64,000 nucleotides of DNA. Origin: Bifidobacterium sp. ESL0704. Lineage in GTDB: Bacteria > Actinomycetota > Actinomycetes > Actinomycetales > Bifidobacteriaceae. Positions within the stretch are counted from its first letter, which is position 1. The number at the start of each line of letters is the position of its first letter. A program made the translations under genes and the position numbers. Below are positions 1 through 64,000 of the stretch, piece after piece. The stretch is from positions 1,736,001 through 1,800,000 of the forward strand of contig NZ_CP113929.1 in the NCBI RefSeq assembly GCF_029392075.1, given 5' to 3'. The notes beneath the pieces were generated by a model. That model had not been told where the DNA came from, searched no databases, and saw nothing but the letters and a program-made list of their open reading frames with translations.

Positions 1-845
1 TCATCCATCAGCTTCTGGATGGCGGCCTGCACTGCCTTGGCCGTCTGCGTATCGCCCGCTTTGAGCACCACGGCCTCGGGAGTCGTGTCGAAGGTCTTGC
101 CCAACAGTTCGAGCTTATCGCCGTTCTGCTTGACCGCATAGCCAGAGACCGGCGAATCGGCACAGAACGCATCGGCCTTGCCGGTGGCGACGTTGGTGGC
201 CACAATCGTCTGATCCTTCATCGACTGGACATCGATGGCCTTCTTGCCGGAGGCGGTGCACTGGGAATTGAGTTTTTTGACCGTGGTCTCCTGGACGGTG
301 CCGGTCAGCACCGCAACGCTGCTGCCGCAGAGATTGTCGGTAGAGAGCTTCTTCGGATTGCCCTTCTGGACGACGAAGGAGGAACCGACGTTGAGGAACG
401 AAACGAACTCGCCGGCTCCCTTACGGTCGGGAGTGACGGTGAATCCGGACATGCCGGCATCGTACTTCGAGCCGATGCCCGGCAGGATGGAATCGAACTC
501 GGCGGTGGTCGCCTCGAACTTCAACCCGAAAATGGCCGAAATCGACTTGGCCAGATCCATTTCATAGCCGATCGGGGTCTTGCCGTCCTTGTCGAGGAAT
601 TCGGCAGGTGCATAATCCGGAGAAACTCCGATGGTGAATTTGCCGTCCTTCTTGATGGAATCAGGCAACATGGCGGCGATCTTGGCATCCTTCTTGACCG
701 AGCTGGTATTGGAGGCGCTGCTCTTCGGGGTCGCGCTCTGGTCGCTTTCGTCGGTGGTACCGCAAGCAGCGACACTGGCCAGCATCGCAGTGGCGCAGAT
801 CCCTGCCAACACGACCTTTACTTTTTGGGAAATATGCAATGACAT
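1..845 (-). CDS. Amino-acid ABC transporter substrate-binding lipoprotein (3' end cut by window)
   Basis: Extracellular solute-binding protein of family 3, the type that captures polar amino acids for an ABC importer. The N-terminus has a basic stretch, a hydrophobic core and a lipobox (LASVAAC, Cys about residue 31), so it should be a lipid-anchored surface protein. A Ser/Thr-rich linker follows. Typical family motifs are present: FTIGVSPDYAPAEF, GYEMDLAKSI, and later DAFCADSPVSGYAV. The ATG at 845 is chosen because AGAGAGGA lies about 7 nt upstream and the signal peptide starts there. The C-terminus lies beyond the left edge, so permease and ATPase partners are not visible. The exact substrate cannot be told; glutamate or a related polar amino acid is the family default. 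Confidence 0.85.
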   Translation of the reverse strand, partial: MSLHISQKVKVVLAGICATAMLASVAACGTTDESDQSATPKSSASNTSSVKKDAKIAAMLPDSIKKDGKFTIGVSPDYAPAEFLDKDGKTPIGYEMDLAKSISAIFGLKFEATTAEFDSILPGIGSKYDAGMSGFTVTPDRKGAGEFVSFLNVGSSFVVQKGNPKKLSTDNLCGSSVAVLTGTVQETTVKKLNSQCTASGKKAIDVQSMKDQTIVATNVATGKADAFCADSPVSGYAVKQNGDKLELLGKTFDTTPEAVVLKAGDTQTAKAVQAAIQKLMD

Positions 846-1026
846 CTTGAGTCCTCTCTGGGGCGGCACCGGATGTCCCGCTCGCTTTGACTAATTGCAT
901 AATATACTAACATACGTATTTATGCAAGATATCCATCTCAATAGATGGACAACGATGTCTGCAGCCAGTTCATCAGACACCCTGCCCGCCCTATCGCAAG
1001 CAGCAAGCCCGATATAAGGCGTGTAA

Positions 1027-1351
1027 GCGTCTCAAATCCTCCACTATCTAAAGTTACTGGAGCAAACACGACGCAAACAACCAACAAAGCGTCACAAAAG
1101 CTCCAACAACAACGCTTAACGGAGGAAACACGACGGAAAAACGAGACCCCACGTCACAAAAGCTCCAACAACCACGCTTAACGGAGCAAACACGACGGAA
1201 AAACGAGACCCCACGTCACAAAAGCTCCAACAACCACAACTACCGGAGCAAACACGACGCAAACCACAACAAAAGCGTCGCAAAACCTCCAGCTACAAAA
1301 ATCCCGGAGGAAACGCGACGCCGACTGCCACCCAGGCGTCGCAATTCCTCC
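1027..1351. repeat. 62-bp tandem array of alternating inverted arms (array A)
   Basis: Left arms (GCGTCACAAAAGCTCC or close variants) begin at 1027, 1089, 1151, 1213, 1275 and 1336, a period of 62 bp (61 in the last step). Right arms (GGAGCAAACACGACGC type) begin at 1059, 1121, 1183, 1245 and 1306. GGAGC pairs with GCTCC and GACGC with GCGTC around a symmetric 6-nt internal loop, so each right arm can fold with the arm on either side. The array fills most of the gap of about 530 bp between the solute-binding protein gene and smpB. No convincing protein is encoded there. Confidence 0.85.
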
Positions 1352-1374
1352 GGGATGCAAACCAACGATGCAGC

Positions 1375-1854
1375 CTAACGCACCAGCTTGTTCTTGTAGC
1401 GCATCGCCCGCAGCGCCTCGCGCTTGTCTTCCGCCTCACGCAGAGCCTGACGCTTGTCGTATTCCTTCTTGCCTCGCGCCAAGGCGATCTCGGCCTTCAC
1501 ACGGCCGTCTTTGAAGTAAAGGCTCAACGGGACGATGGTGTAACCCTTGGCCTCGGTCTGGCGGCTGAGCTTGGCGATCTGGGAGGCATGCAGGAGCAAC
1601 TTGCGCTTGCGCTTGGGAGCGTGGTTGTTCCAAGTACCGTTGAGATATTCGGGGATGTTCGCGCCTTCCAGCCACATCTCGCCGTTACGGTCGATGGAGA
1701 CGAATGATTCGGCCAGCGATGCCCGCCCCTCGCGCAGCGACTTGACTTCGGTGCCGGTCAATACCAGACCGGCCTCATAATGGTCTTCGATGGTGTAGTT
1801 ATGCCGCGCCTTGCGATTCTGCGCGATGAGCTTCGTACCTTGTTCCTTTGCCAT
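1375..1854 (-). CDS. smpB: SsrA-binding protein SmpB
   Basis: SmpB binds tmRNA and delivers it to stalled ribosomes for trans-translation. The 159-residue product shows the conserved core: [11 protein letters not shown] near the N-terminus, the [16 protein letters not shown] block, and a basic C-terminal tail ending [16 protein letters not shown] that enters the mRNA path. The start ATG at 1854 gives the canonical [15 protein letters not shown]; the frame is open further upstream but that part matches nothing in the family. GGGGAG lies just upstream. It is the last gene of the ftsE-ftsX-CHAP-smpB row on this strand, and the 62-bp array follows it. No tmRNA gene was found in the window. Confidence 0.96.
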
Positions 1855-1985
1855 GCCTCTCCCCTTTTCGCCCTGTTTCCTTGATATTCGATATGCCCGA
1901 CCATAGCACAAACGCGCCACCCGACGGGGCAGCGCGCTTGCATGTTCTACTTGCTGAAATTGACTGATATACCGACGTTCATTGC

Positions 1986-3359
1986 TCAGTGGATGAACTG
2001 GTATTTGCTGGCACCATATACATATTCATAAGCTGGGAACGTACGGAACCCGGTACCACCTTCAGAAATCCAAACGGTATCACCATTTACCTGCTCCACA
2101 ATCGCGACATGTCCATAAGCGGCGCTTACCGGACGATAACCCATGGAACCGGTGATGATCGAACCGGGAGTGAAGACCATGGCATCACCGACACGCGGCG
2201 AGTTGTCGACCGCCCAGCCCATACTGCGGGCGGTAGCAGCCCATTGGCCGCCGTTGCCCATGGAGCCCGTGACCGGCTTGCCGAGCTGGTTGCGACGCAT
2301 CCATGCCCAAAGCGTGCACTGACGAGGCGGATACGGGGCACGACCACCACTCCAGCCGCCACCGGTGGAAGGCCTCGATGGAGCAGGGGCCGGAGTCGGT
2401 GCGGGGCGCGAACCACCACTGTTGCCGCCTGAAGAATGCGAAGAGCCACCGGAATGGCTGTTGTTCCAAGTCTGACCAGTGGAATGCGCGTTGTAGTTCT
2501 GGTTGTAGGCAGCGGCCGCCGCCGCGGATTGCGCATCGATCTGCGCCTTCAGTGAGACCATCTGCGCCGCCGCCCTTGCGGAATCGGTGGTCAGTTGGCT
2601 CTGCTGGCTCTGCAGATAATCACGCTGGCTCATGCCTTGGGTGAGCAAGGACTGCAGACTGCTCTGCTTGGCCTGCGCGGTCTGTGCCGCCTGTTGCGCC
2701 GTGGCCGCGTCGCTGTCGGCCTGGACCTTGAGCTTGGAGATCTGATCCTCGATCGCATCAAGGCGCTGCTTGCGGTTCATGGAGGAGTTCAAGGTGTTGG
2801 CGTCTTCATCCGCGGCATTGGCCTCGCTGCGCTTGACGGCGGCCTGGGACTGCATCTTGTCCACGAAATCCTGAGTAGTAGACGACTTGGTGACCACATC
2901 CATGACCTGCGTGGCCTGTGTGGCGTGGAAACTGTCGCGCGCGACCTCGGCCACACCGGCCTTCGCGTCATCGTAGTCGATACCCGTCTGCTTGATCTTG
3001 GCCTCGAGATCATCCTTGTCTTTGATGGCGGCGTTGAGACGATCCGTAGCGGACTGAGCGGCGGTCTGCGCCTGGGTGGCGTTGCCTTGCGCATCGTCGG
3101 CCGCCTGCTGTGCCGCCGGAATCTGATTATCGGTCAGGTCGTTGAGTTCGATAATCTTATTTGCCAGATCCGAATTGACACCGGCAAGCTGAGCGCGCAG
3201 ATTGTTGGTCTCCTGCTGCTTCTGCCGATAATCCCCCCATGTGGCGGCTTCGGCCGTTTCCGAGTTGACACTAAACTCCGCAACGGCGCCAGCCAGAAGC
3301 GTGGCGACGGCAAGCACCATCCCCACAAACATACGCAAACGTCGAGTGACTTTCAGCAA
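1986..3359 (-). CDS. Secreted coiled-coil CHAP-domain peptidoglycan hydrolase
   Basis: Probable secreted cell-wall amidase or endopeptidase. After a basic N-terminus and a hydrophobic signal segment ([20 protein letters not shown]) comes a long Ala/Gln/Asp-rich coiled coil (about residues 50-300), a Ser/Gly/Pro-rich linker, and a C-terminal CHAP domain with the likely catalytic Cys in RQCTLWAW and His in [10 protein letters not shown]. This is the architecture of PcsB, the hydrolase partner of FtsEX in streptococci, and ftsX lies immediately upstream. I infer the same partnership. Start: a TTG at 3359 with AGAAAGGTG upstream gives a normal signal peptide; the ATG at 3332 leaves it short. About 457 residues with the TTG start. 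Confidence 0.85.
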
Positions 3360-3460
3360 GACAACACCTTTCTTCAGTAACGCAATACAACCACTGTGAC
3401 AAATACCTGCCACCAAGCAAGAAGTGAGTCTATCACAGTATAATAGCAGGTCCCCGGATC

Positions 3461-4384
3461 CTAGACCCGGAGATATCGTCGTAAGGATACCGTCGAGACG
3501 ATCGCGGAAAGCAGCATCGCGCCGACAATCAGCGCCGGAGCCATCAGCCACACCGTCGCCTGATTGACGAACGGCATCCACTGCACCGTCTTGGCAAGCC
3601 AATCCGTGATGAACAATTTGACGATGGCGCTCAATGCCACACACGAGAGCAACGAGCCCAAGAGCGAGGCCAAAACCCCTTCAAGCACGAACGGCAATCG
3701 AATCGTCCAATTCGAGGCTCCGACCAAACGCATGATCTCCGTCTCGTTTTTTCTGCTTGCCGCGCTCATACGTATGGTGATCGCCGTCAGCAGGACAGCC
3801 ACGACGACCATCACCCCTGCCAGAACCAACGTGACCGCAGTGCCTTTGTTGAGCACCGCGAAAACAGGGTCGAAGATCTGCCGCTGATCGAGCACCTCTT
3901 CAACGCCTTGGCTTCCTGAAAGCGTCTCCGAGACCTCCTGGTATTTGGTGGGGTCTTTGAGCTTGAGCCTCAATGAATCCTGCATATCCGCAGCCGTCAG
4001 GGTACGACCCTGGTAGATGCCGTTGGGATATTGCTTGAGGAAGGTGTTCTTATAGAAATCCTCACGGCTTTCGTACGAAATCTTCGAGACCACCTTGCCC
4101 AACTCGTCATGAATCTTGTTCTGCAGCGTGATGATCTCCTTCTGGGTCGGAGCCTTGCCGGCCGAGCAATTGGCGGCCTGGCTGGTGCCGTCAGGGCAAA
4201 GCCAGACCACGACTTCGACCTCCTTGTACCAGTCCCCTTTGGCGCGGGTGATCTGCGCCTGCATCAGGCCTGAAGCACCGATGAAAAGGAAGGAAATAAA
4301 CGTGACCAGAAGCACGGAAAGAATCATCGAGACATTCTGTCTCAGACTCGTCCATGTCTCCGAAAGGATAAACCGTGCTCTCAT
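3461..4384 (-). CDS. ftsX: Cell division ABC transporter permease FtsX
   Basis: FtsX is the membrane half of the FtsEX complex, which couples ATP hydrolysis to activation of a peptidoglycan hydrolase at the septum. The 307-residue product has a cytoplasmic N-terminus (MRARFILSETWTSLRQNVSM), a first transmembrane helix at about residues 21-43, a large extracellular loop (about 45-180) with two cysteines (CPDGTSQAANC), and three C-terminal helices, with EIMRLVGASNWTIRLPF, the usual FtsX coupling region, between helices 2 and 3. Its ATG overlaps the ftsE stop by 4 nt, implying coupled translation. The CHAP hydrolase gene about 100 nt downstream is the likely effector. Confidence 0.95.
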   Translation of the reverse strand: MRARFILSETWTSLRQNVSMILSVLLVTFISFLFIGASGLMQAQITRAKGDWYKEVEVVVWLCPDGTSQAANCSAGKAPTQKEIITLQNKIHDELGKVVSKISYESREDFYKNTFLKQYPNGIYQGRTLTAADMQDSLRLKLKDPTKYQEVSETLSGSQGVEEVLDQRQIFDPVFAVLNKGTAVTLVLAGVMVVVAVLLTAITIRMSAASRKNETEIMRLVGASNWTIRLPFVLEGVLASLLGSLLSCVALSAIVKLFITDWLAKTVQWMPFVNQATVWLMAPALIVGAMLLSAIVSTVSLRRYLRV

Positions 4385-5865
4385 TTGCGCTCCCCCGCGT
4401 TCTTTGCACTTGTATGGCCCGGTGCATCGTGAACCTGTTTTCCTTGCCCGTTGCCCTTGGCCATCGGCTTACGTTGCGCATCGGATTGCGACGGCGGAAC
4501 CGGAGGCGCGGGCAAAGACGGCGTTCCGGTCTTCCTCCTGGCGGATTTTGCGGTATTCTCCGGTTCGCTCTCCCGCGCGAAACGTTTCGAATCTCCAGCC
4601 GTCAGCTTCTCTGCGGCATCAGCTTTCAGATGCTCCGCATGCCGTTGCGCATCAGGTTCGCTGTTGGCCGTGCGAGCGACGTTTCCGCTCTTCGCAGCTT
4701 GCGGGCTGCCGGATCCGGCGAACTTGGACTGCTTGTTTTCCGCGCCAGCCGAAGGTGAAGAATTCTTGCCGTATGCTGAACGTTGCGACTTCTTGCCCTG
4801 CCGGTCTTGGTCGGAATCGGATACGGGTTTGTTCGCACTGGTCATTTCCTCAGGCGTCAGGCCCTTGCCCCACGTCATCGTGGTTTCCGCCGGTTGGAAC
4901 ACCTCGCCGTAACGTCCTGTCCTGCCGGAATGCATGGCATTGGCAAGGCGGGCGATGCCCTCGTTTCCCCCGGTTCCGTTGGCTACGGCATCGGTGACGG
5001 CGTCCATGGCCTGCGTGGCCACCACGGAACGGTCGTCAAGAGGTTGATTATCGCCACCTTGACCCGATGCCGACGATATGGCTTTGACAGAGGACCGGGG
5101 ACGCTTGAATTTGCTGGCGGCAGGATCGATGACCCGTTTCGCCTTCGATTCGACTTCGGCGTCCGGGAAGTATCTGGCGGAATCGTAGCTGCCCTTGGCT
5201 TCGTCGCGTACGATTTTGCCGGCATGCAGCTCGACGACGCGCTTGCGCATGGAGTTGACGATTTCCTCGTTGTGCGTGGCCATGACGATGGTGGTGCCGG
5301 TGCGGTTGATGGCGTCGAGCACTTCCATGATGCCGAGCGATGTGGTCGGATCAAGGTTTCCGGTCGGTTCGTCAGCCAAGAGAATCTGCGGATGGTTGAC
5401 GTAGGCTCTGGCTATGGCCACACGCTGCGCCTCACCGCCGGAAAGCTCGTGCGGGTAGTTCTTTTCCTTACCGGTAAGGCCTACCGTCTCAAGGACTTTG
5501 GGCACCAGTGACTTGATGGTCGACCGCCTGGTGCCTATGACTTCGAGCGCGAACGCGACGTTCTGCCAGACCGTTTTGTTGTTGAGGAGCTTGTAATCCT
5601 GGAAAATAAACCCGATCGAACGACGATATTGCGGAATCTGACGGGCGTTCAGGCGACGCAGGTCGTTGCCGGCCACGCGGATTTCACCGTCCGTAGCCTC
5701 TTCCTCACGCAACAGCAGGCTTAGCAATGTCGTTTTCCCGGAACCCGAAGCGCCTACCAAAAAGACGAAATCGCCGCGTTCGATGTCGAGATTGATATGG
5801 TCCAAGGCCGGCCGTGTGCCCTTGGGATAGATCTTGGAGACCTTATCCAATGTGATCAACGCCAT
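4381..5865 (-). CDS. ftsE: Cell division ATP-binding protein FtsE with long C-terminal extension
   Basis: ABC ATPase of the FtsEX septal complex. The first ~225 residues are a normal FtsE: Walker A GASGSGKTT (38-46), Q-loop FQDYKLL, signature LSGGEAQR (about 141), Walker B ILLADEPTGNLD, and the H-loop MATHNEEIV. The protein then runs on for about 265 residues of Ser/Lys/Ala/Glu-rich, apparently disordered sequence, giving 494 residues against about 230 in most bacteria. The extension is in one uninterrupted frame that ends with the ATGA overlap onto ftsX, so it is not an assembly artefact. AAGGAAA precedes the ATG. The extension may bind division proteins or be phosphorylated; nothing in it is diagnostic. 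Confidence 0.95.
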   Translation of the reverse strand: MALITLDKVSKIYPKGTRPALDHINLDIERGDFVFLVGASGSGKTTLLSLLLREEEATDGEIRVAGNDLRRLNARQIPQYRRSIGFIFQDYKLLNNKTVWQNVAFALEVIGTRRSTIKSLVPKVLETVGLTGKEKNYPHELSGGEAQRVAIARAYVNHPQILLADEPTGNLDPTTSLGIMEVLDAINRTGTTIVMATHNEEIVNSMRKRVVELHAGKIVRDEAKGSYDSARYFPDAEVESKAKRVIDPAASKFKRPRSSVKAISSASGQGGDNQPLDDRSVVATQAMDAVTDAVANGTGGNEGIARLANAMHSGRTGRYGEVFQPAETTMTWGKGLTPEEMTSANKPVSDSDQDRQGKKSQRSAYGKNSSPSAGAENKQSKFAGSGSPQAAKSGNVARTANSEPDAQRHAEHLKADAAEKLTAGDSKRFARESEPENTAKSARRKTGTPSLPAPPVPPSQSDAQRKPMAKGNGQGKQVHDAPGHTSAKNAGERK

Positions 5866-5958
5866 GATGCCGTTTCCTTACTGTTTGCCGCTCGAATTCA
5901 AGTCTAAGAACATCACTATCGCAGATTGTTCCTATTGTGCCGAAATAGCAGAAATTCT

Positions 5959-7122
5959 TTACTTTTTACCGTTTTCGTTGTTTTTGCCCTCGGACTGTTC
6001 AGCCTCGAGCGCGGCCTGACGACGCTGCTCGTGACGCCAGCGAATGCCCGCGTCGATGAACCCGTTGATGTCACCGTCGAAAACGGCCTGCGTCTGGCTG
6101 GTCTCGTAACCGGTACGCAGATCCTTGACCATCTGATAAGGATGCAAAACATAGGAACGCATCTGGTCGCCCCAGCTGGCCTTGATGTCACCGGCCAGTT
6201 CCTTCTTCTTCTTGGCTTCGGCCTCGTGACGGAGGACCAGAAGGCGGGACTGAAGCACCGCCATGGCGGCGGCACGGTTCTGTATCTGGCTGCGTTCGTC
6301 CTGCATGGTCACCACGATGTTGGTAGGCAAATGGGTGATGCGTACCGCGGAATACGTCGTGTTGACGCCCTGTCCGCCAGGGCCCGACGAGCAGTAGGTG
6401 TCCACACGGATATCGGAATCGGGAATGTCGATATGATCGGTTTCCTCGACCAACGGCACCACCTCGACGGCGGCGAAACTGGTCTGGCGACGGCCCTGGT
6501 TGTCGAACGGCGAGATGCGGACCAGACGATGCGTGCCGCCCTCGACAGACAGACGACCGTAGGCGTAAGGGGCATCGACCTGGAAGGTGGCCGACTTGAT
6601 ACCCGCTTCCTCGGCATAGGAGGTGTCCATCACCTTGGCCTTGTAGCCATTGCGCTCGGCCCAACGCATATACATACGCAGCAGCATCTGCGCGAAGTCG
6701 GCCGCATCCACGCCGCCGGCACCGCTTCGGATGGTCACCACGGCGCTGCGCTCATCGTATTCGCCGTCGAGCAACGTCTGGATCTCCATCTCGTCGAGAT
6801 CCTTCTGCAAGTCATCGACGCCCTTCTGAGCCTCTTTCATCGAGTCGGTGTCGCCTTCTTCCTGGCCCAACTCGTAAAGCGTCTCGATGTCGTCGAGCCG
6901 CTGTGAAAGCGCGTTCAGCTTCTTGATCAGCCCCTGTTTGTTGGACAGTCTGCTGGTGATCTTTTGCGCGTTCTCGACGTCATCCCACAGGTTCGGCTGC
7001 GACGCCTCCTGCTCCAACTCGTCGACCTCGGACTTGAGACGCTCGACGTCCAACGCCTTTTCGATCGTCTCATATTTGGTACGCGCTTCGCCCAGCGCCT
7101 GGGAAAAATCAAATTCTGCCAT
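5959..7122 (-). CDS. prfB: Peptide chain release factor 2
   Basis: RF2 recognises UGA and UAA stop codons and triggers peptide release. The 387-residue product contains the RF2-specific SPF anticodon-like tripeptide ([15 protein letters not shown]) and the GGQ catalytic motif ([16 protein letters not shown]). Helical domain 1 is present at the N-terminus ([20 protein letters not shown]). The frame is continuous: there is no in-frame UGA and no CUUUGA slip site, so the programmed +1 autoregulatory frameshift of many RF2 genes is absent here. AAGGTGG sits about 5 nt before the ATG. It lies about 90 nt upstream of ftsE on the same strand. Confidence 0.96.
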
Positions 7123-7317
7123 TGCTTTCCACCTTATCGTTATTCACTGAAAATTCTCTGACCGTCTTTATCGGCGTCAGGCGGTCCAATGCCCGATTCC
7201 GGCAGTTCGTGCAACCGCACGGCTGCGTGGTGCATATCATGCCTTCAATGAATCCTGCGCCACAGCACCGGCCGTCTTGATTGCCGTGCCCTTGCCGTTA
7301 TCATCAATGCAAAATCG

Positions 7318-7449
7318 TCAAAGACCCGCATATATAGCAGGAATGACCAAAGCGAGCAGCATGGCTGCGGCCACGACGATGCAGATCGCCCGCACGATGT
7401 TGCGGCGACGGCTTTCGCGGCGTTCGCGTTCTTTCCTGTAATCACTCAC
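7318..7449 (-). CDS. 43-residue single-span membrane protein
   Basis: A short reading frame beginning with GTG at 7449. It encodes a very basic N-terminus (SDYRKERERRESRRRN), one clear hydrophobic helix (about residues 18-41, IVRAICIVVAAAMLLALVIP) and then stops at once. The positive-inside pattern predicts a cytoplasmic N-terminus. There is no Shine-Dalgarno sequence; a TACAAT box ends 8 nt before the GTG (7458-7463), which suits a leaderless message. It stands alone, about 200 nt upstream of prfB. Function unknown. The charged-tail-plus-helix composition argues for a real gene; a homologue search would settle it. Confidence 0.6.
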   Translation of the reverse strand: MSDYRKERERRESRRRNIVRAICIVVAAAMLLALVIPAIYAGL

Positions 7450-7510
7450 AATGTGTCATTGTATCGAGCGCATAGGATTAAGCCTCTACTCACTACGACT
7501 GACGTTGCGG

Positions 7511-7686
7511 CGATGGGATATACGATGTTCGGCACGCCCCGGACTAAGCCGCCAAGCAGGAAGTTCTGTGGACTTCCTGTAGGATCAGTGAGCGCGATCC
7601 ATCGAGCGCGAAGGCAAAATCTCCGATTTTGCACAGGCCAAGTCTTTACGGTCGAGCATCGCATATCCCAGACCCCCAACTCAACG
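7511..7686 (-). repeat. Palindromic intergenic element, long copy (inverted relative to the two copies near 23 kb)
   Basis: On the minus strand the element opens with GTTGAG, then CTGGGATATGCGATGCT (7655-7671) and AAGACTTGGCCT. It closes with GTGCCGAACATCGTATATCC, the counterpart of the right end of the copies at 22822 and 23011. The outer arms TGGGATATGCGATG and CATCGTATATCCCA pair over 14 bp, with one G-U if transcribed on this strand. About 80 bp are inserted in the middle and hold their own perfect hairpins: GCAAAATC/GATTTTGC and CAGGAAGT/ACTTCCTG. It lies in the gap of about 350 bp between the 43-residue gene and dapD. It could be a structured RNA or a non-autonomous mobile element. Confidence 0.6.
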
Positions 7687-7802
7687 TTTTCCAATCATCA
7701 GTCCAGTAACCACCGAATCATGGGCCGTATCGGGACAAACAAGACGGCATGCGCTAGATTGGAGACATATTTATTTCAACAATTAGGCTTTAAGGAGCGA
7801 AA

Positions 7803-8807
7803 ATGAGTGACGAACGGACGGCATGGGGCTGGGGGCTGGCCTCGATCGACGAAGCGGGCAATACGCTGGATGTATGGTATCCGCAGCTGACCATGGGTGC
7901 GGCTCCAGACGAGTCCGGACGCCCGCGCCACGGATTCGACGCTTTGATACGCACCCAAGCCGATGCCCGCGGCGTGCGCCGTCAGCCCGTATTCACCGTC
8001 TCCTCGCTGGACTCCCCCATCGTCGACGCGGCCGACGCCTACCTGCGCCTGCACCTGCTGAGCATGTGCATGGTCGAACCGAACACCATCAATCTCGACG
8101 GTATCTTCGCGGTACTCGCCAACGTCGTGTGGACCAACTACGGGCCGTTCGCCGCCGAAAACTTCGCGCTGCGCAAACTGGATGTGATGAACGCGGTGGC
8201 GAAGGCAGGCAACGTGGCAGGCGGCATGCCTACCCCCCGAGTGGATGTCAACGTGCTCGGCGTCGACAAGTTCCCGCGCATGGTCGACTACGTGGTGCCT
8301 GAAGGCGTGCGTATCGGCGACGCGGACCGCGTACGTCTCGGCGCTCATCTGGCGGCCGGCACGACGGTGATGCACGCCGGCTTCGTCAATTTCAACGCCG
8401 GCACGCTCGGCACCTGCATGATCGAAGGACGGGTCTCGCAGGGCGTCACCGTCGGCGACGGGTCGGACGTCGGCGGCGGCTCGTCGATCATGGGCACGCT
8501 TTCCGGCGGCGGCAAGCTGCGCAATTCCATCGGCGAGCACAGCCTGTTGGGCGCCAATGCCGGCATCGGCATTTCTCTGGGCGACAACTGCGTGGTGGAA
8601 GCGGGACTTTACGTCACCGCCGGCACGAAGATCACCATTCACGACAAGGCCAAGATCGCCGCGGGTGAGCCGCTGGAAGTCGTCAAGGGTTCCGAGCTTT
8701 CAGGCAAAGACAATATCCTCTTCATCCGCAATTCGGTGACCGGCACCATCGAAGCCCGTTATCGCAAGGTCGGCATCGCCTTGAACGAGAAGCTGCACAA
8801 GAACTGA
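7803..8807 (+). CDS. dapD: 2,3,4,5-Tetrahydropyridine-2,6-dicarboxylate N-succinyltransferase
   Basis: DapD transfers succinyl from succinyl-CoA to tetrahydrodipicolinate in lysine and diaminopimelate synthesis. The 334-residue protein is of the actinobacterial class, longer than E. coli DapD. It starts [16 protein letters not shown] and carries a left-handed beta-helix of hexapeptide repeats across about residues 160-290 (for example [40 protein letters not shown]). AAGGAGCG precedes the ATG by about 5 nt. It stands alone between a palindromic element and the 8834-8985 array, convergent with gltA. No other dap gene is nearby. Confidence 0.93.
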
Positions 8808-8833
8808 CAGGTCCTCAACCGTAAAGCCTGCAA

Positions 8834-8985
8834 TGGTTGCATATGCGACGCAAAATCTAATGTTTACGTCGCATATGCAACCATTTATCGTATTTAGGCC
8901 GCGAAACAAGCCATTAGCGCGCAACATATGCAATCATGCATTTGCATATGCGACACTACACACATAATTTGCGTCACTTATGCAA
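8834..8985. repeat. Inverted-arm array with about 52.5-bp spacing (array D); also the dapD/gltA terminator region
   Basis: A perfect 17-bp inverted repeat, TGGTTGCATATGCGACG at 8834-8850 and its complement at 8867-8883, has a 16-nt loop. It is followed by diverged arms: a right arm ending at 8933 (CATATGCAA), a left arm TTGCATATGCGAC at 8942-8954 and a right arm ending at 8985. Right-arm ends fall at 8880, 8933 and 8985, spacings of 53 and 52 bp. It lies between the convergent 3' ends of dapD and gltA, so the first hairpin can serve as a bidirectional terminator. The further arms are not needed for that. Confidence 0.75.
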
Positions 8986-9024
8986 TATCAGCCTCAACGG
9001 CCATTCAACGCCATAACATCCGCT

Positions 9025-10320
9025 TCAACGTCGGTCCATCGGCACATAGTCCCGTTCGACCTCGCCGGTATAGACCTGACGCGGCCGGCCGATCTTGGTC
9101 TGCGGATCAGCAAGCATCTCGCGATATTGCGCGATCCAGCCGGGAATGCGTCCGAGCGCGAAGAGAGGAGTGAACATCGGAGCGTCGAAGCCGATGATCC
9201 GATACAGCAGGCCGGTGTAGAAATCGACATTGGGATACAAATGGCGTGAAATGAAATAATCGTCGTGTGTGGCGATGTCCTCGAGCTGGGTGGCAATGTC
9301 GAACAACGCGCGTTCATCTGCCGGAAGACGGTTGTCGACGTCGCCTCGCGCCATAAGCTGCTGAAGATAATGCTTGGCGACCACTGCCCGCGGATCATGG
9401 CATTTGTAGACGCGATGGCCGAAACCGGAAATGCGGGCGCCAGTGCCTTTCGCTTTTTCGACAAACCGGCCGACGCTTTCGCCTGAATCGCGGATGACCT
9501 CGAGTTGCTTCAGCACTGCCTCATTGGCTCCTCCGTGAAGCGGGCCGGACAGGGCGTTGACGCCGGCGGCCACCGCCGAATAGAGGTTGGCATGGGCGCT
9601 TCCTGCGATGCGCACCACGGAAGTCGAGCAGTTCTGCTCGTGATCGGCATGGATGATAAGCAGGCGTCCGAGCGCGTGAATCGACAGATCGTCCGAAACA
9701 TAGGGTTCGTAAGGCACAGCGAAACACATGCGCAGGAAATCGTCGACATAGCCGCGGGCGATATCCGGGTAGAGCATCGGTTCGTCACGACGGCGACGGT
9801 AGATGTAGCTGACGATGGTGCGGGCCTTGGCCATGATGATGCGCGCCGATTCGTCCAGCTGATCCGGGTCACTGATGTCGGTGGTGTCCGGATAGAAGGC
9901 GGCCAGTGCGTTGATGGCGGATGCCAGCACGCTCATGGGCTGGGCCGTGCGTGGGAACGCGGCCATGAAACTGCGGAAATCCTCGCCCACCATCGTACGG
10001 TGGTTCAGATCGAGGCAAAACTGCTCGTATTCCGCCTTACTCGGCAACTCGCCATGCTGCAAAAGCCAAGCCACTTCGAGAAAATCAGACTGTTCGCACA
10101 GCTGCTCAATCGGGTAGCCTCGATAGCGCAAGATGGACCTCTGACCGTCGATGAAGGTGATTTTCGATTCGCATTGGGCTGTGGTCAAAAATCCGGGGTC
10201 AAGGGTGACGAACCCGTCGTTTTTAAGGCTGGAGACCACAATGCCGTCCGCCCCTTCCGTGGCTTTGACCACTGGCAAATCGAACTTGCTCGCGTCGACA
10301 TTGAGTTTTGCCTCCACCAT
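9025..10320 (-). CDS. gltA: Citrate synthase
   Basis: Condenses acetyl-CoA and oxaloacetate to citrate. In bifidobacteria it feeds the short oxidative branch to 2-oxoglutarate and glutamate rather than a full TCA cycle. The 431-residue protein shows the type-II family signatures: GDGxRSILRYRGYPIEQL-like region (FIDGQRSILRYRGYPIEQ), HADHEQNCSTSVVR, GPLHGGANEAVLKQL with a catalytic His, and FGHRVYKCHDPRA. The start is taken at the ATG at 10320 (MVEAKLNVDASKF), which follows AAGGAAGGCGGAA; longer starts add residues not typical of the family. Monocistronic, with the 8834-8985 hairpin downstream. Confidence 0.94.
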   Translation of the reverse strand: MVEAKLNVDASKFDLPVVKATEGADGIVVSSLKNDGFVTLDPGFLTTAQCESKITFIDGQRSILRYRGYPIEQLCEQSDFLEVAWLLQHGELPSKAEYEQFCLDLNHRTMVGEDFRSFMAAFPRTAQPMSVLASAINALAAFYPDTTDISDPDQLDESARIIMAKARTIVSYIYRRRRDEPMLYPDIARGYVDDFLRMCFAVPYEPYVSDDLSIHALGRLLIIHADHEQNCSTSVVRIAGSAHANLYSAVAAGVNALSGPLHGGANEAVLKQLEVIRDSGESVGRFVEKAKGTGARISGFGHRVYKCHDPRAVVAKHYLQQLMARGDVDNRLPADERALFDIATQLEDIATHDDYFISRHLYPNVDFYTGLLYRIIGFDAPMFTPLFALGRIPGWIAQYREMLADPQTKIGRPRQVYTGEVERDYVPMDRR

Positions 10321-10538
10321 GACATTCCGCCTTCCTTTGCCGCTCTGATTCGCGGATACCGTTCGATTTTCTGCATCAACAGACAAATCCGAAAGCATTG
10401 CCGCAACCGATCAGGGATTGAACATACCTTATTTCATCAATGTAAACTGCGGCAGCCAATGTCCACGTTGCGTACATTGCCAATTTCGGGGTGGCGCTTG
10501 AGGCTGGAACGCAGGCCTTGCCGCACCTTCAAAGACAA

Positions 10539-10574
10539 AAGCGGCATCCGCGCTTTATATTGCGGATGCCGCTT
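10539..10574 (-). terminator. Rho-independent terminator downstream of map
   Basis: Read on the minus strand, a 13-bp perfect stem (AAGCGGCATCCGC / GCGGATGCCGCTT) with a 10-nt loop is followed by TTTGTCTTTG. It lies 45 nt after the map stop codon. The rest of the gap between gltA and map holds no gene. Confidence 0.85.
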
Positions 10575-10619
10575 GGCATACAAGGCTTGTCGACAAGGAC
10601 CGTCGAGCCGGGCCGGCGA

Positions 10620-11396
10620 TTACTCGCGGACGGTCAGAATCTCCGGGCCGTTGTCAGTGATGGCGATGGTGTGCTCGCTGTGCGCGCCGTTGGAACCGTC
10701 GGAGCTGCGCAGCGTCCAGCCGTCCTTGGCATCCTGATAGATCTCGTCGGTGGTCTTCATGAACCATGGTTCGATCGCGATCGTCAGGCCCGGGCGAAGC
10801 TTATAGCCGTGGCCGGCCTTGCCGTCGTTCGGGACGAAGGGATCGCCATGCATGACGTGGCCGATGCCGTGGCCGCCGAACTCCATGTTGACGGTGTAGC
10901 CGTGTTCGTGCGCCACGTCGCCGACCGCTGCGGAAACGTCGCCCAGACGATTGCCGGGCTGTGCCGCCGCGATGCCGGCCGCGAGCGCCTCTTCGGTACA
11001 CTTGATCAGCGCGATGTCCTCAGGATCGGGATCCTTGCCGACCACGAAGCTCACCGCGGAGTCCCCGCACCATCCGTCGACGCTGATGGCCAGGTCGAGG
11101 CTCACCAAGTCGCCGTCCTTAAGTGCATAATCATAGGGAACACCGTGCAGCACGGCGTCGTTGACCGAAGTGCAGATGTAATGCTTGAACGGGCCGGTGC
11201 CGAAATCGGGGGCGTAATCCACGTAGCAGGATTCGGCGCCCTTGCGGCTTTCGATGCGACGGCGCACGAGGTCGTCGATCTCCAGCAGGTTGGTGCCGAC
11301 TTTGGTGGTTTCCTGCAGCTCCTTCAAGATGCTGCCGACGAAACGGCCGGCCACCTTCATCGAAGCGATTTCCTTTGGGGTTTTCAATTCAATCAT
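10620..11396 (-). CDS. map: Type I methionine aminopeptidase
   Basis: Removes the initiator methionine from nascent proteins and is a two-metal enzyme. The 258-residue product has the expected order of ligands: a His in the substrate site (YICTSVNDAVLHGVP), Asp in VSLDLAISVDGWCGDSAVSF, His in EFGGHGIGHVMHGDPF, Glu in LTIAIEPWFM and Glu in GAHSEHTIAITDNGPEIL. There is no N-terminal zinc extension, so it is the short type Ia form. The ATG at 11396 has GTGAAGG upstream. It is monocistronic, with a strong terminator at 10539-10574. Confidence 0.95.
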   Translation of the reverse strand: MIELKTPKEIASMKVAGRFVGSILKELQETTKVGTNLLEIDDLVRRRIESRKGAESCYVDYAPDFGTGPFKHYICTSVNDAVLHGVPYDYALKDGDLVSLDLAISVDGWCGDSAVSFVVGKDPDPEDIALIKCTEEALAAGIAAAQPGNRLGDVSAAVGDVAHEHGYTVNMEFGGHGIGHVMHGDPFVPNDGKAGHGYKLRPGLTIAIEPWFMKTTDEIYQDAKDGWTLRSSDGSNGAHSEHTIAITDNGPEILTVRE

Positions 11397-11529
11397 GCCT
11401 TCACCCTACTTCGTTCGCCCAACAAACCTGCATTCAAAAAACAATCTCGCCAACATCGAGCATGACGGCTCCTCTTCTATTGCAGCAATGACTTCTGCCC
11501 GACCGTTTCTCGTTGGTTTATGTATGGTC

Positions 11530-11685
11530 AGAGGCAGAAAACCGGCATAAGTGCCTCTCACCACGGTTTAAACTTAGGTTTCAATCGGGTTAGAGGCAGG
11601 AATCTTATGCTTGTGCCTCCAACGCAACAGAAACGACAGCTTACTCTTGCGTTGGAGGCACAAAAACCATATTCTCTCCGCCTCT
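11530..11685. repeat. 62-bp period array of inverted arms (array B)
   Basis: AGAGGCA-type left arms begin at 11530, 11592 and 11654, exactly 62 bp apart. TGCCTCT-type right arms begin at 11552, 11614 and, degenerate, at about 11679. The first pair is a perfect 7-bp inverted repeat around 15 nt. The spaces between arms also carry related words (AACC, CATAAG or CTTATGC). It occupies the gap of about 325 bp between map and the DUF308 gene, where no coding sequence is visible. Confidence 0.75.
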
Positions 11686-11721
11686 ACCACACCGATCGAT
11701 GCGGCGAAATCACCTATTCCT

Positions 11722-12852
11722 TCAGTGTTTGCCGAAGCGGAAGGCGCGGATGATGGCCAGGATACCCATGACCACCATGGCCACGCCGGCGAAAACGACC
11801 AGTATGATCACCGACGCGAACGGCGAGAAGAGCACGACGATACCGGCGAGAATAGAGATGATGGCGTAGAAGATGGCCCAGCCGGACTTCGGCAGACGCC
11901 AGGTTTCGACCAACGCCATCACACCTTCCATGATCCAGCCGATACCGACGGTAAGGGTGACCAGAATCGTCAACATGGCCGTCGAAAGAACGGTATTCTT
12001 GAGCATGACCACGCCGCCGATCACCAGAATGATGCCGACGATGATATCAAGCACACGCCAGCCGCCCGGCAGCCCGTTTTCGGCAATCGCGCCGATGATG
12101 CGAATGACGCCCGAAACCACGAAATAGATGCCCAGGGCGATGGCCACGGCCACCAGCGTCTTGCCGGGCCAGATCAGCAGCGCCAGGCCAAGCAGCAGCG
12201 CCACCACGCCGACCACACCGTAGACAAAACGAATGGTCTTCTTCGCCTGGTTCGGCAGCCAATCCTCGGCCAGCTTGAAGGGGTTCAGACGCCACCATTC
12301 ATTGCTGCCCGGCTGGGCCGACTGCTGGTTGAAACGGGGAGCGCCCGCCCCCGGTCCGCCATTGTTGGTCTGCCCGCCGTTCGGCCCGTATTGGTACTGG
12401 CCGTTCTGGTTGACGTTGGCATAAGGGTTGCCGTTCTGGTATTGCCGATTGTATTGATTGGGGTCAGCGGCATAAGGACCATAGCCGTTGTACGCAGCTT
12501 GGTTCGTGTTCCACGCCTGCCCGTTATAAGGGGGCTGGTTCGGGTTTTGACCTTGACCGTTGTAAACGTACGGATTGGCGTTGGGCCCTCCTTGCGGGGT
12601 GCCGCCTTGATCGCCGGCATATTGACCGTGATTCGGATTGCCCTGCCCTGCATTGTCGGCATGTTGAGAGGAGGAACTGCCGTTCGCGTACTGGTTCCGA
12701 GCGCCGTTCGCAGCATCGGCATTGGGCGCATAAGCCCCATATTCGGGCTGACTATTGGGTTGTCCGGTCGGCTGGCCGTTTGGTTGTTCCTGATTGTTTT
12801 CGTTGCTGTCATTCACGTTTGAATCACGCTCGTTCGCATTGTCGTCTGACAT
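11722..12852 (-). CDS. DUF308 (HdeD-like) membrane protein with Gln/Asn/Pro/Gly-rich N-terminal tail
   Basis: The N-terminal half (about residues 1-190 of 376) is a low-complexity tail rich in Asn, Gln, Gly, Pro and Tyr (repeats such as QPTGQPNSQPEYGAY), probably disordered and cytoplasmic. The C-terminal half has six hydrophobic helices in two similar halves (GVVGVVALLLGLALLIWP..., IIVGIILVIGGVVMLKN...), the DUF308/HdeD repeat. HdeD is linked to acid resistance in enterics; the role here is unknown. The ATG at 12852 is chosen because AAAAGGAG lies 6 nt upstream. It is monocistronic and divergent from the M13 peptidase gene. Confidence 0.85.
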   Translation of the reverse strand: MSDDNANERDSNVNDSNENNQEQPNGQPTGQPNSQPEYGAYAPNADAANGARNQYANGSSSSQHADNAGQGNPNHGQYAGDQGGTPQGGPNANPYVYNGQGQNPNQPPYNGQAWNTNQAAYNGYGPYAADPNQYNRQYQNGNPYANVNQNGQYQYGPNGGQTNNGGPGAGAPRFNQQSAQPGSNEWWRLNPFKLAEDWLPNQAKKTIRFVYGVVGVVALLLGLALLIWPGKTLVAVAIALGIYFVVSGVIRIIGAIAENGLPGGWRVLDIIVGIILVIGGVVMLKNTVLSTAMLTILVTLTVGIGWIMEGVMALVETWRLPKSGWAIFYAIISILAGIVVLFSPFASVIILVVFAGVAMVVMGILAIIRAFRFGKH

Positions 12853-13059
12853 GTCGACTCCTTTTCCATAACTTTCGTCGCCGTCAAATCGCCTAGTGGC
12901 GTTCCCCTTCAACGACTAAGAGGTTCAACAGATAAAAGCAAAAGCTATTCCTTCATAGCTAATCGAGAATTACGGACCAAGCATAACAGAAGCAAAAACC
13001 GACACGGTTTAGCGCGATTTCCCTTTCATACCACGCTACTTCTTGTCAACAAACGCCGA

Positions 13060-13071
13060 TACAGTAGAGCC
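13060..13071 (+). promoter_or_regulatory. -10-like box just before the M13 peptidase start
   Basis: TACAGT at 13060-13065 is followed by six bases and then the ATG at 13072. No Shine-Dalgarno sequence is present. This spacing places the transcription start on or next to the ATG, as in leaderless actinobacterial genes. No good -35 hexamer is seen 17 bp upstream. Confidence 0.4.
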
Positions 13072-15150
13072 ATGTCTACACCTTTGATTTCAGGCCTTGA
13101 TACGACCTCATTCTCCAGCACCATCAGCCCCGGCGACGACCTGTTCCGTTTCGTCAACGGCCCGTGGATCGACACCTACGAACTGCCGGATGACCGTTCG
13201 CGCTACGGCGCTTTCGACAAGCTCGCCGAAGACTCGGAAAGCCAGGTTCGCGACATTCTCGAAGACGAGCACTGCCCTGCGCACAAGTCCCAAAGCCTCT
13301 ACCACGCATTCCTTGATACCGATGCCATCGAAGCCGCTGGCATCAGCCCCATCAAGGACGCGCTCGACCGCATCGACCATGCCGCCGACAAGTCGGAACT
13401 GACAAAAGCACTAGGTGGCTTGAGCACGGTCGGCGGCCCCGACTTCTTCGATTGCGGCGTCTACGGCGACCCCGGCGACCCGGAGCACAACATCCTGCAC
13501 ATCGAGCAGGGCGGTATCGGTCTGCCCGACGAAGCCTACTATCGAGAAGACCACTACGCGCCGATCCGCGAGCAATACGTGCACATGGTGGCGAAGCTCC
13601 TGATGCTCGCCGGCTATGGAGACAGCGCGAAATCCGAAGCAGATGCCAAGCGCTTCCTGGAGGTCGAGACCAAGATCGCCTCGAACCATTGGGACAACGT
13701 AGCCACCAGGGACTCGCAGAAAACCTATAACCCCACTGATTTCGCGGATCTCACCTCGGCGCTCTCGCACTACGATATCGTTGCATGGATTGAGGCATGG
13801 CAAGAAGCTTACAACGCTCTGCCGGCCTCAAAAACCCAACCCTTGGACCTTAAAGCCGCATTCAGGCGCACCATCGTGCATGAGCCGAGCTTCCTTTCCG
13901 GATTCGACAAGTTCTGGGACCTCAGCGAGCTCGAGGATCTGAAGCTTTGGGCACGAGTGACGATGATCAGCGCAGCGGCGAGCACGCTGAGCAGGGATTT
14001 CGACAAGACCCAGTTCGATTTCTACGGCCGTGTGCTCTCAGGCGCCAAGCAGCAGCGTGACCGTTGGAAGCGCGGCGTCTCACTGGTCAACGGTATCTGC
14101 GGCGAAGAAGTGGGACGCGAATACGTCCGTCTTCACTTCCCCGAAAACTCCAAGAAACGGATGGAACAGCTGGTCTCCAACATCATCGAAGGCTATCGCG
14201 TCTCCATCTCCGGGAGCAACTGGCTCGGCGAGGCGACCAAGGCGAAGGCGCTTGAAAAGCTCTCGAAATTCACCCCGATGATCGGCTACACCAACCATTG
14301 GCGCGACTACACCGCTCTTGACATCAAGCCCGAAATGAGCCTGATGGAGGATCTCAACGCGGCGGTCGCCTATGAAACGGGCTTCCAGTTCTCGAAGATC
14401 GGCCAGGTCGTGGACCGTGAGGAATGGCTGATGAACCCGCAGACCGTCAATGCCTACTACGAGCCGTCCATGAACGTCATCGTCTTCCCTGCAGCCATTC
14501 TGCAACCCCCGTTCTTCAACCCGGATGCCGATGACGCCGCAAACTACGGAGGTATCGGCGCGGTCATCGGCCACGAGATCGGGCACGGATTCGACGACCA
14601 GGGCAGCCAGTACGACGGCGACGGCAAGCTCAACGACTGGTGGAGCGCAGACGACAAGGCGAACTTCCAGAAACTCACCACGGCACTGATCAACCAGTAC
14701 AACGGATTTATCCCCTCTCAGCTTCAGGAGAAGTACGCCGATGATCTGAGCCAAGCCCCACACGTCAACGGCGCGTTGACCATCGGCGAGAACATCGGCG
14801 ATTTGAGCGGCGTCAACATCAGCCTCAAGGCTTACGCTTTCGCACTGGACAAGGCCGCCGGCCGTACCATCGACGGTTCGCCGGAAGCGGTCGCGGCATC
14901 GCTGACGAGCGCTCCGGAAATCGAGGGATACACCGGACTGCAGCGTTTCTTCCTAAGCTATGCCTCTATCTGGCGCACCGCGCAACGCGAGGAGCTTACG
15001 GAACAGTATCTGCAGATCGATCCTCACTCTCCCGCCGAATTCCGCACCAACGGCATCGTGCGCAACGTCGACCTCTATTACCGGGCATTCGATGTCAAGC
15101 CCGAAAACAAGCTGTGGCTGGCACCTGAACAGCGCGTATCCATCTGGTAG
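13072..15150 (+). CDS. pepO: M13 family zinc metallopeptidase (PepO-like endopeptidase)
   Basis: Neprilysin-family oligopeptidase. The 692-residue product has the catalytic zinc site VIGHEIGHGFDDQGSQYD (HExxH) and the third ligand in GENIGDLSGV, with the upstream substrate-binding NAYYEPSMNVIVFPAAIL. The N-terminal domain starts with GDDLFRFVNGPWIDTYELP, normal for bacterial PepO. There is no signal peptide, so it is expected to be cytoplasmic and to act on imported peptides. The C-terminus ends in the usual short aromatic tail (ISIW-like, here RVSIW). Monocistronic, with a terminator at 15210-15246 and probably leaderless. Confidence 0.95.
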   Translation: MSTPLISGLDTTSFSSTISPGDDLFRFVNGPWIDTYELPDDRSRYGAFDKLAEDSESQVRDILEDEHCPAHKSQSLYHAFLDTDAIEAAGISPIKDALDRIDHAADKSELTKALGGLSTVGGPDFFDCGVYGDPGDPEHNILHIEQGGIGLPDEAYYREDHYAPIREQYVHMVAKLLMLAGYGDSAKSEADAKRFLEVETKIASNHWDNVATRDSQKTYNPTDFADLTSALSHYDIVAWIEAWQEAYNALPASKTQPLDLKAAFRRTIVHEPSFLSGFDKFWDLSELEDLKLWARVTMISAAASTLSRDFDKTQFDFYGRVLSGAKQQRDRWKRGVSLVNGICGEEVGREYVRLHFPENSKKRMEQLVSNIIEGYRVSISGSNWLGEATKAKALEKLSKFTPMIGYTNHWRDYTALDIKPEMSLMEDLNAAVAYETGFQFSKIGQVVDREEWLMNPQTVNAYYEPSMNVIVFPAAILQPPFFNPDADDAANYGGIGAVIGHEIGHGFDDQGSQYDGDGKLNDWWSADDKANFQKLTTALINQYNGFIPSQLQEKYADDLSQAPHVNGALTIGENIGDLSGVNISLKAYAFALDKAAGRTIDGSPEAVAASLTSAPEIEGYTGLQRFFLSYASIWRTAQREELTEQYLQIDPHSPAEFRTNGIVRNVDLYYRAFDVKPENKLWLAPEQRVSIW

Positions 15151-15209
15151 GTTAAAGACCGCAACTACTAGACGGGCAGCAAAACTCTTCATCCAGGCTG
15201 ATGGAGGCG

Positions 15210-15246
15210 ACGGCCGGAATGTTACCAAAACGTTCCGGCCGTTTTG
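15210..15246 (+). terminator. Rho-independent terminator downstream of pepO
   Basis: A 10-bp perfect stem (ACGGCCGGAA / TTCCGGCCGT) with a 13-nt loop followed by TTTG. It lies about 60 nt after the pepO stop, in the gap where pepO and ssb converge. Confidence 0.85.
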
Positions 15247-15393
15247 TCATTCACGAGTCCTTCTTATCCAACCGGCAAACCGACCACACGAAATCCACGT
15301 CGGACCTTTTGCAAAACAGCCGCCAGCGCAATCATCTCGTCATTGCTCTTCGCCGAACCGACCAGCAATAAGCCATTGTGCATCAAGAGCAGC

Positions 15394-16044
15394 CTAGCCG
15401 ACCGATGCCACCAAACGATCAGCCGTTGCATGTCCCTCAAACACCTCACTGGCATCCCACGGGTCTTCACCCGCCCCATCACCGGTTGAACCATGGTTGT
15501 GCCCTGAAGCCCCACCGGCTGCCGCGCCACCCTGCCGATCATCCGGCTTTTCGCCGTCATCGCCGTCATCGCCGCCGCCCGACACAGAAGCAGACCCGCC
15601 TTCCCCAACGCCTGCTTCATGCTGAGACTGCACCGGTCGAGGAGAATCCGCTTCATGCGTGCCCTCCTGCCCCTTGGCACCTGGTCTCACCCTCTGGAAA
15701 ACGGAGATGCCGAAGCTCAGGTCATGGCCTACGCTGGTCGCTTCCATCACCATTCTGCTGTGTTTGGTGCCGTCCCGGGTCCACTCCTCGGTCGCCAGAT
15801 TTCCGGTGGCGATGACCGGATCGCCCTTCTTGAGGCTGGAAAGCACGTTTTCGGCCAGTTGGCGGAACACCTTGACATTGATCCATGTCGTTGGCCTGTC
15901 CCGCCATTCGTTGACTGCGGGATTGAAATATCTCGTCGTGCAACCTATCCTGAACGATGCGGCAGCCGGACCTCCCTCCCTGCCGAAACTCTGCGGGTTC
16001 GCACCCATGAATCCTGAAATCGTCACCGTACCTTGCTGTGCCAT
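15394..16044 (-). CDS. ssb: Single-stranded DNA-binding protein (no acidic C-terminal tip)
   Basis: OB-fold SSB. Residues 1-115 follow the family (MAQQGTVTISGFMGANP, PAAASFRIGCTTRYFNP, TTWINVKVFRQLAENVLSSLKKGDPVIATG). Residues about 120-216 are a Gly/Asp/Ser-rich linker that ends HATADRLVASVG. The usual acidic DDxPF tip that recruits repair and replication partners is missing, so this is more likely an accessory SSB than the replicative one, which normally sits with rpsF and rpsR. The ATG at 16044 is preceded by AAGGGAGCAGAGCCG. It converges with pepO. Confidence 0.9.
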   Translation of the reverse strand: MAQQGTVTISGFMGANPQSFGREGGPAAASFRIGCTTRYFNPAVNEWRDRPTTWINVKVFRQLAENVLSSLKKGDPVIATGNLATEEWTRDGTKHSRMVMEATSVGHDLSFGISVFQRVRPGAKGQEGTHEADSPRPVQSQHEAGVGEGGSASVSGGGDDGDDGEKPDDRQGGAAAGGASGHNHGSTGDGAGEDPWDASEVFEGHATADRLVASVG

Positions 16045-16649
16045 CGGCTCTGCTCCCTTGCGAAATAATTTCGTCTGTTTGTGGACCGCGAGGAACGCAA
16101 CCGATATGGAACCAGGTCATATTTATGACCAAACCACAACGTTGAAACCAGCTCGGACGTGCCCCGCGGTTCTTCCAGTATGCGCAACGAAACCAATGGT
16201 TTGCAAGCCGAAACGGGTCCTGTGGTCGAACGTCCGGGGTCCCGGCGTGTTGTGGACGGAATGTGGATGAAAAAGACAGTATCCACAGCGAAATCCGAAA
16301 TGCGAATAACGAGACATACAACTGCACGGCCCGAAACAATGCGACACCCCTCAAGTCAGCCTGCAGAACCAAGAAACGAAGAAGCGCCACGAAGCCCGGC
16401 CCTCGCTAAAGATGAAATACTGCTAAATATACATTGCACATGCCACCATAAAAACTAGACATGCAAGGCCGACGAAAACAAAACTACGCAATCAACAGTT
16501 GTGGCGCCGCGTAGCAATCGGCACGCAGCGCCACAACCCGATAAGGATGGAAACCAATCACATAACTTCCGCGTCATTCGGATTTCGACATCGCCCAACC
16601 CTGATCTGCACGGGCTTTGCGAACGACGCGGACACAGTTACGCAACCAC
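16045..16649. other. Intergenic region with no gene seen; one hairpin at 16499-16536
   Basis: About 605 bp between ssb and the dehydrogenase gene. Open frames here lack ribosome-binding sites and any recognisable composition. The only structure noted is TTGTGGCGC (16499-16507) with its perfect complement at 16528-16536, which could end the dehydrogenase transcript although it has no T-run. The ssb promoter must lie in the left part. Confidence 0.5.
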
Positions 16650-17501
16650 TCAGTCATAGTCATAGAAACCATGACCGGCGATCTTGCCCATGCGGCCCTT
16701 GTCGATGTAATCCTCCTTCAGACGGCGAGCGAACTCCTTCTTGACCGGATCGGTGGCGTCCTTGTTGAGGTTGTAGGGGGTCATCATGCCGACGGTGTCG
16801 TAGATTTGGAACGGGCCGGAGGGGGCACCGGTGGCGATACGCCAGGTCTTGTCGATGTCCTCGAACGACGCCACGTCGCGGACCCACAGGTCGGCTGCGG
16901 CGTCGAGCAGCGGCACCAGCAACGAGTTGAGCACATAGCCCGGCTGCTCCTTCTTGATGCGGATCGGGACCATGCCGATCTCTTCGGCGAACTTGGCGAC
17001 TTCCTCGAAGACAGCCGGATCGGTCTTAGGCTGCACCATCACCTCGCCGGTATTGTACTTCCACACCTCGTTGGCGAAATGCAGGCACAGGAATTTCTCA
17101 GGACGATCGGTGAACGGCGCGATCTTGCTCGGCGGCAAGGTCGAGGAATTGGTGCAGAAAATCGTTTTGGCCGGCGCGTTCTCGCTGACCTTCTTCCACG
17201 TATCCTGCTTGATGTCAAGACGCTCCGGAACCGCTTCGATGACGATATCGGCATCCTTGAGAGCCTCCTTGATGTCGGCCGTCGTACGGATACGAGAGAC
17301 TGCGGCATCGAGCTTCTCATCGGTCGCATCCTTGACATCGTGCCTGTAGTTGTCCTTGAGCTGTTCCCAACGGGCCGGCAGTTTGGCCAGAATCTCGTCG
17401 CTGATATCGTAGGCGGTCGCATTCTTGCCGCTGTACGCTGATTGGAAAATAATCTGGGATCCGAGAGTACCGGTGCCCAAAACCGTTAGATTCTGCATCA
17501 T
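16650..17501 (-). CDS. 3-Hydroxyacyl-CoA dehydrogenase (3-hydroxybutyryl-CoA dehydrogenase-like)
   Basis: NAD-dependent oxidation of 3-hydroxyacyl-CoA. The 283-residue product has an N-terminal Rossmann fold with GTGTLGSQ (about residues 8-15), the usual ADIVIEAVPERLDIKQDTWKK block, the catalytic region IFCTNSSTLPPS and LCLHFANEVWK, and the C-terminal dimerisation domain beginning near RDVASFEDIDKTW. The conserved catalytic His is the H of CLHFANE. Two ATGs are adjacent (17501 and 17498) after AAGAAGGCA; the second is spaced better. Bifidobacteria lack beta-oxidation, so the physiological substrate is unclear. Monocistronic. Confidence 0.88.
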   Translation of the reverse strand: MMQNLTVLGTGTLGSQIIFQSAYSGKNATAYDISDEILAKLPARWEQLKDNYRHDVKDATDEKLDAAVSRIRTTADIKEALKDADIVIEAVPERLDIKQDTWKKVSENAPAKTIFCTNSSTLPPSKIAPFTDRPEKFLCLHFANEVWKYNTGEVMVQPKTDPAVFEEVAKFAEEIGMVPIRIKKEQPGYVLNSLLVPLLDAAADLWVRDVASFEDIDKTWRIATGAPSGPFQIYDTVGMMTPYNLNKDATDPVKKEFARRLKEDYIDKGRMGKIAGHGFYDYD

Positions 17502-17691
17502 TGCCTTCTTTGTTCGGGTGCCTCAACCTATAACAGGCCAAACACATCGTTTTAATAGGGAATATTATCGGCAGACCGTCAATGGTTTACCTTTTCCTTA
17601 GGATTCATCATACATTATCTTCAACGATAAAAGACGGGCAATCATACAAAAAACAAGTGATATTCCATACATCTATAGGCCAAATACAACG

Positions 17692-17727
17692 TGGCGGCCT
17701 GTCCGGGATATCCAGGACAGACCGCCA
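17692..17727 (-). terminator. Terminator downstream of proS
   Basis: Read on the minus strand, TGGCGGTCTGTCC and GGACAGGCCGCCA form a 13-bp stem with one mismatch or wobble and a 10-nt loop, 24 nt after the proS stop. The following sequence is only moderately T-rich. No gene is seen between here and 17502. Confidence 0.75.
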
Positions 17728-17750
17728 ACGACATCAGGCCGGTAAAACCG

Positions 17751-19583
17751 TTAGCACTTGGCCTGATACCGTTGCGCCAGCGTATCCGCGGCCTTGTCTG
17801 CCGGCACCTTCACCGCGTTATCGCCATTGCGATCGCGCACCTCGATGGTGCCGTCGTTCAGGTAATCGCGGCCGACCACGGCGATCAGCGGCACACCGAG
17901 CAGCTCGGCATCCTTGAACTTGACGCCGGGCGAGACCTTCTTGCGGTCGTCGTAGATGACTTCGAGCCCCTTGGCCTCAAGCTCTTCGACCAGCTTCTCG
18001 GCACCATCGAACGCCTCATCTTTCTTGCCGGTGGCCACAACGTGCACCGCGGCAGGAGCGATGTTGACCGGCCACGCCAAGCCCTTCTCATCGTGATGAG
18101 TTTCGGCGATGCAGGCCATGACGCGCGAGACGCCGATGCCATAGCTACCCATCCACACCGGAACCGCCTTGCCATTCTGGTTCAAGACCTTCAGGCCAAG
18201 AGCCTCGGAATACTTGAGACCGAGCTGGAATACCTGTCCGATCTCCACGCCACGCTCGAAGCTCAGCGGACCGGAGCCGTCCGGGCTCATGTCGCCATCA
18301 CGAACTTCAGTCGCTTCGACGGTGCCATCGGCCTTGAAATCACGGCCATAAACCATGTCGAAGGCATCCACACCGAGCTTGTCGCCGCCGGTGACCCAAG
18401 CCGAGCCCTCGGCGATATGCGCGTCGACCAGATAGCGCACCGGATCCTTGATAGTCGAACCTTCGACGCGCGCCTGCGGACCAAGCACGTTCGGCCCGAT
18501 ATAGCCCTTTACCAGTTCCGGATGCGCCTTCAAATCGGCCTCGTTGGCCTCTTCGATCTCGGCAGGGGCGAACTGCGCCTCCAGCCTCTTCATATCGACC
18601 TGGCGGTCGCCGGGCAGCGCCACGACGACGACTTCGCGCCAAGGCTTGCGATGCTCTTCGTTCTCGTCATCCGGCTCACCCGGATGCTTCACCGCGATAA
18701 CTACGTTCTTCAGCATATCCGTATCGGCCCATTGACGGCCATCCTCGCGCGGATACAGCTTGTTGCACTGCGCGACCATCTCGTCAATGCTGCCCGCATC
18801 CGGCAGATCCTTGAGGCTCATCGCCGGGGTCTTGGAGCAATCGACAGCCGGTACCTCGGGAGTGGTCAGCGCCTCGACGTTCCACGCCTTGCCGCTCGGG
18901 GCCTTGGCGAAAGTGTCCTCGCCGATAGCCATCGGGGAAAGGAACTCCTGCGATTCGAAGCCGCCCATGGGTCCGGAAACCGCGTGCACCATGATGTAGC
19001 CCAAGTCCAAGCGCTGGAAGATGCGCTCGTAGGCGTCGCGCTCCTCGACGTAGGCCTTCTTCAGACCTTCCTCGTCGATAGTGAAGGAATAGCCGTCCTC
19101 CATGATGAACTCGCGGCCGCGCACCAGCCCTGCACGCGGGCGGAACTCGTCGCGGTACTTGGTCTGAATCTGGTAGAGCGTGACCGGCAGATCCTTGTAT
19201 GAGGAATACATGTCCTTCACCAACAGGGTGAACATTTCCTCGTGTGTCGGAGCCAGCAGATAATCGGCTTCATGGCGATCCTTCAGGCGGAAGATGTTCT
19301 CGCCGTATTCCTCCCAACGGTGCGTGGCCTCGTACGGCTCTTTGGGCAGCAGAGCCGGGAAATGGACTTCCTGGCCGCCGATGCCGTCGACCTCTTCACG
19401 GACCACAGCCTCGATTTTATTGAGAACTTTCAGACCCAGCGGCAGCCAGGTCCAGATACCGGGAGCGGCCTTGCGGATATAGCCCGCGCGTTGGAGAAGA
19501 CGTGCCGAATCAACGTCGGCGTCGGCGGGGTCCTCGCGCAGCGTGCGCAGGAACATGGTGGACATACGAAGTGCTTTTGTCAT
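17751..19583 (-). CDS. proS: Prolyl-tRNA synthetase (bacterial type)
   Basis: Charges tRNA-Pro. The 610-residue product has class II motifs in order: motif 1 region [20 protein letters not shown], motif 2 [21 protein letters not shown], the inserted editing domain (about residues 220-400), motif 3 [15 protein letters not shown], and a C-terminal anticodon-binding domain ending near [16 protein letters not shown]. The start is set at the ATG at 19583 ([18 protein letters not shown]), where TTTAGGA precedes it and family homology begins; an upstream in-frame extension has no family character. Monocistronic with its own terminator. Confidence 0.95.
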
Positions 19584-19956
19584 GGTTCCTAAATTATTCG
19601 CGCGAGCCGACATTGGCAACGTTTGGCCTGCCAATGAATCACCTGAATCATCGTTGAACCGATCCCGTGTTGATTGACGATACCTCGCATCTCCTGATAC
19701 CTGTGATATCAGCGGCTTCCATACCATATAGCATCATTCGAAGTCCAAACCGGCAACCGACCGCTTCATCGAATCGGTTATTCGGCAAGACGTACCATCG
19801 AAATTATCGTAATGCATTGCCGGTGAAACGGAATCCTTCAGCTCAATGTGCTCCGATGCAGCAATCAAGCAATACAACATATCCCTGCAACGAGAAAGAT
19901 TTCATGCAGGAAGGTTTCAACGGGTCAAACCATCTTCACCGATATCGTTGAACCAT
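19584..19956. other. Intergenic region, no gene seen
   Basis: The 373 bp between the proS start and the Pif1-like helicase stop contain only short open frames without ribosome-binding sites. A weak inverted repeat (GGTTTCAACG with CGTTGAACC, about 19915-19954) next to the helicase stop may act in termination. The proS promoter should lie in the left part; no clear hexamers were found. Confidence 0.4.
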
Positions 19957-21372
19957 TCAGAACAACTCGTCCTGGGCGAACTCATCGTCGCCGTCGGGCA
20001 ATTGGCCGGATGCCTGCTTGGTGAAGGCTTCGGTCCCCTCGGCTTCAAGGCGGGCGCAAGAGGCTTTGGAATTGTCGCGCAACTGACCGTCCAGCAAGAC
20101 GGCATCAGGCGAGACCATGAACGCGCGTTCGCTGATGTCATCAAGATAGAGCCCATCGAGATTCTCCACTCGCGAAAGCGCAACGTAGCCCATGCCCGGC
20201 GCGAAGGTGCGGCGCAGGTTCATCACGGCGCGATCGAGCGTCATACCCTGTGACTTGTGGATGGTGATGGCCCACGCGCAACGCAATGGCACTTGTTTGA
20301 CACTGGCCAGTATGGTTTCGCCGTCCATCATGTCCCACGAAGCCTGCTTCATGGTCACGGTATTGCCGTTTTCGAAGGCGACGATGGGCCAACCGCCTTT
20401 GGCCTGCGAGACGAAGCCCTCCACTTTGCCGATCGAACCGTTGACATACTGATGATCGGCGTCATTGCGTAAGGCCATCACGGCCGCACCGGTTTTGAGC
20501 TCAAGCTTTTCAGGAGCGAGCATGTTCTTTTTGAGACGTTTGACCAAGTCCGACGGTCCCGCCGACTCGGCAACATATTCGTGGGTTTCATCGTGAATCT
20601 GCGAAAGCCGCAGATCGTTCAACGTGTCGGCCTGCTTGTTGACAGGGAACAGATGAACGGCCACTTCCCCATCAGCCGGCGACTTGCCCATACGTTCGGC
20701 GAGCACATCGTGATCTTCCTGGGTGACGCCGCCCTCACGGATGTCGGTAAGGACGGTGAGCAATTGGCCATCGTCCTGACGGTGCTGTTCGGTGAGATAG
20801 CAGACCACTGGGTTAAGTTCGTCCCAGACCAACGATTCGGTGACGAAGCCATCGGCGTCCTTGCCTGCATCGGCATAGCGCTGACGGGACATGAGGAATT
20901 CGGGGCTCGGCGGCAATGCGTCACGTCCACGGAATGATTTACGAACCGGCGGCAACTGGAAGAAATCACCGGAAAGCACGACCTGCAGGCCGCCGAACGG
21001 CTCCGGGCTGTGCCGCAACGCCCGGCAGACGTCATCGACCATGTCGAACAGCCATGCGGGCAGCATCGAGACCTCATCGATGACGAGGATATCGGCTGCC
21101 TCGATCTTACGTTTGCGGCGTGCACGGATGCGCTTCATCAAGGCCTGCGTCATCACCTGCGAGACACCGACACCGCTCCATGAATGGATGGTCTGACCGT
21201 TGATGTGCGTGGCGGCGATGCCGGTCGAAGCGGTTACGGCAACAGAAGCACCTTGAGCACGGGCCGAACGAATGAACTCGTTCAAGACATAGGTCTTACC
21301 GGCACCAGGAGCACCGGTGATGAACGCGTTCGCCCCCGCGCCGAGAATCGTCAGCGCTTCCGCCTGTTTCAT
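19957..21372 (-). CDS. Pif1-like / RecD-type DNA helicase
   Basis: Superfamily 1B 5'-3' helicase related to Pif1. The 471-residue protein has Walker A GAPGAGKTYVLNEF (about residues 20-33), motif Ia AVTASTGIAATHINGQTIHSW typical of Pif1, Walker B ILVIDEVSMLPAW, motif III LSGDFFQLPPV, and the C-terminal WAITIHKSQGMTLDRAVMNL and GYVALSRVENLDGL motifs. The GQTIHSW word separates it from RecD. It probably unwinds DNA secondary structure such as quadruplexes or supports repair. GCAGGAACGGC precedes the ATG. It lies downstream of orn, from which the array at 21418-21527 separates it. Confidence 0.88.
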   Translation of the reverse strand: MKQAEALTILGAGANAFITGAPGAGKTYVLNEFIRSARAQGASVAVTASTGIAATHINGQTIHSWSGVGVSQVMTQALMKRIRARRKRKIEAADILVIDEVSMLPAWLFDMVDDVCRALRHSPEPFGGLQVVLSGDFFQLPPVRKSFRGRDALPPSPEFLMSRQRYADAGKDADGFVTESLVWDELNPVVCYLTEQHRQDDGQLLTVLTDIREGGVTQEDHDVLAERMGKSPADGEVAVHLFPVNKQADTLNDLRLSQIHDETHEYVAESAGPSDLVKRLKKNMLAPEKLELKTGAAVMALRNDADHQYVNGSIGKVEGFVSQAKGGWPIVAFENGNTVTMKQASWDMMDGETILASVKQVPLRCAWAITIHKSQGMTLDRAVMNLRRTFAPGMGYVALSRVENLDGLYLDDISERAFMVSPDAVLLDGQLRDNSKASCARLEAEGTEAFTKQASGQLPDGDDEFAQDELF

Positions 21373-21417
21373 GCCGTTCCTGCTTTCCCAGCCTGTTCAT
21401 TATCCATATATCGAGGC

Positions 21418-21527
21418 TGCGATGAAAATCAGCGAATCCGCGTAATAATCCTGATTTTCATCGCATCTTCATTTGAGCTTGCGATGAAAATCACCGAAAA
21501 CCGATCTAAACACTGATTTTCATCGCA
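21418..21527. repeat. 62-bp period array of inverted arms (array C)
   Basis: Left arms TGCGATGAAAATC begin at 21418 and 21480, exactly 62 bp apart. Right arms GATTTTCATCGCA begin at 21453 and 21515, also 62 bp apart. Each arm pair is a perfect 13-bp inverted repeat. The array lies between the orn stop and the helicase start on the minus strand and contains no gene. It may terminate orn, but two identical hairpins are more than termination needs. Confidence 0.85.
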
Positions 21528-21536
21528 GATGCCGCA

Positions 21537-22187
21537 TCACTCGGCGTTGAGGCTCGTTTCCACAATGTGCTTGCAAATGGCCTTGGCCTGCGCCTCGTCA
21601 GGGCCGGGAACCGGAGCCATGAAGGCCTCGCGGTAGTAGCGCAGTTCGTCGAGCGACTCTATGATGTCGTCAAGCGCACGATGACCACCGTTCTTGGGCG
21701 GACGGTTCATATAGACCGCCGGATACCAGCGACGAGCCAGCTCCTTCAAAGTACTCACATCCACGCTGCGATAATGCAGATGGCTCATGAGGTTCGGCAT
21801 GTAATGGTCGAGGTACTTCTTGTCGCTGCCGATGGTGTTGCCGGCGAGCAGCGGCTTGACCCCTTCGGGCGTGAAGCGGGCGACGTACTCGGTGACCTTC
21901 TTTTCGGCATCGGCAAGGCTCAGGCCATGCTCCCATTCCTTGATCAGCCCGGAGCGGGTGTGCATCGCGCGCACAAAGTCACCCATGTGGTCGACAGCTT
22001 TCTGCGACGGCTTGATGACGTAGTCCACACCCTCATCGAGCACTTTCAGATTGAAGTCGGTCGGCACTACGGAGACCTCGACCAGCTCGTCGCCGCCGAA
22101 GATATCGAGGCCGGTCATCTCGCAATCGATCCAGATCAGGCGGGAACCCTCCGCCGTATACGTCTCGTCATCCTGAGCATTCACCAT
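21537..22187 (-). CDS. orn: Oligoribonuclease
   Basis: DEDDh 3'-5' exonuclease that degrades 2-5-nt RNAs and linear pGpG. The 216-residue product starts with exonuclease motif [14 protein letters not shown] (Asp and Glu ligands), has motif II in [19 protein letters not shown] and motif III in [21 protein letters not shown]. Length and motifs are canonical. AAAGGGGAACGAATT precedes the ATG at 22187. Its 3' end runs directly into array C. Confidence 0.96.
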
Positions 22188-22264
22188 AATTCGTTCCCCT
22201 TTACATTAGACCACAGAACACTACAGGCTATCGCATGCTTATGACGGATAACCAATAAATTTAT

Positions 22265-22759
22265 TTATTTCCCAGGATTCTCAATTGCGCCTTTTCCATA
22301 AATTGAGGCTGCAATACCTCCAATAGCCAAAACAGCAGTTCCTCCGATTATTTTAATCATATTCAATAAAAACTGTTTATTTTGACTATCTTTGTCAGAC
22401 ATCATTTGAAGAACGGTCATCATCGCAGCTATATATTTATCTCGCTGCTCATCGCTCATGTCTCCTTTTGTCAAGTCGGCATTTAACTGATCAATCACCG
22501 CATTGCATCCAGTATAGAAAGCTTCTACACTTTGAGAATTATCGTCCAGCGACTTAGATTGAAGTTCCTTGGCGCTCTTCATTATCTCAATTGATGTTTT
22601 TGTAAATTCCGGAAACTGCTTCAACGCAGAGATTGCAACAGCCGGGTCCATTTGCGGAATTGTTGAGACAAAAGCCATTATCTTGTCTTTTGACATATGC
22701 CGAAAATCCGGAATATCTAATTTCTTTAAAACCTGCTGTTCCGTATAGCCTTTTGCCAT
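22265..22759 (-). CDS. Hypothetical AT-rich protein with C-terminal membrane helix
   Basis: I do not recognise this 164-residue protein. It starts MAKGYTEQQVLKKLDIPDF, has a mostly helical, charged middle with many Met, Gln and Asp residues, and one hydrophobic segment near the C-terminus (about residues 139-155, IIGGTAVLAIGGIAASI), so it may be tail-anchored. AAAAGGAATTAAA precedes the ATG. The gene is clearly more AT-rich than orn and guaB on either side, and two copies of a palindromic element lie immediately upstream. This suggests recent acquisition. Function unknown. Confidence 0.75.
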   Translation of the reverse strand: MAKGYTEQQVLKKLDIPDFRHMSKDKIMAFVSTIPQMDPAVAISALKQFPEFTKTSIEIMKSAKELQSKSLDDNSQSVEAFYTGCNAVIDQLNADLTKGDMSDEQRDKYIAAMMTVLQMMSDKDSQNKQFLLNMIKIIGGTAVLAIGGIAASIYGKGAIENPGK

Positions 22760-22821
22760 TTTAATTCCTTTTCAATGTCAGCAAATATCGCAACCATCAA
22801 TCAACAATTAAGAATACAAAA

Positions 22822-22916
22822 GTGGTTGGGCAGGGATATGCGATATTCAAGCGCAAGCTTGTCCCACCGGCCCGGAAGATGCCTCAGCATTGTATATCCC
22901 AGTCCTACCACTCAAC
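22822..22916 (+). repeat. Palindromic intergenic element, copy 1
   Basis: A 95-bp stem-loop element. The left arm begins GTGGTTGGGCAGGGATATGC; the right arm is AGCATTGTATATCCCAGTCC plus TACCAC and CTCAAC. The central part (GCTTGTCCCACCGGCC) resembles that of the copy at 23011. It lies 62 bp upstream of the AT-rich orphan gene on the opposite reading sense. Confidence 0.75.
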
Positions 22917-23010
22917 CTTTAATTGTTCTATCCGCTTCTAAGCCAGGCCCCGAACGCCATTAGCATCTAAAACAACACCACACATTTTACGTTGTCTTAG
23001 CGCTCTAATC

Positions 23011-23106
23011 GTTGAGTGGTGGGGCTGGGATATGCGATGCTGTGGCATAAAGCTTGGCCTACCGGCCTGGAGGGTGCCTCAGCATTGTATATCCCAGCCC
23101 CACCAC
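23011..23106 (+). repeat. Palindromic intergenic element, copy 2
   Basis: A 96-bp element that starts GTTGAG. Two 26-bp arms (23015-23040 and 23081-23106) are complementary except at two positions, both of which would be G-U pairs in plus-strand RNA. The loop carries AAGCTTGGCCTACCGGCC and GGGTGCCTC. It lies just downstream of the guaB stop and could end guaB transcription, but the same sequence recurs away from guaB, so it is better seen as a repeated element. Confidence 0.8.
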
Positions 23107-23136
23107 GTCAGTTGCAGGAGGCTGAGCGACTGAAAA

Positions 23137-24735
<1,599 letters not shown>

Positions 24736-25884
24736 TTATTGCTGTTTCCGGGAATGTCGCGCGTTTCGCGCGTGCGTATCCTCTTCCTTTTGCAGTTCAA
24801 GCCACCGCCGCATCAGATACGGGGACAGCGTGCAGATCGTCAGGATCACGGCGGCGACGATCATGCCGATGGCCACATATTGCCAGCGCAGGAACAGAAT
24901 CATGATCGAACCGAAGGAAATCAGCGCCGCCCATCCCCAAAGAATCAGCACAGCGCCTTGGACGCTGTGCCCGATACGCAGCATCCGGTGATGCAAATGC
25001 ATACGGTCGGGATGCATCGGCGATTGGCCTTTGCTCAGGCGACGGACGATGGCCAGGCACATGTCGAGCACGGGCAGGAACAGCACCAGAATCGGCAACA
25101 GAATCGGCATGAACGCCGGCAGATAGAGGCTGGTATGCACGGAAGCTGGGTCAAGATGTCCGGTCATGATGATCGAGGCGCAGGTAATCATATAGCCCAG
25201 GAGCATCGAGCCGGAGTCCCCCATGAAGAGTTTGGCCGGATGCCAGTTATGCAGCAAAAAGCCGACGCAGATGCCGACCAAAGCGACGTCGAGCAACGTG
25301 GCCATCGACGCGTAACTCGGTGTGGCACGGGCGATGACATAGGAGTAGACGGCGAACGCGATGCCGCCGATGGCGACGATGCCGGAAGCGAGGCCGTCAA
25401 GCCCGTCGACGAAGTTGACCGCATTGATCGAGGCGACAATCAGAAAAGCCGTGATGGCCATGGAAATGCTTGGGGAAGCGGTGACCAGCGAGCCGAACGG
25501 CAGAAAGATGATCTGTACGCCGCCCCACGCCACGAACACGGAAATCAAAAGCTGCCCGGCAAGTTTGAGCATCCAATCCAAGTCCCATAAATCGTCCGCC
25601 ACCCCCAACAGGCAAATCAGCACGGCACCGGCAAGGACGACCCACGCCTGATACGAACCGGCGAAAAGGCCTGAGATGAAAGGCATTTTGCTGGCGAAGA
25701 CAATCGAGACCACCAGCCCAATGAGCATCGCCACCCCGCCCATTCGTGGGGTCGGCACCTTGTGCACATCACGGGCGCGGACCTCCCCCACCGCTCCGAT
25801 CTCGATGGCCAGATGACGAACCAAGGGGGTGACCAGCCATGTGGCTCCTCCCGCAATCGCGGCGATGAACAGGTAGACTCTCAC
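24736..25884 (-). CDS. Polyprenyl-phosphate GlcNAc-1-phosphate transferase (WecA/TagO/MraY family)
   Basis: Integral membrane enzyme that transfers a sugar-1-phosphate, usually GlcNAc-1-P, onto undecaprenyl or decaprenyl phosphate to start a cell-wall glycan. The 382-residue protein has about ten or eleven hydrophobic helices and the family motifs: HKVPTPRMGGVAML, VADDLWDLDW (the DDx catalytic loop), NAVNFVDGLDGLASG, LFMGDSGSMLLGY and the basic MHPDRMHLHHRML loop. In actinobacteria the product primes wall glycopolymers. Its start overlaps the tsaC stop (ATGA), so the two are co-translated. The C-terminus is basic. Confidence 0.93.
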   Translation of the reverse strand: MRVYLFIAAIAGGATWLVTPLVRHLAIEIGAVGEVRARDVHKVPTPRMGGVAMLIGLVVSIVFASKMPFISGLFAGSYQAWVVLAGAVLICLLGVADDLWDLDWMLKLAGQLLISVFVAWGGVQIIFLPFGSLVTASPSISMAITAFLIVASINAVNFVDGLDGLASGIVAIGGIAFAVYSYVIARATPSYASMATLLDVALVGICVGFLLHNWHPAKLFMGDSGSMLLGYMITCASIIMTGHLDPASVHTSLYLPAFMPILLPILVLFLPVLDMCLAIVRRLSKGQSPMHPDRMHLHHRMLRIGHSVQGAVLILWGWAALISFGSIMILFLRWQYVAIGMIVAAVILTICTLSPYLMRRWLELQKEEDTHARNARHSRKQQ

Positions 25885-26543
25885 GCGTTCAGACTCCCGC
25901 CTTCGGCGCCTTGGAGCACGGCACGCACCTGGGCTGCTCTGATGACACCTTCACGAACGATCGAAATCCCGTCACGTTCGTTCGGATCGGCGGCGACCAC
26001 AGTGCTGGCGACATGGCTCACCGTAGGCCCGCCGTCAAGATAGAGATCGACGTCGTCGCCAAGCGCCGCAACGGCTTCCTCAACACTTTGCGGGCTTTGA
26101 CCACCACTGCGGTTCGCGCTGGAACAGGCCAAAGGCCCGGTGGCACGCAAGGTTCTGAGACAGGCGTCGGAATCGGGTACACGCACGGCCTGGGTTTTGC
26201 TGCCGTTCATCTCATCGCGCAACGTGACCAGTTTCGACCCCGCCTGCGCCACGGCAATCGGCGAAAACGCACCGGGCAGAAAAGCCTTGGCGAGCCTGTC
26301 CAGCGGAACCGGCAGATAAAGGTCGAGTCCTTCAAGATCATCGGTTGACGAAAGCAATATCTGCAACGCCTTATTGCGGGGGCGACGCTTCGCCTCGTAG
26401 ATACGGCTTACGGCTTCAGCGCTGAACGGACTTGCGGCGACCCCGTAGACCGTATCGGTCGGCAATACGACAAGCCCGCCGTCTTTGACGATTCGGGCCG
26501 CCAAAGCCAGGGATCCATCATCGATTGCACGCACGTCACTCAT
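25881..26543 (-). CDS. tsaC: L-threonylcarbamoyladenylate synthase (TsaC/Sua5/YrdC)
   Basis: Makes threonylcarbamoyl-AMP, the donor for the t6A37 modification of ANN-decoding tRNAs. The 220-residue product is the YrdC domain: LPTDTVYGVAASPFSAEAV, IYEAKRRPRNKALQILL, RVPDSDACLRTLRATGPLAC and SSANRSGGQSPQSVEEA. It lacks the C-terminal Sua5 domain. GGCGGAGGCAAT precedes the ATG at 26543. The stop overlaps the start of the polyprenyl-phosphate transferase gene, and prmC lies about 180 nt upstream on the same strand, as in many actinobacteria. The tRNA at 29835-29908, with a CAU anticodon, would be a substrate. Confidence 0.95.
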   Translation of the reverse strand: MSDVRAIDDGSLALAARIVKDGGLVVLPTDTVYGVAASPFSAEAVSRIYEAKRRPRNKALQILLSSTDDLEGLDLYLPVPLDRLAKAFLPGAFSPIAVAQAGSKLVTLRDEMNGSKTQAVRVPDSDACLRTLRATGPLACSSANRSGGQSPQSVEEAVAALGDDVDLYLDGGPTVSHVASTVVAADPNERDGISIVREGVIRAAQVRAVLQGAEGGSLNA

Positions 26544-26724
26544 ATTGCCTCCGCCTTATCAAGTATGCCTTAATTGCACCATTGCGCCCCGACTTCACCA
26601 ACAACACTACAGAGTCGACGACAATCCGCAGGGATTCGTCAAGCGTTTTACCGTGTCGTTCTGCAGCTGCCCCGGAATCGATTCCTGCATTCGCCGATAT
26701 GGCGACTCTGGGCAATGAAGAAAA

Positions 26725-27792
26725 CTATGCTTTGATGGCGAAAAGATAACGGGGCCTGCCGGTGAAGTCTTCGCCGGTATGCGCCGTGCGGAAACCGTGG
26801 GCTCTGGCGAAGTCGGCAAGCAACCCGGCCTGCGAGATGTCATGCTCCATCACCAACGCCCCGCCGCTGCGCAACAGCTTCGCCGCTCGCAGGATGATCA
26901 GCTCGGGAATATCGGTTCCGTCCGCCGATCCGCCATAGAGAGCCATGTTCGGTTCGTGCTCACGCACCTCAGGCTGTTCGGGAATCTGGTCGAGCGGCAC
27001 GTAAGGCGGGTTGGTGACCACTGCATCAACGGTGCCGTCCAATCGCGAAAGCATCACGGCATTCGTGGCATCGGCGTGGAAGAGGTGATAGTTATAACCC
27101 GCCAGCGAATGGTCTTTGAAGACCTTTTGCTCGTTACGTTTCGTCCATTTCAGGGCTTCTTCGTCCTTTTCCACGGCCCAGACCTCGCTGCCCGACACCT
27201 CGGTGACCAGCGAGAGGCCAATCGCCCCGCTGCCTGCGCACAGATCGACCAGACGGCTCGGCTTGATATGTTCGCGCGTCAGCCAGTCGATGGCCGCCTG
27301 CACCACGGTTTCGGTTTCAGGACGTGGAATGAAGACGCCCGGACCGACCTCAAGATCAAGATAGCGGAAGGGGGCGTGACCGACGATATATTGCAATGGC
27401 TCGCGTTGCTTGCGCCTGGCCAGCATAACCGCGAAACGGCGGATTGCGGCATCGTCGGCATTGGCCTGCCGCTCCCCCACAGCTTGAGAGGCATGGCCGT
27501 CCGCGGATTCGCCCGGTTCAAGGCCTTCGTCGCCTTCGCCTTTGTCCGGCTCTTCATCAATAGGCATTACATCAGGATTGTCTGCCGATTCCTTGTCGGC
27601 ATCCGACCTGACCTTGCTATGCAACGGCGTATTCAACAATATCGATTTCTCGACGTCGGCCGGCTCGACCCCGAACGCTTCGGCCAACAATAATTTGGCA
27701 TCATTGCGCGGCGTATCGATACCGGCAACCTTCAGCCAATCCGTTGCCTGTGCCAAAATCTCAGAAGTCGAACGAGCCGTGTTTTCCGCCAT
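26725..27792 (-). CDS. prmC: Release factor glutamine N5-methyltransferase
   Basis: Methylates the GGQ glutamine of RF1 and RF2. The 355-residue product has an N-terminal helical domain, an inserted acidic stretch (about residues 70-110, DEEPDKGEGDEGLEPGE), then the Rossmann methyltransferase with motif I LVDLCAGSGAIGLSL and catalytic VVTNPPYVPLDQIP. The upstream PLQYIVGHAPFRYLDLEVGP block is diagnostic for PrmC. The acidic insert makes it longer than the usual ~280 residues. It starts 32 nt after the prfA stop, so enzyme and substrate are made from one message. Confidence 0.95.
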   Translation of the reverse strand: MAENTARSTSEILAQATDWLKVAGIDTPRNDAKLLLAEAFGVEPADVEKSILLNTPLHSKVRSDADKESADNPDVMPIDEEPDKGEGDEGLEPGESADGHASQAVGERQANADDAAIRRFAVMLARRKQREPLQYIVGHAPFRYLDLEVGPGVFIPRPETETVVQAAIDWLTREHIKPSRLVDLCAGSGAIGLSLVTEVSGSEVWAVEKDEEALKWTKRNEQKVFKDHSLAGYNYHLFHADATNAVMLSRLDGTVDAVVTNPPYVPLDQIPEQPEVREHEPNMALYGGSADGTDIPELIILRAAKLLRSGGALVMEHDISQAGLLADFARAHGFRTAHTGEDFTGRPRYLFAIKA

Positions 27793-27824
27793 TGACTACC
27801 CTTCTTACCGCTTACTGCGTTCCC

Positions 27825-28916
27825 TTACTTCGTTGGTTTGGCGAGACGCGCGGCCTCGTCGGCCTGGATGTCGCTGTCGATGACGGCTTGCAGGTCGCCG
27901 TCGAGCACCTGGTCGAGGTTGTAGGCCTTGTAGTTGGTGCGGTGGTCGACGATACGGTTTTCAGGGAAATTGTAGGTGCGGATACGTTCGGAACGGTCAA
28001 GCGAACGCACCTGCGAATGGCGCATGTCGGCCGCTTCCTCGGCTTCCTTTTCGTGTTTCATCGCTAAAAGGCGGGATTTGAGCACACGCAGAGCCGCCGC
28101 ACGATTCTGGATCTGCGATTTCTCATCCTGCATGCTCACCACGACGCCGGTGGGGATATGGGTCATGCGCACCGCGGAATACGTGGTGTTGACCGACTGA
28201 CCGCCGGGACCTGAACTCATGAAAATGTCGATTTTGAGGTCTTTGGGATCGATCTCGATCTCATCGTCGTCCTCATCGGCCTCCGGGAAGACGATGACAC
28301 CGGCCGCCGAGGTCTGGATGCGCCCCTGCGATTCGGTGACGGGGATGCGCTGCACGCGGTGTACGCCACCCTCATACTTGAGCGAGGCCCACACCCCGTC
28401 CTCGGGTGCCGGGTTTCCTTTGGCCCGGATGGCGACCTGCACGTCCTTGACGCCGCCGAGCTCGGTGGAGTTCTCGCTTTGGATGGTAGTCGACCAGCCG
28501 CGTTTTTCGGCATAACGTGTGTACATGCGCAGCAGATCGCCGGCGAACAGTGCGGCTTCTTCCCCACCGGTTCCGGCCTTGATTTCCATGATGGTATCGC
28601 GCACATCGTCGGGATCGCGCGGAATCAGCGCGCTGCGCAGCTTCTCTTCGGCTTGCGGCACCAATGCCTCGAGCCGTTTGGACTCTTCGGCGAAGTCGGC
28701 GTCCTCACCGGCCATTTCCTTGGCGGCTTCGGCGTCCTCTTTGGCATGCTGCCAGGCACGATACGCCTCGACGATGCTGCCGAGCTCAGCATGGCGACGC
28801 CCCAGCTTGCGAATCGCCTTGGGGTCGGAGGCGACCTCGGGCTGGCTCATCTGCCGCTCGATGTCTTGATACTCCTCCAACGCGCTCTGCGCTGCCGGGA
28901 ATTGCTCGTCTGCCAT
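27825..28916 (-). CDS. prfA: Peptide chain release factor 1
   Basis: RF1 reads UAA and UAG. The 363-residue product has the RF1 tripeptide region ([19 protein letters not shown], with the PxT equivalent PVT) and the GGQ motif ([20 protein letters not shown]). The N-terminal helical domain is intact. The start is the ATG at 28916 ([19 protein letters not shown]). It is followed closely by prmC. rpmE upstream ends in its own terminator, so prfA-prmC must have a separate promoter in the roughly 65 bp after that terminator. Confidence 0.96.
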
Positions 28917-28982
28917 GCAAAAGTCCTTTGATACACTATTCGAAATAGTAACGATTATCTATACAGCAATTGGGTATGAAAA

Positions 28983-29029
28983 ACGCCAGCCCGGATTCGG
29001 GTCCGCAAACCCGAACCAGCGTGGCTGGC
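28983..29029 (-). terminator. Rho-independent terminator of rpmE
   Basis: On the minus strand an outer CGCCAGC/GCTGGCG stem encloses an inner TTCGGGT/ACCCGAA stem, followed by TTTTTC. It lies 12 nt after the rpmE stop and separates rpmE from prfA. Confidence 0.9.
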
Positions 29030-29041
29030 GAATGAAGAATG

Positions 29042-29254
29042 CTACTTGGTCTTCTTGCCGTAGCGCTTCTCGAAGCGGGCGACGCGGCCGCCGGTATCGA
29101 GAATCTTCTGCTTGCCCGTGTAGAACGGGTGGCAGTTTGCGCACACATCAACCGTCATGTGATCGCCCTTGGCGGTGCTGCGCGTAACGAAAGTATTGCC
29201 GCAAGAGCAGGTAACCTGCACTGCGTGATAATCGGGATGAATACCCTGCTTCAT
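29042..29254 (-). CDS. rpmE: 50S ribosomal protein L31, zinc-binding type
   Basis: The 70-residue L31 has the Cys motifs of the zinc form: VTCSCGNTF (CxC) and [14 protein letters not shown] (CxxC). It is therefore the zinc-replete paralogue rather than the Cys-less replacement. The start is the ATG at 29254 ([14 protein letters not shown]) with AGGAGACATT upstream. It lies upstream of prfA-prmC but is separated by a strong terminator. Confidence 0.96.
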
Positions 29255-29564
29255 AATGTCTCCTAAGGAATTCAGGTGACCCGGGTCGCCTAACCCCAAT
29301 GGCCAGACGTGAACCGGAACTTTGATATTCTATCAGTGAGCATTGACTTGGTTCGCTCTCAACCTGCCAAAACACAGGTGAGAAAAAGAACGATCTCAGT
29401 CACACGACGCTCGAAATGTACAACAATTATCGACAGCCTTTCATCCCGATTTCGTCTTTGGGCTGATTACCTGCCTTTACAGCACACCGTACATTCAATC
29501 GCACACCCGTCGGATTCCCTTGATACTTTGATGGTATCGACAAATCCACGCAAAGGAGCCAGAA

Positions 29565-29825
29565 ATGACCGATATGCTGTATTTTGAAACGCACGGCAAG
29601 ACCCACACGATGTATCTGCCCAACCACGAACGTGCCCTGCAAATCGAAGCGGACATCATGGCCAATCCGTCCGGCATATTCCCCATTGAAATCGTCGTCG
29701 GCAAAAAGACCTATACGCTCTACATCAATCCCAAGGAATGGAGCTACTGGCAGTTCCTGGAGACAAAAAGCGGATTCAATGTTGCGCGCCAAGCCACTGA
29801 AATGCAGACGCCGATAAACCAGTAA
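29565..29825 (+). CDS. Small hypothetical protein
   Basis: I do not recognise this 86-residue protein. It starts MTDMLYFETHGKTHTMYLPN and has an alternating hydrophobic and polar pattern that suggests a small beta-rich or alpha/beta fold (IEIVVGKKTYTLYINPKEWSYW). There is no signal peptide and no Cys pair. AAAGGAGCC lies 6 nt before the ATG, which is strong support for a real gene. It stands alone, only 9 nt from the 3' end of the oppositely transcribed tRNA gene. Function unknown. Confidence 0.75.
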   Translation: MTDMLYFETHGKTHTMYLPNHERALQIEADIMANPSGIFPIEIVVGKKTYTLYINPKEWSYWQFLETKSGFNVARQATEMQTPINQ

Positions 29826-29834
29826 TGAAATAAG

Positions 29835-29908
29835 TGGGGCCTCAGGGGCTTGAACCCTGGACCGACGGATTATGAGTCCGCTGCTCTAACCGACTGAGCT
29901 AAAGCCCC
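29835..29908 (-). tRNA. tRNA with CAU anticodon (Ile2 or elongator Met)
   Basis: A complete cloverleaf on the minus strand: acceptor GGGGCTT with its 3' partner, D-arm AGCTCAGTCGGTTAGAGC, anticodon stem-loop GCGGACTCATAATCCG with CAT, and T-arm GGTTCAAGCCC. The 3' CCA is not encoded. A CAU anticodon can be elongator Met or the lysidine-modified Ile2; sequence alone does not decide it here. The initiator is excluded by the lack of the 3-GC-pair anticodon stem. Confidence 0.9.
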
Positions 29909-30075
29909 ACATTGGCCAGTGCCAACGATGTTAGTTTAGCAAACGCTCTGACCAGTGACTCGTCGGCGGGTTCAGGAATCGATATCGGACGTTATCGAGG
30001 CAGTCAGTCAAACAGCGAGCATGCTATCCGTCACCGAAAACACAACCTCACAGGGACAAGGCAAACCAGATGCGT

Positions 30076-30954
30076 TCAATTCCGCTTTCTGCTTCTCACC
30101 GCGCGACCGGAAGCGAAACGGTCCAACGCACCGGTTTTGGCGATGGCCAGATACAGGAACCAGCTCATCACCCCGGCAATGAATATGCCGCCGATGATTT
30201 CGCAGGTCATATGGGTCAAACCGCGCGCACTGACCAGGGCGACACCCTGCAAACGTGTGAGCAGAACATAAAAACCGTATTCCACCGCCGTCAGCGCACC
30301 GGAAACGACGGTCAGGCCAAGATTGAACTTCCGGTAACGGAAAATCGCGAACGGCACCTCCGCGAACAGGCCTTGCAGGAACGCCGAAAGAAAGACGAAC
30401 GTGAAGGAATACTGGTTGCCGAACAGTGTTTCCGTCAGACTGCCGATGATGTCGACGTACATCGCGGCACCAGGTTTGCGGATGATCAGCAAGGCCAACG
30501 GGCCGGAGAAATACCAGAATGCGTGAAACAGGCTTGTGATGCCGGGAAGAACAGCCCGAAGCAGCGGGGCAATCCACGCATAGGCGAAATTGAAGCCCCA
30601 GAAGAAGACGCCACAGGCCACACCCAGCGCCGCGCCAAGGGCGATGTCCGCCGCACGCCAACGCAAACGCGAAACCGAAACGACTATGGGCCTGCAAGCG
30701 GGTCGGGAGGCAAACCCGGATTCGGGCTCAGATTCGGTTTGGGCCTTCGTTGGCTGGGAGGGTGCCGAAGACCCGTGAGCATCAGAAGTAGTCATTAAAG
30801 AAGAATTCGATGACGAAGAGGGTTCGGATTGCGTTGATGCGTATCGTTCACAACCGGCTTGTCCGTTCGGTTCGCGATTGGTTTTCGCCATATGCTCGTG
30901 TGCGGATTGATCCCCGTCATCCGGCTGTTTCGTTTTTTGGGCAGATTCGGCCAC
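30076..30954 (-). CDS. ECF transporter S component, YkoE-like
   Basis: Predicted substrate-binding membrane subunit of an ECF vitamin importer. The first ~95 residues are a charged, Ser/Gln-rich tail; six helices follow with YkoE-like motifs (ADIALGAALGVACGVFFWGFN, FWYFSGPLALLIIRKPGAA, FAEVPFAIFRYRKFNLG). YkoE proteins import thiamine precursor (hydroxymethylpyrimidine) or thiamine. The partner ykoD/ykoC genes are not adjacent and no TPP riboswitch motif is seen upstream, so the substrate is uncertain. A GTG at 30954 has AAGGAACCACT upstream and is preferred over the ATG at 30969. The gene lies downstream of the ROK regulator. Confidence 0.8.
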   Translation of the reverse strand: MAESAQKTKQPDDGDQSAHEHMAKTNREPNGQAGCERYASTQSEPSSSSNSSLMTTSDAHGSSAPSQPTKAQTESEPESGFASRPACRPIVVSVSRLRWRAADIALGAALGVACGVFFWGFNFAYAWIAPLLRAVLPGITSLFHAFWYFSGPLALLIIRKPGAAMYVDIIGSLTETLFGNQYSFTFVFLSAFLQGLFAEVPFAIFRYRKFNLGLTVVSGALTAVEYGFYVLLTRLQGVALVSARGLTHMTCEIIGGIFIAGVMSWFLYLAIAKTGALDRFASGRAVRSRKRN

Positions 30955-31203
30955 AGTGGTTCCTTGCATTCAAACTGTGCACAGCGTGTTGACCTCGACG
31001 TCCCTTGACCTGCACAGTTCGGGCGGAGACGCCAACCGCCACTCTATCAGCATCGGGTTTTCAGGCACACCCCCTGCGCTATCGACGCTGGTTATGGCCT
31101 ACGCCAAATCGTTGGCTCTCCTTGAAAAATCACGGAAACCGAGAATCGAAAAGTAAGCATGTATACATACCAGCGAGCCATGGCAGAACGGCTGGCGCTA
31201 CTT

Positions 31204-32427
31204 TCAGGAGTTCATGAACGCAAGCGGATTGTCTATGAACCTGCGCAACCCCACCTGTGCCGCACCCAAAAGCGCGGGCCTGGTATTGACGTCGGGCAGC
31301 AGCACACGCGGCTGGACTTCGGGATAGCTCAATATCTGCAACTCAAGCTCATGCCTGATCCGACGGGTCAGCGTCTTGCCGAACCTGTCCCAAAGGCCAC
31401 CCAACACGACGGTATCGATATCAAGGATATTGATGGCCGACGCAAGCACGGACACCAAGGCCCGAACCGCCCGATCGACCGCCGCCACGGTACGGTCGTC
31501 GTGCGCCTTGTATCTGGCCAGCACCTCGTCGACCTCCTCCATTCGCGTCGAAACCCCGGGTTCGGCGACGCCCGAAGCTTCCACCAAAGCCTTACGTCCG
31601 GCGTACATTTCCAAGCATCCGCAGCGTCCGCAGGCGCATTGCGGACCATCAAGCGCGACGGAAACATGGCCAAGCTCGCCGGCGAACCCGGAGTCGCCGC
31701 GGTCGACCTGCCCGTGACGAACCACGGCACCGCCGATGCCGATATCCGTGGAAATGTAGATGAACGAGTCGGTCGGACCGATCACGCTTTTCCCGCCTCT
31801 AGGCGTGGCATACCCAGGTATCTGCGCCAAGGCAGCCAGATTCGCCTCATTATCGGCGAGCGCATCCAAACGTTTGACGACATTGAAGCGCGAAAGCTCC
31901 AGCTGCTTCCAGCCGAGATTTTTGGCGGACAACAGGACCATATCGTCGGTGACCAGGCCGGGAAGCGCCAACACCGTGCCGACAACCTTCAAGCCCTTCT
32001 CGCTGATTTTCCGCTCACCAGCGCTTACCAGTTCGTCAAACTGGTCAAAGACCTCATCGGGATCGCTGCCCACCATGGATCGGCTCACCCAACGCTCGTC
32101 TACAACGGTCCCGTCAAGCGCAAGTATCGTGAAACCGTATCCATCGGTGTTGATCTGCAGTCCTATCGAGCAGTAACGTCGCCCGGAAATATTCAGCGGG
32201 GTGCTCGGCCTGCCATAGGTCGTGCCCGCGGCAACCGGCTTCCCCTCCTCGAGTGCCTCGGAAGCAATCAGCATGGGCACCAGAAGCGACATCGTAGCCT
32301 TCGTCAGTCCCGTGGATTTCGCAAGTTTGGCACGGCTCATCGGTTTTGGCGATTGGAGCAGCGTAGAGAGAACCACAGAAAGGTTGTGATTACGCAAATC
32401 ATCCTGATTGATACTTTTCAGCGCCAT
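31204..32427 (-). CDS. ROK family transcriptional regulator (XylR/NagC type)
   Basis: The 407-residue protein has an N-terminal winged HTH (about residues 8-60, LRNHNLSVVLSTLLQ, SRAKLAKSTGLTKATMSLLV) and a C-terminal ROK sugar-kinase-like domain with the zinc site CACGRCGCLEMYAG and the glycine-rich STDIGIGGAVV. These regulators bind a sugar or sugar phosphate. It is divergent from xylB across a 330-bp, locally AT-rich region containing inverted repeats, so it most likely represses xylose or xylulose use in the absence of substrate. Named by context as XylR-like; the ligand is inferred. Confidence 0.85.
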   Translation of the reverse strand: MALKSINQDDLRNHNLSVVLSTLLQSPKPMSRAKLAKSTGLTKATMSLLVPMLIASEALEEGKPVAAGTTYGRPSTPLNISGRRYCSIGLQINTDGYGFTILALDGTVVDERWVSRSMVGSDPDEVFDQFDELVSAGERKISEKGLKVVGTVLALPGLVTDDMVLLSAKNLGWKQLELSRFNVVKRLDALADNEANLAALAQIPGYATPRGGKSVIGPTDSFIYISTDIGIGGAVVRHGQVDRGDSGFAGELGHVSVALDGPQCACGRCGCLEMYAGRKALVEASGVAEPGVSTRMEEVDEVLARYKAHDDRTVAAVDRAVRALVSVLASAINILDIDTVVLGGLWDRFGKTLTRRIRHELELQILSYPEVQPRVLLPDVNTRPALLGAAQVGLRRFIDNPLAFMNS

Positions 32428-32638
32428 GCCCGCCCACTTTCAAAAACATGTTCACTCTATCAGTCGGGGCGAAACACCGCGTATCACCCGGCCAACGTCC
32501 ATCACATTAGGTTCCGGCCGTTCCTTGCCGCACGCCGTTTATCGCTCATCTTCAACAATCTTTCCACCCCGCCTGTCCAGACCGGACAGCGGCGACTTCT
32601 TGGGCGCACCATTGCCCAAAGGCAAAACACACGGGGCC

Positions 32639-32693
32639 ATTGAAATAATCTATTGATTTAACTAACATGAAAGCATATTTCATATTTCAATAG
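32639..32693. promoter_or_regulatory. Candidate operator/promoter for xylB
   Basis: An AT-rich block in GC-rich surroundings. CTATTGATTT (32650-32659) and ATTTCAATAG (32684-32693) are inverted with 8 of 10 matches, and ATGAA...TTCAT lies between them. TTGATT (32653-32658) could act as a -35 with TATTTC 17 bp on. The position, between the divergent ROK gene and xylB, suits an operator for the regulator. Confidence 0.5.
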
Positions 32694-32757
32694 ACTGGTT
32701 TCGCAAGCGTCAGTACGGCACGTGGCAGTGCCCGGCGCATTTTGAAAGGCGGGAACA

Positions 32758-34278
32758 ATGACCGAACAACAATCACCAAGCGGTTCCGCTCACACGACAT
32801 TGGTGGCAGGAATCGACACCTCGACGCAATCGACCAAGGTCCGCGTCACCGACGCAGCCACGGGCGAGCTCGTTCGCTTCGGGCAGGCCAAACACCCCGA
32901 CGGCACGAGCGTCGACCCGGAATACTGGTGGCAGGCCTTTCTCAAGGCCTCCAAGCAGGCCGGCGGCCTCGAGGACGTTTCAGCGTTAGCGGTCGGCGGG
33001 CAACAGCACGGCATGGTGCTTCTCGACCAACGCGGACGGGTGATCCGTGACGCGCTGCTCTGGAACGACACGCGTTCGGCACCGCAGGCGCAAAACCTCA
33101 TCACACGCCTCGGCACACCCGAACGCACCGGCGAGGACGAGCCGGAAGACGTGGTGGCACGCGGCAGACAACGCTGGGTCAAAGCCGTGGGTTCGTCGCC
33201 CGTCGCCTCATACACCTTGACCAAGCTGGCCTGGGTGGCCGAAAACGAGCCGGAGAACGCGGCGAGAATCGCGGCGATCTGCCTGCCGCACGACTGGCTG
33301 AGCTGGCGTATCGCGGGCTTTGGACCGGTCGAGGAAGGCGAGGACGCACATCTGGATGCCCTGTTCACCGACCGTTCCGACGCTTCGGGCACCATCTACT
33401 TCGACTCGGCCAGCAACACGTACCGTTACGATCTGATCGACATGGTTCTCGGCCGTCACGACGTCATCCTTCCCCAGGTGCTCGGCCCCCGCGACAGCGC
33501 GCCGGTCAAGGCCTCCCCCGCCGTCGCCGGCGCATCCGTGGACGGCGGCTGCATCATCGGGCCCGGAGGCGGCGACAACGCCATGGCCTCCCTGGGGCTG
33601 GGCATGTCGGTAGGCGATGTGAGCGTTTCGCTGGGCACGTCGGGAGTGGCGGCGGCCATCGCCGAAAACCCGGTGTACGATTTGAGCGGTGCGGTTTCCG
33701 GCTTCGCCGATTGCACCGGACACTATCTGCCTCTGGCCTGCACCATCAACGGCTCCCGCATTCTCGATGCCGGTTGCGCCGCATTGGGCGTGGACTACGA
33801 CGAGCTGGGGCAGCTTGCCCTCGCCGCCGAACCCGGTGCTGGCGGACTTACCCTGGTACCCTATTTCGACGGCGAGCGCACCCCGAACCGACCGGACGCC
33901 AATGCGACGCTGAGCGGCATGAGCCTGGCCAACACCACCAAGCAGAACCTTGCCCGCGCGTTCGTTGAGGGACTGCTTTGCTCGCAGCGCGATTGCCTGG
34001 AAATCATCAAGGGGCTCGGCGGCAGCGTCAACCGCATCCTCTTGATCGGCGGCGGGGCGAAGTCCGAGGCCGTGCGCACTCTGGCTCCCGCGATTTTCGG
34101 CATGAGCGTCACCCGTCCCGCCACCGACGAATACGTCGCCATCGGTGCCGCGCGTCAGGCCGCATGGGTCTTGAGCGGGGAAACCAATCCCCCGCAATGG
34201 AACCTCAAGATCGACGGCACCGAAACCGCCGAGCCGACCCCGCAGGTCTACGAAGCCTATGTGAAAGCACGAGGCTAG
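32758..34278 (+). CDS. xylB: Xylulokinase
   Basis: Phosphorylates D-xylulose to xylulose-5-phosphate, which enters the bifid shunt at phosphoketolase. The 506-residue FGGY kinase has the N-terminal ATP-fold start VAGIDTSTQSTKVRV, the substrate loop GGQQHGMVLLDQ with RDALLWNDTRS, the FGGY signature-1 analogue and a C-terminal ILLIGGGAKSEAVRTLAPAIF with the ATP-binding Gly-rich loop. GAAAGGCGGGAACA precedes the ATG. It is divergent from the ROK regulator, with a bidirectional terminator downstream. No xylA or transporter is in view. Confidence 0.94.
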   Translation: MTEQQSPSGSAHTTLVAGIDTSTQSTKVRVTDAATGELVRFGQAKHPDGTSVDPEYWWQAFLKASKQAGGLEDVSALAVGGQQHGMVLLDQRGRVIRDALLWNDTRSAPQAQNLITRLGTPERTGEDEPEDVVARGRQRWVKAVGSSPVASYTLTKLAWVAENEPENAARIAAICLPHDWLSWRIAGFGPVEEGEDAHLDALFTDRSDASGTIYFDSASNTYRYDLIDMVLGRHDVILPQVLGPRDSAPVKASPAVAGASVDGGCIIGPGGGDNAMASLGLGMSVGDVSVSLGTSGVAAAIAENPVYDLSGAVSGFADCTGHYLPLACTINGSRILDAGCAALGVDYDELGQLALAAEPGAGGLTLVPYFDGERTPNRPDANATLSGMSLANTTKQNLARAFVEGLLCSQRDCLEIIKGLGGSVNRILLIGGGAKSEAVRTLAPAIFGMSVTRPATDEYVAIGAARQAAWVLSGETNPPQWNLKIDGTETAEPTPQVYEAYVKARG

Positions 34279-34307
34279 ATTTACGTCAGCTGCCAGCAGC
34301 ATACATT

Positions 34308-34353
34308 GAAGGCGGCGTGCAGGGAATCGTTGAAATTCCTGCACGCCGCCTTC
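34308..34353. terminator. Bidirectional terminator between xylB and the aldehyde dehydrogenase gene
   Basis: A perfect 16-bp stem (GAAGGCGGCGTGCAGG and its complement at 34338-34353) with a 14-nt loop, 29 nt after the xylB stop. The two flanking genes converge here. No strong T-run follows on either strand. Confidence 0.8.
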
Positions 34354-34498
34354 GCTATTCAAAAGCCCGATTGCCCGTCAAAGGCATTCACGGTGCCGGG
34401 TGTGAATCAATTCCGGCACAAATCTTTGCACCACAAGCCCAGCGAGTCATCGCAACAGCCGTATGGGCATCGTGCCTTTCACCGCTTTCGCAAAGCTT

Positions 34499-35920
34499 TT
34501 ACAGATCCTGCGCGGCGAAAAGCGCGCCCGGGGCGTTGGTCTTGTCGAAGTGGTCGGCGGTGACAAGCAGCTTGTCGTTGGTGAACGCCATCTGGCCCAG
34601 CCTCGACATCTCACGGCCATAGCCGGAGAGCTTCACGCCGCCGAACGGAATGTCAGGCAGCGAGGCGAGCGGGGTGTTGACGAACATCATGCCCGTGTAG
34701 ACCTTCGCGGCCACCTCGGCGCCGTGGTCCTTGTCGCCGCAGAAGAGCATGCCGCCGAGCCCGTATGGGTTGTCGTTGGCGACCGCGATGGCCTCTTCCT
34801 CGCTGTGAACCTTGTAGATCGCCGCCACCGGGCCGAACATCTCGGTCTTGTAGGCCGGATTGTCGGGGGTGATGTCGGTGAGGACGGCCGGACGGAAGAA
34901 CTGGCCCTCCGAGTCGATCTCCGGGAACTGGTAGGCAATCTTCGCACCGGCGGCCACGGCCTCGTCGAACTGGTTCTGCAGCTTCTCCTTGGCACGCTTC
35001 GAATTCATCGGGGCGATGGTGGTTGCCGGGTCCATCGGGTCGCCCGGGGTGACACGCGAGAAGGCCTCGACCATGTCGTCGACGAAGCGGTCGTAGACGT
35101 TGTCCATGACGATGAAGCGCTTGGCCGAGGTGCAGACCTGTCCGGCGTTGTACAGGCGGACGCGCCACGCGATGTCGGCGAGAGCGTCCATATCAGCGTC
35201 GCCCAGGACGATGAACGGATCCATGCCGCCCAGCTCCATGGTGCTCTTCTTCAGCGCCTTTCCGGCGGCACCGGCGACGGCGACGCCTCCACGCTCGGAA
35301 CCGGTGAGTGCCGCACCCTGGACGCGTGGGTCTTCAATGGCTTCGGTGACCTGATCATAGGTCAGGAACATGTTGGTCAGCGCGCCCTTCGGAGCTCCGG
35401 CCTCCTCGACGATCTCGCAGAAGCGCTTGGCCGAGGTCGGGGTGTTGGAAGCATGCTTCAGAATCATTGTGTTGCCCAGCATGAAGTTCGGTGCAAACAC
35501 ACGCATGATCTGGTAGTACGGGAAGTTCCAGGGCTCCACCATCACCACGACGCCGACGGGCTGGTGCAGCACACGTGCCTCCCCGGCAACGATGCTGTCG
35601 AGCTTGTCCGGCTTCAGAAGTTCCTCGCTGTGATCAGCGAACCAGTCGGCGATGATCGCGCACAGCTCGACCTCACCGGCGGACTCCCCCACCAGCTTGC
35701 CCATGTCGACCGTGCAAATCTCGGAAAGCTCGTCGGACTTCTCACGGAACAGCGCTGCAACCTTGTGCAGGATTTTGGCGCGTTCGGCAATCGGTTGACT
35801 CAACATGTCGTGGAAGGTCTTGTCGGCCAGCGTGATCGTGTCCTGCAATTCCTCATCGGTTGCGAACGGATATTCCTTTACCAATTCGTTGGTATACGGA
35901 TTGACGGTTTGGTAAACCAT
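34499..35920 (-). CDS. gabD: NAD(P)-dependent succinate-semialdehyde dehydrogenase
   Basis: Aldehyde dehydrogenase superfamily. The 473-residue protein has the cofactor region VEPWNFPYYQIMR and ILKHASNTP, the catalytic Glu in KSTMELGGMDPFIVLGDAD and catalytic Cys in YNAGQVCTSAKRFIV. The closest family by pattern is succinate-semialdehyde dehydrogenase; the physiological aldehyde is not certain. The start is the ATG at 35920, 5 nt after a perfect AAGGAGG. It heads a run of oxidoreductase genes between 34.5 and 43.1 kb. Confidence 0.88.
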   Translation of the reverse strand: MVYQTVNPYTNELVKEYPFATDEELQDTITLADKTFHDMLSQPIAERAKILHKVAALFREKSDELSEICTVDMGKLVGESAGEVELCAIIADWFADHSEELLKPDKLDSIVAGEARVLHQPVGVVVMVEPWNFPYYQIMRVFAPNFMLGNTMILKHASNTPTSAKRFCEIVEEAGAPKGALTNMFLTYDQVTEAIEDPRVQGAALTGSERGGVAVAGAAGKALKKSTMELGGMDPFIVLGDADMDALADIAWRVRLYNAGQVCTSAKRFIVMDNVYDRFVDDMVEAFSRVTPGDPMDPATTIAPMNSKRAKEKLQNQFDEAVAAGAKIAYQFPEIDSEGQFFRPAVLTDITPDNPAYKTEMFGPVAAIYKVHSEEEAIAVANDNPYGLGGMLFCGDKDHGAEVAAKVYTGMMFVNTPLASLPDIPFGGVKLSGYGREMSRLGQMAFTNDKLLVTADHFDKTNAPGALFAAQDL

Positions 35921-36051
35921 AACTACCTCCTTGTAGGCATAGTCCATCATACTACAAAGCCGCCTTCGGAAAAAATCCGTCCGCCCCGGACCATGCGCAA
36001 AACGCAGAAAACAATCACCTGCCGAAAGGCCGAAAGTCTACCACCAATAAA

Positions 36052-36087
36052 TTATCGGCCCGTCATCCACAGACAACAGGCCGATAA
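36052..36087 (-). terminator. Terminator downstream of the FMN reductase gene
   Basis: On the minus strand TTATCGGCC and GGCCGATAA form a 9-bp perfect stem with an 18-nt loop, followed by TTTATT. It lies 51 nt after the stop of the 36139-36777 gene. Confidence 0.75.
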
Positions 36088-36138
36088 CACCATAAAGAAA
36101 TATCGGAACTTCAGATCAGAGCCCCGAAGACGTCGAAG

Positions 36139-36777
36139 TCACCAATTCAAGCCCTCGCTGGGCTGATCGACGGGTTCATGACGCACGCCGGAAAGCATCA
36201 ACGCACCCAGCTCCGTAGCAGCGCGACGTTCCCGCTTTTCGAGTTCCGGAGTATCGAAATCCTCCTTGGTGGCCATAAGGCTCGTAGCCGTAGGCACGGC
36301 GCGGAAGAACGCGAACAGACCGCGCATCACCACGTCAGGCACCAAAGCATGGCGGTTCGAGCCACCGGTCGCGGCCAACACCAGCGGCATGTTGGTGATG
36401 GCATCGCGGGGAACGAGATCCCAGAAGGACTTGAACAGACCGGAATACGAGGCCTTGTAAATCGGCGAGGCCACGACGAGCCCATCGGAAGCGGTAACCG
36501 CGCTGATGGCTTTCTCGAGCTGGTCGCTGGATTCAAAGGTCACCGAGGCTTTCGCTATGTCCTCGGCAATCCCCTTGAGATTGACCATCTCAACGACAAC
36601 GGCCTTGTCCCGGGCCTCAAGATACGTCCGAGCCTTGTCTGTGATTTCCTTGGCAAGCCGACATGTGCTGGAAGGTTCCGAAATACCGGCATTGACCACG
36701 GTCAAGCGGTATTGCTTCACACCGTTCTCGGCCTTAGCGGCCAGCGCCACAATGTCTGTCGTCTCCTCTAGACTCAC
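36139..36777 (-). CDS. NAD(P)H-dependent FMN reductase, CE1759 type
   Basis: Flavodoxin-fold reductase of the NADPH-dependent FMN reductase family. The 212-residue product has the N-terminal beta strand LTVVNAGISEPSSTCRLAKEI (phosphate loop) and DGLVVASPIYKASYSGLFKSFWDLVP, the loop that contacts the flavin ring. The rest matches the actinobacterial CE1759 subgroup by pattern. The start is the GTG at 36777 because AGGGAGG lies 6 nt upstream; a longer frame exists but lacks a site. A second FMN reductase gene lies upstream on the same strand, separated by a strong hairpin. Confidence 0.85.
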   Translation of the reverse strand: MSLEETTDIVALAAKAENGVKQYRLTVVNAGISEPSSTCRLAKEITDKARTYLEARDKAVVVEMVNLKGIAEDIAKASVTFESSDQLEKAISAVTASDGLVVASPIYKASYSGLFKSFWDLVPRDAITNMPLVLAATGGSNRHALVPDVVMRGLFAFFRAVPTATSLMATKEDFDTPELEKRERRAATELGALMLSGVRHEPVDQPSEGLNW

Positions 36778-36944
36778 AGTTTTCCTCCCTACACCTGACA
36801 ACTACAATTTTGGATACATACTTTAACTCTGTAGGCACACCACTGTGGCATACCGCCAAGTATCCAAATACATGACAACTACTTGTAAACGTACCACGTT
36901 CATACGTCCAACGCGAGGCCGAAACCTTAGGGCAACACCAAGGA

Positions 36945-37035
36945 AATCGTGATTGTAATCACATTACACGAATAGAAAAACAGGAATATAAGAAGCGTCA
37001 AACGTTTTATAAAAATCGTATTGACAATCACGATT
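36945..37035. promoter_or_regulatory. Inverted repeats upstream of the FMN reductase gene
   Basis: AATCGTGATTGT (36945-36956) and its exact complement ACAATCACGATT (37024-37035) lie 67 bp apart. The first overlaps a compact palindrome, GTGATTGTAATCAC (36949-36962), of operator-like size. The region is AT-rich and about 170 bp upstream of the 36777 start. It may bind a redox or MarR/TetR-type regulator; none is encoded nearby. Confidence 0.35.
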
Positions 37036-37071
37036 ATTGACAATCGCCTATCGGCCATTTCCACGTCCGCC

Positions 37072-37125
37072 GTTTTCGTCGCGAACGACCAAAACCTTTG
37101 GTATCGCGACGAAACGGCACCTTAC
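37072..37125 (-). terminator. Strong compound hairpin downstream of the second FMN reductase gene
   Basis: TTTCGTCGCGA and TCGCGACGAAA form an 11-bp outer stem enclosing a second perfect stem ACCAAA/TTTGGT with a 3-nt loop. It lies just after the stop of the 37134-37670 gene. It probably ends that transcript; no long T-run follows. Confidence 0.7.
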
Positions 37126-37133
37126 GACACTGC

Positions 37134-37670
37134 CTACTTGTTGGCCTCAACGTGCTTGGCGAACGTCTCGGCGAAACCGCGCAGGAAGTCCTCGGAACCT
37201 TCCACGACCTTGCCGTTCTCGTCCAGGCCAGTGATGGCGTTGAAGTAGAGCTCGGGCTGGCCCATGAGCTTCATGTCGAGGAAGAGGACGACGTTGCGCA
37301 GGGCCTGCTGGGCCTGGGTCGCGCCGAGGGCACCCATGGAAGCGCCGATGATGGCGGCGGGCTTGCCGGCGAAGGAGCTCTTGCCCCACGGACGGGAGGC
37401 CCAGTCGATGGCGTTCTTGATGACGCCGGAGAAGCTGCGGTTGTATTCCGGGGTGACGAACAGCACGCCATCGGCGGCTTCGACGGTCTGCTTCATCTCG
37501 ACGACCTTGGCAGGCAGGTTGTCATCGAGGTCCTGGTTGTACAGCGGCAGGTCCATGTCGATATAGTCGAACTCAACACCAACGGGTGCAAGACGCTCGA
37601 TGTTCTTGGCGAGGTTCAGGTTGTAGGAATCCTTGCGCAGCGATCCGACGAAAACGGCAATCTTGGTCAT
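37134..37670 (-). CDS. NADPH-dependent FMN reductase (flavodoxin fold)
   Basis: The 178-residue product has the family start MTKIAVFVGSLRKDSYNLNLAKNI with the phosphate-binding GSLRKxSYN loop, and VLFVTPEYNRSFSGVIKNAIDWASRP, the PEYN flavin-site motif. The C-terminal KPAAIIGASMGALGATQAQQALRN block is also typical. It is a quinone or azo-type reductase in general; the substrate is unknown. AAGGAGCAAAC precedes the ATG at 37670. It is divergent from the 38009 gene across 338 bp. Confidence 0.92.
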   Translation of the reverse strand: MTKIAVFVGSLRKDSYNLNLAKNIERLAPVGVEFDYIDMDLPLYNQDLDDNLPAKVVEMKQTVEAADGVLFVTPEYNRSFSGVIKNAIDWASRPWGKSSFAGKPAAIIGASMGALGATQAQQALRNVVLFLDMKLMGQPELYFNAITGLDENGKVVEGSEDFLRGFAETFAKHVEANK

Positions 37671-38008
37671 GTTTGCTCCTTGTTCATTATCATTTCCACG
37701 AGCCGAAACTTTGGTTGCCCAAGTCGGCTCTCCACATCTGCCAAGCCCGGCTGCCTTGCAGCCATGCGATATCATATTGCAATACACGAGCTTGTTACTG
37801 GCAATACTAAGTACTTATCGACGTGTTGTCACATTCCGCCACGGGATAAGCGGGAATAAATCGAAGGAAGACAAAGTGTCTAATTATTTTCTCGGAACAA
37901 ACGCGGCAATCTTGCCTCCAACCCCAACCGCCGCAACGAATAAGCACTCTTCAAACCTCGTCGCTACACTTTAAGTCATCGAGCAATACCTATCCGAAAC
38001 GAGAGCAA
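37671..38008. other. Divergent promoter region, no gene seen
   Basis: The 338 bp between the FMN reductase start and the 38009 start hold no supported gene or array. Both promoters must lie here; no hexamer pair is convincing. Confidence 0.4.
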
Positions 38009-39238
38009 TTGAGCACCGATTTGACCGTCATCAGCCCGCCTTCCTGGGTCCAGGAGGCCTTCAAGGACTATTTCGACAAAGCTCACATGACAGATAGCTC
38101 ACATTCATGCATTACATCCGCTGTGGCCCGCGCCGAAAAAACGGGGCCGACCCCATCAACGGCTTCGGCACCGGAACCGTCGGTTAAACATCCAATCGAT
38201 TATTGGGCGGCAACCTATGATTACGGGTTCGAACCGGCTCGCGGCGTCAAGAATGGCGACGCCGTATGGATCACCGCCGACCTGCTGATCGCCAACAACG
38301 CGTGGAGGATGCGGCACAACCTATCGCCGCTGCTCTTGGAGGCGCCGGCACCCTATTGGCTGGCCACGTTGCCACGTACGTTCACACGACGAACCGTCAT
38401 TACCGCCCCGGTCTCGCACATTCGCGCATGGACCGCGCTGCCGGACGGCCTGGGGGAAAGGCCATGGTCCCAGCTGAGCGGCGGTCGAGTGCCGGAGTTC
38501 AGGGCGGCTCGGCGGAATCTTCGGCAACTGCAGAACGACCTGAACCAGGCTCCCGACGACTCATTGATCACCATCAATACGCATCTTGACGGCATCAGCG
38601 AGGAATGGTGCGTCATCGTCAAGCGCGGGAAAGCCGTGGCTTCCAGCGGCTATTGCGTTCATCGCTCGCAGGATGAAAACAGCCACGATATCCTCACCGT
38701 ATTCGACGGGACACGGTTCCATGATTCCTATCGCGGTATCGCCGAATCCCTTGCGACGCGGGCCGCGCAGACGAGCCATTTGGATGACGCCAGTATCATC
38801 GTGGGATTTCTGGCGGCGGACGGCGACGGGGAAACCGGGCGTGGAATAACGCAGGATTCATCGGATAAAGATTCATCGGATAAAGATTCATTGAATATTG
38901 TCTCGTCGAACATGGGTTTGCCAAACACCACCTCCTCGGATACAGGCTCGTTAAACACCACCTCACCGGATACAGGCTCACCGAAACCGCTTCCTTCGCC
39001 TTCGAACCCGCAACCGGTGATCATCGAGGCCGACCCGGTCTGGTGCACCACCCCGTATCCCTACGAAACCGTCGAAGAGGCCAACGCTTTTTTGAGAACC
39101 ATATCGGATAGTCGACTGTACGGCAACGGCGATGGCACGTTCAGAAAAGAGAACGGACAGACCGTAGCACAAGCCGAGATCTACGTTCCGGACCCATGGA
39201 TGGTTCGCCATGCCGCGCATCGTTATGACCGGTTTTAA
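38009..39238 (+). CDS. Hypothetical protein, possibly ATP-grasp-like
   Basis: I do not recognise this 409-residue protein with certainty. The blocks EEWCVIVKRGKAVASSGYCV and VIIEADPVWCTTPYPYE resemble the ends of ATP-grasp domains of the DUF4343 kind (a charged EYR/F strand and a late VxExNPxW strand), but a clear nucleotide site is not seen. Between them is a low-complexity insert (about residues 285-335) of repeated DSSDK and NTTS-DTGS units, with an exact DNA repeat at 38868-38900. The start is a TTG at 38009 with GAGAG upstream. No signal peptide. The CapA-like gene follows on the same strand after 198 bp. Confidence 0.65.
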   Translation: MSTDLTVISPPSWVQEAFKDYFDKAHMTDSSHSCITSAVARAEKTGPTPSTASAPEPSVKHPIDYWAATYDYGFEPARGVKNGDAVWITADLLIANNAWRMRHNLSPLLLEAPAPYWLATLPRTFTRRTVITAPVSHIRAWTALPDGLGERPWSQLSGGRVPEFRAARRNLRQLQNDLNQAPDDSLITINTHLDGISEEWCVIVKRGKAVASSGYCVHRSQDENSHDILTVFDGTRFHDSYRGIAESLATRAAQTSHLDDASIIVGFLAADGDGETGRGITQDSSDKDSSDKDSLNIVSSNMGLPNTTSSDTGSLNTTSPDTGSPKPLPSPSNPQPVIIEADPVWCTTPYPYETVEEANAFLRTISDSRLYGNGDGTFRKENGQTVAQAEIYVPDPWMVRHAAHRYDRF

Positions 39239-39436
39239 AAGCATTTGCAGACGGCTCCGCGATAATCCTTCAAAATCATTCGACGCTTACGTAAATACCC
39301 TATATACGGCAATTTCGTACTGAATTTCGTCACGGCAAAAGACACGGCAAATTCGGCCAAATGCACGTGAAGAGTATTCTTGAAAACAGAGAAACGGTAA
39401 TACGGCAATGACGAACAAACGAAAGAGAATGAGACA

Positions 39437-40828
39437 ATGAAGCCCAAACCCCAACACGGCCCCCGACACACAGGCAGATCCACAGGCAACGCTTCGGTTC
39501 ATGGCGCTTCAACACTTCCCCGGCTTCTGGGCGCGGCCGTCATCGTGCTGGCACTGTTCATCGTCGTGGGCGCGGCGCTCTTCTTCGGCATTCGCAACCA
39601 CAACGATGCCCCTTCGGCTTCCAACGGTACGACGACAACAAAAACCGCGGTCACCAAGAAAACCGCCCCGAAACCCGTCGTGACGCATCACGGCAACTCC
39701 CCCGACTGCCCGGACGAGGACTGCATCGCGCTGTTCGTCAACGGTGACCTGCTCTTCCACCCGCATCTTTGGCAGCATTTCCAAAACAACCCGAGCGCGA
39801 CGGACGGCACCGCGTTCAACTTCGACCCGCTGTTTACCAACATGAAGCCGTATATCCAGGCTTCCGACATTTCGGTGTGCGAGTTCGAGACGCCGATCGC
39901 GCCACGCGGCGGCCCGTACACCGGATACCCCGTCTTCGCCATCCCGCCGGAGGTCGTCGACGCTGCCAAGCATGTGGGCTACAACGCCTGCACCCACGGC
40001 ACGAACCACTCGTGGGACCAAGGCGCGGCGGGCATCACGCGGCTGTGGGACGAACTCGACAAGGCCGGCATCAAGCAGACCGGCTCGTACAAGACCGAAG
40101 AGGATTCGATGAAACCTCTCGTCATCGACTCCCCGACCGGCGGCGGCAAGCTCGGGCTGGTGACCGGCACCGTCTCGCTCAACGGCGAGGTGGCCGATGC
40201 GGATTGGCGCGTCGACCGGCTGCGCGAGGCCGGCGATCCGCACCACGACTCCGACATCCAACGTGCCGTCGAAAAGGCCAAAGCCGCTCGCCAGCAGGGT
40301 GCGGACGTGGTGGCGATGGCGATTCACTCGGTGCAGGAATATCTGACGAAGGCCGATTCGTGGCAGATCTCGGAGGCGCACGAACTGGCGGACACCGGCG
40401 CGTTCGACGTCATCTACGGGGCCGGATGCCACTGCGCGCAGCCGATCGAGAAGTATCACAATACGTGGATCGTCTACGGGCTCGGCAACGCGGTGACCGT
40501 CACCACGACCATTCCCGGCCACGAGACCAACAACCAGGGCATCAGCGCGCGCATTCAGTTCGCCGGCAAACGCGGCAAGCCCGGTTCGTGGCGGGTCAAC
40601 CGCATCGACTGGGCGCCCACCGCCAACATGCGGCAGGGGCAATACCAATGGTGTCCGATTGCCAGCGACCACCCCGACGGCACCTGTTGGGACACCGCGA
40701 CCGACGCGAAGCAGGAGCAGCGCATCCACGACGTCATCTACTCGATGGGCGCCGACAGCAACGTCGTGCGCGAGTGGCGGCTGAGTGACGAGCATCAGCA
40801 GGGGCAAGGGCAGCAGCCGGTGCAGTAG
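39437..40828 (+). CDS. CapA family membrane-anchored protein
   Basis: Calcineurin-like phosphoesterase-related protein of the CapA family, named for poly-gamma-glutamate capsule synthesis; most bacterial members are uncharacterised. The 463-residue protein has one N-terminal membrane helix (about residues 35-59, LGAAVIVLALFIVVGAALFFG) and an extracellular domain with the family motifs ALFVNGDLLFHPHLW, NACTHGTNHSWDQGAAGI, MAIHSVQEY and WIVYGLGNAV. It lacks capB/capC neighbours, so capsule synthesis cannot be inferred. GAGAATGAGACA precedes the ATG. It is followed by the 51-bp array. Confidence 0.88.
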   Translation: MKPKPQHGPRHTGRSTGNASVHGASTLPRLLGAAVIVLALFIVVGAALFFGIRNHNDAPSASNGTTTTKTAVTKKTAPKPVVTHHGNSPDCPDEDCIALFVNGDLLFHPHLWQHFQNNPSATDGTAFNFDPLFTNMKPYIQASDISVCEFETPIAPRGGPYTGYPVFAIPPEVVDAAKHVGYNACTHGTNHSWDQGAAGITRLWDELDKAGIKQTGSYKTEEDSMKPLVIDSPTGGGKLGLVTGTVSLNGEVADADWRVDRLREAGDPHHDSDIQRAVEKAKAARQQGADVVAMAIHSVQEYLTKADSWQISEAHELADTGAFDVIYGAGCHCAQPIEKYHNTWIVYGLGNAVTVTTTIPGHETNNQGISARIQFAGKRGKPGSWRVNRIDWAPTANMRQGQYQWCPIASDHPDGTCWDTATDAKQEQRIHDVIYSMGADSNVVREWRLSDEHQQGQGQQPVQ

Positions 40829-41011
40829 GCGCGGCTGCCGCCGGCCTGCCTGTACCGGCTGTGAGCCGTCATCGTTCTGCTGAAGCTGCGGGATTGCAGG
40901 TTGCAGGCATCCCCGATGACGGCTTATGACACATGGAGTGCGGTTGCCGCAGCCCGTTGCGTGCTACACGCTTGCATGGAGCACCAGCATGGCTACTGTT
41001 GCTTCGCCAAA

Positions 41012-41317
41012 TGGACATAATCGCAGAATATTGCCAAAACAATGACACTAAGCGCGGCTAATTGTCAACAAACGCAGAATATTCCTAAAACAATGACGTT
41101 TAAACCTGCTAATTGGACGTAATCGCAGAATATTCTGAAAACGGTGACGCCTAGCACCGCCAGCTGGACACAGTTCGGGAATAGTCCGAAAACAGTGACA
41201 CTCAACCCCACTAACTGGACACAATTCGGGAATAGTCCGAAAACAGTGACACTCAACCCCACTAACTGGACACAATTCGGGAATAGTCCGAAAACAGTGA
41301 CACCAAGCTTTATAAAC
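41012..41317. repeat. 51-bp tandem array, six units (array E)
   Basis: Units begin with TGGACA-like words at 41012, 41063, 41114, 41165, 41216 and 41267, exactly 51 bp apart. The last three are almost identical; the first three are diverged (GCAGAATATTCC replaces TTCGGGAATAGTCC). Each recent unit contains the palindrome TTCGGGAATAGTCCGAA and the words AAAACAGTGACAC. Because 51 is divisible by 3, open frames run through on both strands, but none has a ribosome-binding site. It fills the gap of about 600 bp between the CapA gene and a reductase gene. Confidence 0.9.
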
Positions 41318-41430
41318 CGGCCACATTGCCGATCGCTTAGGCTGCCTAGTATTGTTTGCCCCTGGCCGAACAAGCTAAGGGCAAACAGGACCCGTATGAG
41401 AATACCGTATAACCGGCAACGTCGCACGAA

Positions 41431-42036
41431 TCACGCCAGCGAGGCGCCGAGCTCCTTGATGCGCTCGATATGCTTGGACGCGGCCGCGCGGGCCTCAGGC
41501 GAATTGTCGCCCATCTCGAGGTTGTCGACGTAGACCAGCTCGGCATCGTCCACACCGCAGTAATGGTGGAACATGTAGTAGATGACCTGGTGGCGGATCG
41601 CGAAATCGATACCACTGTCGCGGTACCACTTCTCCGAGCTGCCGGTGAGCATGATGACGCGGAACTTCTTGTCGGCGATGGCGGACTTGGATTTGTCCGG
41701 ATTGTAGCCGAAGTGGCGGCAGAGCACGCGCTCGGTGAAGCCCTTCATCATCGCGGGCATCGAGCACCAGTAGACCGGGAAGACCAGCGCGATGACGTCG
41801 GCGTCGAGGATCTTGCGCTGCAGGGCGGCTGCATCGTCGGGCATCGGGGCTTCGTTCAGGTACTGCTTGCGGTCGGCCATGCGGTAGGTCGGGTCGAAAC
41901 CGATGGCGTGCAGGTCGACGAACTCGGTGCCCGCCGACGGGTCCTTGGCCTTCGCACCCTCGAGAAACGCCTTGCCGATGGTTTGCGTGAGCGATTCCGG
42001 ATCCGGATTCGCGGTAAATGCTAGGAAATTGGTCAT
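41431..42036 (-). CDS. NAD(P)H-dependent quinone/flavin oxidoreductase (flavodoxin-like fold)
   Basis: The 201-residue product resembles NAD(P)H quinone oxidoreductases of the MdaB/KefF/YwrO group. It has the N-terminal FLAFTANPDPESLTQTIGKAFLEGAK flavin-phosphate region (the xNPxxxS pattern), ADVIALVFPVYWCSMPAMMKGFTERVL, the loop that contacts the isoalloxazine and nicotinamide, and a short C-terminus. It is probably a cytoplasmic FMN or FAD enzyme. TAAGAGGC precedes the ATG. It lies upstream of the 51-bp array and downstream of the alcohol dehydrogenase gene on the same strand. Confidence 0.88.
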   Translation of the reverse strand: MTNFLAFTANPDPESLTQTIGKAFLEGAKAKDPSAGTEFVDLHAIGFDPTYRMADRKQYLNEAPMPDDAAALQRKILDADVIALVFPVYWCSMPAMMKGFTERVLCRHFGYNPDKSKSAIADKKFRVIMLTGSSEKWYRDSGIDFAIRHQVIYYMFHHYCGVDDAELVYVDNLEMGDNSPEARAAASKHIERIKELGASLA

Positions 42037-42103
42037 GCCTCTTATTGTAGGAGACGGCCGCTAACAATTGCTGGCGAATACTCGGTGACGTCAGTTACAT
42101 ACC

Positions 42104-42132
42104 GCGTTTGTAACGGTATACGTTACAAACGC
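42104..42132 (-). terminator. Hairpin downstream of the alcohol dehydrogenase gene
   Basis: GCGTTTGTAAC (42104-42114) and its perfect complement GTTACAAACGC (42122-42132), 7-nt loop, 8 nt after the stop codon. No T-run follows, so termination is likely but not certain. Confidence 0.65.
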
Positions 42133-42140
42133 GCCATTCA

Positions 42141-43091
42141 TCACTCATAGACGGCAACCAAGCGGCCACGGACGTCACCGGCCTGCAGCTTCTTCAAACC
42201 CTCGGGAATCTCGTCGAAAGAGATCTTGGTGGTGACCGGGTCGAGGTCGCCGGACTCCATGAGCTTATAGACGCCGGCGATGTCGTCCTTCGTGCCGCCG
42301 TTGGAACCGAGCAGGTTGACCTGACTTATGATGAGCGCCTTGGTGTTGATGGTGCTTTCGAGACGGCCCATGCCCACGAGCACGACGGTACCGTGCGTCT
42401 TGCACGCCTCGACCGCCTGGGCTGTGGTGGTGCCGAAACCAGCAAAATCGATGACCTTGTCGAACTTGATGCCCTCGGCCGCGAACTCGTCGATGGACTT
42501 CTTCACGTCGATGGCGCCCAGATCCTTGGCCATCGGCCACGCGGATTCCTTGACCTCGGCGACGTAGAGATTCGCGCCAAGCAAGTACGCGACGCGAGCG
42601 CCAATCTGCCCCAGCCCGCCGACGCCGATGATGCAGACATCCTCGCCCTTCTTGACGGCCGCGCGCGTGGCGACGGCGTGGTACGAGGTCATGCCCGCGT
42701 CCGTCGCCGCCGCACCCTTGACGAAGTCGACCGAATCGGGAATCGGCACCAGCGCCTGTGCGCCGATCGCAATCTTCTCGCCATAGCCGCCATCGAAACC
42801 GCCACCAGGAGTGCCGGCCGAAGTAGTCGGGCAAATCGCGACGCGGTCGCCGACCTTGAATCCTTCGACACCTTCGCCGACCTCGCTGATGACGCCCGCG
42901 TCCTCATGGCCGAGCGTGAAAGGAACGGTGTGGCCCTTCATCCAGCCCGGATCGGTGAGAAACCCGACGTCCGTGTGGCACAACCCAACCGCCTTCGTGT
43001 CGACGATGACTTCGCCGGCCAAGGCACGCAGCTCCGGCACCTCCTCCAGCTTCAGCGGTTTGTTGGTCCCGTAAAATCTCCATGCTTTCAT
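42141..43091 (-). CDS. Zinc-dependent alcohol dehydrogenase lacking the structural-zinc loop
   Basis: Medium-chain dehydrogenase. The 316-residue product has the catalytic zinc region GLCHTDVGFL (Cys) and LGHEDAGVISEVGEGVEGFKVGDRV (His-Glu), the substrate region ATDAGMTSYHAVATRAAVKK and the Rossmann GVGGLGQIGARVAYLLGANL. In place of the four-Cys structural-zinc lobe it has AICPTTSAGTPGGGFDGGYGE. It is therefore shorter than AdhP. GAAGGAGGCAGCAAC precedes the ATG. The preferred alcohol or aldehyde is unknown. It marks the left border of the AT-rich island. Confidence 0.88.
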   Translation of the reverse strand: MKAWRFYGTNKPLKLEEVPELRALAGEVIVDTKAVGLCHTDVGFLTDPGWMKGHTVPFTLGHEDAGVISEVGEGVEGFKVGDRVAICPTTSAGTPGGGFDGGYGEKIAIGAQALVPIPDSVDFVKGAAATDAGMTSYHAVATRAAVKKGEDVCIIGVGGLGQIGARVAYLLGANLYVAEVKESAWPMAKDLGAIDVKKSIDEFAAEGIKFDKVIDFAGFGTTTAQAVEACKTHGTVVLVGMGRLESTINTKALIISQVNLLGSNGGTKDDIAGVYKLMESGDLDPVTTKISFDEIPEGLKKLQAGDVRGRLVAVYE

Positions 43092-43328
43092 GTTGCTGCC
43101 TCCTTCGGCTTACGTCGTTGAGCATTGGTTACGATGTACTATCGTAGTCCACCGGCAGGTTGTGAGTTTCTAATAACCGTCTACTCATTCCAACGCAATA
43201 AGCACTAAGAGCGGTCCTCAAGCCCACTAACAGCGCTTAAATCGAGGGCTCTATTTATAAAAATTAACCAAACAGATGCCGCACCACTCATCACTGCCTC
43301 AATAAAACTTAGATTCTAAAGTATCCCC

Positions 43329-44867
43329 CTATTGTTCATTCCCAGTCTTCTCTTTGTTGTTACTTTCAATCTCAGCAAACTTTGCCTTCATTGTTTCGTT
43401 TCCACGGGTAAGCCTACGGATAGTAACTCTCTGAGCTTTATCGTTGGCAAGGCGCAAATTGTTGTCTGAACCTTGAAGCGTTTCCTTTATTTTGTTGAGC
43501 TGCTTTATCGCTCTGTCGATCTCGTCGATGGCCGTCATGAACTTGCGGTGTGCCAAGTCAAAGTTGCGGCCGAACCCGCTCTTGAACTTATCGAGTTCCT
43601 CCTCGAAATGAGTGATGTCGATGTTCTGCGCCTTCATCTCGTTGAGCTCAGTCTTATATTGCATCGAGTTCTGTGCGGCGTTACGCAACAAAGTAATCAT
43701 CGGAATGAAGAACTGCGGCCGGATGGCATACATCTTCGGATATTGGTAGGAAACATCGACAATACCTGTGTTATACAGTTCGCTTTCCGGCTCGAGCATC
43801 GAGACCAACACCGCGTACTCGCAGCCCTTCTCCCGCCGATCTTTATCCAGTTCCTTGAAGAAGTCCTCGTTCTTGTGCTTCGTGGACGTGCTGTCGGTCT
43901 CGTTTTTCATCTCGAACATGATGGAAATGACCTCAACACCGCTCTCGTCGGTCTCTCTGAAAATGAAGTCGCCCTTGCTGCCGGTTCTGGCGTCGTTGTC
44001 CTTCTCAAAATACGCAGTCGGGAACGCAGTCGCACGAATCTTGTTGAACTCGTCCTGGCAGAAGTGCTCCAAGGACTCTCCCACCATCTTCGTGGATTGC
44101 TTGGTCTTGAAGTCCTTCAGACGCTCAATCTCATCGTCACGCACTTTAAGTTCCAGCGCATATTGCTCCTTCTGCGACTTTGCTTCCAACTTGCGTTTAA
44201 GGTCGGCCTGATCGATATTGCTCTTGAGCTCAGCGATCTGCTTATCCTTCTCTGAAGCAATCTTCTGGCGTTCGGTTTCCAGCGTGGCCTTTGCCAGTTT
44301 CTCAGCCAATTCCTTCTCCAATCGCGCCTTATCCAAATCGCTCTTAAGCTGGTCACGTTCTTTTTCGACAGCGCTGACCGCAGCTTCCTGATCGTGCTTT
44401 TGCGACGTCTTTATCGAATCAATCTCGTTCTTGAGTTTTACGATTTCGGCGTCCTTGGCAGCTGAATTCTTTTCCAGCTCGGTTGCGGACTGCGCCTTTG
44501 CCAGTTCCAATGCCTTCTGCTGATCCAATTTCGCCTGTTCAAGCTGAGACTTCAACTCATCCCGTTGCTTCTCCACTGGATGCAGTGCCTCATTGACCGC
44601 TAAATCTTTGGCTGATGCACTGGCATCAAGTTTTGCCTGAAGATCCTGAATCTGCGCATCTTTGGCCGCCTCCGACTTCTGCAATTCGCCTTCAGCCTTG
44701 GCACGTTCCAGCTCAAGAGCCTTTTTCTGCTCTCGTCCAGCCGCATCAAGCCGCTCGTGCAGTTGCTTGTCAAACTCTTTGTCGCGCACTTGCTTGACGA
44801 TATCGGCATACCCAGCCTCGTCAACCTTGAACGCCTTCCCGCAATTCGGGCAAACGATCTCTGCCAT
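43329..44867 (-). CDS. DUF2130 coiled-coil protein
   Basis: The 512-residue protein starts with a zinc-ribbon-like knuckle (VCPNCGKAF), followed by about 240 residues of Lys/Glu/Ala/Gln heptad-rich coiled coil (repeats such as [19 protein letters not shown]), then the DUF2130 domain ([56 protein letters not shown]). The FEMKNE and preceding acidic residues resemble a PD-(D/E)XK nuclease core, which fits the position at the edge of a defence island. Experimental function is not established. AGGAGCCAAAG precedes the ATG. Confidence 0.88.
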
Positions 44868-45137
44868 CTTTGGCTCCTAGTCTTATCTCTTAAATGCTTA
44901 TTTTAAAATATTTTACCTTAAATTCTATTTAGGCTCAGGCACGATACAATACGGTAGTGTCCGGAGTTTTGTGCAGATTATAGATTCAAAAGACATCTCC
45001 AACTTTTCGTCCGCACCCCCGACACTCAACATTTTTGATTTATTTACATTGTTCCATCAATAAATCAAGAAAAACTAGATAACCTATCTACCTATCCAAA
45101 CTTTATTATTAACAAAAGTTATGTATAACATTCTTTA

Positions 45138-46025
45138 TTAATAAGCCTCATCGTTTTTTCTAGACAAGAAGATACTAAAACTAAAACAAAAATAAATTAA
45201 ACCAATAAACCAGAAGAGCATAAATATTACACTCAATATAGGTAAAACACAATTATTGGGTAATAACTTAAGAAGATCCATACACAAAATATAACCAGGA
45301 ATGCTACACCCAAACAAACTGCCAAAAAGAGGGGCAAGAAAACTAATCTTCGGGGTATTCAACCTTCTCATTTCAATCATTTTGTTAAAAGCCGACTCCT
45401 CATGATTAATCGCAAAACCACCTTCTGTATGCAGAAGCGGTAAAAGGTATGTTTGAAAAACAAAATTAATTTGTATTTCTTTCCACAGTTTCTGTATTCC
45501 TAAGCACAAGAAAATTCCTATAATAAAAATAATTGAAATTTCAAACAGACCAAGCAACTGATTTTTCGAAAAACCAGATGCGGCAGACTTTCCTCCATAT
45601 ACAAAAAATAATATGGCGGATACTAAAAGAAAACCATAAATGAAAACAAAAATCGTATAGAAAATAAAAGCAAAGAATTTTATAGGCTTGAATAATTTTT
45701 CAATTTCTGGATTGTCTTCTTCTAATCTCCCTCTTGCATATTCTTTAAATTGCTTTTGAAACTGCTTGATTTCAAGCTTATTTTGGAAGTAGATCTTTCG
45801 CTTTTCCAGAATTTTTCCGTCCCTTGACACGTCCAAAACAGAGCTCAAAGAATCTATGTATTGAATCTTTCTTTTCAGACGTTTACTACTATTAAAAATA
45901 GACGAATTTATTCCAAATTCTTTTATAATAAAGCACGAAAGCAAAATTATAATTACAATTAAAGTAACGCCAAATTGGAACTGCTTTGGCAATGAATCTA
46001 TAACTTTCCCCAAGATTTCTTCCAA
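45138..46025 (-). CDS. AT-rich multi-spanning membrane protein
   Basis: I do not recognise this 295-residue protein. It has one N-terminal hydrophobic helix (FGVTLIVIIILLSCFII), a basic cytoplasmic-looking region of about 90 residues (KRLKRKIQYIDSL, KRKIYFQNKLEIKQF), two adjacent helices in the middle and two or three at the C-terminus. A TTG at 46025 with AGAGGG 6 nt upstream is the best start. It lies downstream of the Shedu-like gene on the same strand after 270 bp and shares its AT-rich composition. It may be an accessory of the operon, but the hairpin at 46047-46110 separates them. Confidence 0.65.
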   Translation of the reverse strand: MEEILGKVIDSLPKQFQFGVTLIVIIILLSCFIIKEFGINSSIFNSSKRLKRKIQYIDSLSSVLDVSRDGKILEKRKIYFQNKLEIKQFQKQFKEYARGRLEEDNPEIEKLFKPIKFFAFIFYTIFVFIYGFLLVSAILFFVYGGKSAASGFSKNQLLGLFEISIIFIIGIFLCLGIQKLWKEIQINFVFQTYLLPLLHTEGGFAINHEESAFNKMIEMRRLNTPKISFLAPLFGSLFGCSIPGYILCMDLLKLLPNNCVLPILSVIFMLFWFIGLIYFCFSFSIFLSRKNDEAY

Positions 46026-46046
46026 AATAATCCCTCTCAAGTGAAG

Positions 46047-46110
46047 TAATTATGGGTTATAGGCCAAACCCCGGTCATAACCAACTCGTTTTGCCTATAA
46101 CCCGTAATTA
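46047..46110. repeat. 18-bp inverted repeat between the membrane-protein gene and the Shedu-like gene
   Basis: TAATTATGGGTTATAGGC (46047-46064) and GCCTATAACCCGTAATTA (46093-46110) are complementary over 18 bp except for one position that is a G-U pair in RNA; the loop is 28 nt. The remainder of the 254-bp gap (46041-46294) holds no gene. It could terminate the four-gene operon transcript or belong to the family of inverted-arm elements. Confidence 0.65.
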
Positions 46111-46294
46111 TTGTATCCAATTAATATTTCAACCTTACAAGTAACATCCGCCTTAACCTATGGCTTTGGAAAAGCTACCTTTCGCTTCAACGGCTTGTGA
46201 ATTCCATAAATCTCGACGCATTCATGATTAACTACCATTTTGCCTACAAAACCCGCCTATTAATAAAAATATTCTCACTCAGCAATCAATACTT

Positions 46295-47521
46295 TTAATT
46301 ATCTAATTGTTGAGATTCATCCTTCATACCAGCCATCCATTTAGCCCGTTCAAACAATTCGTCATAGGTGATTATTTCCGGTGATACTATATTACGCCTA
46401 AACAATTCAAAAGCTCTAAATTTTAAGTCATTAAATATCCCAGAAGTTTCATAAAAATCACGTTGCATAGAGCCAATAATCAAATAGCTTCGTGGCTGAA
46501 AAAGATACACACTTTCAATAGGCGCACCCGTCTCATCTCTTCTAATTACTTCATTATTGTGCGAATCATTTATAGAAGCTAAAACCTCATTCTGTAACTG
46601 TGCTATTCCACCAGCCAGATCTTTCGATGGCGCCCAACACTCAGGCCGATATTCGTTACTTTGTAATAATGGCGCAGTATGCTGTTTTAGCTCAATGTAT
46701 ACCATCGAACGCCCTGCACCAACGCTCATATATAGCGCATCAGCACGTTTGCCGGCATGATTGATACTATTGCCCTGCACAGATTTCTCAAGTTTATTTT
46801 TGTCAAATGGAACTAATAAACGTGAGTCTAGACAAGATCCAAGAATCCACTGATTTTTTTCAAAGAAATGCTGCCAAACCGACTCGGGTTTATGCCATTT
46901 TCTTGTAGCTTCTTCAAAACAATCAGAATCATTCAGTAAATTATCAAAAACATTTACTGCTTGTTTCCTCGCCGCAATTGCTATCACATCGTCAGCGTCT
47001 TCATCATTCTGAATCTGCTGACGAATTTTAGATTTGTCATGATTATAGATTTCACTAATGGAATCTTTATCAGACAATAATTTATCCAATAAGGCAGAAT
47101 CGACCGGCCCAGAAAACTTACCGTTAGCCGAATAAGCAGGCAATCCCCGAATTAAATCAAAGAATGCATTCGCATCACTCTCATTGAGAGAGAGGACTAC
47201 TTCTTTTTCATTTGGATGTCTTTTATCAAAACGCACAATATTTAGTTGCTTGCAACGACCAGCATCGCCAACCATTAATAATTCTACTTGAGATCTTTTG
47301 TAACTGGATTGAACCGACATATTTGTCATCTCCGTCTCATTAGGGATAGTCGCATCATCGCAACAAAAAACTTTCTTAACATATCGTGCATCTTTTCCAT
47401 AATCCGAAGAGTTCTGTCTCCAATATGGTTTTGAAGGCAAAAAATAAGTTCTCCAAGGTAAACGCCTACATGCATATTCCCATTCATCCCAAGGAACTCT
47501 CGAGTGAAATTTTCCACTCAT
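46295..47521 (-). CDS. Shedu-like (DUF4263) PD-(D/E)XK nuclease
   Basis: The 408-residue protein carries a C-terminal DUF4263/Shedu domain (about residues 210-400): an ILGSCLDSRLLVPF strand, KRADALYM with the metal-binding Asp (about 261), MVYIELKQHTAPLL with Glu-Xaa-Lys (about 277-279), GGIAQLQNEV with the core Gln (about 308) and SYLIIGSMQRDF. Shedu is an established single-protein anti-phage nuclease in other bacteria. The N-terminal ~200 residues are not recognised and may sense a partner or DNA. The ATG overlaps the stop of the helicase gene (TGATG), implying coupled translation and joint function. AGGAG lies in the end of the helicase gene. Confidence 0.82.
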   Translation of the reverse strand: MSGKFHSRVPWDEWEYACRRLPWRTYFLPSKPYWRQNSSDYGKDARYVKKVFCCDDATIPNETEMTNMSVQSSYKRSQVELLMVGDAGRCKQLNIVRFDKRHPNEKEVVLSLNESDANAFFDLIRGLPAYSANGKFSGPVDSALLDKLLSDKDSISEIYNHDKSKIRQQIQNDEDADDVIAIAARKQAVNVFDNLLNDSDCFEEATRKWHKPESVWQHFFEKNQWILGSCLDSRLLVPFDKNKLEKSVQGNSINHAGKRADALYMSVGAGRSMVYIELKQHTAPLLQSNEYRPECWAPSKDLAGGIAQLQNEVLASINDSHNNEVIRRDETGAPIESVYLFQPRSYLIIGSMQRDFYETSGIFNDLKFRAFELFRRNIVSPEIITYDELFERAKWMAGMKDESQQLDN

Positions 47522-50061
47522 CACATCTCCTCAAATTCTTGGCTGGTAATTGACGTATTATATAAACCGACTCGCTTGTCGTTAGAATGCTTATCAATAC
47601 CTGCATAGGAAAGACTCGCGTCTTCATAACGTTTGAACTTATAAACAGCATCATTCATACGTTCGCCATTGAACAGATCCAGGCTAACCAGCAATCTGAA
47701 GTCATCTTTGGTCAAGCCCGTCACTTTCTTGAACAGTTCAGGCTCCAACTTGGTAATCACATCCGCAAGAGAATACTCACGAAAATCGGTGAGATACATG
47801 AAAACCGGAATACGTGTAGCAAATTTAATGAGTTTCTCTTGTATCTGTTTACGTTTGGTCTTATATTCCTTCTCCTCATCACTGATTTCTTGTTTCTGCG
47901 ATGGTGTAGCGTTATCGCCCAGTGCTTTTTTCTTGTCGCTTACCTCTTCAGATTTAGCAATGATAGTTTTCACATCCTCATTCAGACTACGGAAGCCCTC
48001 AATGTTCATCAAAGCATCCATTGCCTTCTGATTGTTCATTAGTTTTCTGAGGGTATTATTGTCAACGTTCACTAGCAATGCGCTCTCCCAGCGCTTTGCT
48101 AGCAATGTCGCTGAAGTACCAGATGTAGCAATATCAAGAACATCAGCAGCATTGAGTTGTCTCATGCTGCTACCGTCATAGGCAAGCACAGGCAGGAAAT
48201 TAATAAAATCAGCCACACTTTGCTCTGGATTGGCATCTTTATCAGGGTTTAGCTTGCAGCTATAATCCGCTATTTGTCGCAATGCTCGATTCGGAGCAAA
48301 ATCAAATACGTAACACTCTTCCTTCATTACTGCATGCCTATTGGGATGCCGACCATCAGGATTCGCAACCACCCAGGGCGATTGAACTCTGAATGCTGCT
48401 TGGAAATACGTTTCCGGACTCGACAGATTCCGCAGCATGAAAATACCACTCCATGGTTTGACTGTGACTCCCGTGGTTAATTTTCCACATGTTAAAGTGA
48501 TGGTCTTAGTCTCCAGCGGGTTACCGAATGAGTTCAGAACCGGTTCAAGCGCCTTGGCTCCCATTCCTGCATGTTGGCCAGCAGCGACATTGACACGATA
48601 ATCATGATAAAAAGTATTCTGATGTTGCTTCAACACATTGCGCATAGCATAGCAAGATGCAACCGAGGGAAGGAACCAAACCGTATGTGACAGAATGTTC
48701 TTAAGACGCGAATCAGAATACGGCATCGGGGGCCTCCTAAAGCCGGCATTCATGTCATCAATTGCCGCCTCAAGATACCCACCTCTAATAAGATCCAACC
48801 ATTTCTGCACATCAGATTCATGCAGAAATTGGGCATCGTCACCTACGCCTTTCGCTTTAAAGAATTCATTAAGATCGAACTCATCTGCGTCACCTTGTGA
48901 AACGACTTCTTTGATGGAATCAGGAACTTTATATGTCATAAGAACCATCCGAGGCAAACCCTCATATGGATTTGGCCCATCAGCGGAATTCCATTCTTGC
49001 TTTGCTCTTTGCTCATCGGAATAAGTCCAATTGAAAATCTGTTCTTCGATAAACTCGCCATTAGCTATCGCGCGGAAAGGCGTACCGGAAAGGTACAGAT
49101 AAGCGCCAGAAGTTATGGGAAGAAAATCCTCATTCCCTAGCTCAGTAACTTGTTTTTCAAACAGTTTTGTAACAGCTGTATCTGAAAAATCGCTTTCCAA
49201 CTCGCTATTAGGTTGAGACCGATCATCTGTATTGGCTTCTTCAAAAAGACCTTTGGCATTCTGACGCCAAGCACCATAGTGATATTCGTCGAAAATCACT
49301 AAATCCCAAGGAATGGTATGAATCCATTCATTTTTAGCTTTAATGCCCCCAGAAGCACTTTTACCAAGTACATCTTGGAATGAATAAAAGCAGACGACTG
49401 GCTTATCTCTATCAGCGGTTTCATAAGTCAATTCAGTGTCGTTAGCGATGAACTGCCAGCCTTCGAAATCCTTATGAGAGAATAAATCTGATTTCCATGA
49501 ATTTTCAACGGCTGGCTTGAAAGTGAGTACAAGAATCTTCTTGTAGCCCTCAGCTTTTGCCAGTTCATAACTAGCAAAAGTCTTCCCAAACCTCATTTTG
49601 GCGTTCCACAGGAAGCGTGGAGTTCCATCAGGATTCTCCACTTTATAGTTGTGGAAGTATTCTCTTGTTCTCCGTACAGCTTCCTGCTGCTCCGGACGCA
49701 TCTTAAAATCTTCGACACGATCAGACAAAGACTCTTGGCGATTTCTTACAGCAACAATAGCCTTACGAACCGTCTCAACATCGCATCGGAACCATTCTTT
49801 AAAAGGATTAGGGACGCCATTGTTCTTTAATACTCGATGAACTGCTTTATCCCTAAATGACGTACCATCACTTCGTATCGCATCTTCCTCCAACACTATA
49901 GTACGGGCGAAATTCCCTGTACCTGTCTGTTCACCAACACGATCATTGACATCTCTCTTAGTATCTCCAACTTTAATCAGACCCTTATGGTCTTCATAAG
50001 GAACTGTATACCCATAAATCTTCGGAGACACCTGAGGCTTAGCAGGGAAAAAATTAGACAT
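47521..50061 (-). CDS. GIY-YIG/T5orf172 plus DEAD/DEAH helicase protein (restriction-type)
   Basis: An 846-residue protein with two parts. Residues about 13-80 look like a GIY-YIG/T5orf172 nuclease or DNA-binding module (YGYTVPYEDHKGLIKVGDTK then RDVNDRV and FRDKAVHRVL). From about 120 comes a superfamily 2 helicase: Walker A variant FLWNAKMRFGKTFASYE, Walker B LVIFDEYHYGAW, motif III YLYLSGTPFRA, and motif VI YFQAAFRVQSPW. A charged C-terminal region of about 250 residues follows, including a Lys/Glu coil. This type of helicase is found with adenine methyltransferases, where it would translocate on DNA. It begins 16 nt after the methyltransferase stop and ends in a TGATG overlap with the Shedu-like gene. 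Confidence 0.85.
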   Translation of the reverse strand: MSNFFPAKPQVSPKIYGYTVPYEDHKGLIKVGDTKRDVNDRVGEQTGTGNFARTIVLEEDAIRSDGTSFRDKAVHRVLKNNGVPNPFKEWFRCDVETVRKAIVAVRNRQESLSDRVEDFKMRPEQQEAVRRTREYFHNYKVENPDGTPRFLWNAKMRFGKTFASYELAKAEGYKKILVLTFKPAVENSWKSDLFSHKDFEGWQFIANDTELTYETADRDKPVVCFYSFQDVLGKSASGGIKAKNEWIHTIPWDLVIFDEYHYGAWRQNAKGLFEEANTDDRSQPNSELESDFSDTAVTKLFEKQVTELGNEDFLPITSGAYLYLSGTPFRAIANGEFIEEQIFNWTYSDEQRAKQEWNSADGPNPYEGLPRMVLMTYKVPDSIKEVVSQGDADEFDLNEFFKAKGVGDDAQFLHESDVQKWLDLIRGGYLEAAIDDMNAGFRRPPMPYSDSRLKNILSHTVWFLPSVASCYAMRNVLKQHQNTFYHDYRVNVAAGQHAGMGAKALEPVLNSFGNPLETKTITLTCGKLTTGVTVKPWSGIFMLRNLSSPETYFQAAFRVQSPWVVANPDGRHPNRHAVMKEECYVFDFAPNRALRQIADYSCKLNPDKDANPEQSVADFINFLPVLAYDGSSMRQLNAADVLDIATSGTSATLLAKRWESALLVNVDNNTLRKLMNNQKAMDALMNIEGFRSLNEDVKTIIAKSEEVSDKKKALGDNATPSQKQEISDEEKEYKTKRKQIQEKLIKFATRIPVFMYLTDFREYSLADVITKLEPELFKKVTGLTKDDFRLLVSLDLFNGERMNDAVYKFKRYEDASLSYAGIDKHSNDKRVGLYNTSITSQEFEEM

Positions 50062-50077
50062 TCAACTCACTCACCAA

Positions 50078-51601
50078 TCAATCCATTGGCTTAATCAAAG
50101 ACTCAATAAACCGTTCCTCTGAAGAAGAAATGCCATACTTCTTATATAATTCCTCATCCGACCAACGAACCGAGAAATCCTGCATTGGCACAAATCCATA
50201 AACTTTAGAGGTTGCATGCTGCGAAGGTTTTCTAAGTAAAACAAGAAAGCGGAAAAGCCGAGTTTTCATATACGATATAACATTTTCACACTCTTCTTGC
50301 GATGCATAAGGCCCTACAAGCAGATATGTTTCAGTCGACACTGTATTAGGAGCGCCAAAAAATGGCTTTCCAATAATAGGATGAGGAAAAGCATCACTTC
50401 CGCTTCCCGCCTCAGGAACAAACACTTTATTTGACTTAATCCATGAGCGATTACTTCGAATCAAGGAACTCTCAATCCAGGAAGTGCCCTTATTCTCGTA
50501 CAGCTTTATGCCATTGTCAATCCTGCTCTTTTTACCATGAAACGTGGTAGGTAGCCCGAAAGGTTTTCGCGCACTAACTTGTGATTCAAAAGTCGGCTCT
50601 TTTAAAAGTCTAACTTTCTTCAAAATTTGTACAGCTTCATTCCAGCGAATAAAGACGTCCGAACCTTCCTCTAATAAAGGTCGCTCTACTTCCCTGCCAG
50701 CCCCTGAACTTGTAATCGTTTGTACTTTACAATCACCTTTATTGTCACGATCCCAGAGGAAATAGCATACTCCTCCCTTAATCTGCACACCCGGAAAACA
50801 GTCCATAGCATTTGGATAATCATGGATCTCTCTTATCCTGCGATCGTGGAGCATATCATCTCTAAATTGATCGAGTCCCTTACCTCCAGCGAACCAGCGA
50901 GATGGAATAATCATCGTTAAGTATCGAGGGTTAAGTTTTTCTGCTTGTTCAACAAATCTCTGATAAATAGGAGATGCACTAACTCTATATCCTCCGTCAC
51001 TCATCTGATAAGGAGGGTTACCGACGATTACATCAAACTGCATATTGAAAAAACTTTCTGGAGTGTATGTGTGCAAAAATTCGTAGGTATAGCTTTCAAG
51101 ATCACTGGAGCGATCATATTGTTCTTTACTAGCACCGCAATATACGCACTGCTTCCCGTCCCAAACATGCGGATGCAGTGACGGCTCATCATATTTGATA
51201 TTGCCTGCATCGTTATCGAATTTGCCACAAATCGAATATTTACCTGATGCATTTTTAGAACAATAAAGACTTCTACGTGAAATCAGAGAAGTCAACTCGG
51301 TAGTCGCAATACCGTAAACCTGATAGAGCAAGATATGGTTGATACGCTCGTACTGATCTGGTATCTTCTGCTTCAATCCCTCATTTAGACGTTTGGTAAT
51401 TTCTCTAAGGAAGACACCAGTTTTAGTGAAAGGATCCAGAAACTTAGCATCTGGATTACTCCATAAGTCTGTCGGTAACTGGTCTAGAACTCGGTTGGCA
51501 AGACTAGGAGGGGTAAATACCTCGTCATTAGACAGATTAGCCAAACAAGATAAAACGTCAGGATTGTAGTTCTTTACAGCTATCTGATTATTCACACTCA
51601 T
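50078..51601 (-). CDS. Eco57I-type N6-adenine DNA methyltransferase
   Basis: The 507-residue product has the AdoMet motif I (AKFLDPFTKTGVFLREI, about residues 55-70) and the catalytic motif IV VGNPPYQMSDGGY (about residues 193-205), the N6-adenine NPPY signature of the Eco57I family. Between them is an insert with four Cys (CSKNASGKYSIC, CVYCGAS) that could bind zinc. The remaining ~280 residues should hold the target-recognition part. No nuclease motif is seen within it, unlike Type IIG enzymes. Its start overlaps the end of the upstream small methyltransferase gene by 14 nt, and the helicase gene follows after 16 nt. Confidence 0.88.
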   Translation of the reverse strand: MSVNNQIAVKNYNPDVLSCLANLSNDEVFTPPSLANRVLDQLPTDLWSNPDAKFLDPFTKTGVFLREITKRLNEGLKQKIPDQYERINHILLYQVYGIATTELTSLISRRSLYCSKNASGKYSICGKFDNDAGNIKYDEPSLHPHVWDGKQCVYCGASKEQYDRSSDLESYTYEFLHTYTPESFFNMQFDVIVGNPPYQMSDGGYRVSASPIYQRFVEQAEKLNPRYLTMIIPSRWFAGGKGLDQFRDDMLHDRRIREIHDYPNAMDCFPGVQIKGGVCYFLWDRDNKGDCKVQTITSSGAGREVERPLLEEGSDVFIRWNEAVQILKKVRLLKEPTFESQVSARKPFGLPTTFHGKKSRIDNGIKLYENKGTSWIESSLIRSNRSWIKSNKVFVPEAGSGSDAFPHPIIGKPFFGAPNTVSTETYLLVGPYASQEECENVISYMKTRLFRFLVLLRKPSQHATSKVYGFVPMQDFSVRWSDEELYKKYGISSSEERFIESLIKPMD

Positions 51602-52265
51602 CTAGCCCCACCTTTGCAAAATCGACCAACGGATAATCTTTGACTGGCGTTGGTACTATCTTACCCATATCATCGGCATCCATATGCTCAACCATGTCGA
51701 AGGTCGGTTCAGCCGTCGCAGTATTAACCAAAGAATCAAAGGCGAAATCGCACCGCTTGACTTTCCCGCCAGATACCAAAGACCATTCCGGGAAAACGAT
51801 AGGTTTTCCAGCATTATCCTTCATACTGAGAGCATCGCCACATACGACGTTTCTTTCCAAGACGTAACGTATTGACTCGCGAACTGAATCGCGAGACTTC
51901 GTTTTAAACTTTGTCGTATATGCTTTATTAGCTGCAGCAAATAGCCTATCGCGACAATCCGCAATATTGTCGGGTAACAAATCAATCCCATACAACGACG
52001 CTATTGCCAAAAACAGATGACGCTCATATTCAAGTTGAATTTTCCCATACTTTTTCGCAACTACGATTAGTTTTCTCCTCAGGACTTCAATAAGAAAATT
52101 ACCGTCCCCACAAGCCGGCTCAAGAAACCGGCTCTCAATTCGTTCGGTCTCCCCTTTGACCAAGTCAAGCATGGCATCCACTTCACGCTTGGCAGTAAAC
52201 ACTTCTCCGTGTTCCTCGACCCGTCGCTTCGACTTGATCTGAGATTCCGTTCTGAGTATTTCCAC
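51588..52265 (-). CDS. Small methyltransferase-like protein without visible catalytic motif
   Basis: The 225-residue product begins with a conserved EEHGEVFTAKREVDAML region and has AdoMet motif I (SRFLEPACGDGNFLIEVL) and motif II (YGIDLLPDNIADCRDRL), as in N6-adenine methyltransferases. The N-P-P-Y/F catalytic motif IV is missing: the NVVCGDALSM strand is followed by FPEWSLVSGGKVKRCDFAF instead. It may be an AdoMet-binding partner of the full enzyme encoded 14 nt later, or a regulatory subunit. The GTG at 52265 is the first codon after a TATACT box; no Shine-Dalgarno sequence. It heads the four-gene operon. Confidence 0.8.
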   Translation of the reverse strand: MEILRTESQIKSKRRVEEHGEVFTAKREVDAMLDLVKGETERIESRFLEPACGDGNFLIEVLRRKLIVVAKKYGKIQLEYERHLFLAIASLYGIDLLPDNIADCRDRLFAAANKAYTTKFKTKSRDSVRESIRYVLERNVVCGDALSMKDNAGKPIVFPEWSLVSGGKVKRCDFAFDSLVNTATAEPTFDMVEHMDADDMGKIVPTPVKDYPLVDFAKVGLDECE

Positions 52266-52271
52266 ATTTTA

Positions 52272-52277
52272 AGTATA
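52272..52277 (-). promoter_or_regulatory. -10-like box of the methyltransferase-helicase-Shedu operon
   Basis: TATACT on the minus strand, followed by six bases (TAAAAT) and the GTG start at 52265, so the operon message is probably leaderless. The 71-bp gap also serves the divergent beta-family gene, whose own start has AAAGGAG. Confidence 0.45.
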
Positions 52278-52336
52278 CAGGTACTCTATTAACGATAATA
52301 TAAAATTGACATTCAACAATTTCAAAGGAGAAGTCT

Positions 52337-53431
52337 GTGAACAACCAAAATATTTACAGCCCTCGTATTCTTCTGAAGCGAGGAGAGATGGGCGCCGTTA
52401 AACTATTGGATATAACTAATAATCCCTACAAAAATAGTTTCATTCCTATATTCGAACTTACAACAGTTGAAGGCTGGAAAACGGAAGATACCGTTGAAGC
52501 CGAACAAGAAAATACAATCCGAATCAAAACACAAATAAAACGAATTACTTCTTCTTGGGATAAGCGTCTGCCGGCTTTCTTAGACGGTTCGAATGCGGGA
52601 ATAACTGAAGATGAAGAGTCTATTCCATTGACCCAAGCATTTATGGAGACAAAGGAATTAGTAGACTTTAATTTCATTCCTATTTCTCACACTCTCGACC
52701 TTTCAGACGAAGAATCAATACAGATTAGAAGAATGCTGGATTCACATCGTTGCTATAAAACGGCAATCCGACTGACTCTTAACTTATGGGAAACTTTCGG
52801 TTTAGATGCTGTAGACGATTGGCTCAAAGGTCTAAATCTCAGCCAATCAAACTGCTATTTAATTATTGATTTACAAAACCCCACTGATTTATCCGTATAT
52901 GAATCAGCAAAATCACTAATTCTTTCTTTCAACGAGAGATTCTCGGAATGTCCAATAATTTTACTTTCCACTTCTGTACCAGATTCGGGACAGTTTACTA
53001 AAGTACTCACACCATATCCGAGATCTGAATGGATTAACTGGAAATCAATTCAAAAAGACTGTCAAAATATAATCTTCGGAGATTACGGCACTGTGGGCTT
53101 ATACCAAGAACTTGCCATTGACCCTAAATTTATACAAATTTCAGGAAAATTTAAATACACCTTAGAAGACAATTGGTACATAGCAAAAGGAGGTCTTTTT
53201 AAGAGCAATAAAGCTGATAAAAGTTTAGGGGGCGTATCAGTTAAACCCGTACTTGAAGCTATTTCAAAATTACCAGGTTTTAATCCAACCCATTGCTCGG
53301 CAGATACTTGGATTAAAGAACGAGCAGAAGGAACGGTTGACACAAAACGATATGGGAATTCTGCTACTTGGATTACTCAAGCGATGCTACATCACATAGA
53401 GACAGTGCTTGAACAATTAGCAGAATTATAA
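52337..53431 (+). CDS. Beta-family protein (T4 beta/sce7725-like)
   Basis: The 364-residue product starts NNQNIYSPRILLKRGEMGAV and has the spaced strands (IPIFELTTVEGW, LPAFLDGSN, FNFIPISHTLDL, CYLIIDLQNP) of the beta-protein family (PF14350), first noted in phage T4 and later found beside sce7726 genes. It ends in a QLAEL tail. Biochemical function is not known to me. The GTG at 52337 has AAAGGAGAAG upstream. Its 3' end overlaps the sce7726-like gene on the other strand by about 40 nt, an arrangement that couples the two by antisense. AT-rich. Confidence 0.78.
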   Translation: MNNQNIYSPRILLKRGEMGAVKLLDITNNPYKNSFIPIFELTTVEGWKTEDTVEAEQENTIRIKTQIKRITSSWDKRLPAFLDGSNAGITEDEESIPLTQAFMETKELVDFNFIPISHTLDLSDEESIQIRRMLDSHRCYKTAIRLTLNLWETFGLDAVDDWLKGLNLSQSNCYLIIDLQNPTDLSVYESAKSLILSFNERFSECPIILLSTSVPDSGQFTKVLTPYPRSEWINWKSIQKDCQNIIFGDYGTVGLYQELAIDPKFIQISGKFKYTLEDNWYIAKGGLFKSNKADKSLGGVSVKPVLEAISKLPGFNPTHCSADTWIKERAEGTVDTKRYGNSATWITQAMLHHIETVLEQLAEL

Positions 53432-54069
53432 TATTCTCTTTCGTCATGCCAGTTTTGTCTATCCTTCAACTTACAGCGCACAATTAGCCTAATCTGGGAT
53501 AGAGTGAAGTTTTGCACTACTCTGTCCCAGATATCACTACGTTGTTTATCATATAAGCCTTTACCTAAACCATAATCTCTGAGTACATCCAAAGCCTCAT
53601 CTTTCCATAAAAACTGAACAACCGATGAAGGATCAATTCTAGTTTTATTGGTATGAGCCGAACGATACTTACGTAAATAAACATTCCCTTTTTGCGATGT
53701 TTTAGCTACATAGATACCCCAGAAATCAGGAAGTATTTGTAAGGACTGTTCAAGATGATTTGGAGCCACAACTAAATTGCAATAATCCATCACTTTTGAA
53801 TAATATTTAATTTGTTTCGGCAACCGATCAAGATTGTCGCTTTCGCTTTTCAGCTCATACCCCGTAAGATGCCCGTTAATGACAGCAATATCTGCACGCA
53901 CTTCTCCGCATATGTCAAGTTCATTGAGAATTTTGGCATCCGCTGTCATTAAGCTACTTTGGTTCTCAATCATCTTCCAAGTAGCCATACGGATATCAAA
54001 GTCATGCATTTTAGGTTGAGGCATAGAACAATTTAAACACGGCTTCTGTGCACTTTTTGTAAAATCCAT
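53392..54069 (-). CDS. sce7726 family protein
   Basis: The ~225-residue product has the family core GEVRADIAVINGHLTGYELKSE followed by DNLDRLPKQIKYYSKVMDYC and NLVVAPNHLEQSLQILPDF. The Asp and ExK arrangement (ADIAV...GYELKSE) is that of a PD-(D/E)XK nuclease. Family members sit next to beta/sce7725 genes, as here. The start is uncertain: an ATG at 54069 (MDFTKSAQK) is used; another start at MHDFDIR is possible. The convergent neighbour overlaps its end. I infer a small defence or toxin-like module. Confidence 0.78.
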   Translation of the reverse strand: MDFTKSAQKPCLNCSMPQPKMHDFDIRMATWKMIENQSSLMTADAKILNELDICGEVRADIAVINGHLTGYELKSESDNLDRLPKQIKYYSKVMDYCNLVVAPNHLEQSLQILPDFWGIYVAKTSQKGNVYLRKYRSAHTNKTRIDPSSVVQFLWKDEALDVLRDYGLGKGLYDKQRSDIWDRVVQNFTLSQIRLIVRCKLKDRQNWHDEREYYNSANCSSTVSM

Positions 54070-54209
54070 ACAATCGAAAATAATATTACAGCCGAACAAA
54101 TGGAATCAAAAAAAATTCCACCTCCAAAAATTTTTAAAAGTCGACCATTCGAATCGTGGCGCGACTTCTAAAAGTCTAAACCAATAAGCGGTTCTAAATA
54201 TTCATTCAA

Positions 54210-55166
54210 TTATTCAAATCTATACCTCATATCCACAGGAATTTGGGACAAAAGGTCGCTTTCTGCCAGTTCAAAAATTGCTGAATTGACGAAACCTTGC
54301 GATGATGACTTGCCCCAGGCCTGCTGACACATTTGGACCAGAGTACTGCCATCGATAAGTTGGATATCGGCTTCATTCGCATATTTGACAGCCTGAGCTG
54401 TATAGGTGCTTGTCGTGATAAAAATCAGCCCCTGCGCATGTTGTATCTCGTTGGCACCGGCAAGCTTGCGCAAAAACGGCAGACCGACATGGCGATAGGG
54501 CTCGAAGCACTTGCACTCCGCAATATACGTGCGACCATCTTTGATCATTTTCAAATCAAATCCACCATCGTTGTTGGACTGGGTAACCGCAACCTGGTAA
54601 CCAAAGTTTCGATAGAGGTCGGCACAGAACGGCTCGAAATCGGCGGGTTGCGACGAGAAACTGTCGACAATCGCCTGAACCGACGTGGCACGTTGCCGCA
54701 CCTTGACCCGCTGAACCGCACGCTGGCGCTTGAAGGATTCCTCGCGCGAATAACTGATCGAATTCCCGTGATGCCGCATGTCGAGTACAAGACCGTACAA
54801 GGTCAATGGGTTCTTGGATTTGAATGAGAACCCTGCAACTTCGAGCGTACTTTTCGGCTTGCAGATTTTATTGTTTGAATGCCGCCGATCGGCGGTGCCA
54901 TCCTTCTTTGAGAACTGCCAGTATGGGTAATTCAAAACAAAGCTGCCAATCCCATCGTCATCTCGTGAATGACTGATTCTGACGCCTTTCGGCACCTCGA
55001 CGTCGCAGGTTTTGCGCACTTTCCCCTTCAACCATATCTGCCGAAGTTCACGAAGCACCAGGACAACCATAATGATGCCAGCAGCAGTTATCACCAACGG
55101 AATTATGTGAGCCTCCAAAACTGGAATGAGCTTGATGAGTTTGTCGCTAACGTCGAAATCAGTCAT
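54210..55166 (-). CDS. Membrane-anchored Mrr-like restriction endonuclease
   Basis: The 318-residue protein has one or two N-terminal hydrophobic helices (about residues 11-45, HIIPLVITAAGIIMVVLVL) and a C-terminal Mrr_cat nuclease domain with the catalytic core NNDGGFDLKMIKDGRTYIAE and CKCF (Asp and Glu-Xaa-Lys). Mrr-type enzymes cut modified or structured foreign DNA. The membrane anchor is unusual and would place the nuclease at the cytoplasmic face where phage DNA enters. It starts 27 nt after the SNF2-helicase stop on the same strand, so the two are probably co-transcribed. Confidence 0.85.
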   Translation of the reverse strand: MTDFDVSDKLIKLIPVLEAHIIPLVITAAGIIMVVLVLRELRQIWLKGKVRKTCDVEVPKGVRISHSRDDDGIGSFVLNYPYWQFSKKDGTADRRHSNNKICKPKSTLEVAGFSFKSKNPLTLYGLVLDMRHHGNSISYSREESFKRQRAVQRVKVRQRATSVQAIVDSFSSQPADFEPFCADLYRNFGYQVAVTQSNNDGGFDLKMIKDGRTYIAECKCFEPYRHVGLPFLRKLAGANEIQHAQGLIFITTSTYTAQAVKYANEADIQLIDGSTLVQMCQQAWGKSSSQGFVNSAIFELAESDLLSQIPVDMRYRFE

Positions 55167-55193
55167 AAATAGAATATTACCTTCAGATAATCC

Positions 55194-58100
55194 CTATTCC
55201 AGCAATTCCAACAGGTCGTCCTTCGTTAGGTTCGAGATGCCGGCGGCACTGCCGGTGCCGGCGTTGTCTACGAAACGGTGGGCAAGGTCGCTCTTGGACT
55301 GCTGCATCTTCAAGATGCGCTCCTCGATGGTGTCCTTGGCGACGATCTGGTAGACGTTGACATCCTGGGTCTGGCCGATGCGGTGGGCACGGTCGGTGGC
55401 CTGCTCCTGCGCGGCGGCGTTCCACCACGGGTCGGCGTGCACCACCACGCACGCGCCGGTGAGGTTCAGGCCCGTGTTGCCGGCCTTCAGAGAAATCAGG
55501 AACACCGGGGTATCGTCGGCGTTGAACTGGTCGACCAGCTCGAGGCGCTTGCGCTTGGGGGTGGCACCAGTGATGACGTTGTAGGCCACGTGATTCTTGC
55601 GCAAGCGCTCGGCAATGAGGTCGAGGAAGCTGGTGAACTGCGAGAAAATCAGCATCTTACGGCCGGCGTCCTGGCAGCTGGAGACGAGCTCTTCGATGGC
55701 GTCGAGCTTCGCCGAGGTGACCTTGCGCGGCTTGGTTGACGTTCCGGCTTTCGAGGCATCCGAAGCGTTACGACCTGTTGAACCTTCATCCCCCACAATC
55801 GCATTCGCCGAAGCATCGGCGGTCTCGCTGAGCTCGTCGATATACTCGTCAATCGGCTCGTCGTCGGCGCGCTCGGTCTCGCGGCTGGGCATGCCCCAGA
55901 CGTGTGCGTCCTTCTTGACGACGTTGCTGCCGACATTGCTGAACAAGAGTCGCGGGTCGCAGCAAGCCTGGCGCAGACGGGTGAGCTGGGCCAGAATCTG
56001 AATCTTGCCGGTCTTGTATTCGATGTCGCGCTGCTTGTTCAAGGTAGCGCGCAGCTGCTGTTCGAGCGCGGCGTACAGCCTGCGCTGCTCCCCCTCAAGC
56101 TGCACGGTGATGACGTTCTCGATCTTGTCGGGCAAATCCTTCAGGACCTGCGACTTCAGGCGCCGCAGGATGAACGGACCGACGAACGCCTGCAGCTTGG
56201 CCTGCGCGTTTTCGTCGCCGGAGAGAATCGGCATTTCGAAACGTTCGCGGAAGTGCTTGTAGGCCCCGAGCATGCCCGGCATGAGGAAGTCGAAGATGCT
56301 CCACAACTCGGAAAGCCGGTTTTCGATCGGCGTACCGGTCAGAGCGAAACGGTGACGCGCATTGACAGAGCGCACGGCGCGGGCGGACTTAGTGGCGTGG
56401 TTCTTGATATACTGCGCCTCGTCAAGCGTCATACAATAACATTCGAGGCCGTCGTAATCGTCGATATCGCGGCGCAACAGGTCGTACGAAGTAATCAGCA
56501 CATCCGGCGCAACCCATTGGGAAGCGGCAATGTCATCATCGTCAACCAACGCTTGCGGGCTGTCGGCACTCTGCCAGCCATCATCACCCGAAGCGGATAC
56601 AGCGGATACAACAGGACCACCGACGCGAGCCGCGGAAACCGAGGAGCTATCGGCCGACCGTTCCCCTACAATCTGCTGGTTAGAAGTCAGCGACTCCGTG
56701 CCGTCGGATTCAGCGAGCATCTGATTGTGGTTCAGAAGGTCAACATCATCCATCGCCATATCGAAACTTGCCTGCTGCGCTCCAGAAACATTCTGATGAA
56801 CAGTTAGAAGCTCGGTATTACCGCTATTTGAATCGGAATAATCGGCTTTATCATGCCATCCCTCAGTCGCCGACCCAAAACTTCCAGCTCCAGACGCTTT
56901 CCGACCCTCATACCAAGCTTTGGTGTTTTTGAGCGTCGCGCGACGGGCGGCTTTGGAACCGGCCAGCACCTGCACGTTAAGTGACGGCGCGAATTTGGCG
57001 CATTCGGCGGCCCAGTTGTAGACCAGCGACGCCGGGCAGACGATGAGGTTCGGCCCGACCCGCCGCTGCTCGTCGCGCCGCGCAAGCAGATACGAAAGCA
57101 TCTGTACGGTTTTGCCCAAACCCATCTCGTCGGCCAGAATACCGCCAAAACCCTTGTCGGCCACGGCATTGAGCCAGCGGAACCCCTCAACCTGATAGGG
57201 CCGCAGGACGTGCGCCAGCGACTTCGGCACCTTGTAGGTCTTCGGGTCGATGACGCGCAAATCGTTCAAGTAGCTGCGGAATTCGTCGCTCTTATCCTCG
57301 TCATCGGCCTCGTTATCAAGGTAATAGGCCTCGTAGGCAGGTACGGAGACGGTTCCGGAATCAAGGTCGACCGGCTTCAGCCCCAAGTCGCCGCTGACCT
57401 CGTCCAACTTGCTAGTGTCGACGTCGGCCATGTTGACGAACGCACCGTTGCGCAGGCGGTGGAACTTGCGGCGCTTGCGATAGCTGTTGAGCAATGCCGG
57501 CACTTCGGACGGGTCGATTTCGTCGGCGATCGGCGAGATCTCGACCAAGCCGGATTTGATGGACAAACCGATTTTGAAGACCGGATGCGGCGAAGAGGTG
57601 AGCCCGTCGAAACTCGGCGTGGAGAACACCTCGCCCAACCCGCGCAAAACCGGCAAGCCTTCGTTCAAAAGCTTGTAGATGGCTTTGTCGTTGTCCTCGT
57701 CGATACGTGCGATCGGGCCGTCGGGCATCGGGAAATACTGACGCACGGCCTCCACTGCCAGGCGTTCGGTTTCGCGGTCCCGCGCGACCGGTTCATTTGG
57801 ACCGATACCGGAGAAAACATGGAAACGATCGTCGCCGTATCTGGCCTGCACGTCGCAGGTGATGCCCTTGCGGTCGCGGTCGAGATACGTTTCGATGTGG
57901 CAGGGCACGTGGCGCATGCGGATCAGTTCGGGCGGCAGTTTGACGGCGATGCCGTGATGCGTGGTGCCGCGCGAGGTTGCCGGCGTCAGGTCATCGCTCA
58001 CTGCGGATTCCGTAGCGGAAGCTTGCCCTGTTCCGTTTTGCGTTAGGCCGTCTGAAGCCATTTGGCCGGTATCGTTTTGCGATGAATGATCCGAGTCGGT

Positions 58101-59828
58101 CTCGCCGGATACGGAATTCCCGGCGGAGTCGACAGTATTGCCATCATTATTAGCGCTGCCGGCATCCCCTGAACGACTGCCATCACTGCTGTCCTTACCA
58201 GCGCCATCACCGTCATCTGCTGGAATCGGGTCGAGCGCGGGCAGCACCGTGCGCGAAAACTCTTCGATATCGTCGCTGCTCAAATACAAATCCCCGCGCT
58301 CGTCGCCCACGCAAAGCACCCCGAGCAGGTTGCGGTTCGTGGTCATCGCGCTGGAACAGCGATGAATTTCGGGAGTATCCAAAGCGAAGGCATGGCTGGC
58401 ATCCGGCGAACCGACGACCACGAACGACGAACCCCGGCCGATGATGAATTTTTGTATATTGAGGGAATGACGGATGACATAACCGTATTTTTGAGACGAT
58501 TTATCATCTTTCCGTCCCGAAGATTGCCAAGCCTGCGAATTCCCACCATTCCCAGCGTCGTCATCCTCATCATCGACGCGAACGACCTCAAGGCCCAAAT
58601 CAGGATCGCCGTCAACCACGCGAACGGGCACGGCCGAACCGAAATTGCCATGAACCGGCACATAGTCCAGCGTCGCGTCGGCATCGACGAACAGATCGAG
58701 CAATTCCGCGGTCTCGTCGTCGGAGAGGCGCATTTCCTGGGCTTCCGCCTTGCTCTGGTAGAACTCGTAATCGCCGGAAACGCTTTTGCGAATCTCGATG
58801 GCACGGCCGAGAATGGCCAGAATCGAGCGGGAACGTTCGTCGAACGAATCGCGGGAATGCACGAACGCGAGTTTTTTGCCGTAGGTCACGAATTCGCGGC
58901 GTTGCACGGCCTCGACCAATGCGCGCACATCCTTGACCACGTAGGAAATGCCCTTGGACGGCACCGCGATATGCAGACGCAGGTACCAGTCGCGCGCCGA
59001 ATTCTCCAGCATCGGACGCAGCACGACCGAACCGATGGGCATGTGTCGGCTCAAGGCCACCCCGCTGCCAATATCGCCGGAAGCGCGGCTGCTGACCTCC
59101 TTCAAGAGGTCGAGCTGGCGGTTCTTGGCCTGTTCGGCGAGCGCCGAATCCTCCTGCTCCATAAACGAACGCAGCACCCGCGAGGTACGGCGAACGACCT
59201 TCTGCCGGCGAGCGCCGAGCCCCGCGCTTCCGTGGGAACCCGAGGCGGCCACGCCGTTGCCGAGTTCCTTGAACTTCTGCGGCGTGTCATTATACTGCAT
59301 GATCAGCGCGATGACATGCTTGCAAATCGTGCCGAAGCGGCCGAATGCCGGGCAACTACAGTCCGAATCGAGGATTTCGCCGTGATTTTCGTCGATGCGA
59401 GCGCTCACGGCGTAATCGTCCGCGAATTCGTCGGCCGGTTCGACCGACGCGGCCAGCAGTGTACCGTCTTCGCCGGGGGTACAGGTGAGGTTGTGCATGC
59501 GACCGCTGGAAATGACTTCGTAGGCACGATAGAAGCTTTTGCCGCCGCGCTGCCGCAAAACCTTTTCGGGCACTGCCGGTTCGTTGGCGCCAAAGGTCAC
59601 GCCGCCGTCAGGGTCGACGATGCCGCCGAACGTATCGTCGTCGGAACCGGCACCAAGCCCGAATCCCCCAGAGCTCCCGGTCCTCGACCCATACACCGAC
59701 GCATGCCAATCCAAATCGAGTCCCTCTTCCGTCGTATCGCTGTTCCGCCGCATATTGCCGCTGATTGCCGTCTGCCTGCCGCCGGTCTCGATATCGTCAA
59801 TATCATCGTCCGATATCAAAGACCGCAA
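55194..59828 (-). CDS. Large SWIM-zinc SNF2-family helicase
   Basis: A 1544-residue SNF2/Swi2 ATPase. The N-terminal ~190 residues include a SWIM zinc finger (DCSCPAFGRFGTICKHVIAL, CxC...CxH). A long, partly Ser/Asp/Gly-rich region follows, then the ATPase from about residue 900: motif I GGILADEMGLGKTVQMLSYL, Walker B variant DEAQ (CMTLDEAQYIKN), motif III ALTGTPIENRL, and the C-terminal lobe ending with QATDRAHRIGQTQDVNVYQI. A low-complexity stretch interrupts the N-terminal lobe. SWIM-SNF2 proteins are chromosomal in many actinobacteria; their role in transcription, repair or defence is open. TTG start with weak site. Confidence 0.88.
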   Translation of the reverse strand: MRSLISDDDIDDIETGGRQTAISGNMRRNSDTTEEGLDLDWHASVYGSRTGSSGGFGLGAGSDDDTFGGIVDPDGGVTFGANEPAVPEKVLRQRGGKSFYRAYEVISSGRMHNLTCTPGEDGTLLAASVEPADEFADDYAVSARIDENHGEILDSDCSCPAFGRFGTICKHVIALIMQYNDTPQKFKELGNGVAASGSHGSAGLGARRQKVVRRTSRVLRSFMEQEDSALAEQAKNRQLDLLKEVSSRASGDIGSGVALSRHMPIGSVVLRPMLENSARDWYLRLHIAVPSKGISYVVKDVRALVEAVQRREFVTYGKKLAFVHSRDSFDERSRSILAILGRAIEIRKSVSGDYEFYQSKAEAQEMRLSDDETAELLDLFVDADATLDYVPVHGNFGSAVPVRVVDGDPDLGLEVVRVDDEDDDAGNGGNSQAWQSSGRKDDKSSQKYGYVIRHSLNIQKFIIGRGSSFVVVGSPDASHAFALDTPEIHRCSSAMTTNRNLLGVLCVGDERGDLYLSSDDIEEFSRTVLPALDPIPADDGDGAGKDSSDGSRSGDAGSANNDGNTVDSAGNSVSGETDSDHSSQNDTGQMASDGLTQNGTGQASATESAVSDDLTPATSRGTTHHGIAVKLPPELIRMRHVPCHIETYLDRDRKGITCDVQARYGDDRFHVFSGIGPNEPVARDRETERLAVEAVRQYFPMPDGPIARIDEDNDKAIYKLLNEGLPVLRGLGEVFSTPSFDGLTSSPHPVFKIGLSIKSGLVEISPIADEIDPSEVPALLNSYRKRRKFHRLRNGAFVNMADVDTSKLDEVSGDLGLKPVDLDSGTVSVPAYEAYYLDNEADDEDKSDEFRSYLNDLRVIDPKTYKVPKSLAHVLRPYQVEGFRWLNAVADKGFGGILADEMGLGKTVQMLSYLLARRDEQRRVGPNLIVCPASLVYNWAAECAKFAPSLNVQVLAGSKAARRATLKNTKAWYEGRKASGAGSFGSATEGWHDKADYSDSNSGNTELLTVHQNVSGAQQASFDMAMDDVDLLNHNQMLAESDGTESLTSNQQIVGERSADSSSVSAARVGGPVVSAVSASGDDGWQSADSPQALVDDDDIAASQWVAPDVLITSYDLLRRDIDDYDGLECYCMTLDEAQYIKNHATKSARAVRSVNARHRFALTGTPIENRLSELWSIFDFLMPGMLGAYKHFRERFEMPILSGDENAQAKLQAFVGPFILRRLKSQVLKDLPDKIENVITVQLEGEQRRLYAALEQQLRATLNKQRDIEYKTGKIQILAQLTRLRQACCDPRLLFSNVGSNVVKKDAHVWGMPSRETERADDEPIDEYIDELSETADASANAIVGDEGSTGRNASDASKAGTSTKPRKVTSAKLDAIEELVSSCQDAGRKMLIFSQFTSFLDLIAERLRKNHVAYNVITGATPKRKRLELVDQFNADDTPVFLISLKAGNTGLNLTGACVVVHADPWWNAAAQEQATDRAHRIGQTQDVNVYQIVAKDTIEERILKMQQSKSDLAHRFVDNAGTGSAAGISNLTKDDLLELLE

Positions 59829-60135
59829 ACTTCTATCTTACCCCTTTTCACAATCCGGCGAAATGCTGTTTCTTTGATCGTTTAAAAGGGTCGTGGGAAA
59901 CGGATACAGACCAAGGGACGTGGAAATCCAATCGGGTATAAAGAGTACAAAACCAACTCAAAAAACGATATGCCTCCAAACGCAGGAATCCCGACGCAGG
60001 AAGGCGTTACGAAACGCCGCGAAACGCAACCTTTCAGCCTTAGTTGAACGCTCCATGCCGTTTTACCCAGGTTTGTGAGACACTGTCAACAACGGACGAA
60101 TAATCAAATATACGGAAAATGAACATGGAGGGGAC
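59829..60135. other. Divergent promoter region
   Basis: The 307 bp between the SNF2-helicase start and the msrAB start hold no gene or repeat that I can support. It should contain both promoters. Confidence 0.4.
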
Positions 60136-61188
60136 ATGGCAATGACGAATGATCACGCAAACAGGGAAAACGAGACTTTGAACGGCAGCGAAAACAACGA
60201 CGACACCGCCACGCAAAACAGCGACACGAACGCAAACGCATCGGGACCCGAAACGCAGACCGCCTACTTCGCTGGTGGCTGCTTCTGGGGCGTCGAACGC
60301 TATTTCCAAGGTGTCGACGGAGTGACCGCCACGCAGGTCGGCTATGCGCAGTCCCGCAAGGAGAACCCGAGCTACGAGGAGGTCTGCAGCGGGGCGACGG
60401 ATGCGGCGGAGACCGTGCGCGTCGACTATGATACGAAGCGCGTGACCCTGCGGACGCTGACGCTGCTGTTCCTGGACGTCATCGACCCGTTCTCGGTGGA
60501 CCGGCAAGGCAACGACACCGGACGGCAATACCGCACCGCGATGTTCTATCTCGACGAGGTGCAGAAAGCCATATACGACAAGGCTTTGCAGCAGCTTGTC
60601 ACGCGCGAGGGCCGTGAGGCGGCGGTGATTGTCGAGCCGCTGCGCAACTTCTACCCCGCCGAAGGCTATCATCAGGATTATCTCGACAAGAACCCGGGCG
60701 GATACTGCCATATTCCGGTGGCCAAGCTCATGAACGTCGGCAAGCGACAGCGCTATATCGAGAGCATCTGGCGGCTCGACCCGGAGCAGTACGCGGTGAC
60801 GCAGGAGGCGGCCACCGAGCGCCCGTTCGCCAACAAGTACGACCAGAACTTCGAACCGGGCATCTATGTGGACGTGGTGAGCGGCGAACCGCTGTTTCTC
60901 TCCACCGACAAGTTCGACGCGGGCTGCGGCTGGCCGGCGTTCTCCAAGCCGATCGACAACTCGGCTCTGACCGAGCACCGTGACACCAGGATTCCCGGAC
61001 GGCCGCGCATCGAAATCCGCACCGCCGACTCGCAAATCCACCTGGGTCACGTCTTCGATGACGGACCGCGCGATCGCGGCGGGCTGCGCTACTGCATGAA
61101 CTCCGCCTCACTGCGTTTCGTGCCGCGCGAGAAGATGGAAGCGCAGGGCTACGGCAAATATCTGAAGTTGCTTGACGAGGCTCAATAA
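60136..61188 (+). CDS. msrAB: Fused methionine sulfoxide reductase MsrA-MsrB
   Basis: Repairs both S- and R-methionine sulfoxide. Residues about 35-200 are MsrA with the catalytic [13 protein letters not shown]; residues about 220-345 are MsrB with the [13 protein letters not shown] region and catalytic Cys in [16 protein letters not shown]. The MsrB half lacks the CxxC zinc pairs seen in many MsrBs. The MsrA half lacks a resolving CxxC-like tail. The first ~35 residues are a low-complexity Asn/Asp-rich stretch. GGAGGGG precedes the ATG at 60136. No signal peptide, so it is cytoplasmic. Confidence 0.95.
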
Positions 61189-61262
61189 GCCGGGCAGACA
61201 AGAGGTAAGTAAACCCGAATCGGTCGGCATCATCCTAATTGCAGCCGAAGCTTTTAATACGT

Positions 61263-61303
61263 GAAGGGCGGTATGGATGACTGTTCTATCCATACCGCCC
61301 TTC
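61263..61303. terminator. Bidirectional terminator between msrAB and the UvrA paralogue
   Basis: GAAGGGCGGTATGGAT and its complement at 61288-61303 form a 16-bp stem with a 9-nt loop, in the 180-bp gap where msrAB and the UvrA-like gene converge. Confidence 0.85.
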
Positions 61304-61370
61304 AACGTTGAACCCGTATTATTCCAACGATTTCAGACACGTTATAACGCGGCCGGCCAAAGCATATCCT

Positions 61371-64000
61371 TTAGCCTTGCATATGCTTGGCCAGGTAACG
61401 GCCAGTGACACTTGCGGAATTACTCGCGATTTCGTCCGGGGTGCCGGCGGCGACGATGGTGCCGCCTTCCTCGCCACCACCCGGACCCATGTCGATGACG
61501 TAGTCGGCGTTGGCGATCATGTCGAGATCATGCTCGATGAAAACCACTGTGGCGCCGCCGGCGATCAGCCGCTGGAGCACGTCAATCAAGGTGCGCACGT
61601 CAAGTGGGTGGAGGCCGGTGGTCGGCTCGTCGAGGACGAACAGCGACGTGTTCTGTTTCTTGCCCAGTTCGTTGGAAAGCTTGAGGCGCTGCGCCTCGCC
61701 GCCGGAAAGGTTTGGCGTATCCTCCCCGAGTGTGAGGTAGCCGAGACCAAGGTCGTGCAACGTCTCAAGTGCCCTATGAATGCGCTTGAGCAAGGTCGGA
61801 GTGATCATATCGCCGGGTTCAAGCGGATCTAATGGTCCATTGGATTTTGCAGAATCCGCCAGGACACTGAACCGATGCTGGCGCATGGAACCTGCCGGAA
61901 CATCGGACTGTTGACGATTGGCGGAACCGTGTGAATCGGAAACGGAGGCCGGACCGAGACCATCGTTCAGATCATCCAGCGCGAAGACATCGAGAGCGTC
62001 ATCCACTTCCAGATCAAGCACCTCGGGCAACGTCAACCCTTGCGGGTGGGTCGGTGTCGCCAACCGTATATCGTTGACTTCCGCTCGATATCGCTGACCA
62101 ACGCAAGTCGGACAAGTGATGGTGACATCAGGCAAGAACTGGATATCGAGGCTGATCTGACCGGTGCCATCGCATTGCGGGCAACGCAACGTTCCGGTGT
62201 TGTAGGAGAACGCCGAGACCTTAAGCTTACGCTTTTTGGCCGAGGCCGTCGAGGCGAAGGCCTTGCGCAGCATATCCATGATGCCGCTGTAGGTGGCAAC
62301 CGTCGATCGCACGTTGATGCCGATGGGTGTGGAATCGACCAGACGCACGCGGGTGATGCCGGCGGCATCGAGAGCGCGGACGTGAACCGGCAGCGGCGTA
62401 TGGTCCTCCTGCGCCTGCAACGCCGGAATCAACGACTCCAACACCATCGTGGTCTTACCAGAACCCGATACGCCGGTGACAGCCGTCATCCGCCCACGCG
62501 GAATCGCAACATGAAGCGAATGCACGGTATGGATGGCGCCGGTGGCCATCGTGATCCACGGAGAGTCCGCCACCGCTACGCGTGCCGAACCATCAACTTT
62601 ATCGCCGATCGTTGGTGCAGCTACAGCTTTGGCCGAAGTCGCTTCTGCGTTGACCTGCTTTGATTGATAGCCGCCCTGTCCACGATGATTGACCACTTCA
62701 TCATCAGGATTCGTCACTGCCATAAATGTGTGTAAATCCCGCGAAATCGGCGGCAACGTAAGGCGTTCGCGGATGACCACAGGCTGGGAACCATCGAGGA
62801 AACCCGCAATGCGTGATTTCGGATTACGCAATATCTCGCCCGGTGCACCTTGCGCGAGGATACGCCCTCCCCGACTGCCGGCACCCGGGCCCATTTCGAT
62901 AAAATAATCGGCGGCGGCAAGCACATGAACATCATGATCGACGAACACCACGGAATTGCCGGAAGCCAAGAGATCCCGCATCACTCCGATCAGCCCTTCG
63001 ATATTGGCCGGATGCAGACCGGTAGAAGGCTCGTCGAGCACGTAGAGTACGCCAGTGGTCTCGTTGCGTACCGCACGCGAAAGCTGGGCACGCTGCCGTT
63101 CGCCGGTGGAGAGCGTAGCGCTGGCACGGTCGAGCGTCAGATAGCCCAGACCAAGCTGAATGAGCCTACGGCCCATATCCTCCAACGTATCGACCAAACT
63201 GTCAGCCATTTGCCGCATATCGCCCGGCAACGAATCCGGCACACTCTTGGCCCATTCAAGCACTTTGCGCAGAGGCCAGGAAGTGACCTCGTCCAGATGG
63301 TATTCCCCGATTTTCGGAGCCCTTGCGGCAGCGTTCAGCCTTGAGCCGCCGCAATCCGGGCAGACGCGCTCGACCAGGAACTTCGAGACTTTGGCCATAC
63401 GCTTCTCGTCGCTGGCTCGATCGAGTTCCTTGGTCACGGTAAGTCTCGCGTTGCGGAACGTGAAATCAAGATGATGCACACCCTTGATCGAGGTGATGGT
63501 AATGGGCTTCTTCTCTTCCGGCCCGTTAAAAACGATGTCACGCTCTTTGTCGCTAAGTTCCTTGAAGGGGACATCCGTGCGCACGCCGAATTCACGGACG
63601 ATATCCGGCTGGACGTTGAAGCCGAAGGTGCGCCACGGCACGACGGCACCTTCGTCGATGGTGAGGCTTTCGTCGGGAACAAGCGCGGCGTCGTTGACCT
63701 CGTGAATGGTCCCGGTCCCCTGACATTTCGGGCACGCACCGGTGGAGTTGAACGCGAGCTCTTCGGCGCTGGGAGGCTCGACAAGAGCTCCGCAGACCGC
63801 ACAATGGATGGGAATTTCTGCTGCTACATCGAGCGTCGGCTTCTGGTAGTGACCGTTGGGGCAACGGTGCGAGGCAAGGCGCGAGAACATCAGCCTCAGC
63901 ACGTTCAGCGTCTCGGTGGAGGTGCCGAACGTCGAACGCATACCGCCGACGCCTGGCCTCTGGCGCAAAGCCAAAGCCGGCGGAATGAACCGCACCGAAT
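61371..64000 (-). CDS. UvrA paralogue, excinuclease ABC subunit A-like (5' end cut by window)
   Basis: ABC-type DNA-binding ATPase related to UvrA. The visible ~875 residues start inside the first nucleotide-binding domain (GMRSTFGTSTETLNVLRLMF, then zinc-like HCAVCGAL...CPKCQGTGT), carry its signature as LSTGERQRAQLSR, and contain a complete second domain: Walker A TGVSGSGKTTMVLESL, zinc module CPQCDGTGQIS...CPTCVGQRY, signature LSGGEAQRLKLS and Walker B LFVLDEPTTGLHP. The first signature differs from the usual LSGGEAQR, and the overall spacing is that of the shorter UvrA-like class found beside normal UvrA in actinobacteria, linked to drug tolerance or repair. The N-terminus lies beyond the right edge. 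Confidence 0.85.
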   Translation of the reverse strand, partial: SVRFIPPALALRQRPGVGGMRSTFGTSTETLNVLRLMFSRLASHRCPNGHYQKPTLDVAAEIPIHCAVCGALVEPPSAEELAFNSTGACPKCQGTGTIHEVNDAALVPDESLTIDEGAVVPWRTFGFNVQPDIVREFGVRTDVPFKELSDKERDIVFNGPEEKKPITITSIKGVHHLDFTFRNARLTVTKELDRASDEKRMAKVSKFLVERVCPDCGGSRLNAAARAPKIGEYHLDEVTSWPLRKVLEWAKSVPDSLPGDMRQMADSLVDTLEDMGRRLIQLGLGYLTLDRASATLSTGERQRAQLSRAVRNETTGVLYVLDEPSTGLHPANIEGLIGVMRDLLASGNSVVFVDHDVHVLAAADYFIEMGPGAGSRGGRILAQGAPGEILRNPKSRIAGFLDGSQPVVIRERLTLPPISRDLHTFMAVTNPDDEVVNHRGQGGYQSKQVNAEATSAKAVAAPTIGDKVDGSARVAVADSPWITMATGAIHTVHSLHVAIPRGRMTAVTGVSGSGKTTMVLESLIPALQAQEDHTPLPVHVRALDAAGITRVRLVDSTPIGINVRSTVATYSGIMDMLRKAFASTASAKKRKLKVSAFSYNTGTLRCPQCDGTGQISLDIQFLPDVTITCPTCVGQRYRAEVNDIRLATPTHPQGLTLPEVLDLEVDDALDVFALDDLNDGLGPASVSDSHGSANRQQSDVPAGSMRQHRFSVLADSAKSNGPLDPLEPGDMITPTLLKRIHRALETLHDLGLGYLTLGEDTPNLSGGEAQRLKLSNELGKKQNTSLFVLDEPTTGLHPLDVRTLIDVLQRLIAGGATVVFIEHDLDMIANADYVIDMGPGGGEEGGTIVAAGTPDEIASNSASVTGRYLAKHMQG

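Follow-up and report, generated by a model that had tools for sequence, protein, structure and literature searches.

A putative three-gene restriction-modification core with a co-translated Shedu nuclease gene in Bifidobacterium

Four coupled genes of Bifidobacterium sp. ESL0704, here designated A to D, are best explained as a self-sufficient, ATP-dependent restriction-modification core (A-B-C) followed by a co-translated but functionally separate auxiliary nuclease of the Shedu family (D), a reading to which we assign a probability of about two in three. It builds on gene content, conservation, motifs, the absence of D from other core loci and a mosaic boundary between C and D; the biochemical activities, the partnership of A and B and the auxiliary role of D are predictions. 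A and B would together form an adenine methylase, with B as the catalytic and target-recognising subunit and A as an AdoMet-binding, non-catalytic partner. C would serve as the restriction subunit, its SF2 motor travelling on double-stranded DNA and its GIY-YIG domain cutting unmodified DNA. D, at the operon tail, would be translated with the core through stop-start coupling and would work apart from it as a second-layer nuclease, with DNA ends as its probable signal. We have moderate confidence in this functional separation of D as an auxiliary, and low confidence in mutual help between the two modules.

Layout and surroundings of the locus

Positions refer to the window, the whole stretch of 64,000 nucleotides that was analysed. 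Defence families were assigned with profiles from PADLOC 2023, Pfam and NCBIfam. An earlier reading of the sequence alone had described four AT-rich genes coupled by a 14-nt overlap, a 16-nt gap and a TGATG overlap, and the ORFs bore this out at the coordinates given here:

52297-52325, minus strand: candidate operon promoter (TTGAAA-17-TATATT), 31 nt before A, a consensus match alone
51588-52265, minus strand: gene A, 225 aa, an AdoMet-binding adenine-methylase domain of the gamma type that lacks both catalytic motif IV and a target-recognition domain
50078-51601, minus strand: gene B, 507 aa, adenine methylase of the Eco57I type that contains NPPY and varies in its C-terminal half, the probable site of target recognition
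47521-50061, minus strand: gene C, 846 aa, GIY-YIG (T5orf172) nuclease domain at the N-terminus, joined to an SF2 motor (DEAD/ResIII)
46295-47524, minus strand: gene D, 409 aa from GTG, nuclease of the Shedu family (SduA, DUF4263), occupying the accessory position behind C
45138-46040, minus strand: 300-aa protein without family match, next gene past D, kept in a second species (genome G002)

A and B overlap by 14 nt, B and C are separated by 16 nt, and C and D share ..gTGATGag.. as a stop-start junction. An alternative start of D (ATG at 47521) would yield 408 aa, and the relative P0121 begins there. Promoter-like sites in the region numbered 18, not above shuffled sequences (mean 19.6). The AT-richness was confirmed in 1-kb windows, with a GC content of 0.38-0.45 in the operon versus ~0.58 in its surroundings; across 45-55 kb the windows ranged from 30 to 47% GC, as against ~58% around them, which suggests that this stretch was probably acquired. 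The best named relatives are from Bifidobacterium. No RNA family matched in the region 43000-55500.

The 300-aa protein past D had no match in PADLOC, Pfam or NCBIfam at E <= 0.1. A copy that is 87% identical follows D in G002, and it is listed as a candidate neighbour rather than as a demonstrated component of the system. A relative with 36% identity lies across the neighbouring alcohol dehydrogenase (ADH) gene, on its other side, in G002 and in a further genome (G116).

The operon is situated in a variable AT-rich island (43100-55200) between an SNF2 helicase gene and the ADH gene. The island also contains a DUF2130 protein (43329-44867, minus strand; PF09903, 4.3e-89), which is missing from the corresponding interval of G002, and a Beta_protein (52337-53431, plus strand; PF14350, 6.6e-35), which converges on and overlaps a sce7726/cll protein (53392-54099, minus strand; NF033832, 2.9e-46). 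The latter pair is kept in G002, and we take it to supply two of the three components of the defence set gop-beta-cll. A 51-bp tandem repeat of ~5.7 copies lies between chromosomal genes at 41012-41303.

Orthologues of ADH were traced in a further seven Bifidobacterium genomes, four of which have the SNF2 helicase upstream as in the window. The SNF2-ADH interval held Gabija (GajA 2.5e-210, GajB 6.7e-173) together with a large protein weakly matching STAND in G034, a SIR2 protein in G029, an MmeI-type enzyme accompanied by a C5 methylase and a GHKL protein that weakly matches TIR in G118, and an EcoRI-type methylase with a GmrSD_N-HNH protein in G119. No SNF2 gene was found within the 20 kb fetched from the more distant G120, G004 and G024, of which the first two carry type I restriction-like genes (by eye) and the third mainly ordinary-looking genes. 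Judged by these gene contents, the operon of the window is one occupant of a predicted defence hotspot site.

The A-B-C core

A diverse alignment of C was scanned against GTDB genomes, which returned at least 596 pattern stretches, 583 of them with relatives. The best 80 loci were kept, and their genes were counted by tblastn. In 62 loci the sequence upstream of C extends for 2.6 kb or more; there, A and B were both present in 57 and B in 59; A was missing from five loci, three of which also lacked B. The order A-B-C, in the same direction as C, recurs across phyla, so that the grouping of the genes exceeds chance; by their titles, the best 80 loci belong to Bacteroidota, Pseudomonadota, Bacillota, Chloroflexota, Cyanobacteriota, Patescibacteria, an archaeal bin and others, with one (L014) from another Bifidobacterium. 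C and A each have at least 8000 relatives among proteins. The recurrence of A-B-C across loci, including a plasmid and a phage, identifies it by gene order as a real unit, of which A is a part. On an Enterococcus plasmid, C and B form one protein of 1445 aa next to a separate A, such B-C fusions having been seen in distant relatives only.

The phage in question is Caudoviricetes phage NatCom_35866 (PV036449; L223) from human faeces, in which A-B-C lies two genes from an annotated excisionase. In the Corynebacterium crudilactis plasmid pCRULAC2 (L130, 1225-7790), a Tn3-family transposase, an IS3-like element and genes for aminoglycoside phosphotransferase are situated between B and C. No DNA relatives covering 80% of the whole operon were detected on plasmids or phages.

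Although the three-gene core is very common and spans many phyla, no description of it, or of the four-gene combination, was found among the papers listed by searches of the open-licence literature. Nor did a named system of the four-gene composition come up in PADLOC 2023, in agreement with the sequence-only reading, which knew of none.

The proteins A and B carry complementary motifs. A gave weak methylase matches (PADLOC MTase_II, 9.1e-10; Pfam MmeI_Mtase, 1.3e-4, under the cut-off) and a weak resemblance to PglX (PADLOC, 3e-5; NCBIfam, 2e-4, far under the cut-off). The canonical AdoMet motif LEPACG.G.F. was present in 55/55 A proteins and the catalytic NPP[YFW] in none of the 55. B matched Eco57I (PF07669, 1.8e-33) and contained NPPY in 64/64 proteins; its motif I is altered to DPxxK[ST]GVFL, with Lys in place of the first Gly, as seen in all of the 12 commonest variants (covering 56/64 proteins). 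The predicted model of A (pLDDT 84) is similar to CamA, MmeI and BrxX in their AdoMet-binding parts, although Foldseek alone yielded no match for it at E <= 0.001. A search by sequence found no solved structure at a useful level for A, B or C.

The complementarity of these motifs suggests a two-subunit methylase in which B would be catalytic and A an AdoMet-binding helper, and in the sampled proteins it predicts an obligate two-protein adenine methylase. The notion of two halves of one split enzyme was rejected because each protein has a motif I region of its own and B has both motif regions. The earlier term 'split adenine methyltransferases' holds only loosely. The least conserved part of B is its C-terminal half, where residues ~300-500 were 0.32-0.48 identical between the two Bifidobacterium species, as against 0.62-0.94 before them; this fits the expectation for target recognition, the probable role of this half.

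A genuine split of B was observed in two other Bifidobacterium genomes, G068 (L126, 8306-12630) and G064 (L128, 7774-11900). In this variant the recognition half is a separate protein (321 aa with NPPY in L126), whereas the helicase protein (1119 aa) carries the N-terminal half of B at its end, with a protein of 329-334 aa upstream that weakly matches A.

C matched T5orf172 (1.7e-7) and ResIII (2.2e-5) in Pfam, its Res-type motor domain reaching 24.9 bits against the PF04851 cut-off of 22.5. Residues Y16, K30, G32, R41, H75 and E89 were invariant in 30/30 C proteins, and we take them to be the catalytic positions of the GIY-YIG fold. The first 100 residues were modelled as strand-strand-helix-strand-helix with fair confidence, while the model of the whole protein was poor (pLDDT 62). 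The motor aligned with SNF2-type ATPases, with the type ISP enzyme LlaGI tied with them. Given its conserved GIY-YIG domain, the core would own a candidate nuclease, although the domain could bind DNA instead of cutting it. Cores without a gene after C are assumed to be complete.

Gene D and the position behind the core

D matched the PADLOC profile SduA over almost its full length (1.5e-105) and contains the DUF4263/SduA_C domain (PF14082, 2.7e-28; 99.6 bits against a cut-off of 27). The PD-(D/E)XK residues D262, E278, K280 and Q309 were invariant in 17/17 aligned D proteins. D aligned with the solved SduA structure 8ti8 at 7e-13, its E278 matching a Glu of 8ti8 which the 8ti9 construct replaces by Ala. 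It is, by these matches, a well-formed member of SduA and a predicted nuclease. The families named in the sequence-only reading were thereby recovered for all four proteins, that is PF07669 in B, T5orf172 and ResIII in C, PF14082/SduA in D and, weakly, a methylase in A.

The close family of D is small, with 126 relatives recovered from 2227 candidates at the sensitivity used, compared with at least 8000 for C. At 14 loci of D relatives (four plasmids, three genomes and seven viral contigs, some with short flanks), A, B and C were absent from the fetched flanks (14/14), which argues that D has a life independent of the core. Protein D had no match in phage records, and it matched 62 plasmid records, of which 20 were listed and six examined. 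Rhizobium plasmid NZ_CP013575 carries both a core and a Shedu relative (30% identity), situated ~11 kb apart on opposite strands and thus not in one operon. A second Rhizobium record was common to both plasmid match listings. In V. cholerae, SduA and the neighbouring GrwAB are independent of each other, according to an excerpt of PMC12137116.

Next to the core, D is rare. A tblastn search of the fetched DNA found it at 0/80 core loci, 73 of which reach at least 600 nt past C. PF14082 was present in 4 of 50 core-bearing genomes taken from these 80 (five places) and adjoined the core in 0/50; three places lay past the end of the core's contig, one on a contig differing in content from the complete core contig, and the fifth ~190 kb from the core, if the contig is shared. 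The 14 control genomes likewise gave none. Among 396 actinobacterial genomes, D was present in five and C in 17, with this genome as the only overlap; the overlap expected by chance from the four other D genomes (one of them, G208, a weak partial match) and the 16 other C genomes is ~0.16, so that this count, weak on its own, shows no association of D with C rather than avoidance. Shedu as a constant part of the core was rejected on these three counts (0/80 loci, 0/50 genomes with PF14082 adjoining the core, one overlap in 396 genomes), and we conclude with high confidence that it is not a regular part.

D was detected in three of 112 Bifidobacterium genomes: this genome, G002 and, as a broken copy, G116. 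In G116 the frameshifted D lies next to the same ADH gene in a genome without B or C, on a contig that begins 716 nt upstream. Strong matches to B (E < 1e-100) were obtained in 8 of the 112 genomes (G000, G002, G023, G035, G125, G110, G123 and G087), and D is beside the core in two of these eight. Among the genomes examined, D thus adjoins the core in two, both Bifidobacterium.

In G002 the whole A-B-C-D set occupies the same chromosomal site, with protein identities of 72% (A), 63% (B), 76% (C) and 91% (D). In 150-nt windows, the DNA identity to G002 was 0.47-0.84 over A-B-C and 0.87-0.92 over D; the last three windows of C gave 0.75, 0.84 and 0.75, placing a step from ~0.78 to ~0.91 at the C/D boundary, which 30-nt windows were too noisy to locate more finely. 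D had a dS of 0.42 (dN/dS 0.09), and the neighbouring chromosomal ADH gene a dS of 0.50 (dN/dS 0.11). No dS could be obtained for A, B and C, which was taken as saturation, and the genes before A (Beta_protein, sce7726 and Mrr; dS ~1.0-1.2) were also more diverged. A-B-C and D therefore differ in recent history in the only two four-gene genomes found, and the step in identity and dS suggests an exchange, either of the core beside a D already resident there or of D at the tail of the core. Either way, the C/D junction was preserved and purifying selection on D continued.

These observations bear on the proposal of the sequence-only reading, in which the four genes form one system, A and B marking self, C scanning and D cutting unmarked DNA. 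In its favour, the coupled genes are kept at the same site in two Bifidobacterium genomes, but D was not found in the fetched DNA of any of the 80 other core loci and has relatives that occur without a core, C has a GIY-YIG domain of its own, and the history at the C/D boundary is mosaic. We consider the four-part system very improbable, and its assignment of the methylation-guided cut to Shedu was not upheld. As one possible refutation, the same reading had named homologues that usually lack the Shedu gene, its adjacency here being due to chance: the gene is indeed usually absent, but the coupled order kept in two species speaks against chance. This retained stop-start coupling could mean that joint production is important, and it was counted against the reading of D as a separate auxiliary.

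The positions around the core were also surveyed in other loci. Of the 61 loci in which A and B are both present, 22 have more than 250 nt separating B from C, and 6 have such a distance separating A from B. A same-strand ORF of at least 120 aa starting -40 to +50 nt from the stop of C was present at 16/80 loci; the 'coupled' downstream ORF of L057 is probably a shadow ORF. For Pfam assignment, 30 proteins were picked by hand, 20 from behind C (18 first and two second genes) and ten inserts, a small and similarity-chosen sample. Eight of the 20 were of defence type (two GmrSD, one of them in the distant variant locus L179, two SIR2_2, one of them with STALD, and one each of NACHT, AbiH, OLD/TOPRIM and UvrD, the last two being GajA and GajB of Gabija by PADLOC), five belonged to other families (GNAT, 3-keto-disaccharide hydrolase, SpoIIGA, DUF4357 and DUF5677) and seven had no Pfam match. 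The inserts comprised a YhcG nuclease, PDDEXK_3, Bro-N, RhuM, HARE-HTH, DUF2971, two HEPN proteins, a transposase and one unmatched protein. In this hand-picked sample the sites behind C and those separating B from C thus seem often, but not always, to be filled by defence-type genes; the genes of other families and those without a match suggest that the slot after C is in part ordinary neighbourhood.

Among the other Bifidobacterium genomes with a strong B match, G035 carries Gabija directly 3' of C with a 0-nt gap (PADLOC GajA 3.9e-157, GajB 8.4e-81). C is followed in G110 by an unmatched gene and AbiH, in G023 by a 591-aa protein whose Lamassu-like match is weak, and in G125 by a 236-aa ORF without assignment; nothing coupled follows it in G087, and in G123 the contig ends there.

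Shedu is reported to sense DNA ends and cut there, and Gabija is likewise end-sensing, according to part of PMC12904381. Core and D could accordingly be separate enzymes acting in sequence, with cuts by the core at unmodified sites producing ends from which an end-sensing Shedu degrades the DNA. The stop-start coupling, leading to co-production of core and D, and the end-sensing Gabija in the same place in G035 agree with this idea, which we nevertheless regard as unlikely, as the end-sensing examples number two, the occurrence of GmrSD, SIR2, NACHT and AbiH at this position does not agree with it, and the D relatives found apart from the core need no core. Still somewhat less likely is the generalisation that the core tail is a docking place for nucleases acting on DNA ends, such that restriction and end-sensing form one relay with Shedu and Gabija as interchangeable second runners. 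If it were true, motor-driven cuts at unmethylated sites would be the trigger for a partner that destroys the DNA. Such a relay is directly testable with the two Bifidobacterium versions, one with Shedu and one with Gabija.

D might, on the other hand, be restrained by the core, or sense it, and fire when a phage inhibitor disables it, in the manner of PrrC in a type I operon. Restriction operons can indeed contain embedded guardian genes, prrC among them, as described in the excerpt of PMC12707154, and toxin-like genes (HEPN, SIR2 and AbiH) occur at A-B-C cores. In the alignment, however, the length and N-terminal region of D are about the same as in relatives elsewhere, with no added interface, and other Shedu members are reported, in the part of PMC12904381 concerned with them, to act on DNA and not on host machinery; we judge this arrangement quite improbable. 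The reading of D as a separate auxiliary draws further support from BREX loci, whose swappable auxiliary and backup effectors include Shedu, GmrSD, OLD/Gabija and HEPN according to an excerpt of PMC12839542.

Comparison with known systems

D resembles Shedu (SduA) in its near full-length match, PD-(D/E)XK residues and alignment to 8ti8. Shedu is a single-gene system, whereas D closes an operon of four coupled genes in two species.

With the type ISP enzymes LlaGI and LlaBIII the core would have in common a nuclease, an SF2 motor for double-stranded DNA, a gamma adenine methylase and target recognition, and the C motor resembles LlaGI in fold, as it does SNF2-type ATPases. Type ISP enzymes are single polypeptides with an Mrr-like nuclease; here, three separate genes encode a GIY-YIG domain and an extra AdoMet-binding subunit, A. 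C shares its Res-type motor (PF04851) with type III restriction-modification systems, whose Mod subunit is of the beta class (N6_N4_Mtase); B is of the Eco57I type and A weakly matches MmeI/N6_Mtase, with no N6_N4_Mtase match at E <= 0.1. Type IIG systems combine endonuclease and methylase in one polypeptide, whereas B and C are separate ORFs. The PADLOC profile REase_MTase_IIG (PDLC03626, 1359 positions), a fused helicase-methylase, is matched in its two halves by C (2.1e-35) and B (4e-45), which here are two genes accompanied by A and D.

CglI (R.CglI and H.CglI) is also a motor-dependent restriction system outside the standard types with separate subunits, according to part of PMC5737866; its nuclease and motor are two proteins, those of C a single one. 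BREX likewise joins a methylase-motor core to exchangeable PD-(D/E)XK (Shedu), GmrSD, OLD/Gabija and HEPN genes, as far as the excerpt of PMC12839542 describes it. PglZ and BrxC/PglY matches were absent among the nine island genes scanned, and the core described here is different and smaller. If its operon regularly carries exchangeable nucleases, the BREX pattern of a core plus auxiliary effectors would extend to ordinary-looking restriction systems. The present case is not a new principle but fits this known core-plus-auxiliary pattern at an apparently undescribed core.
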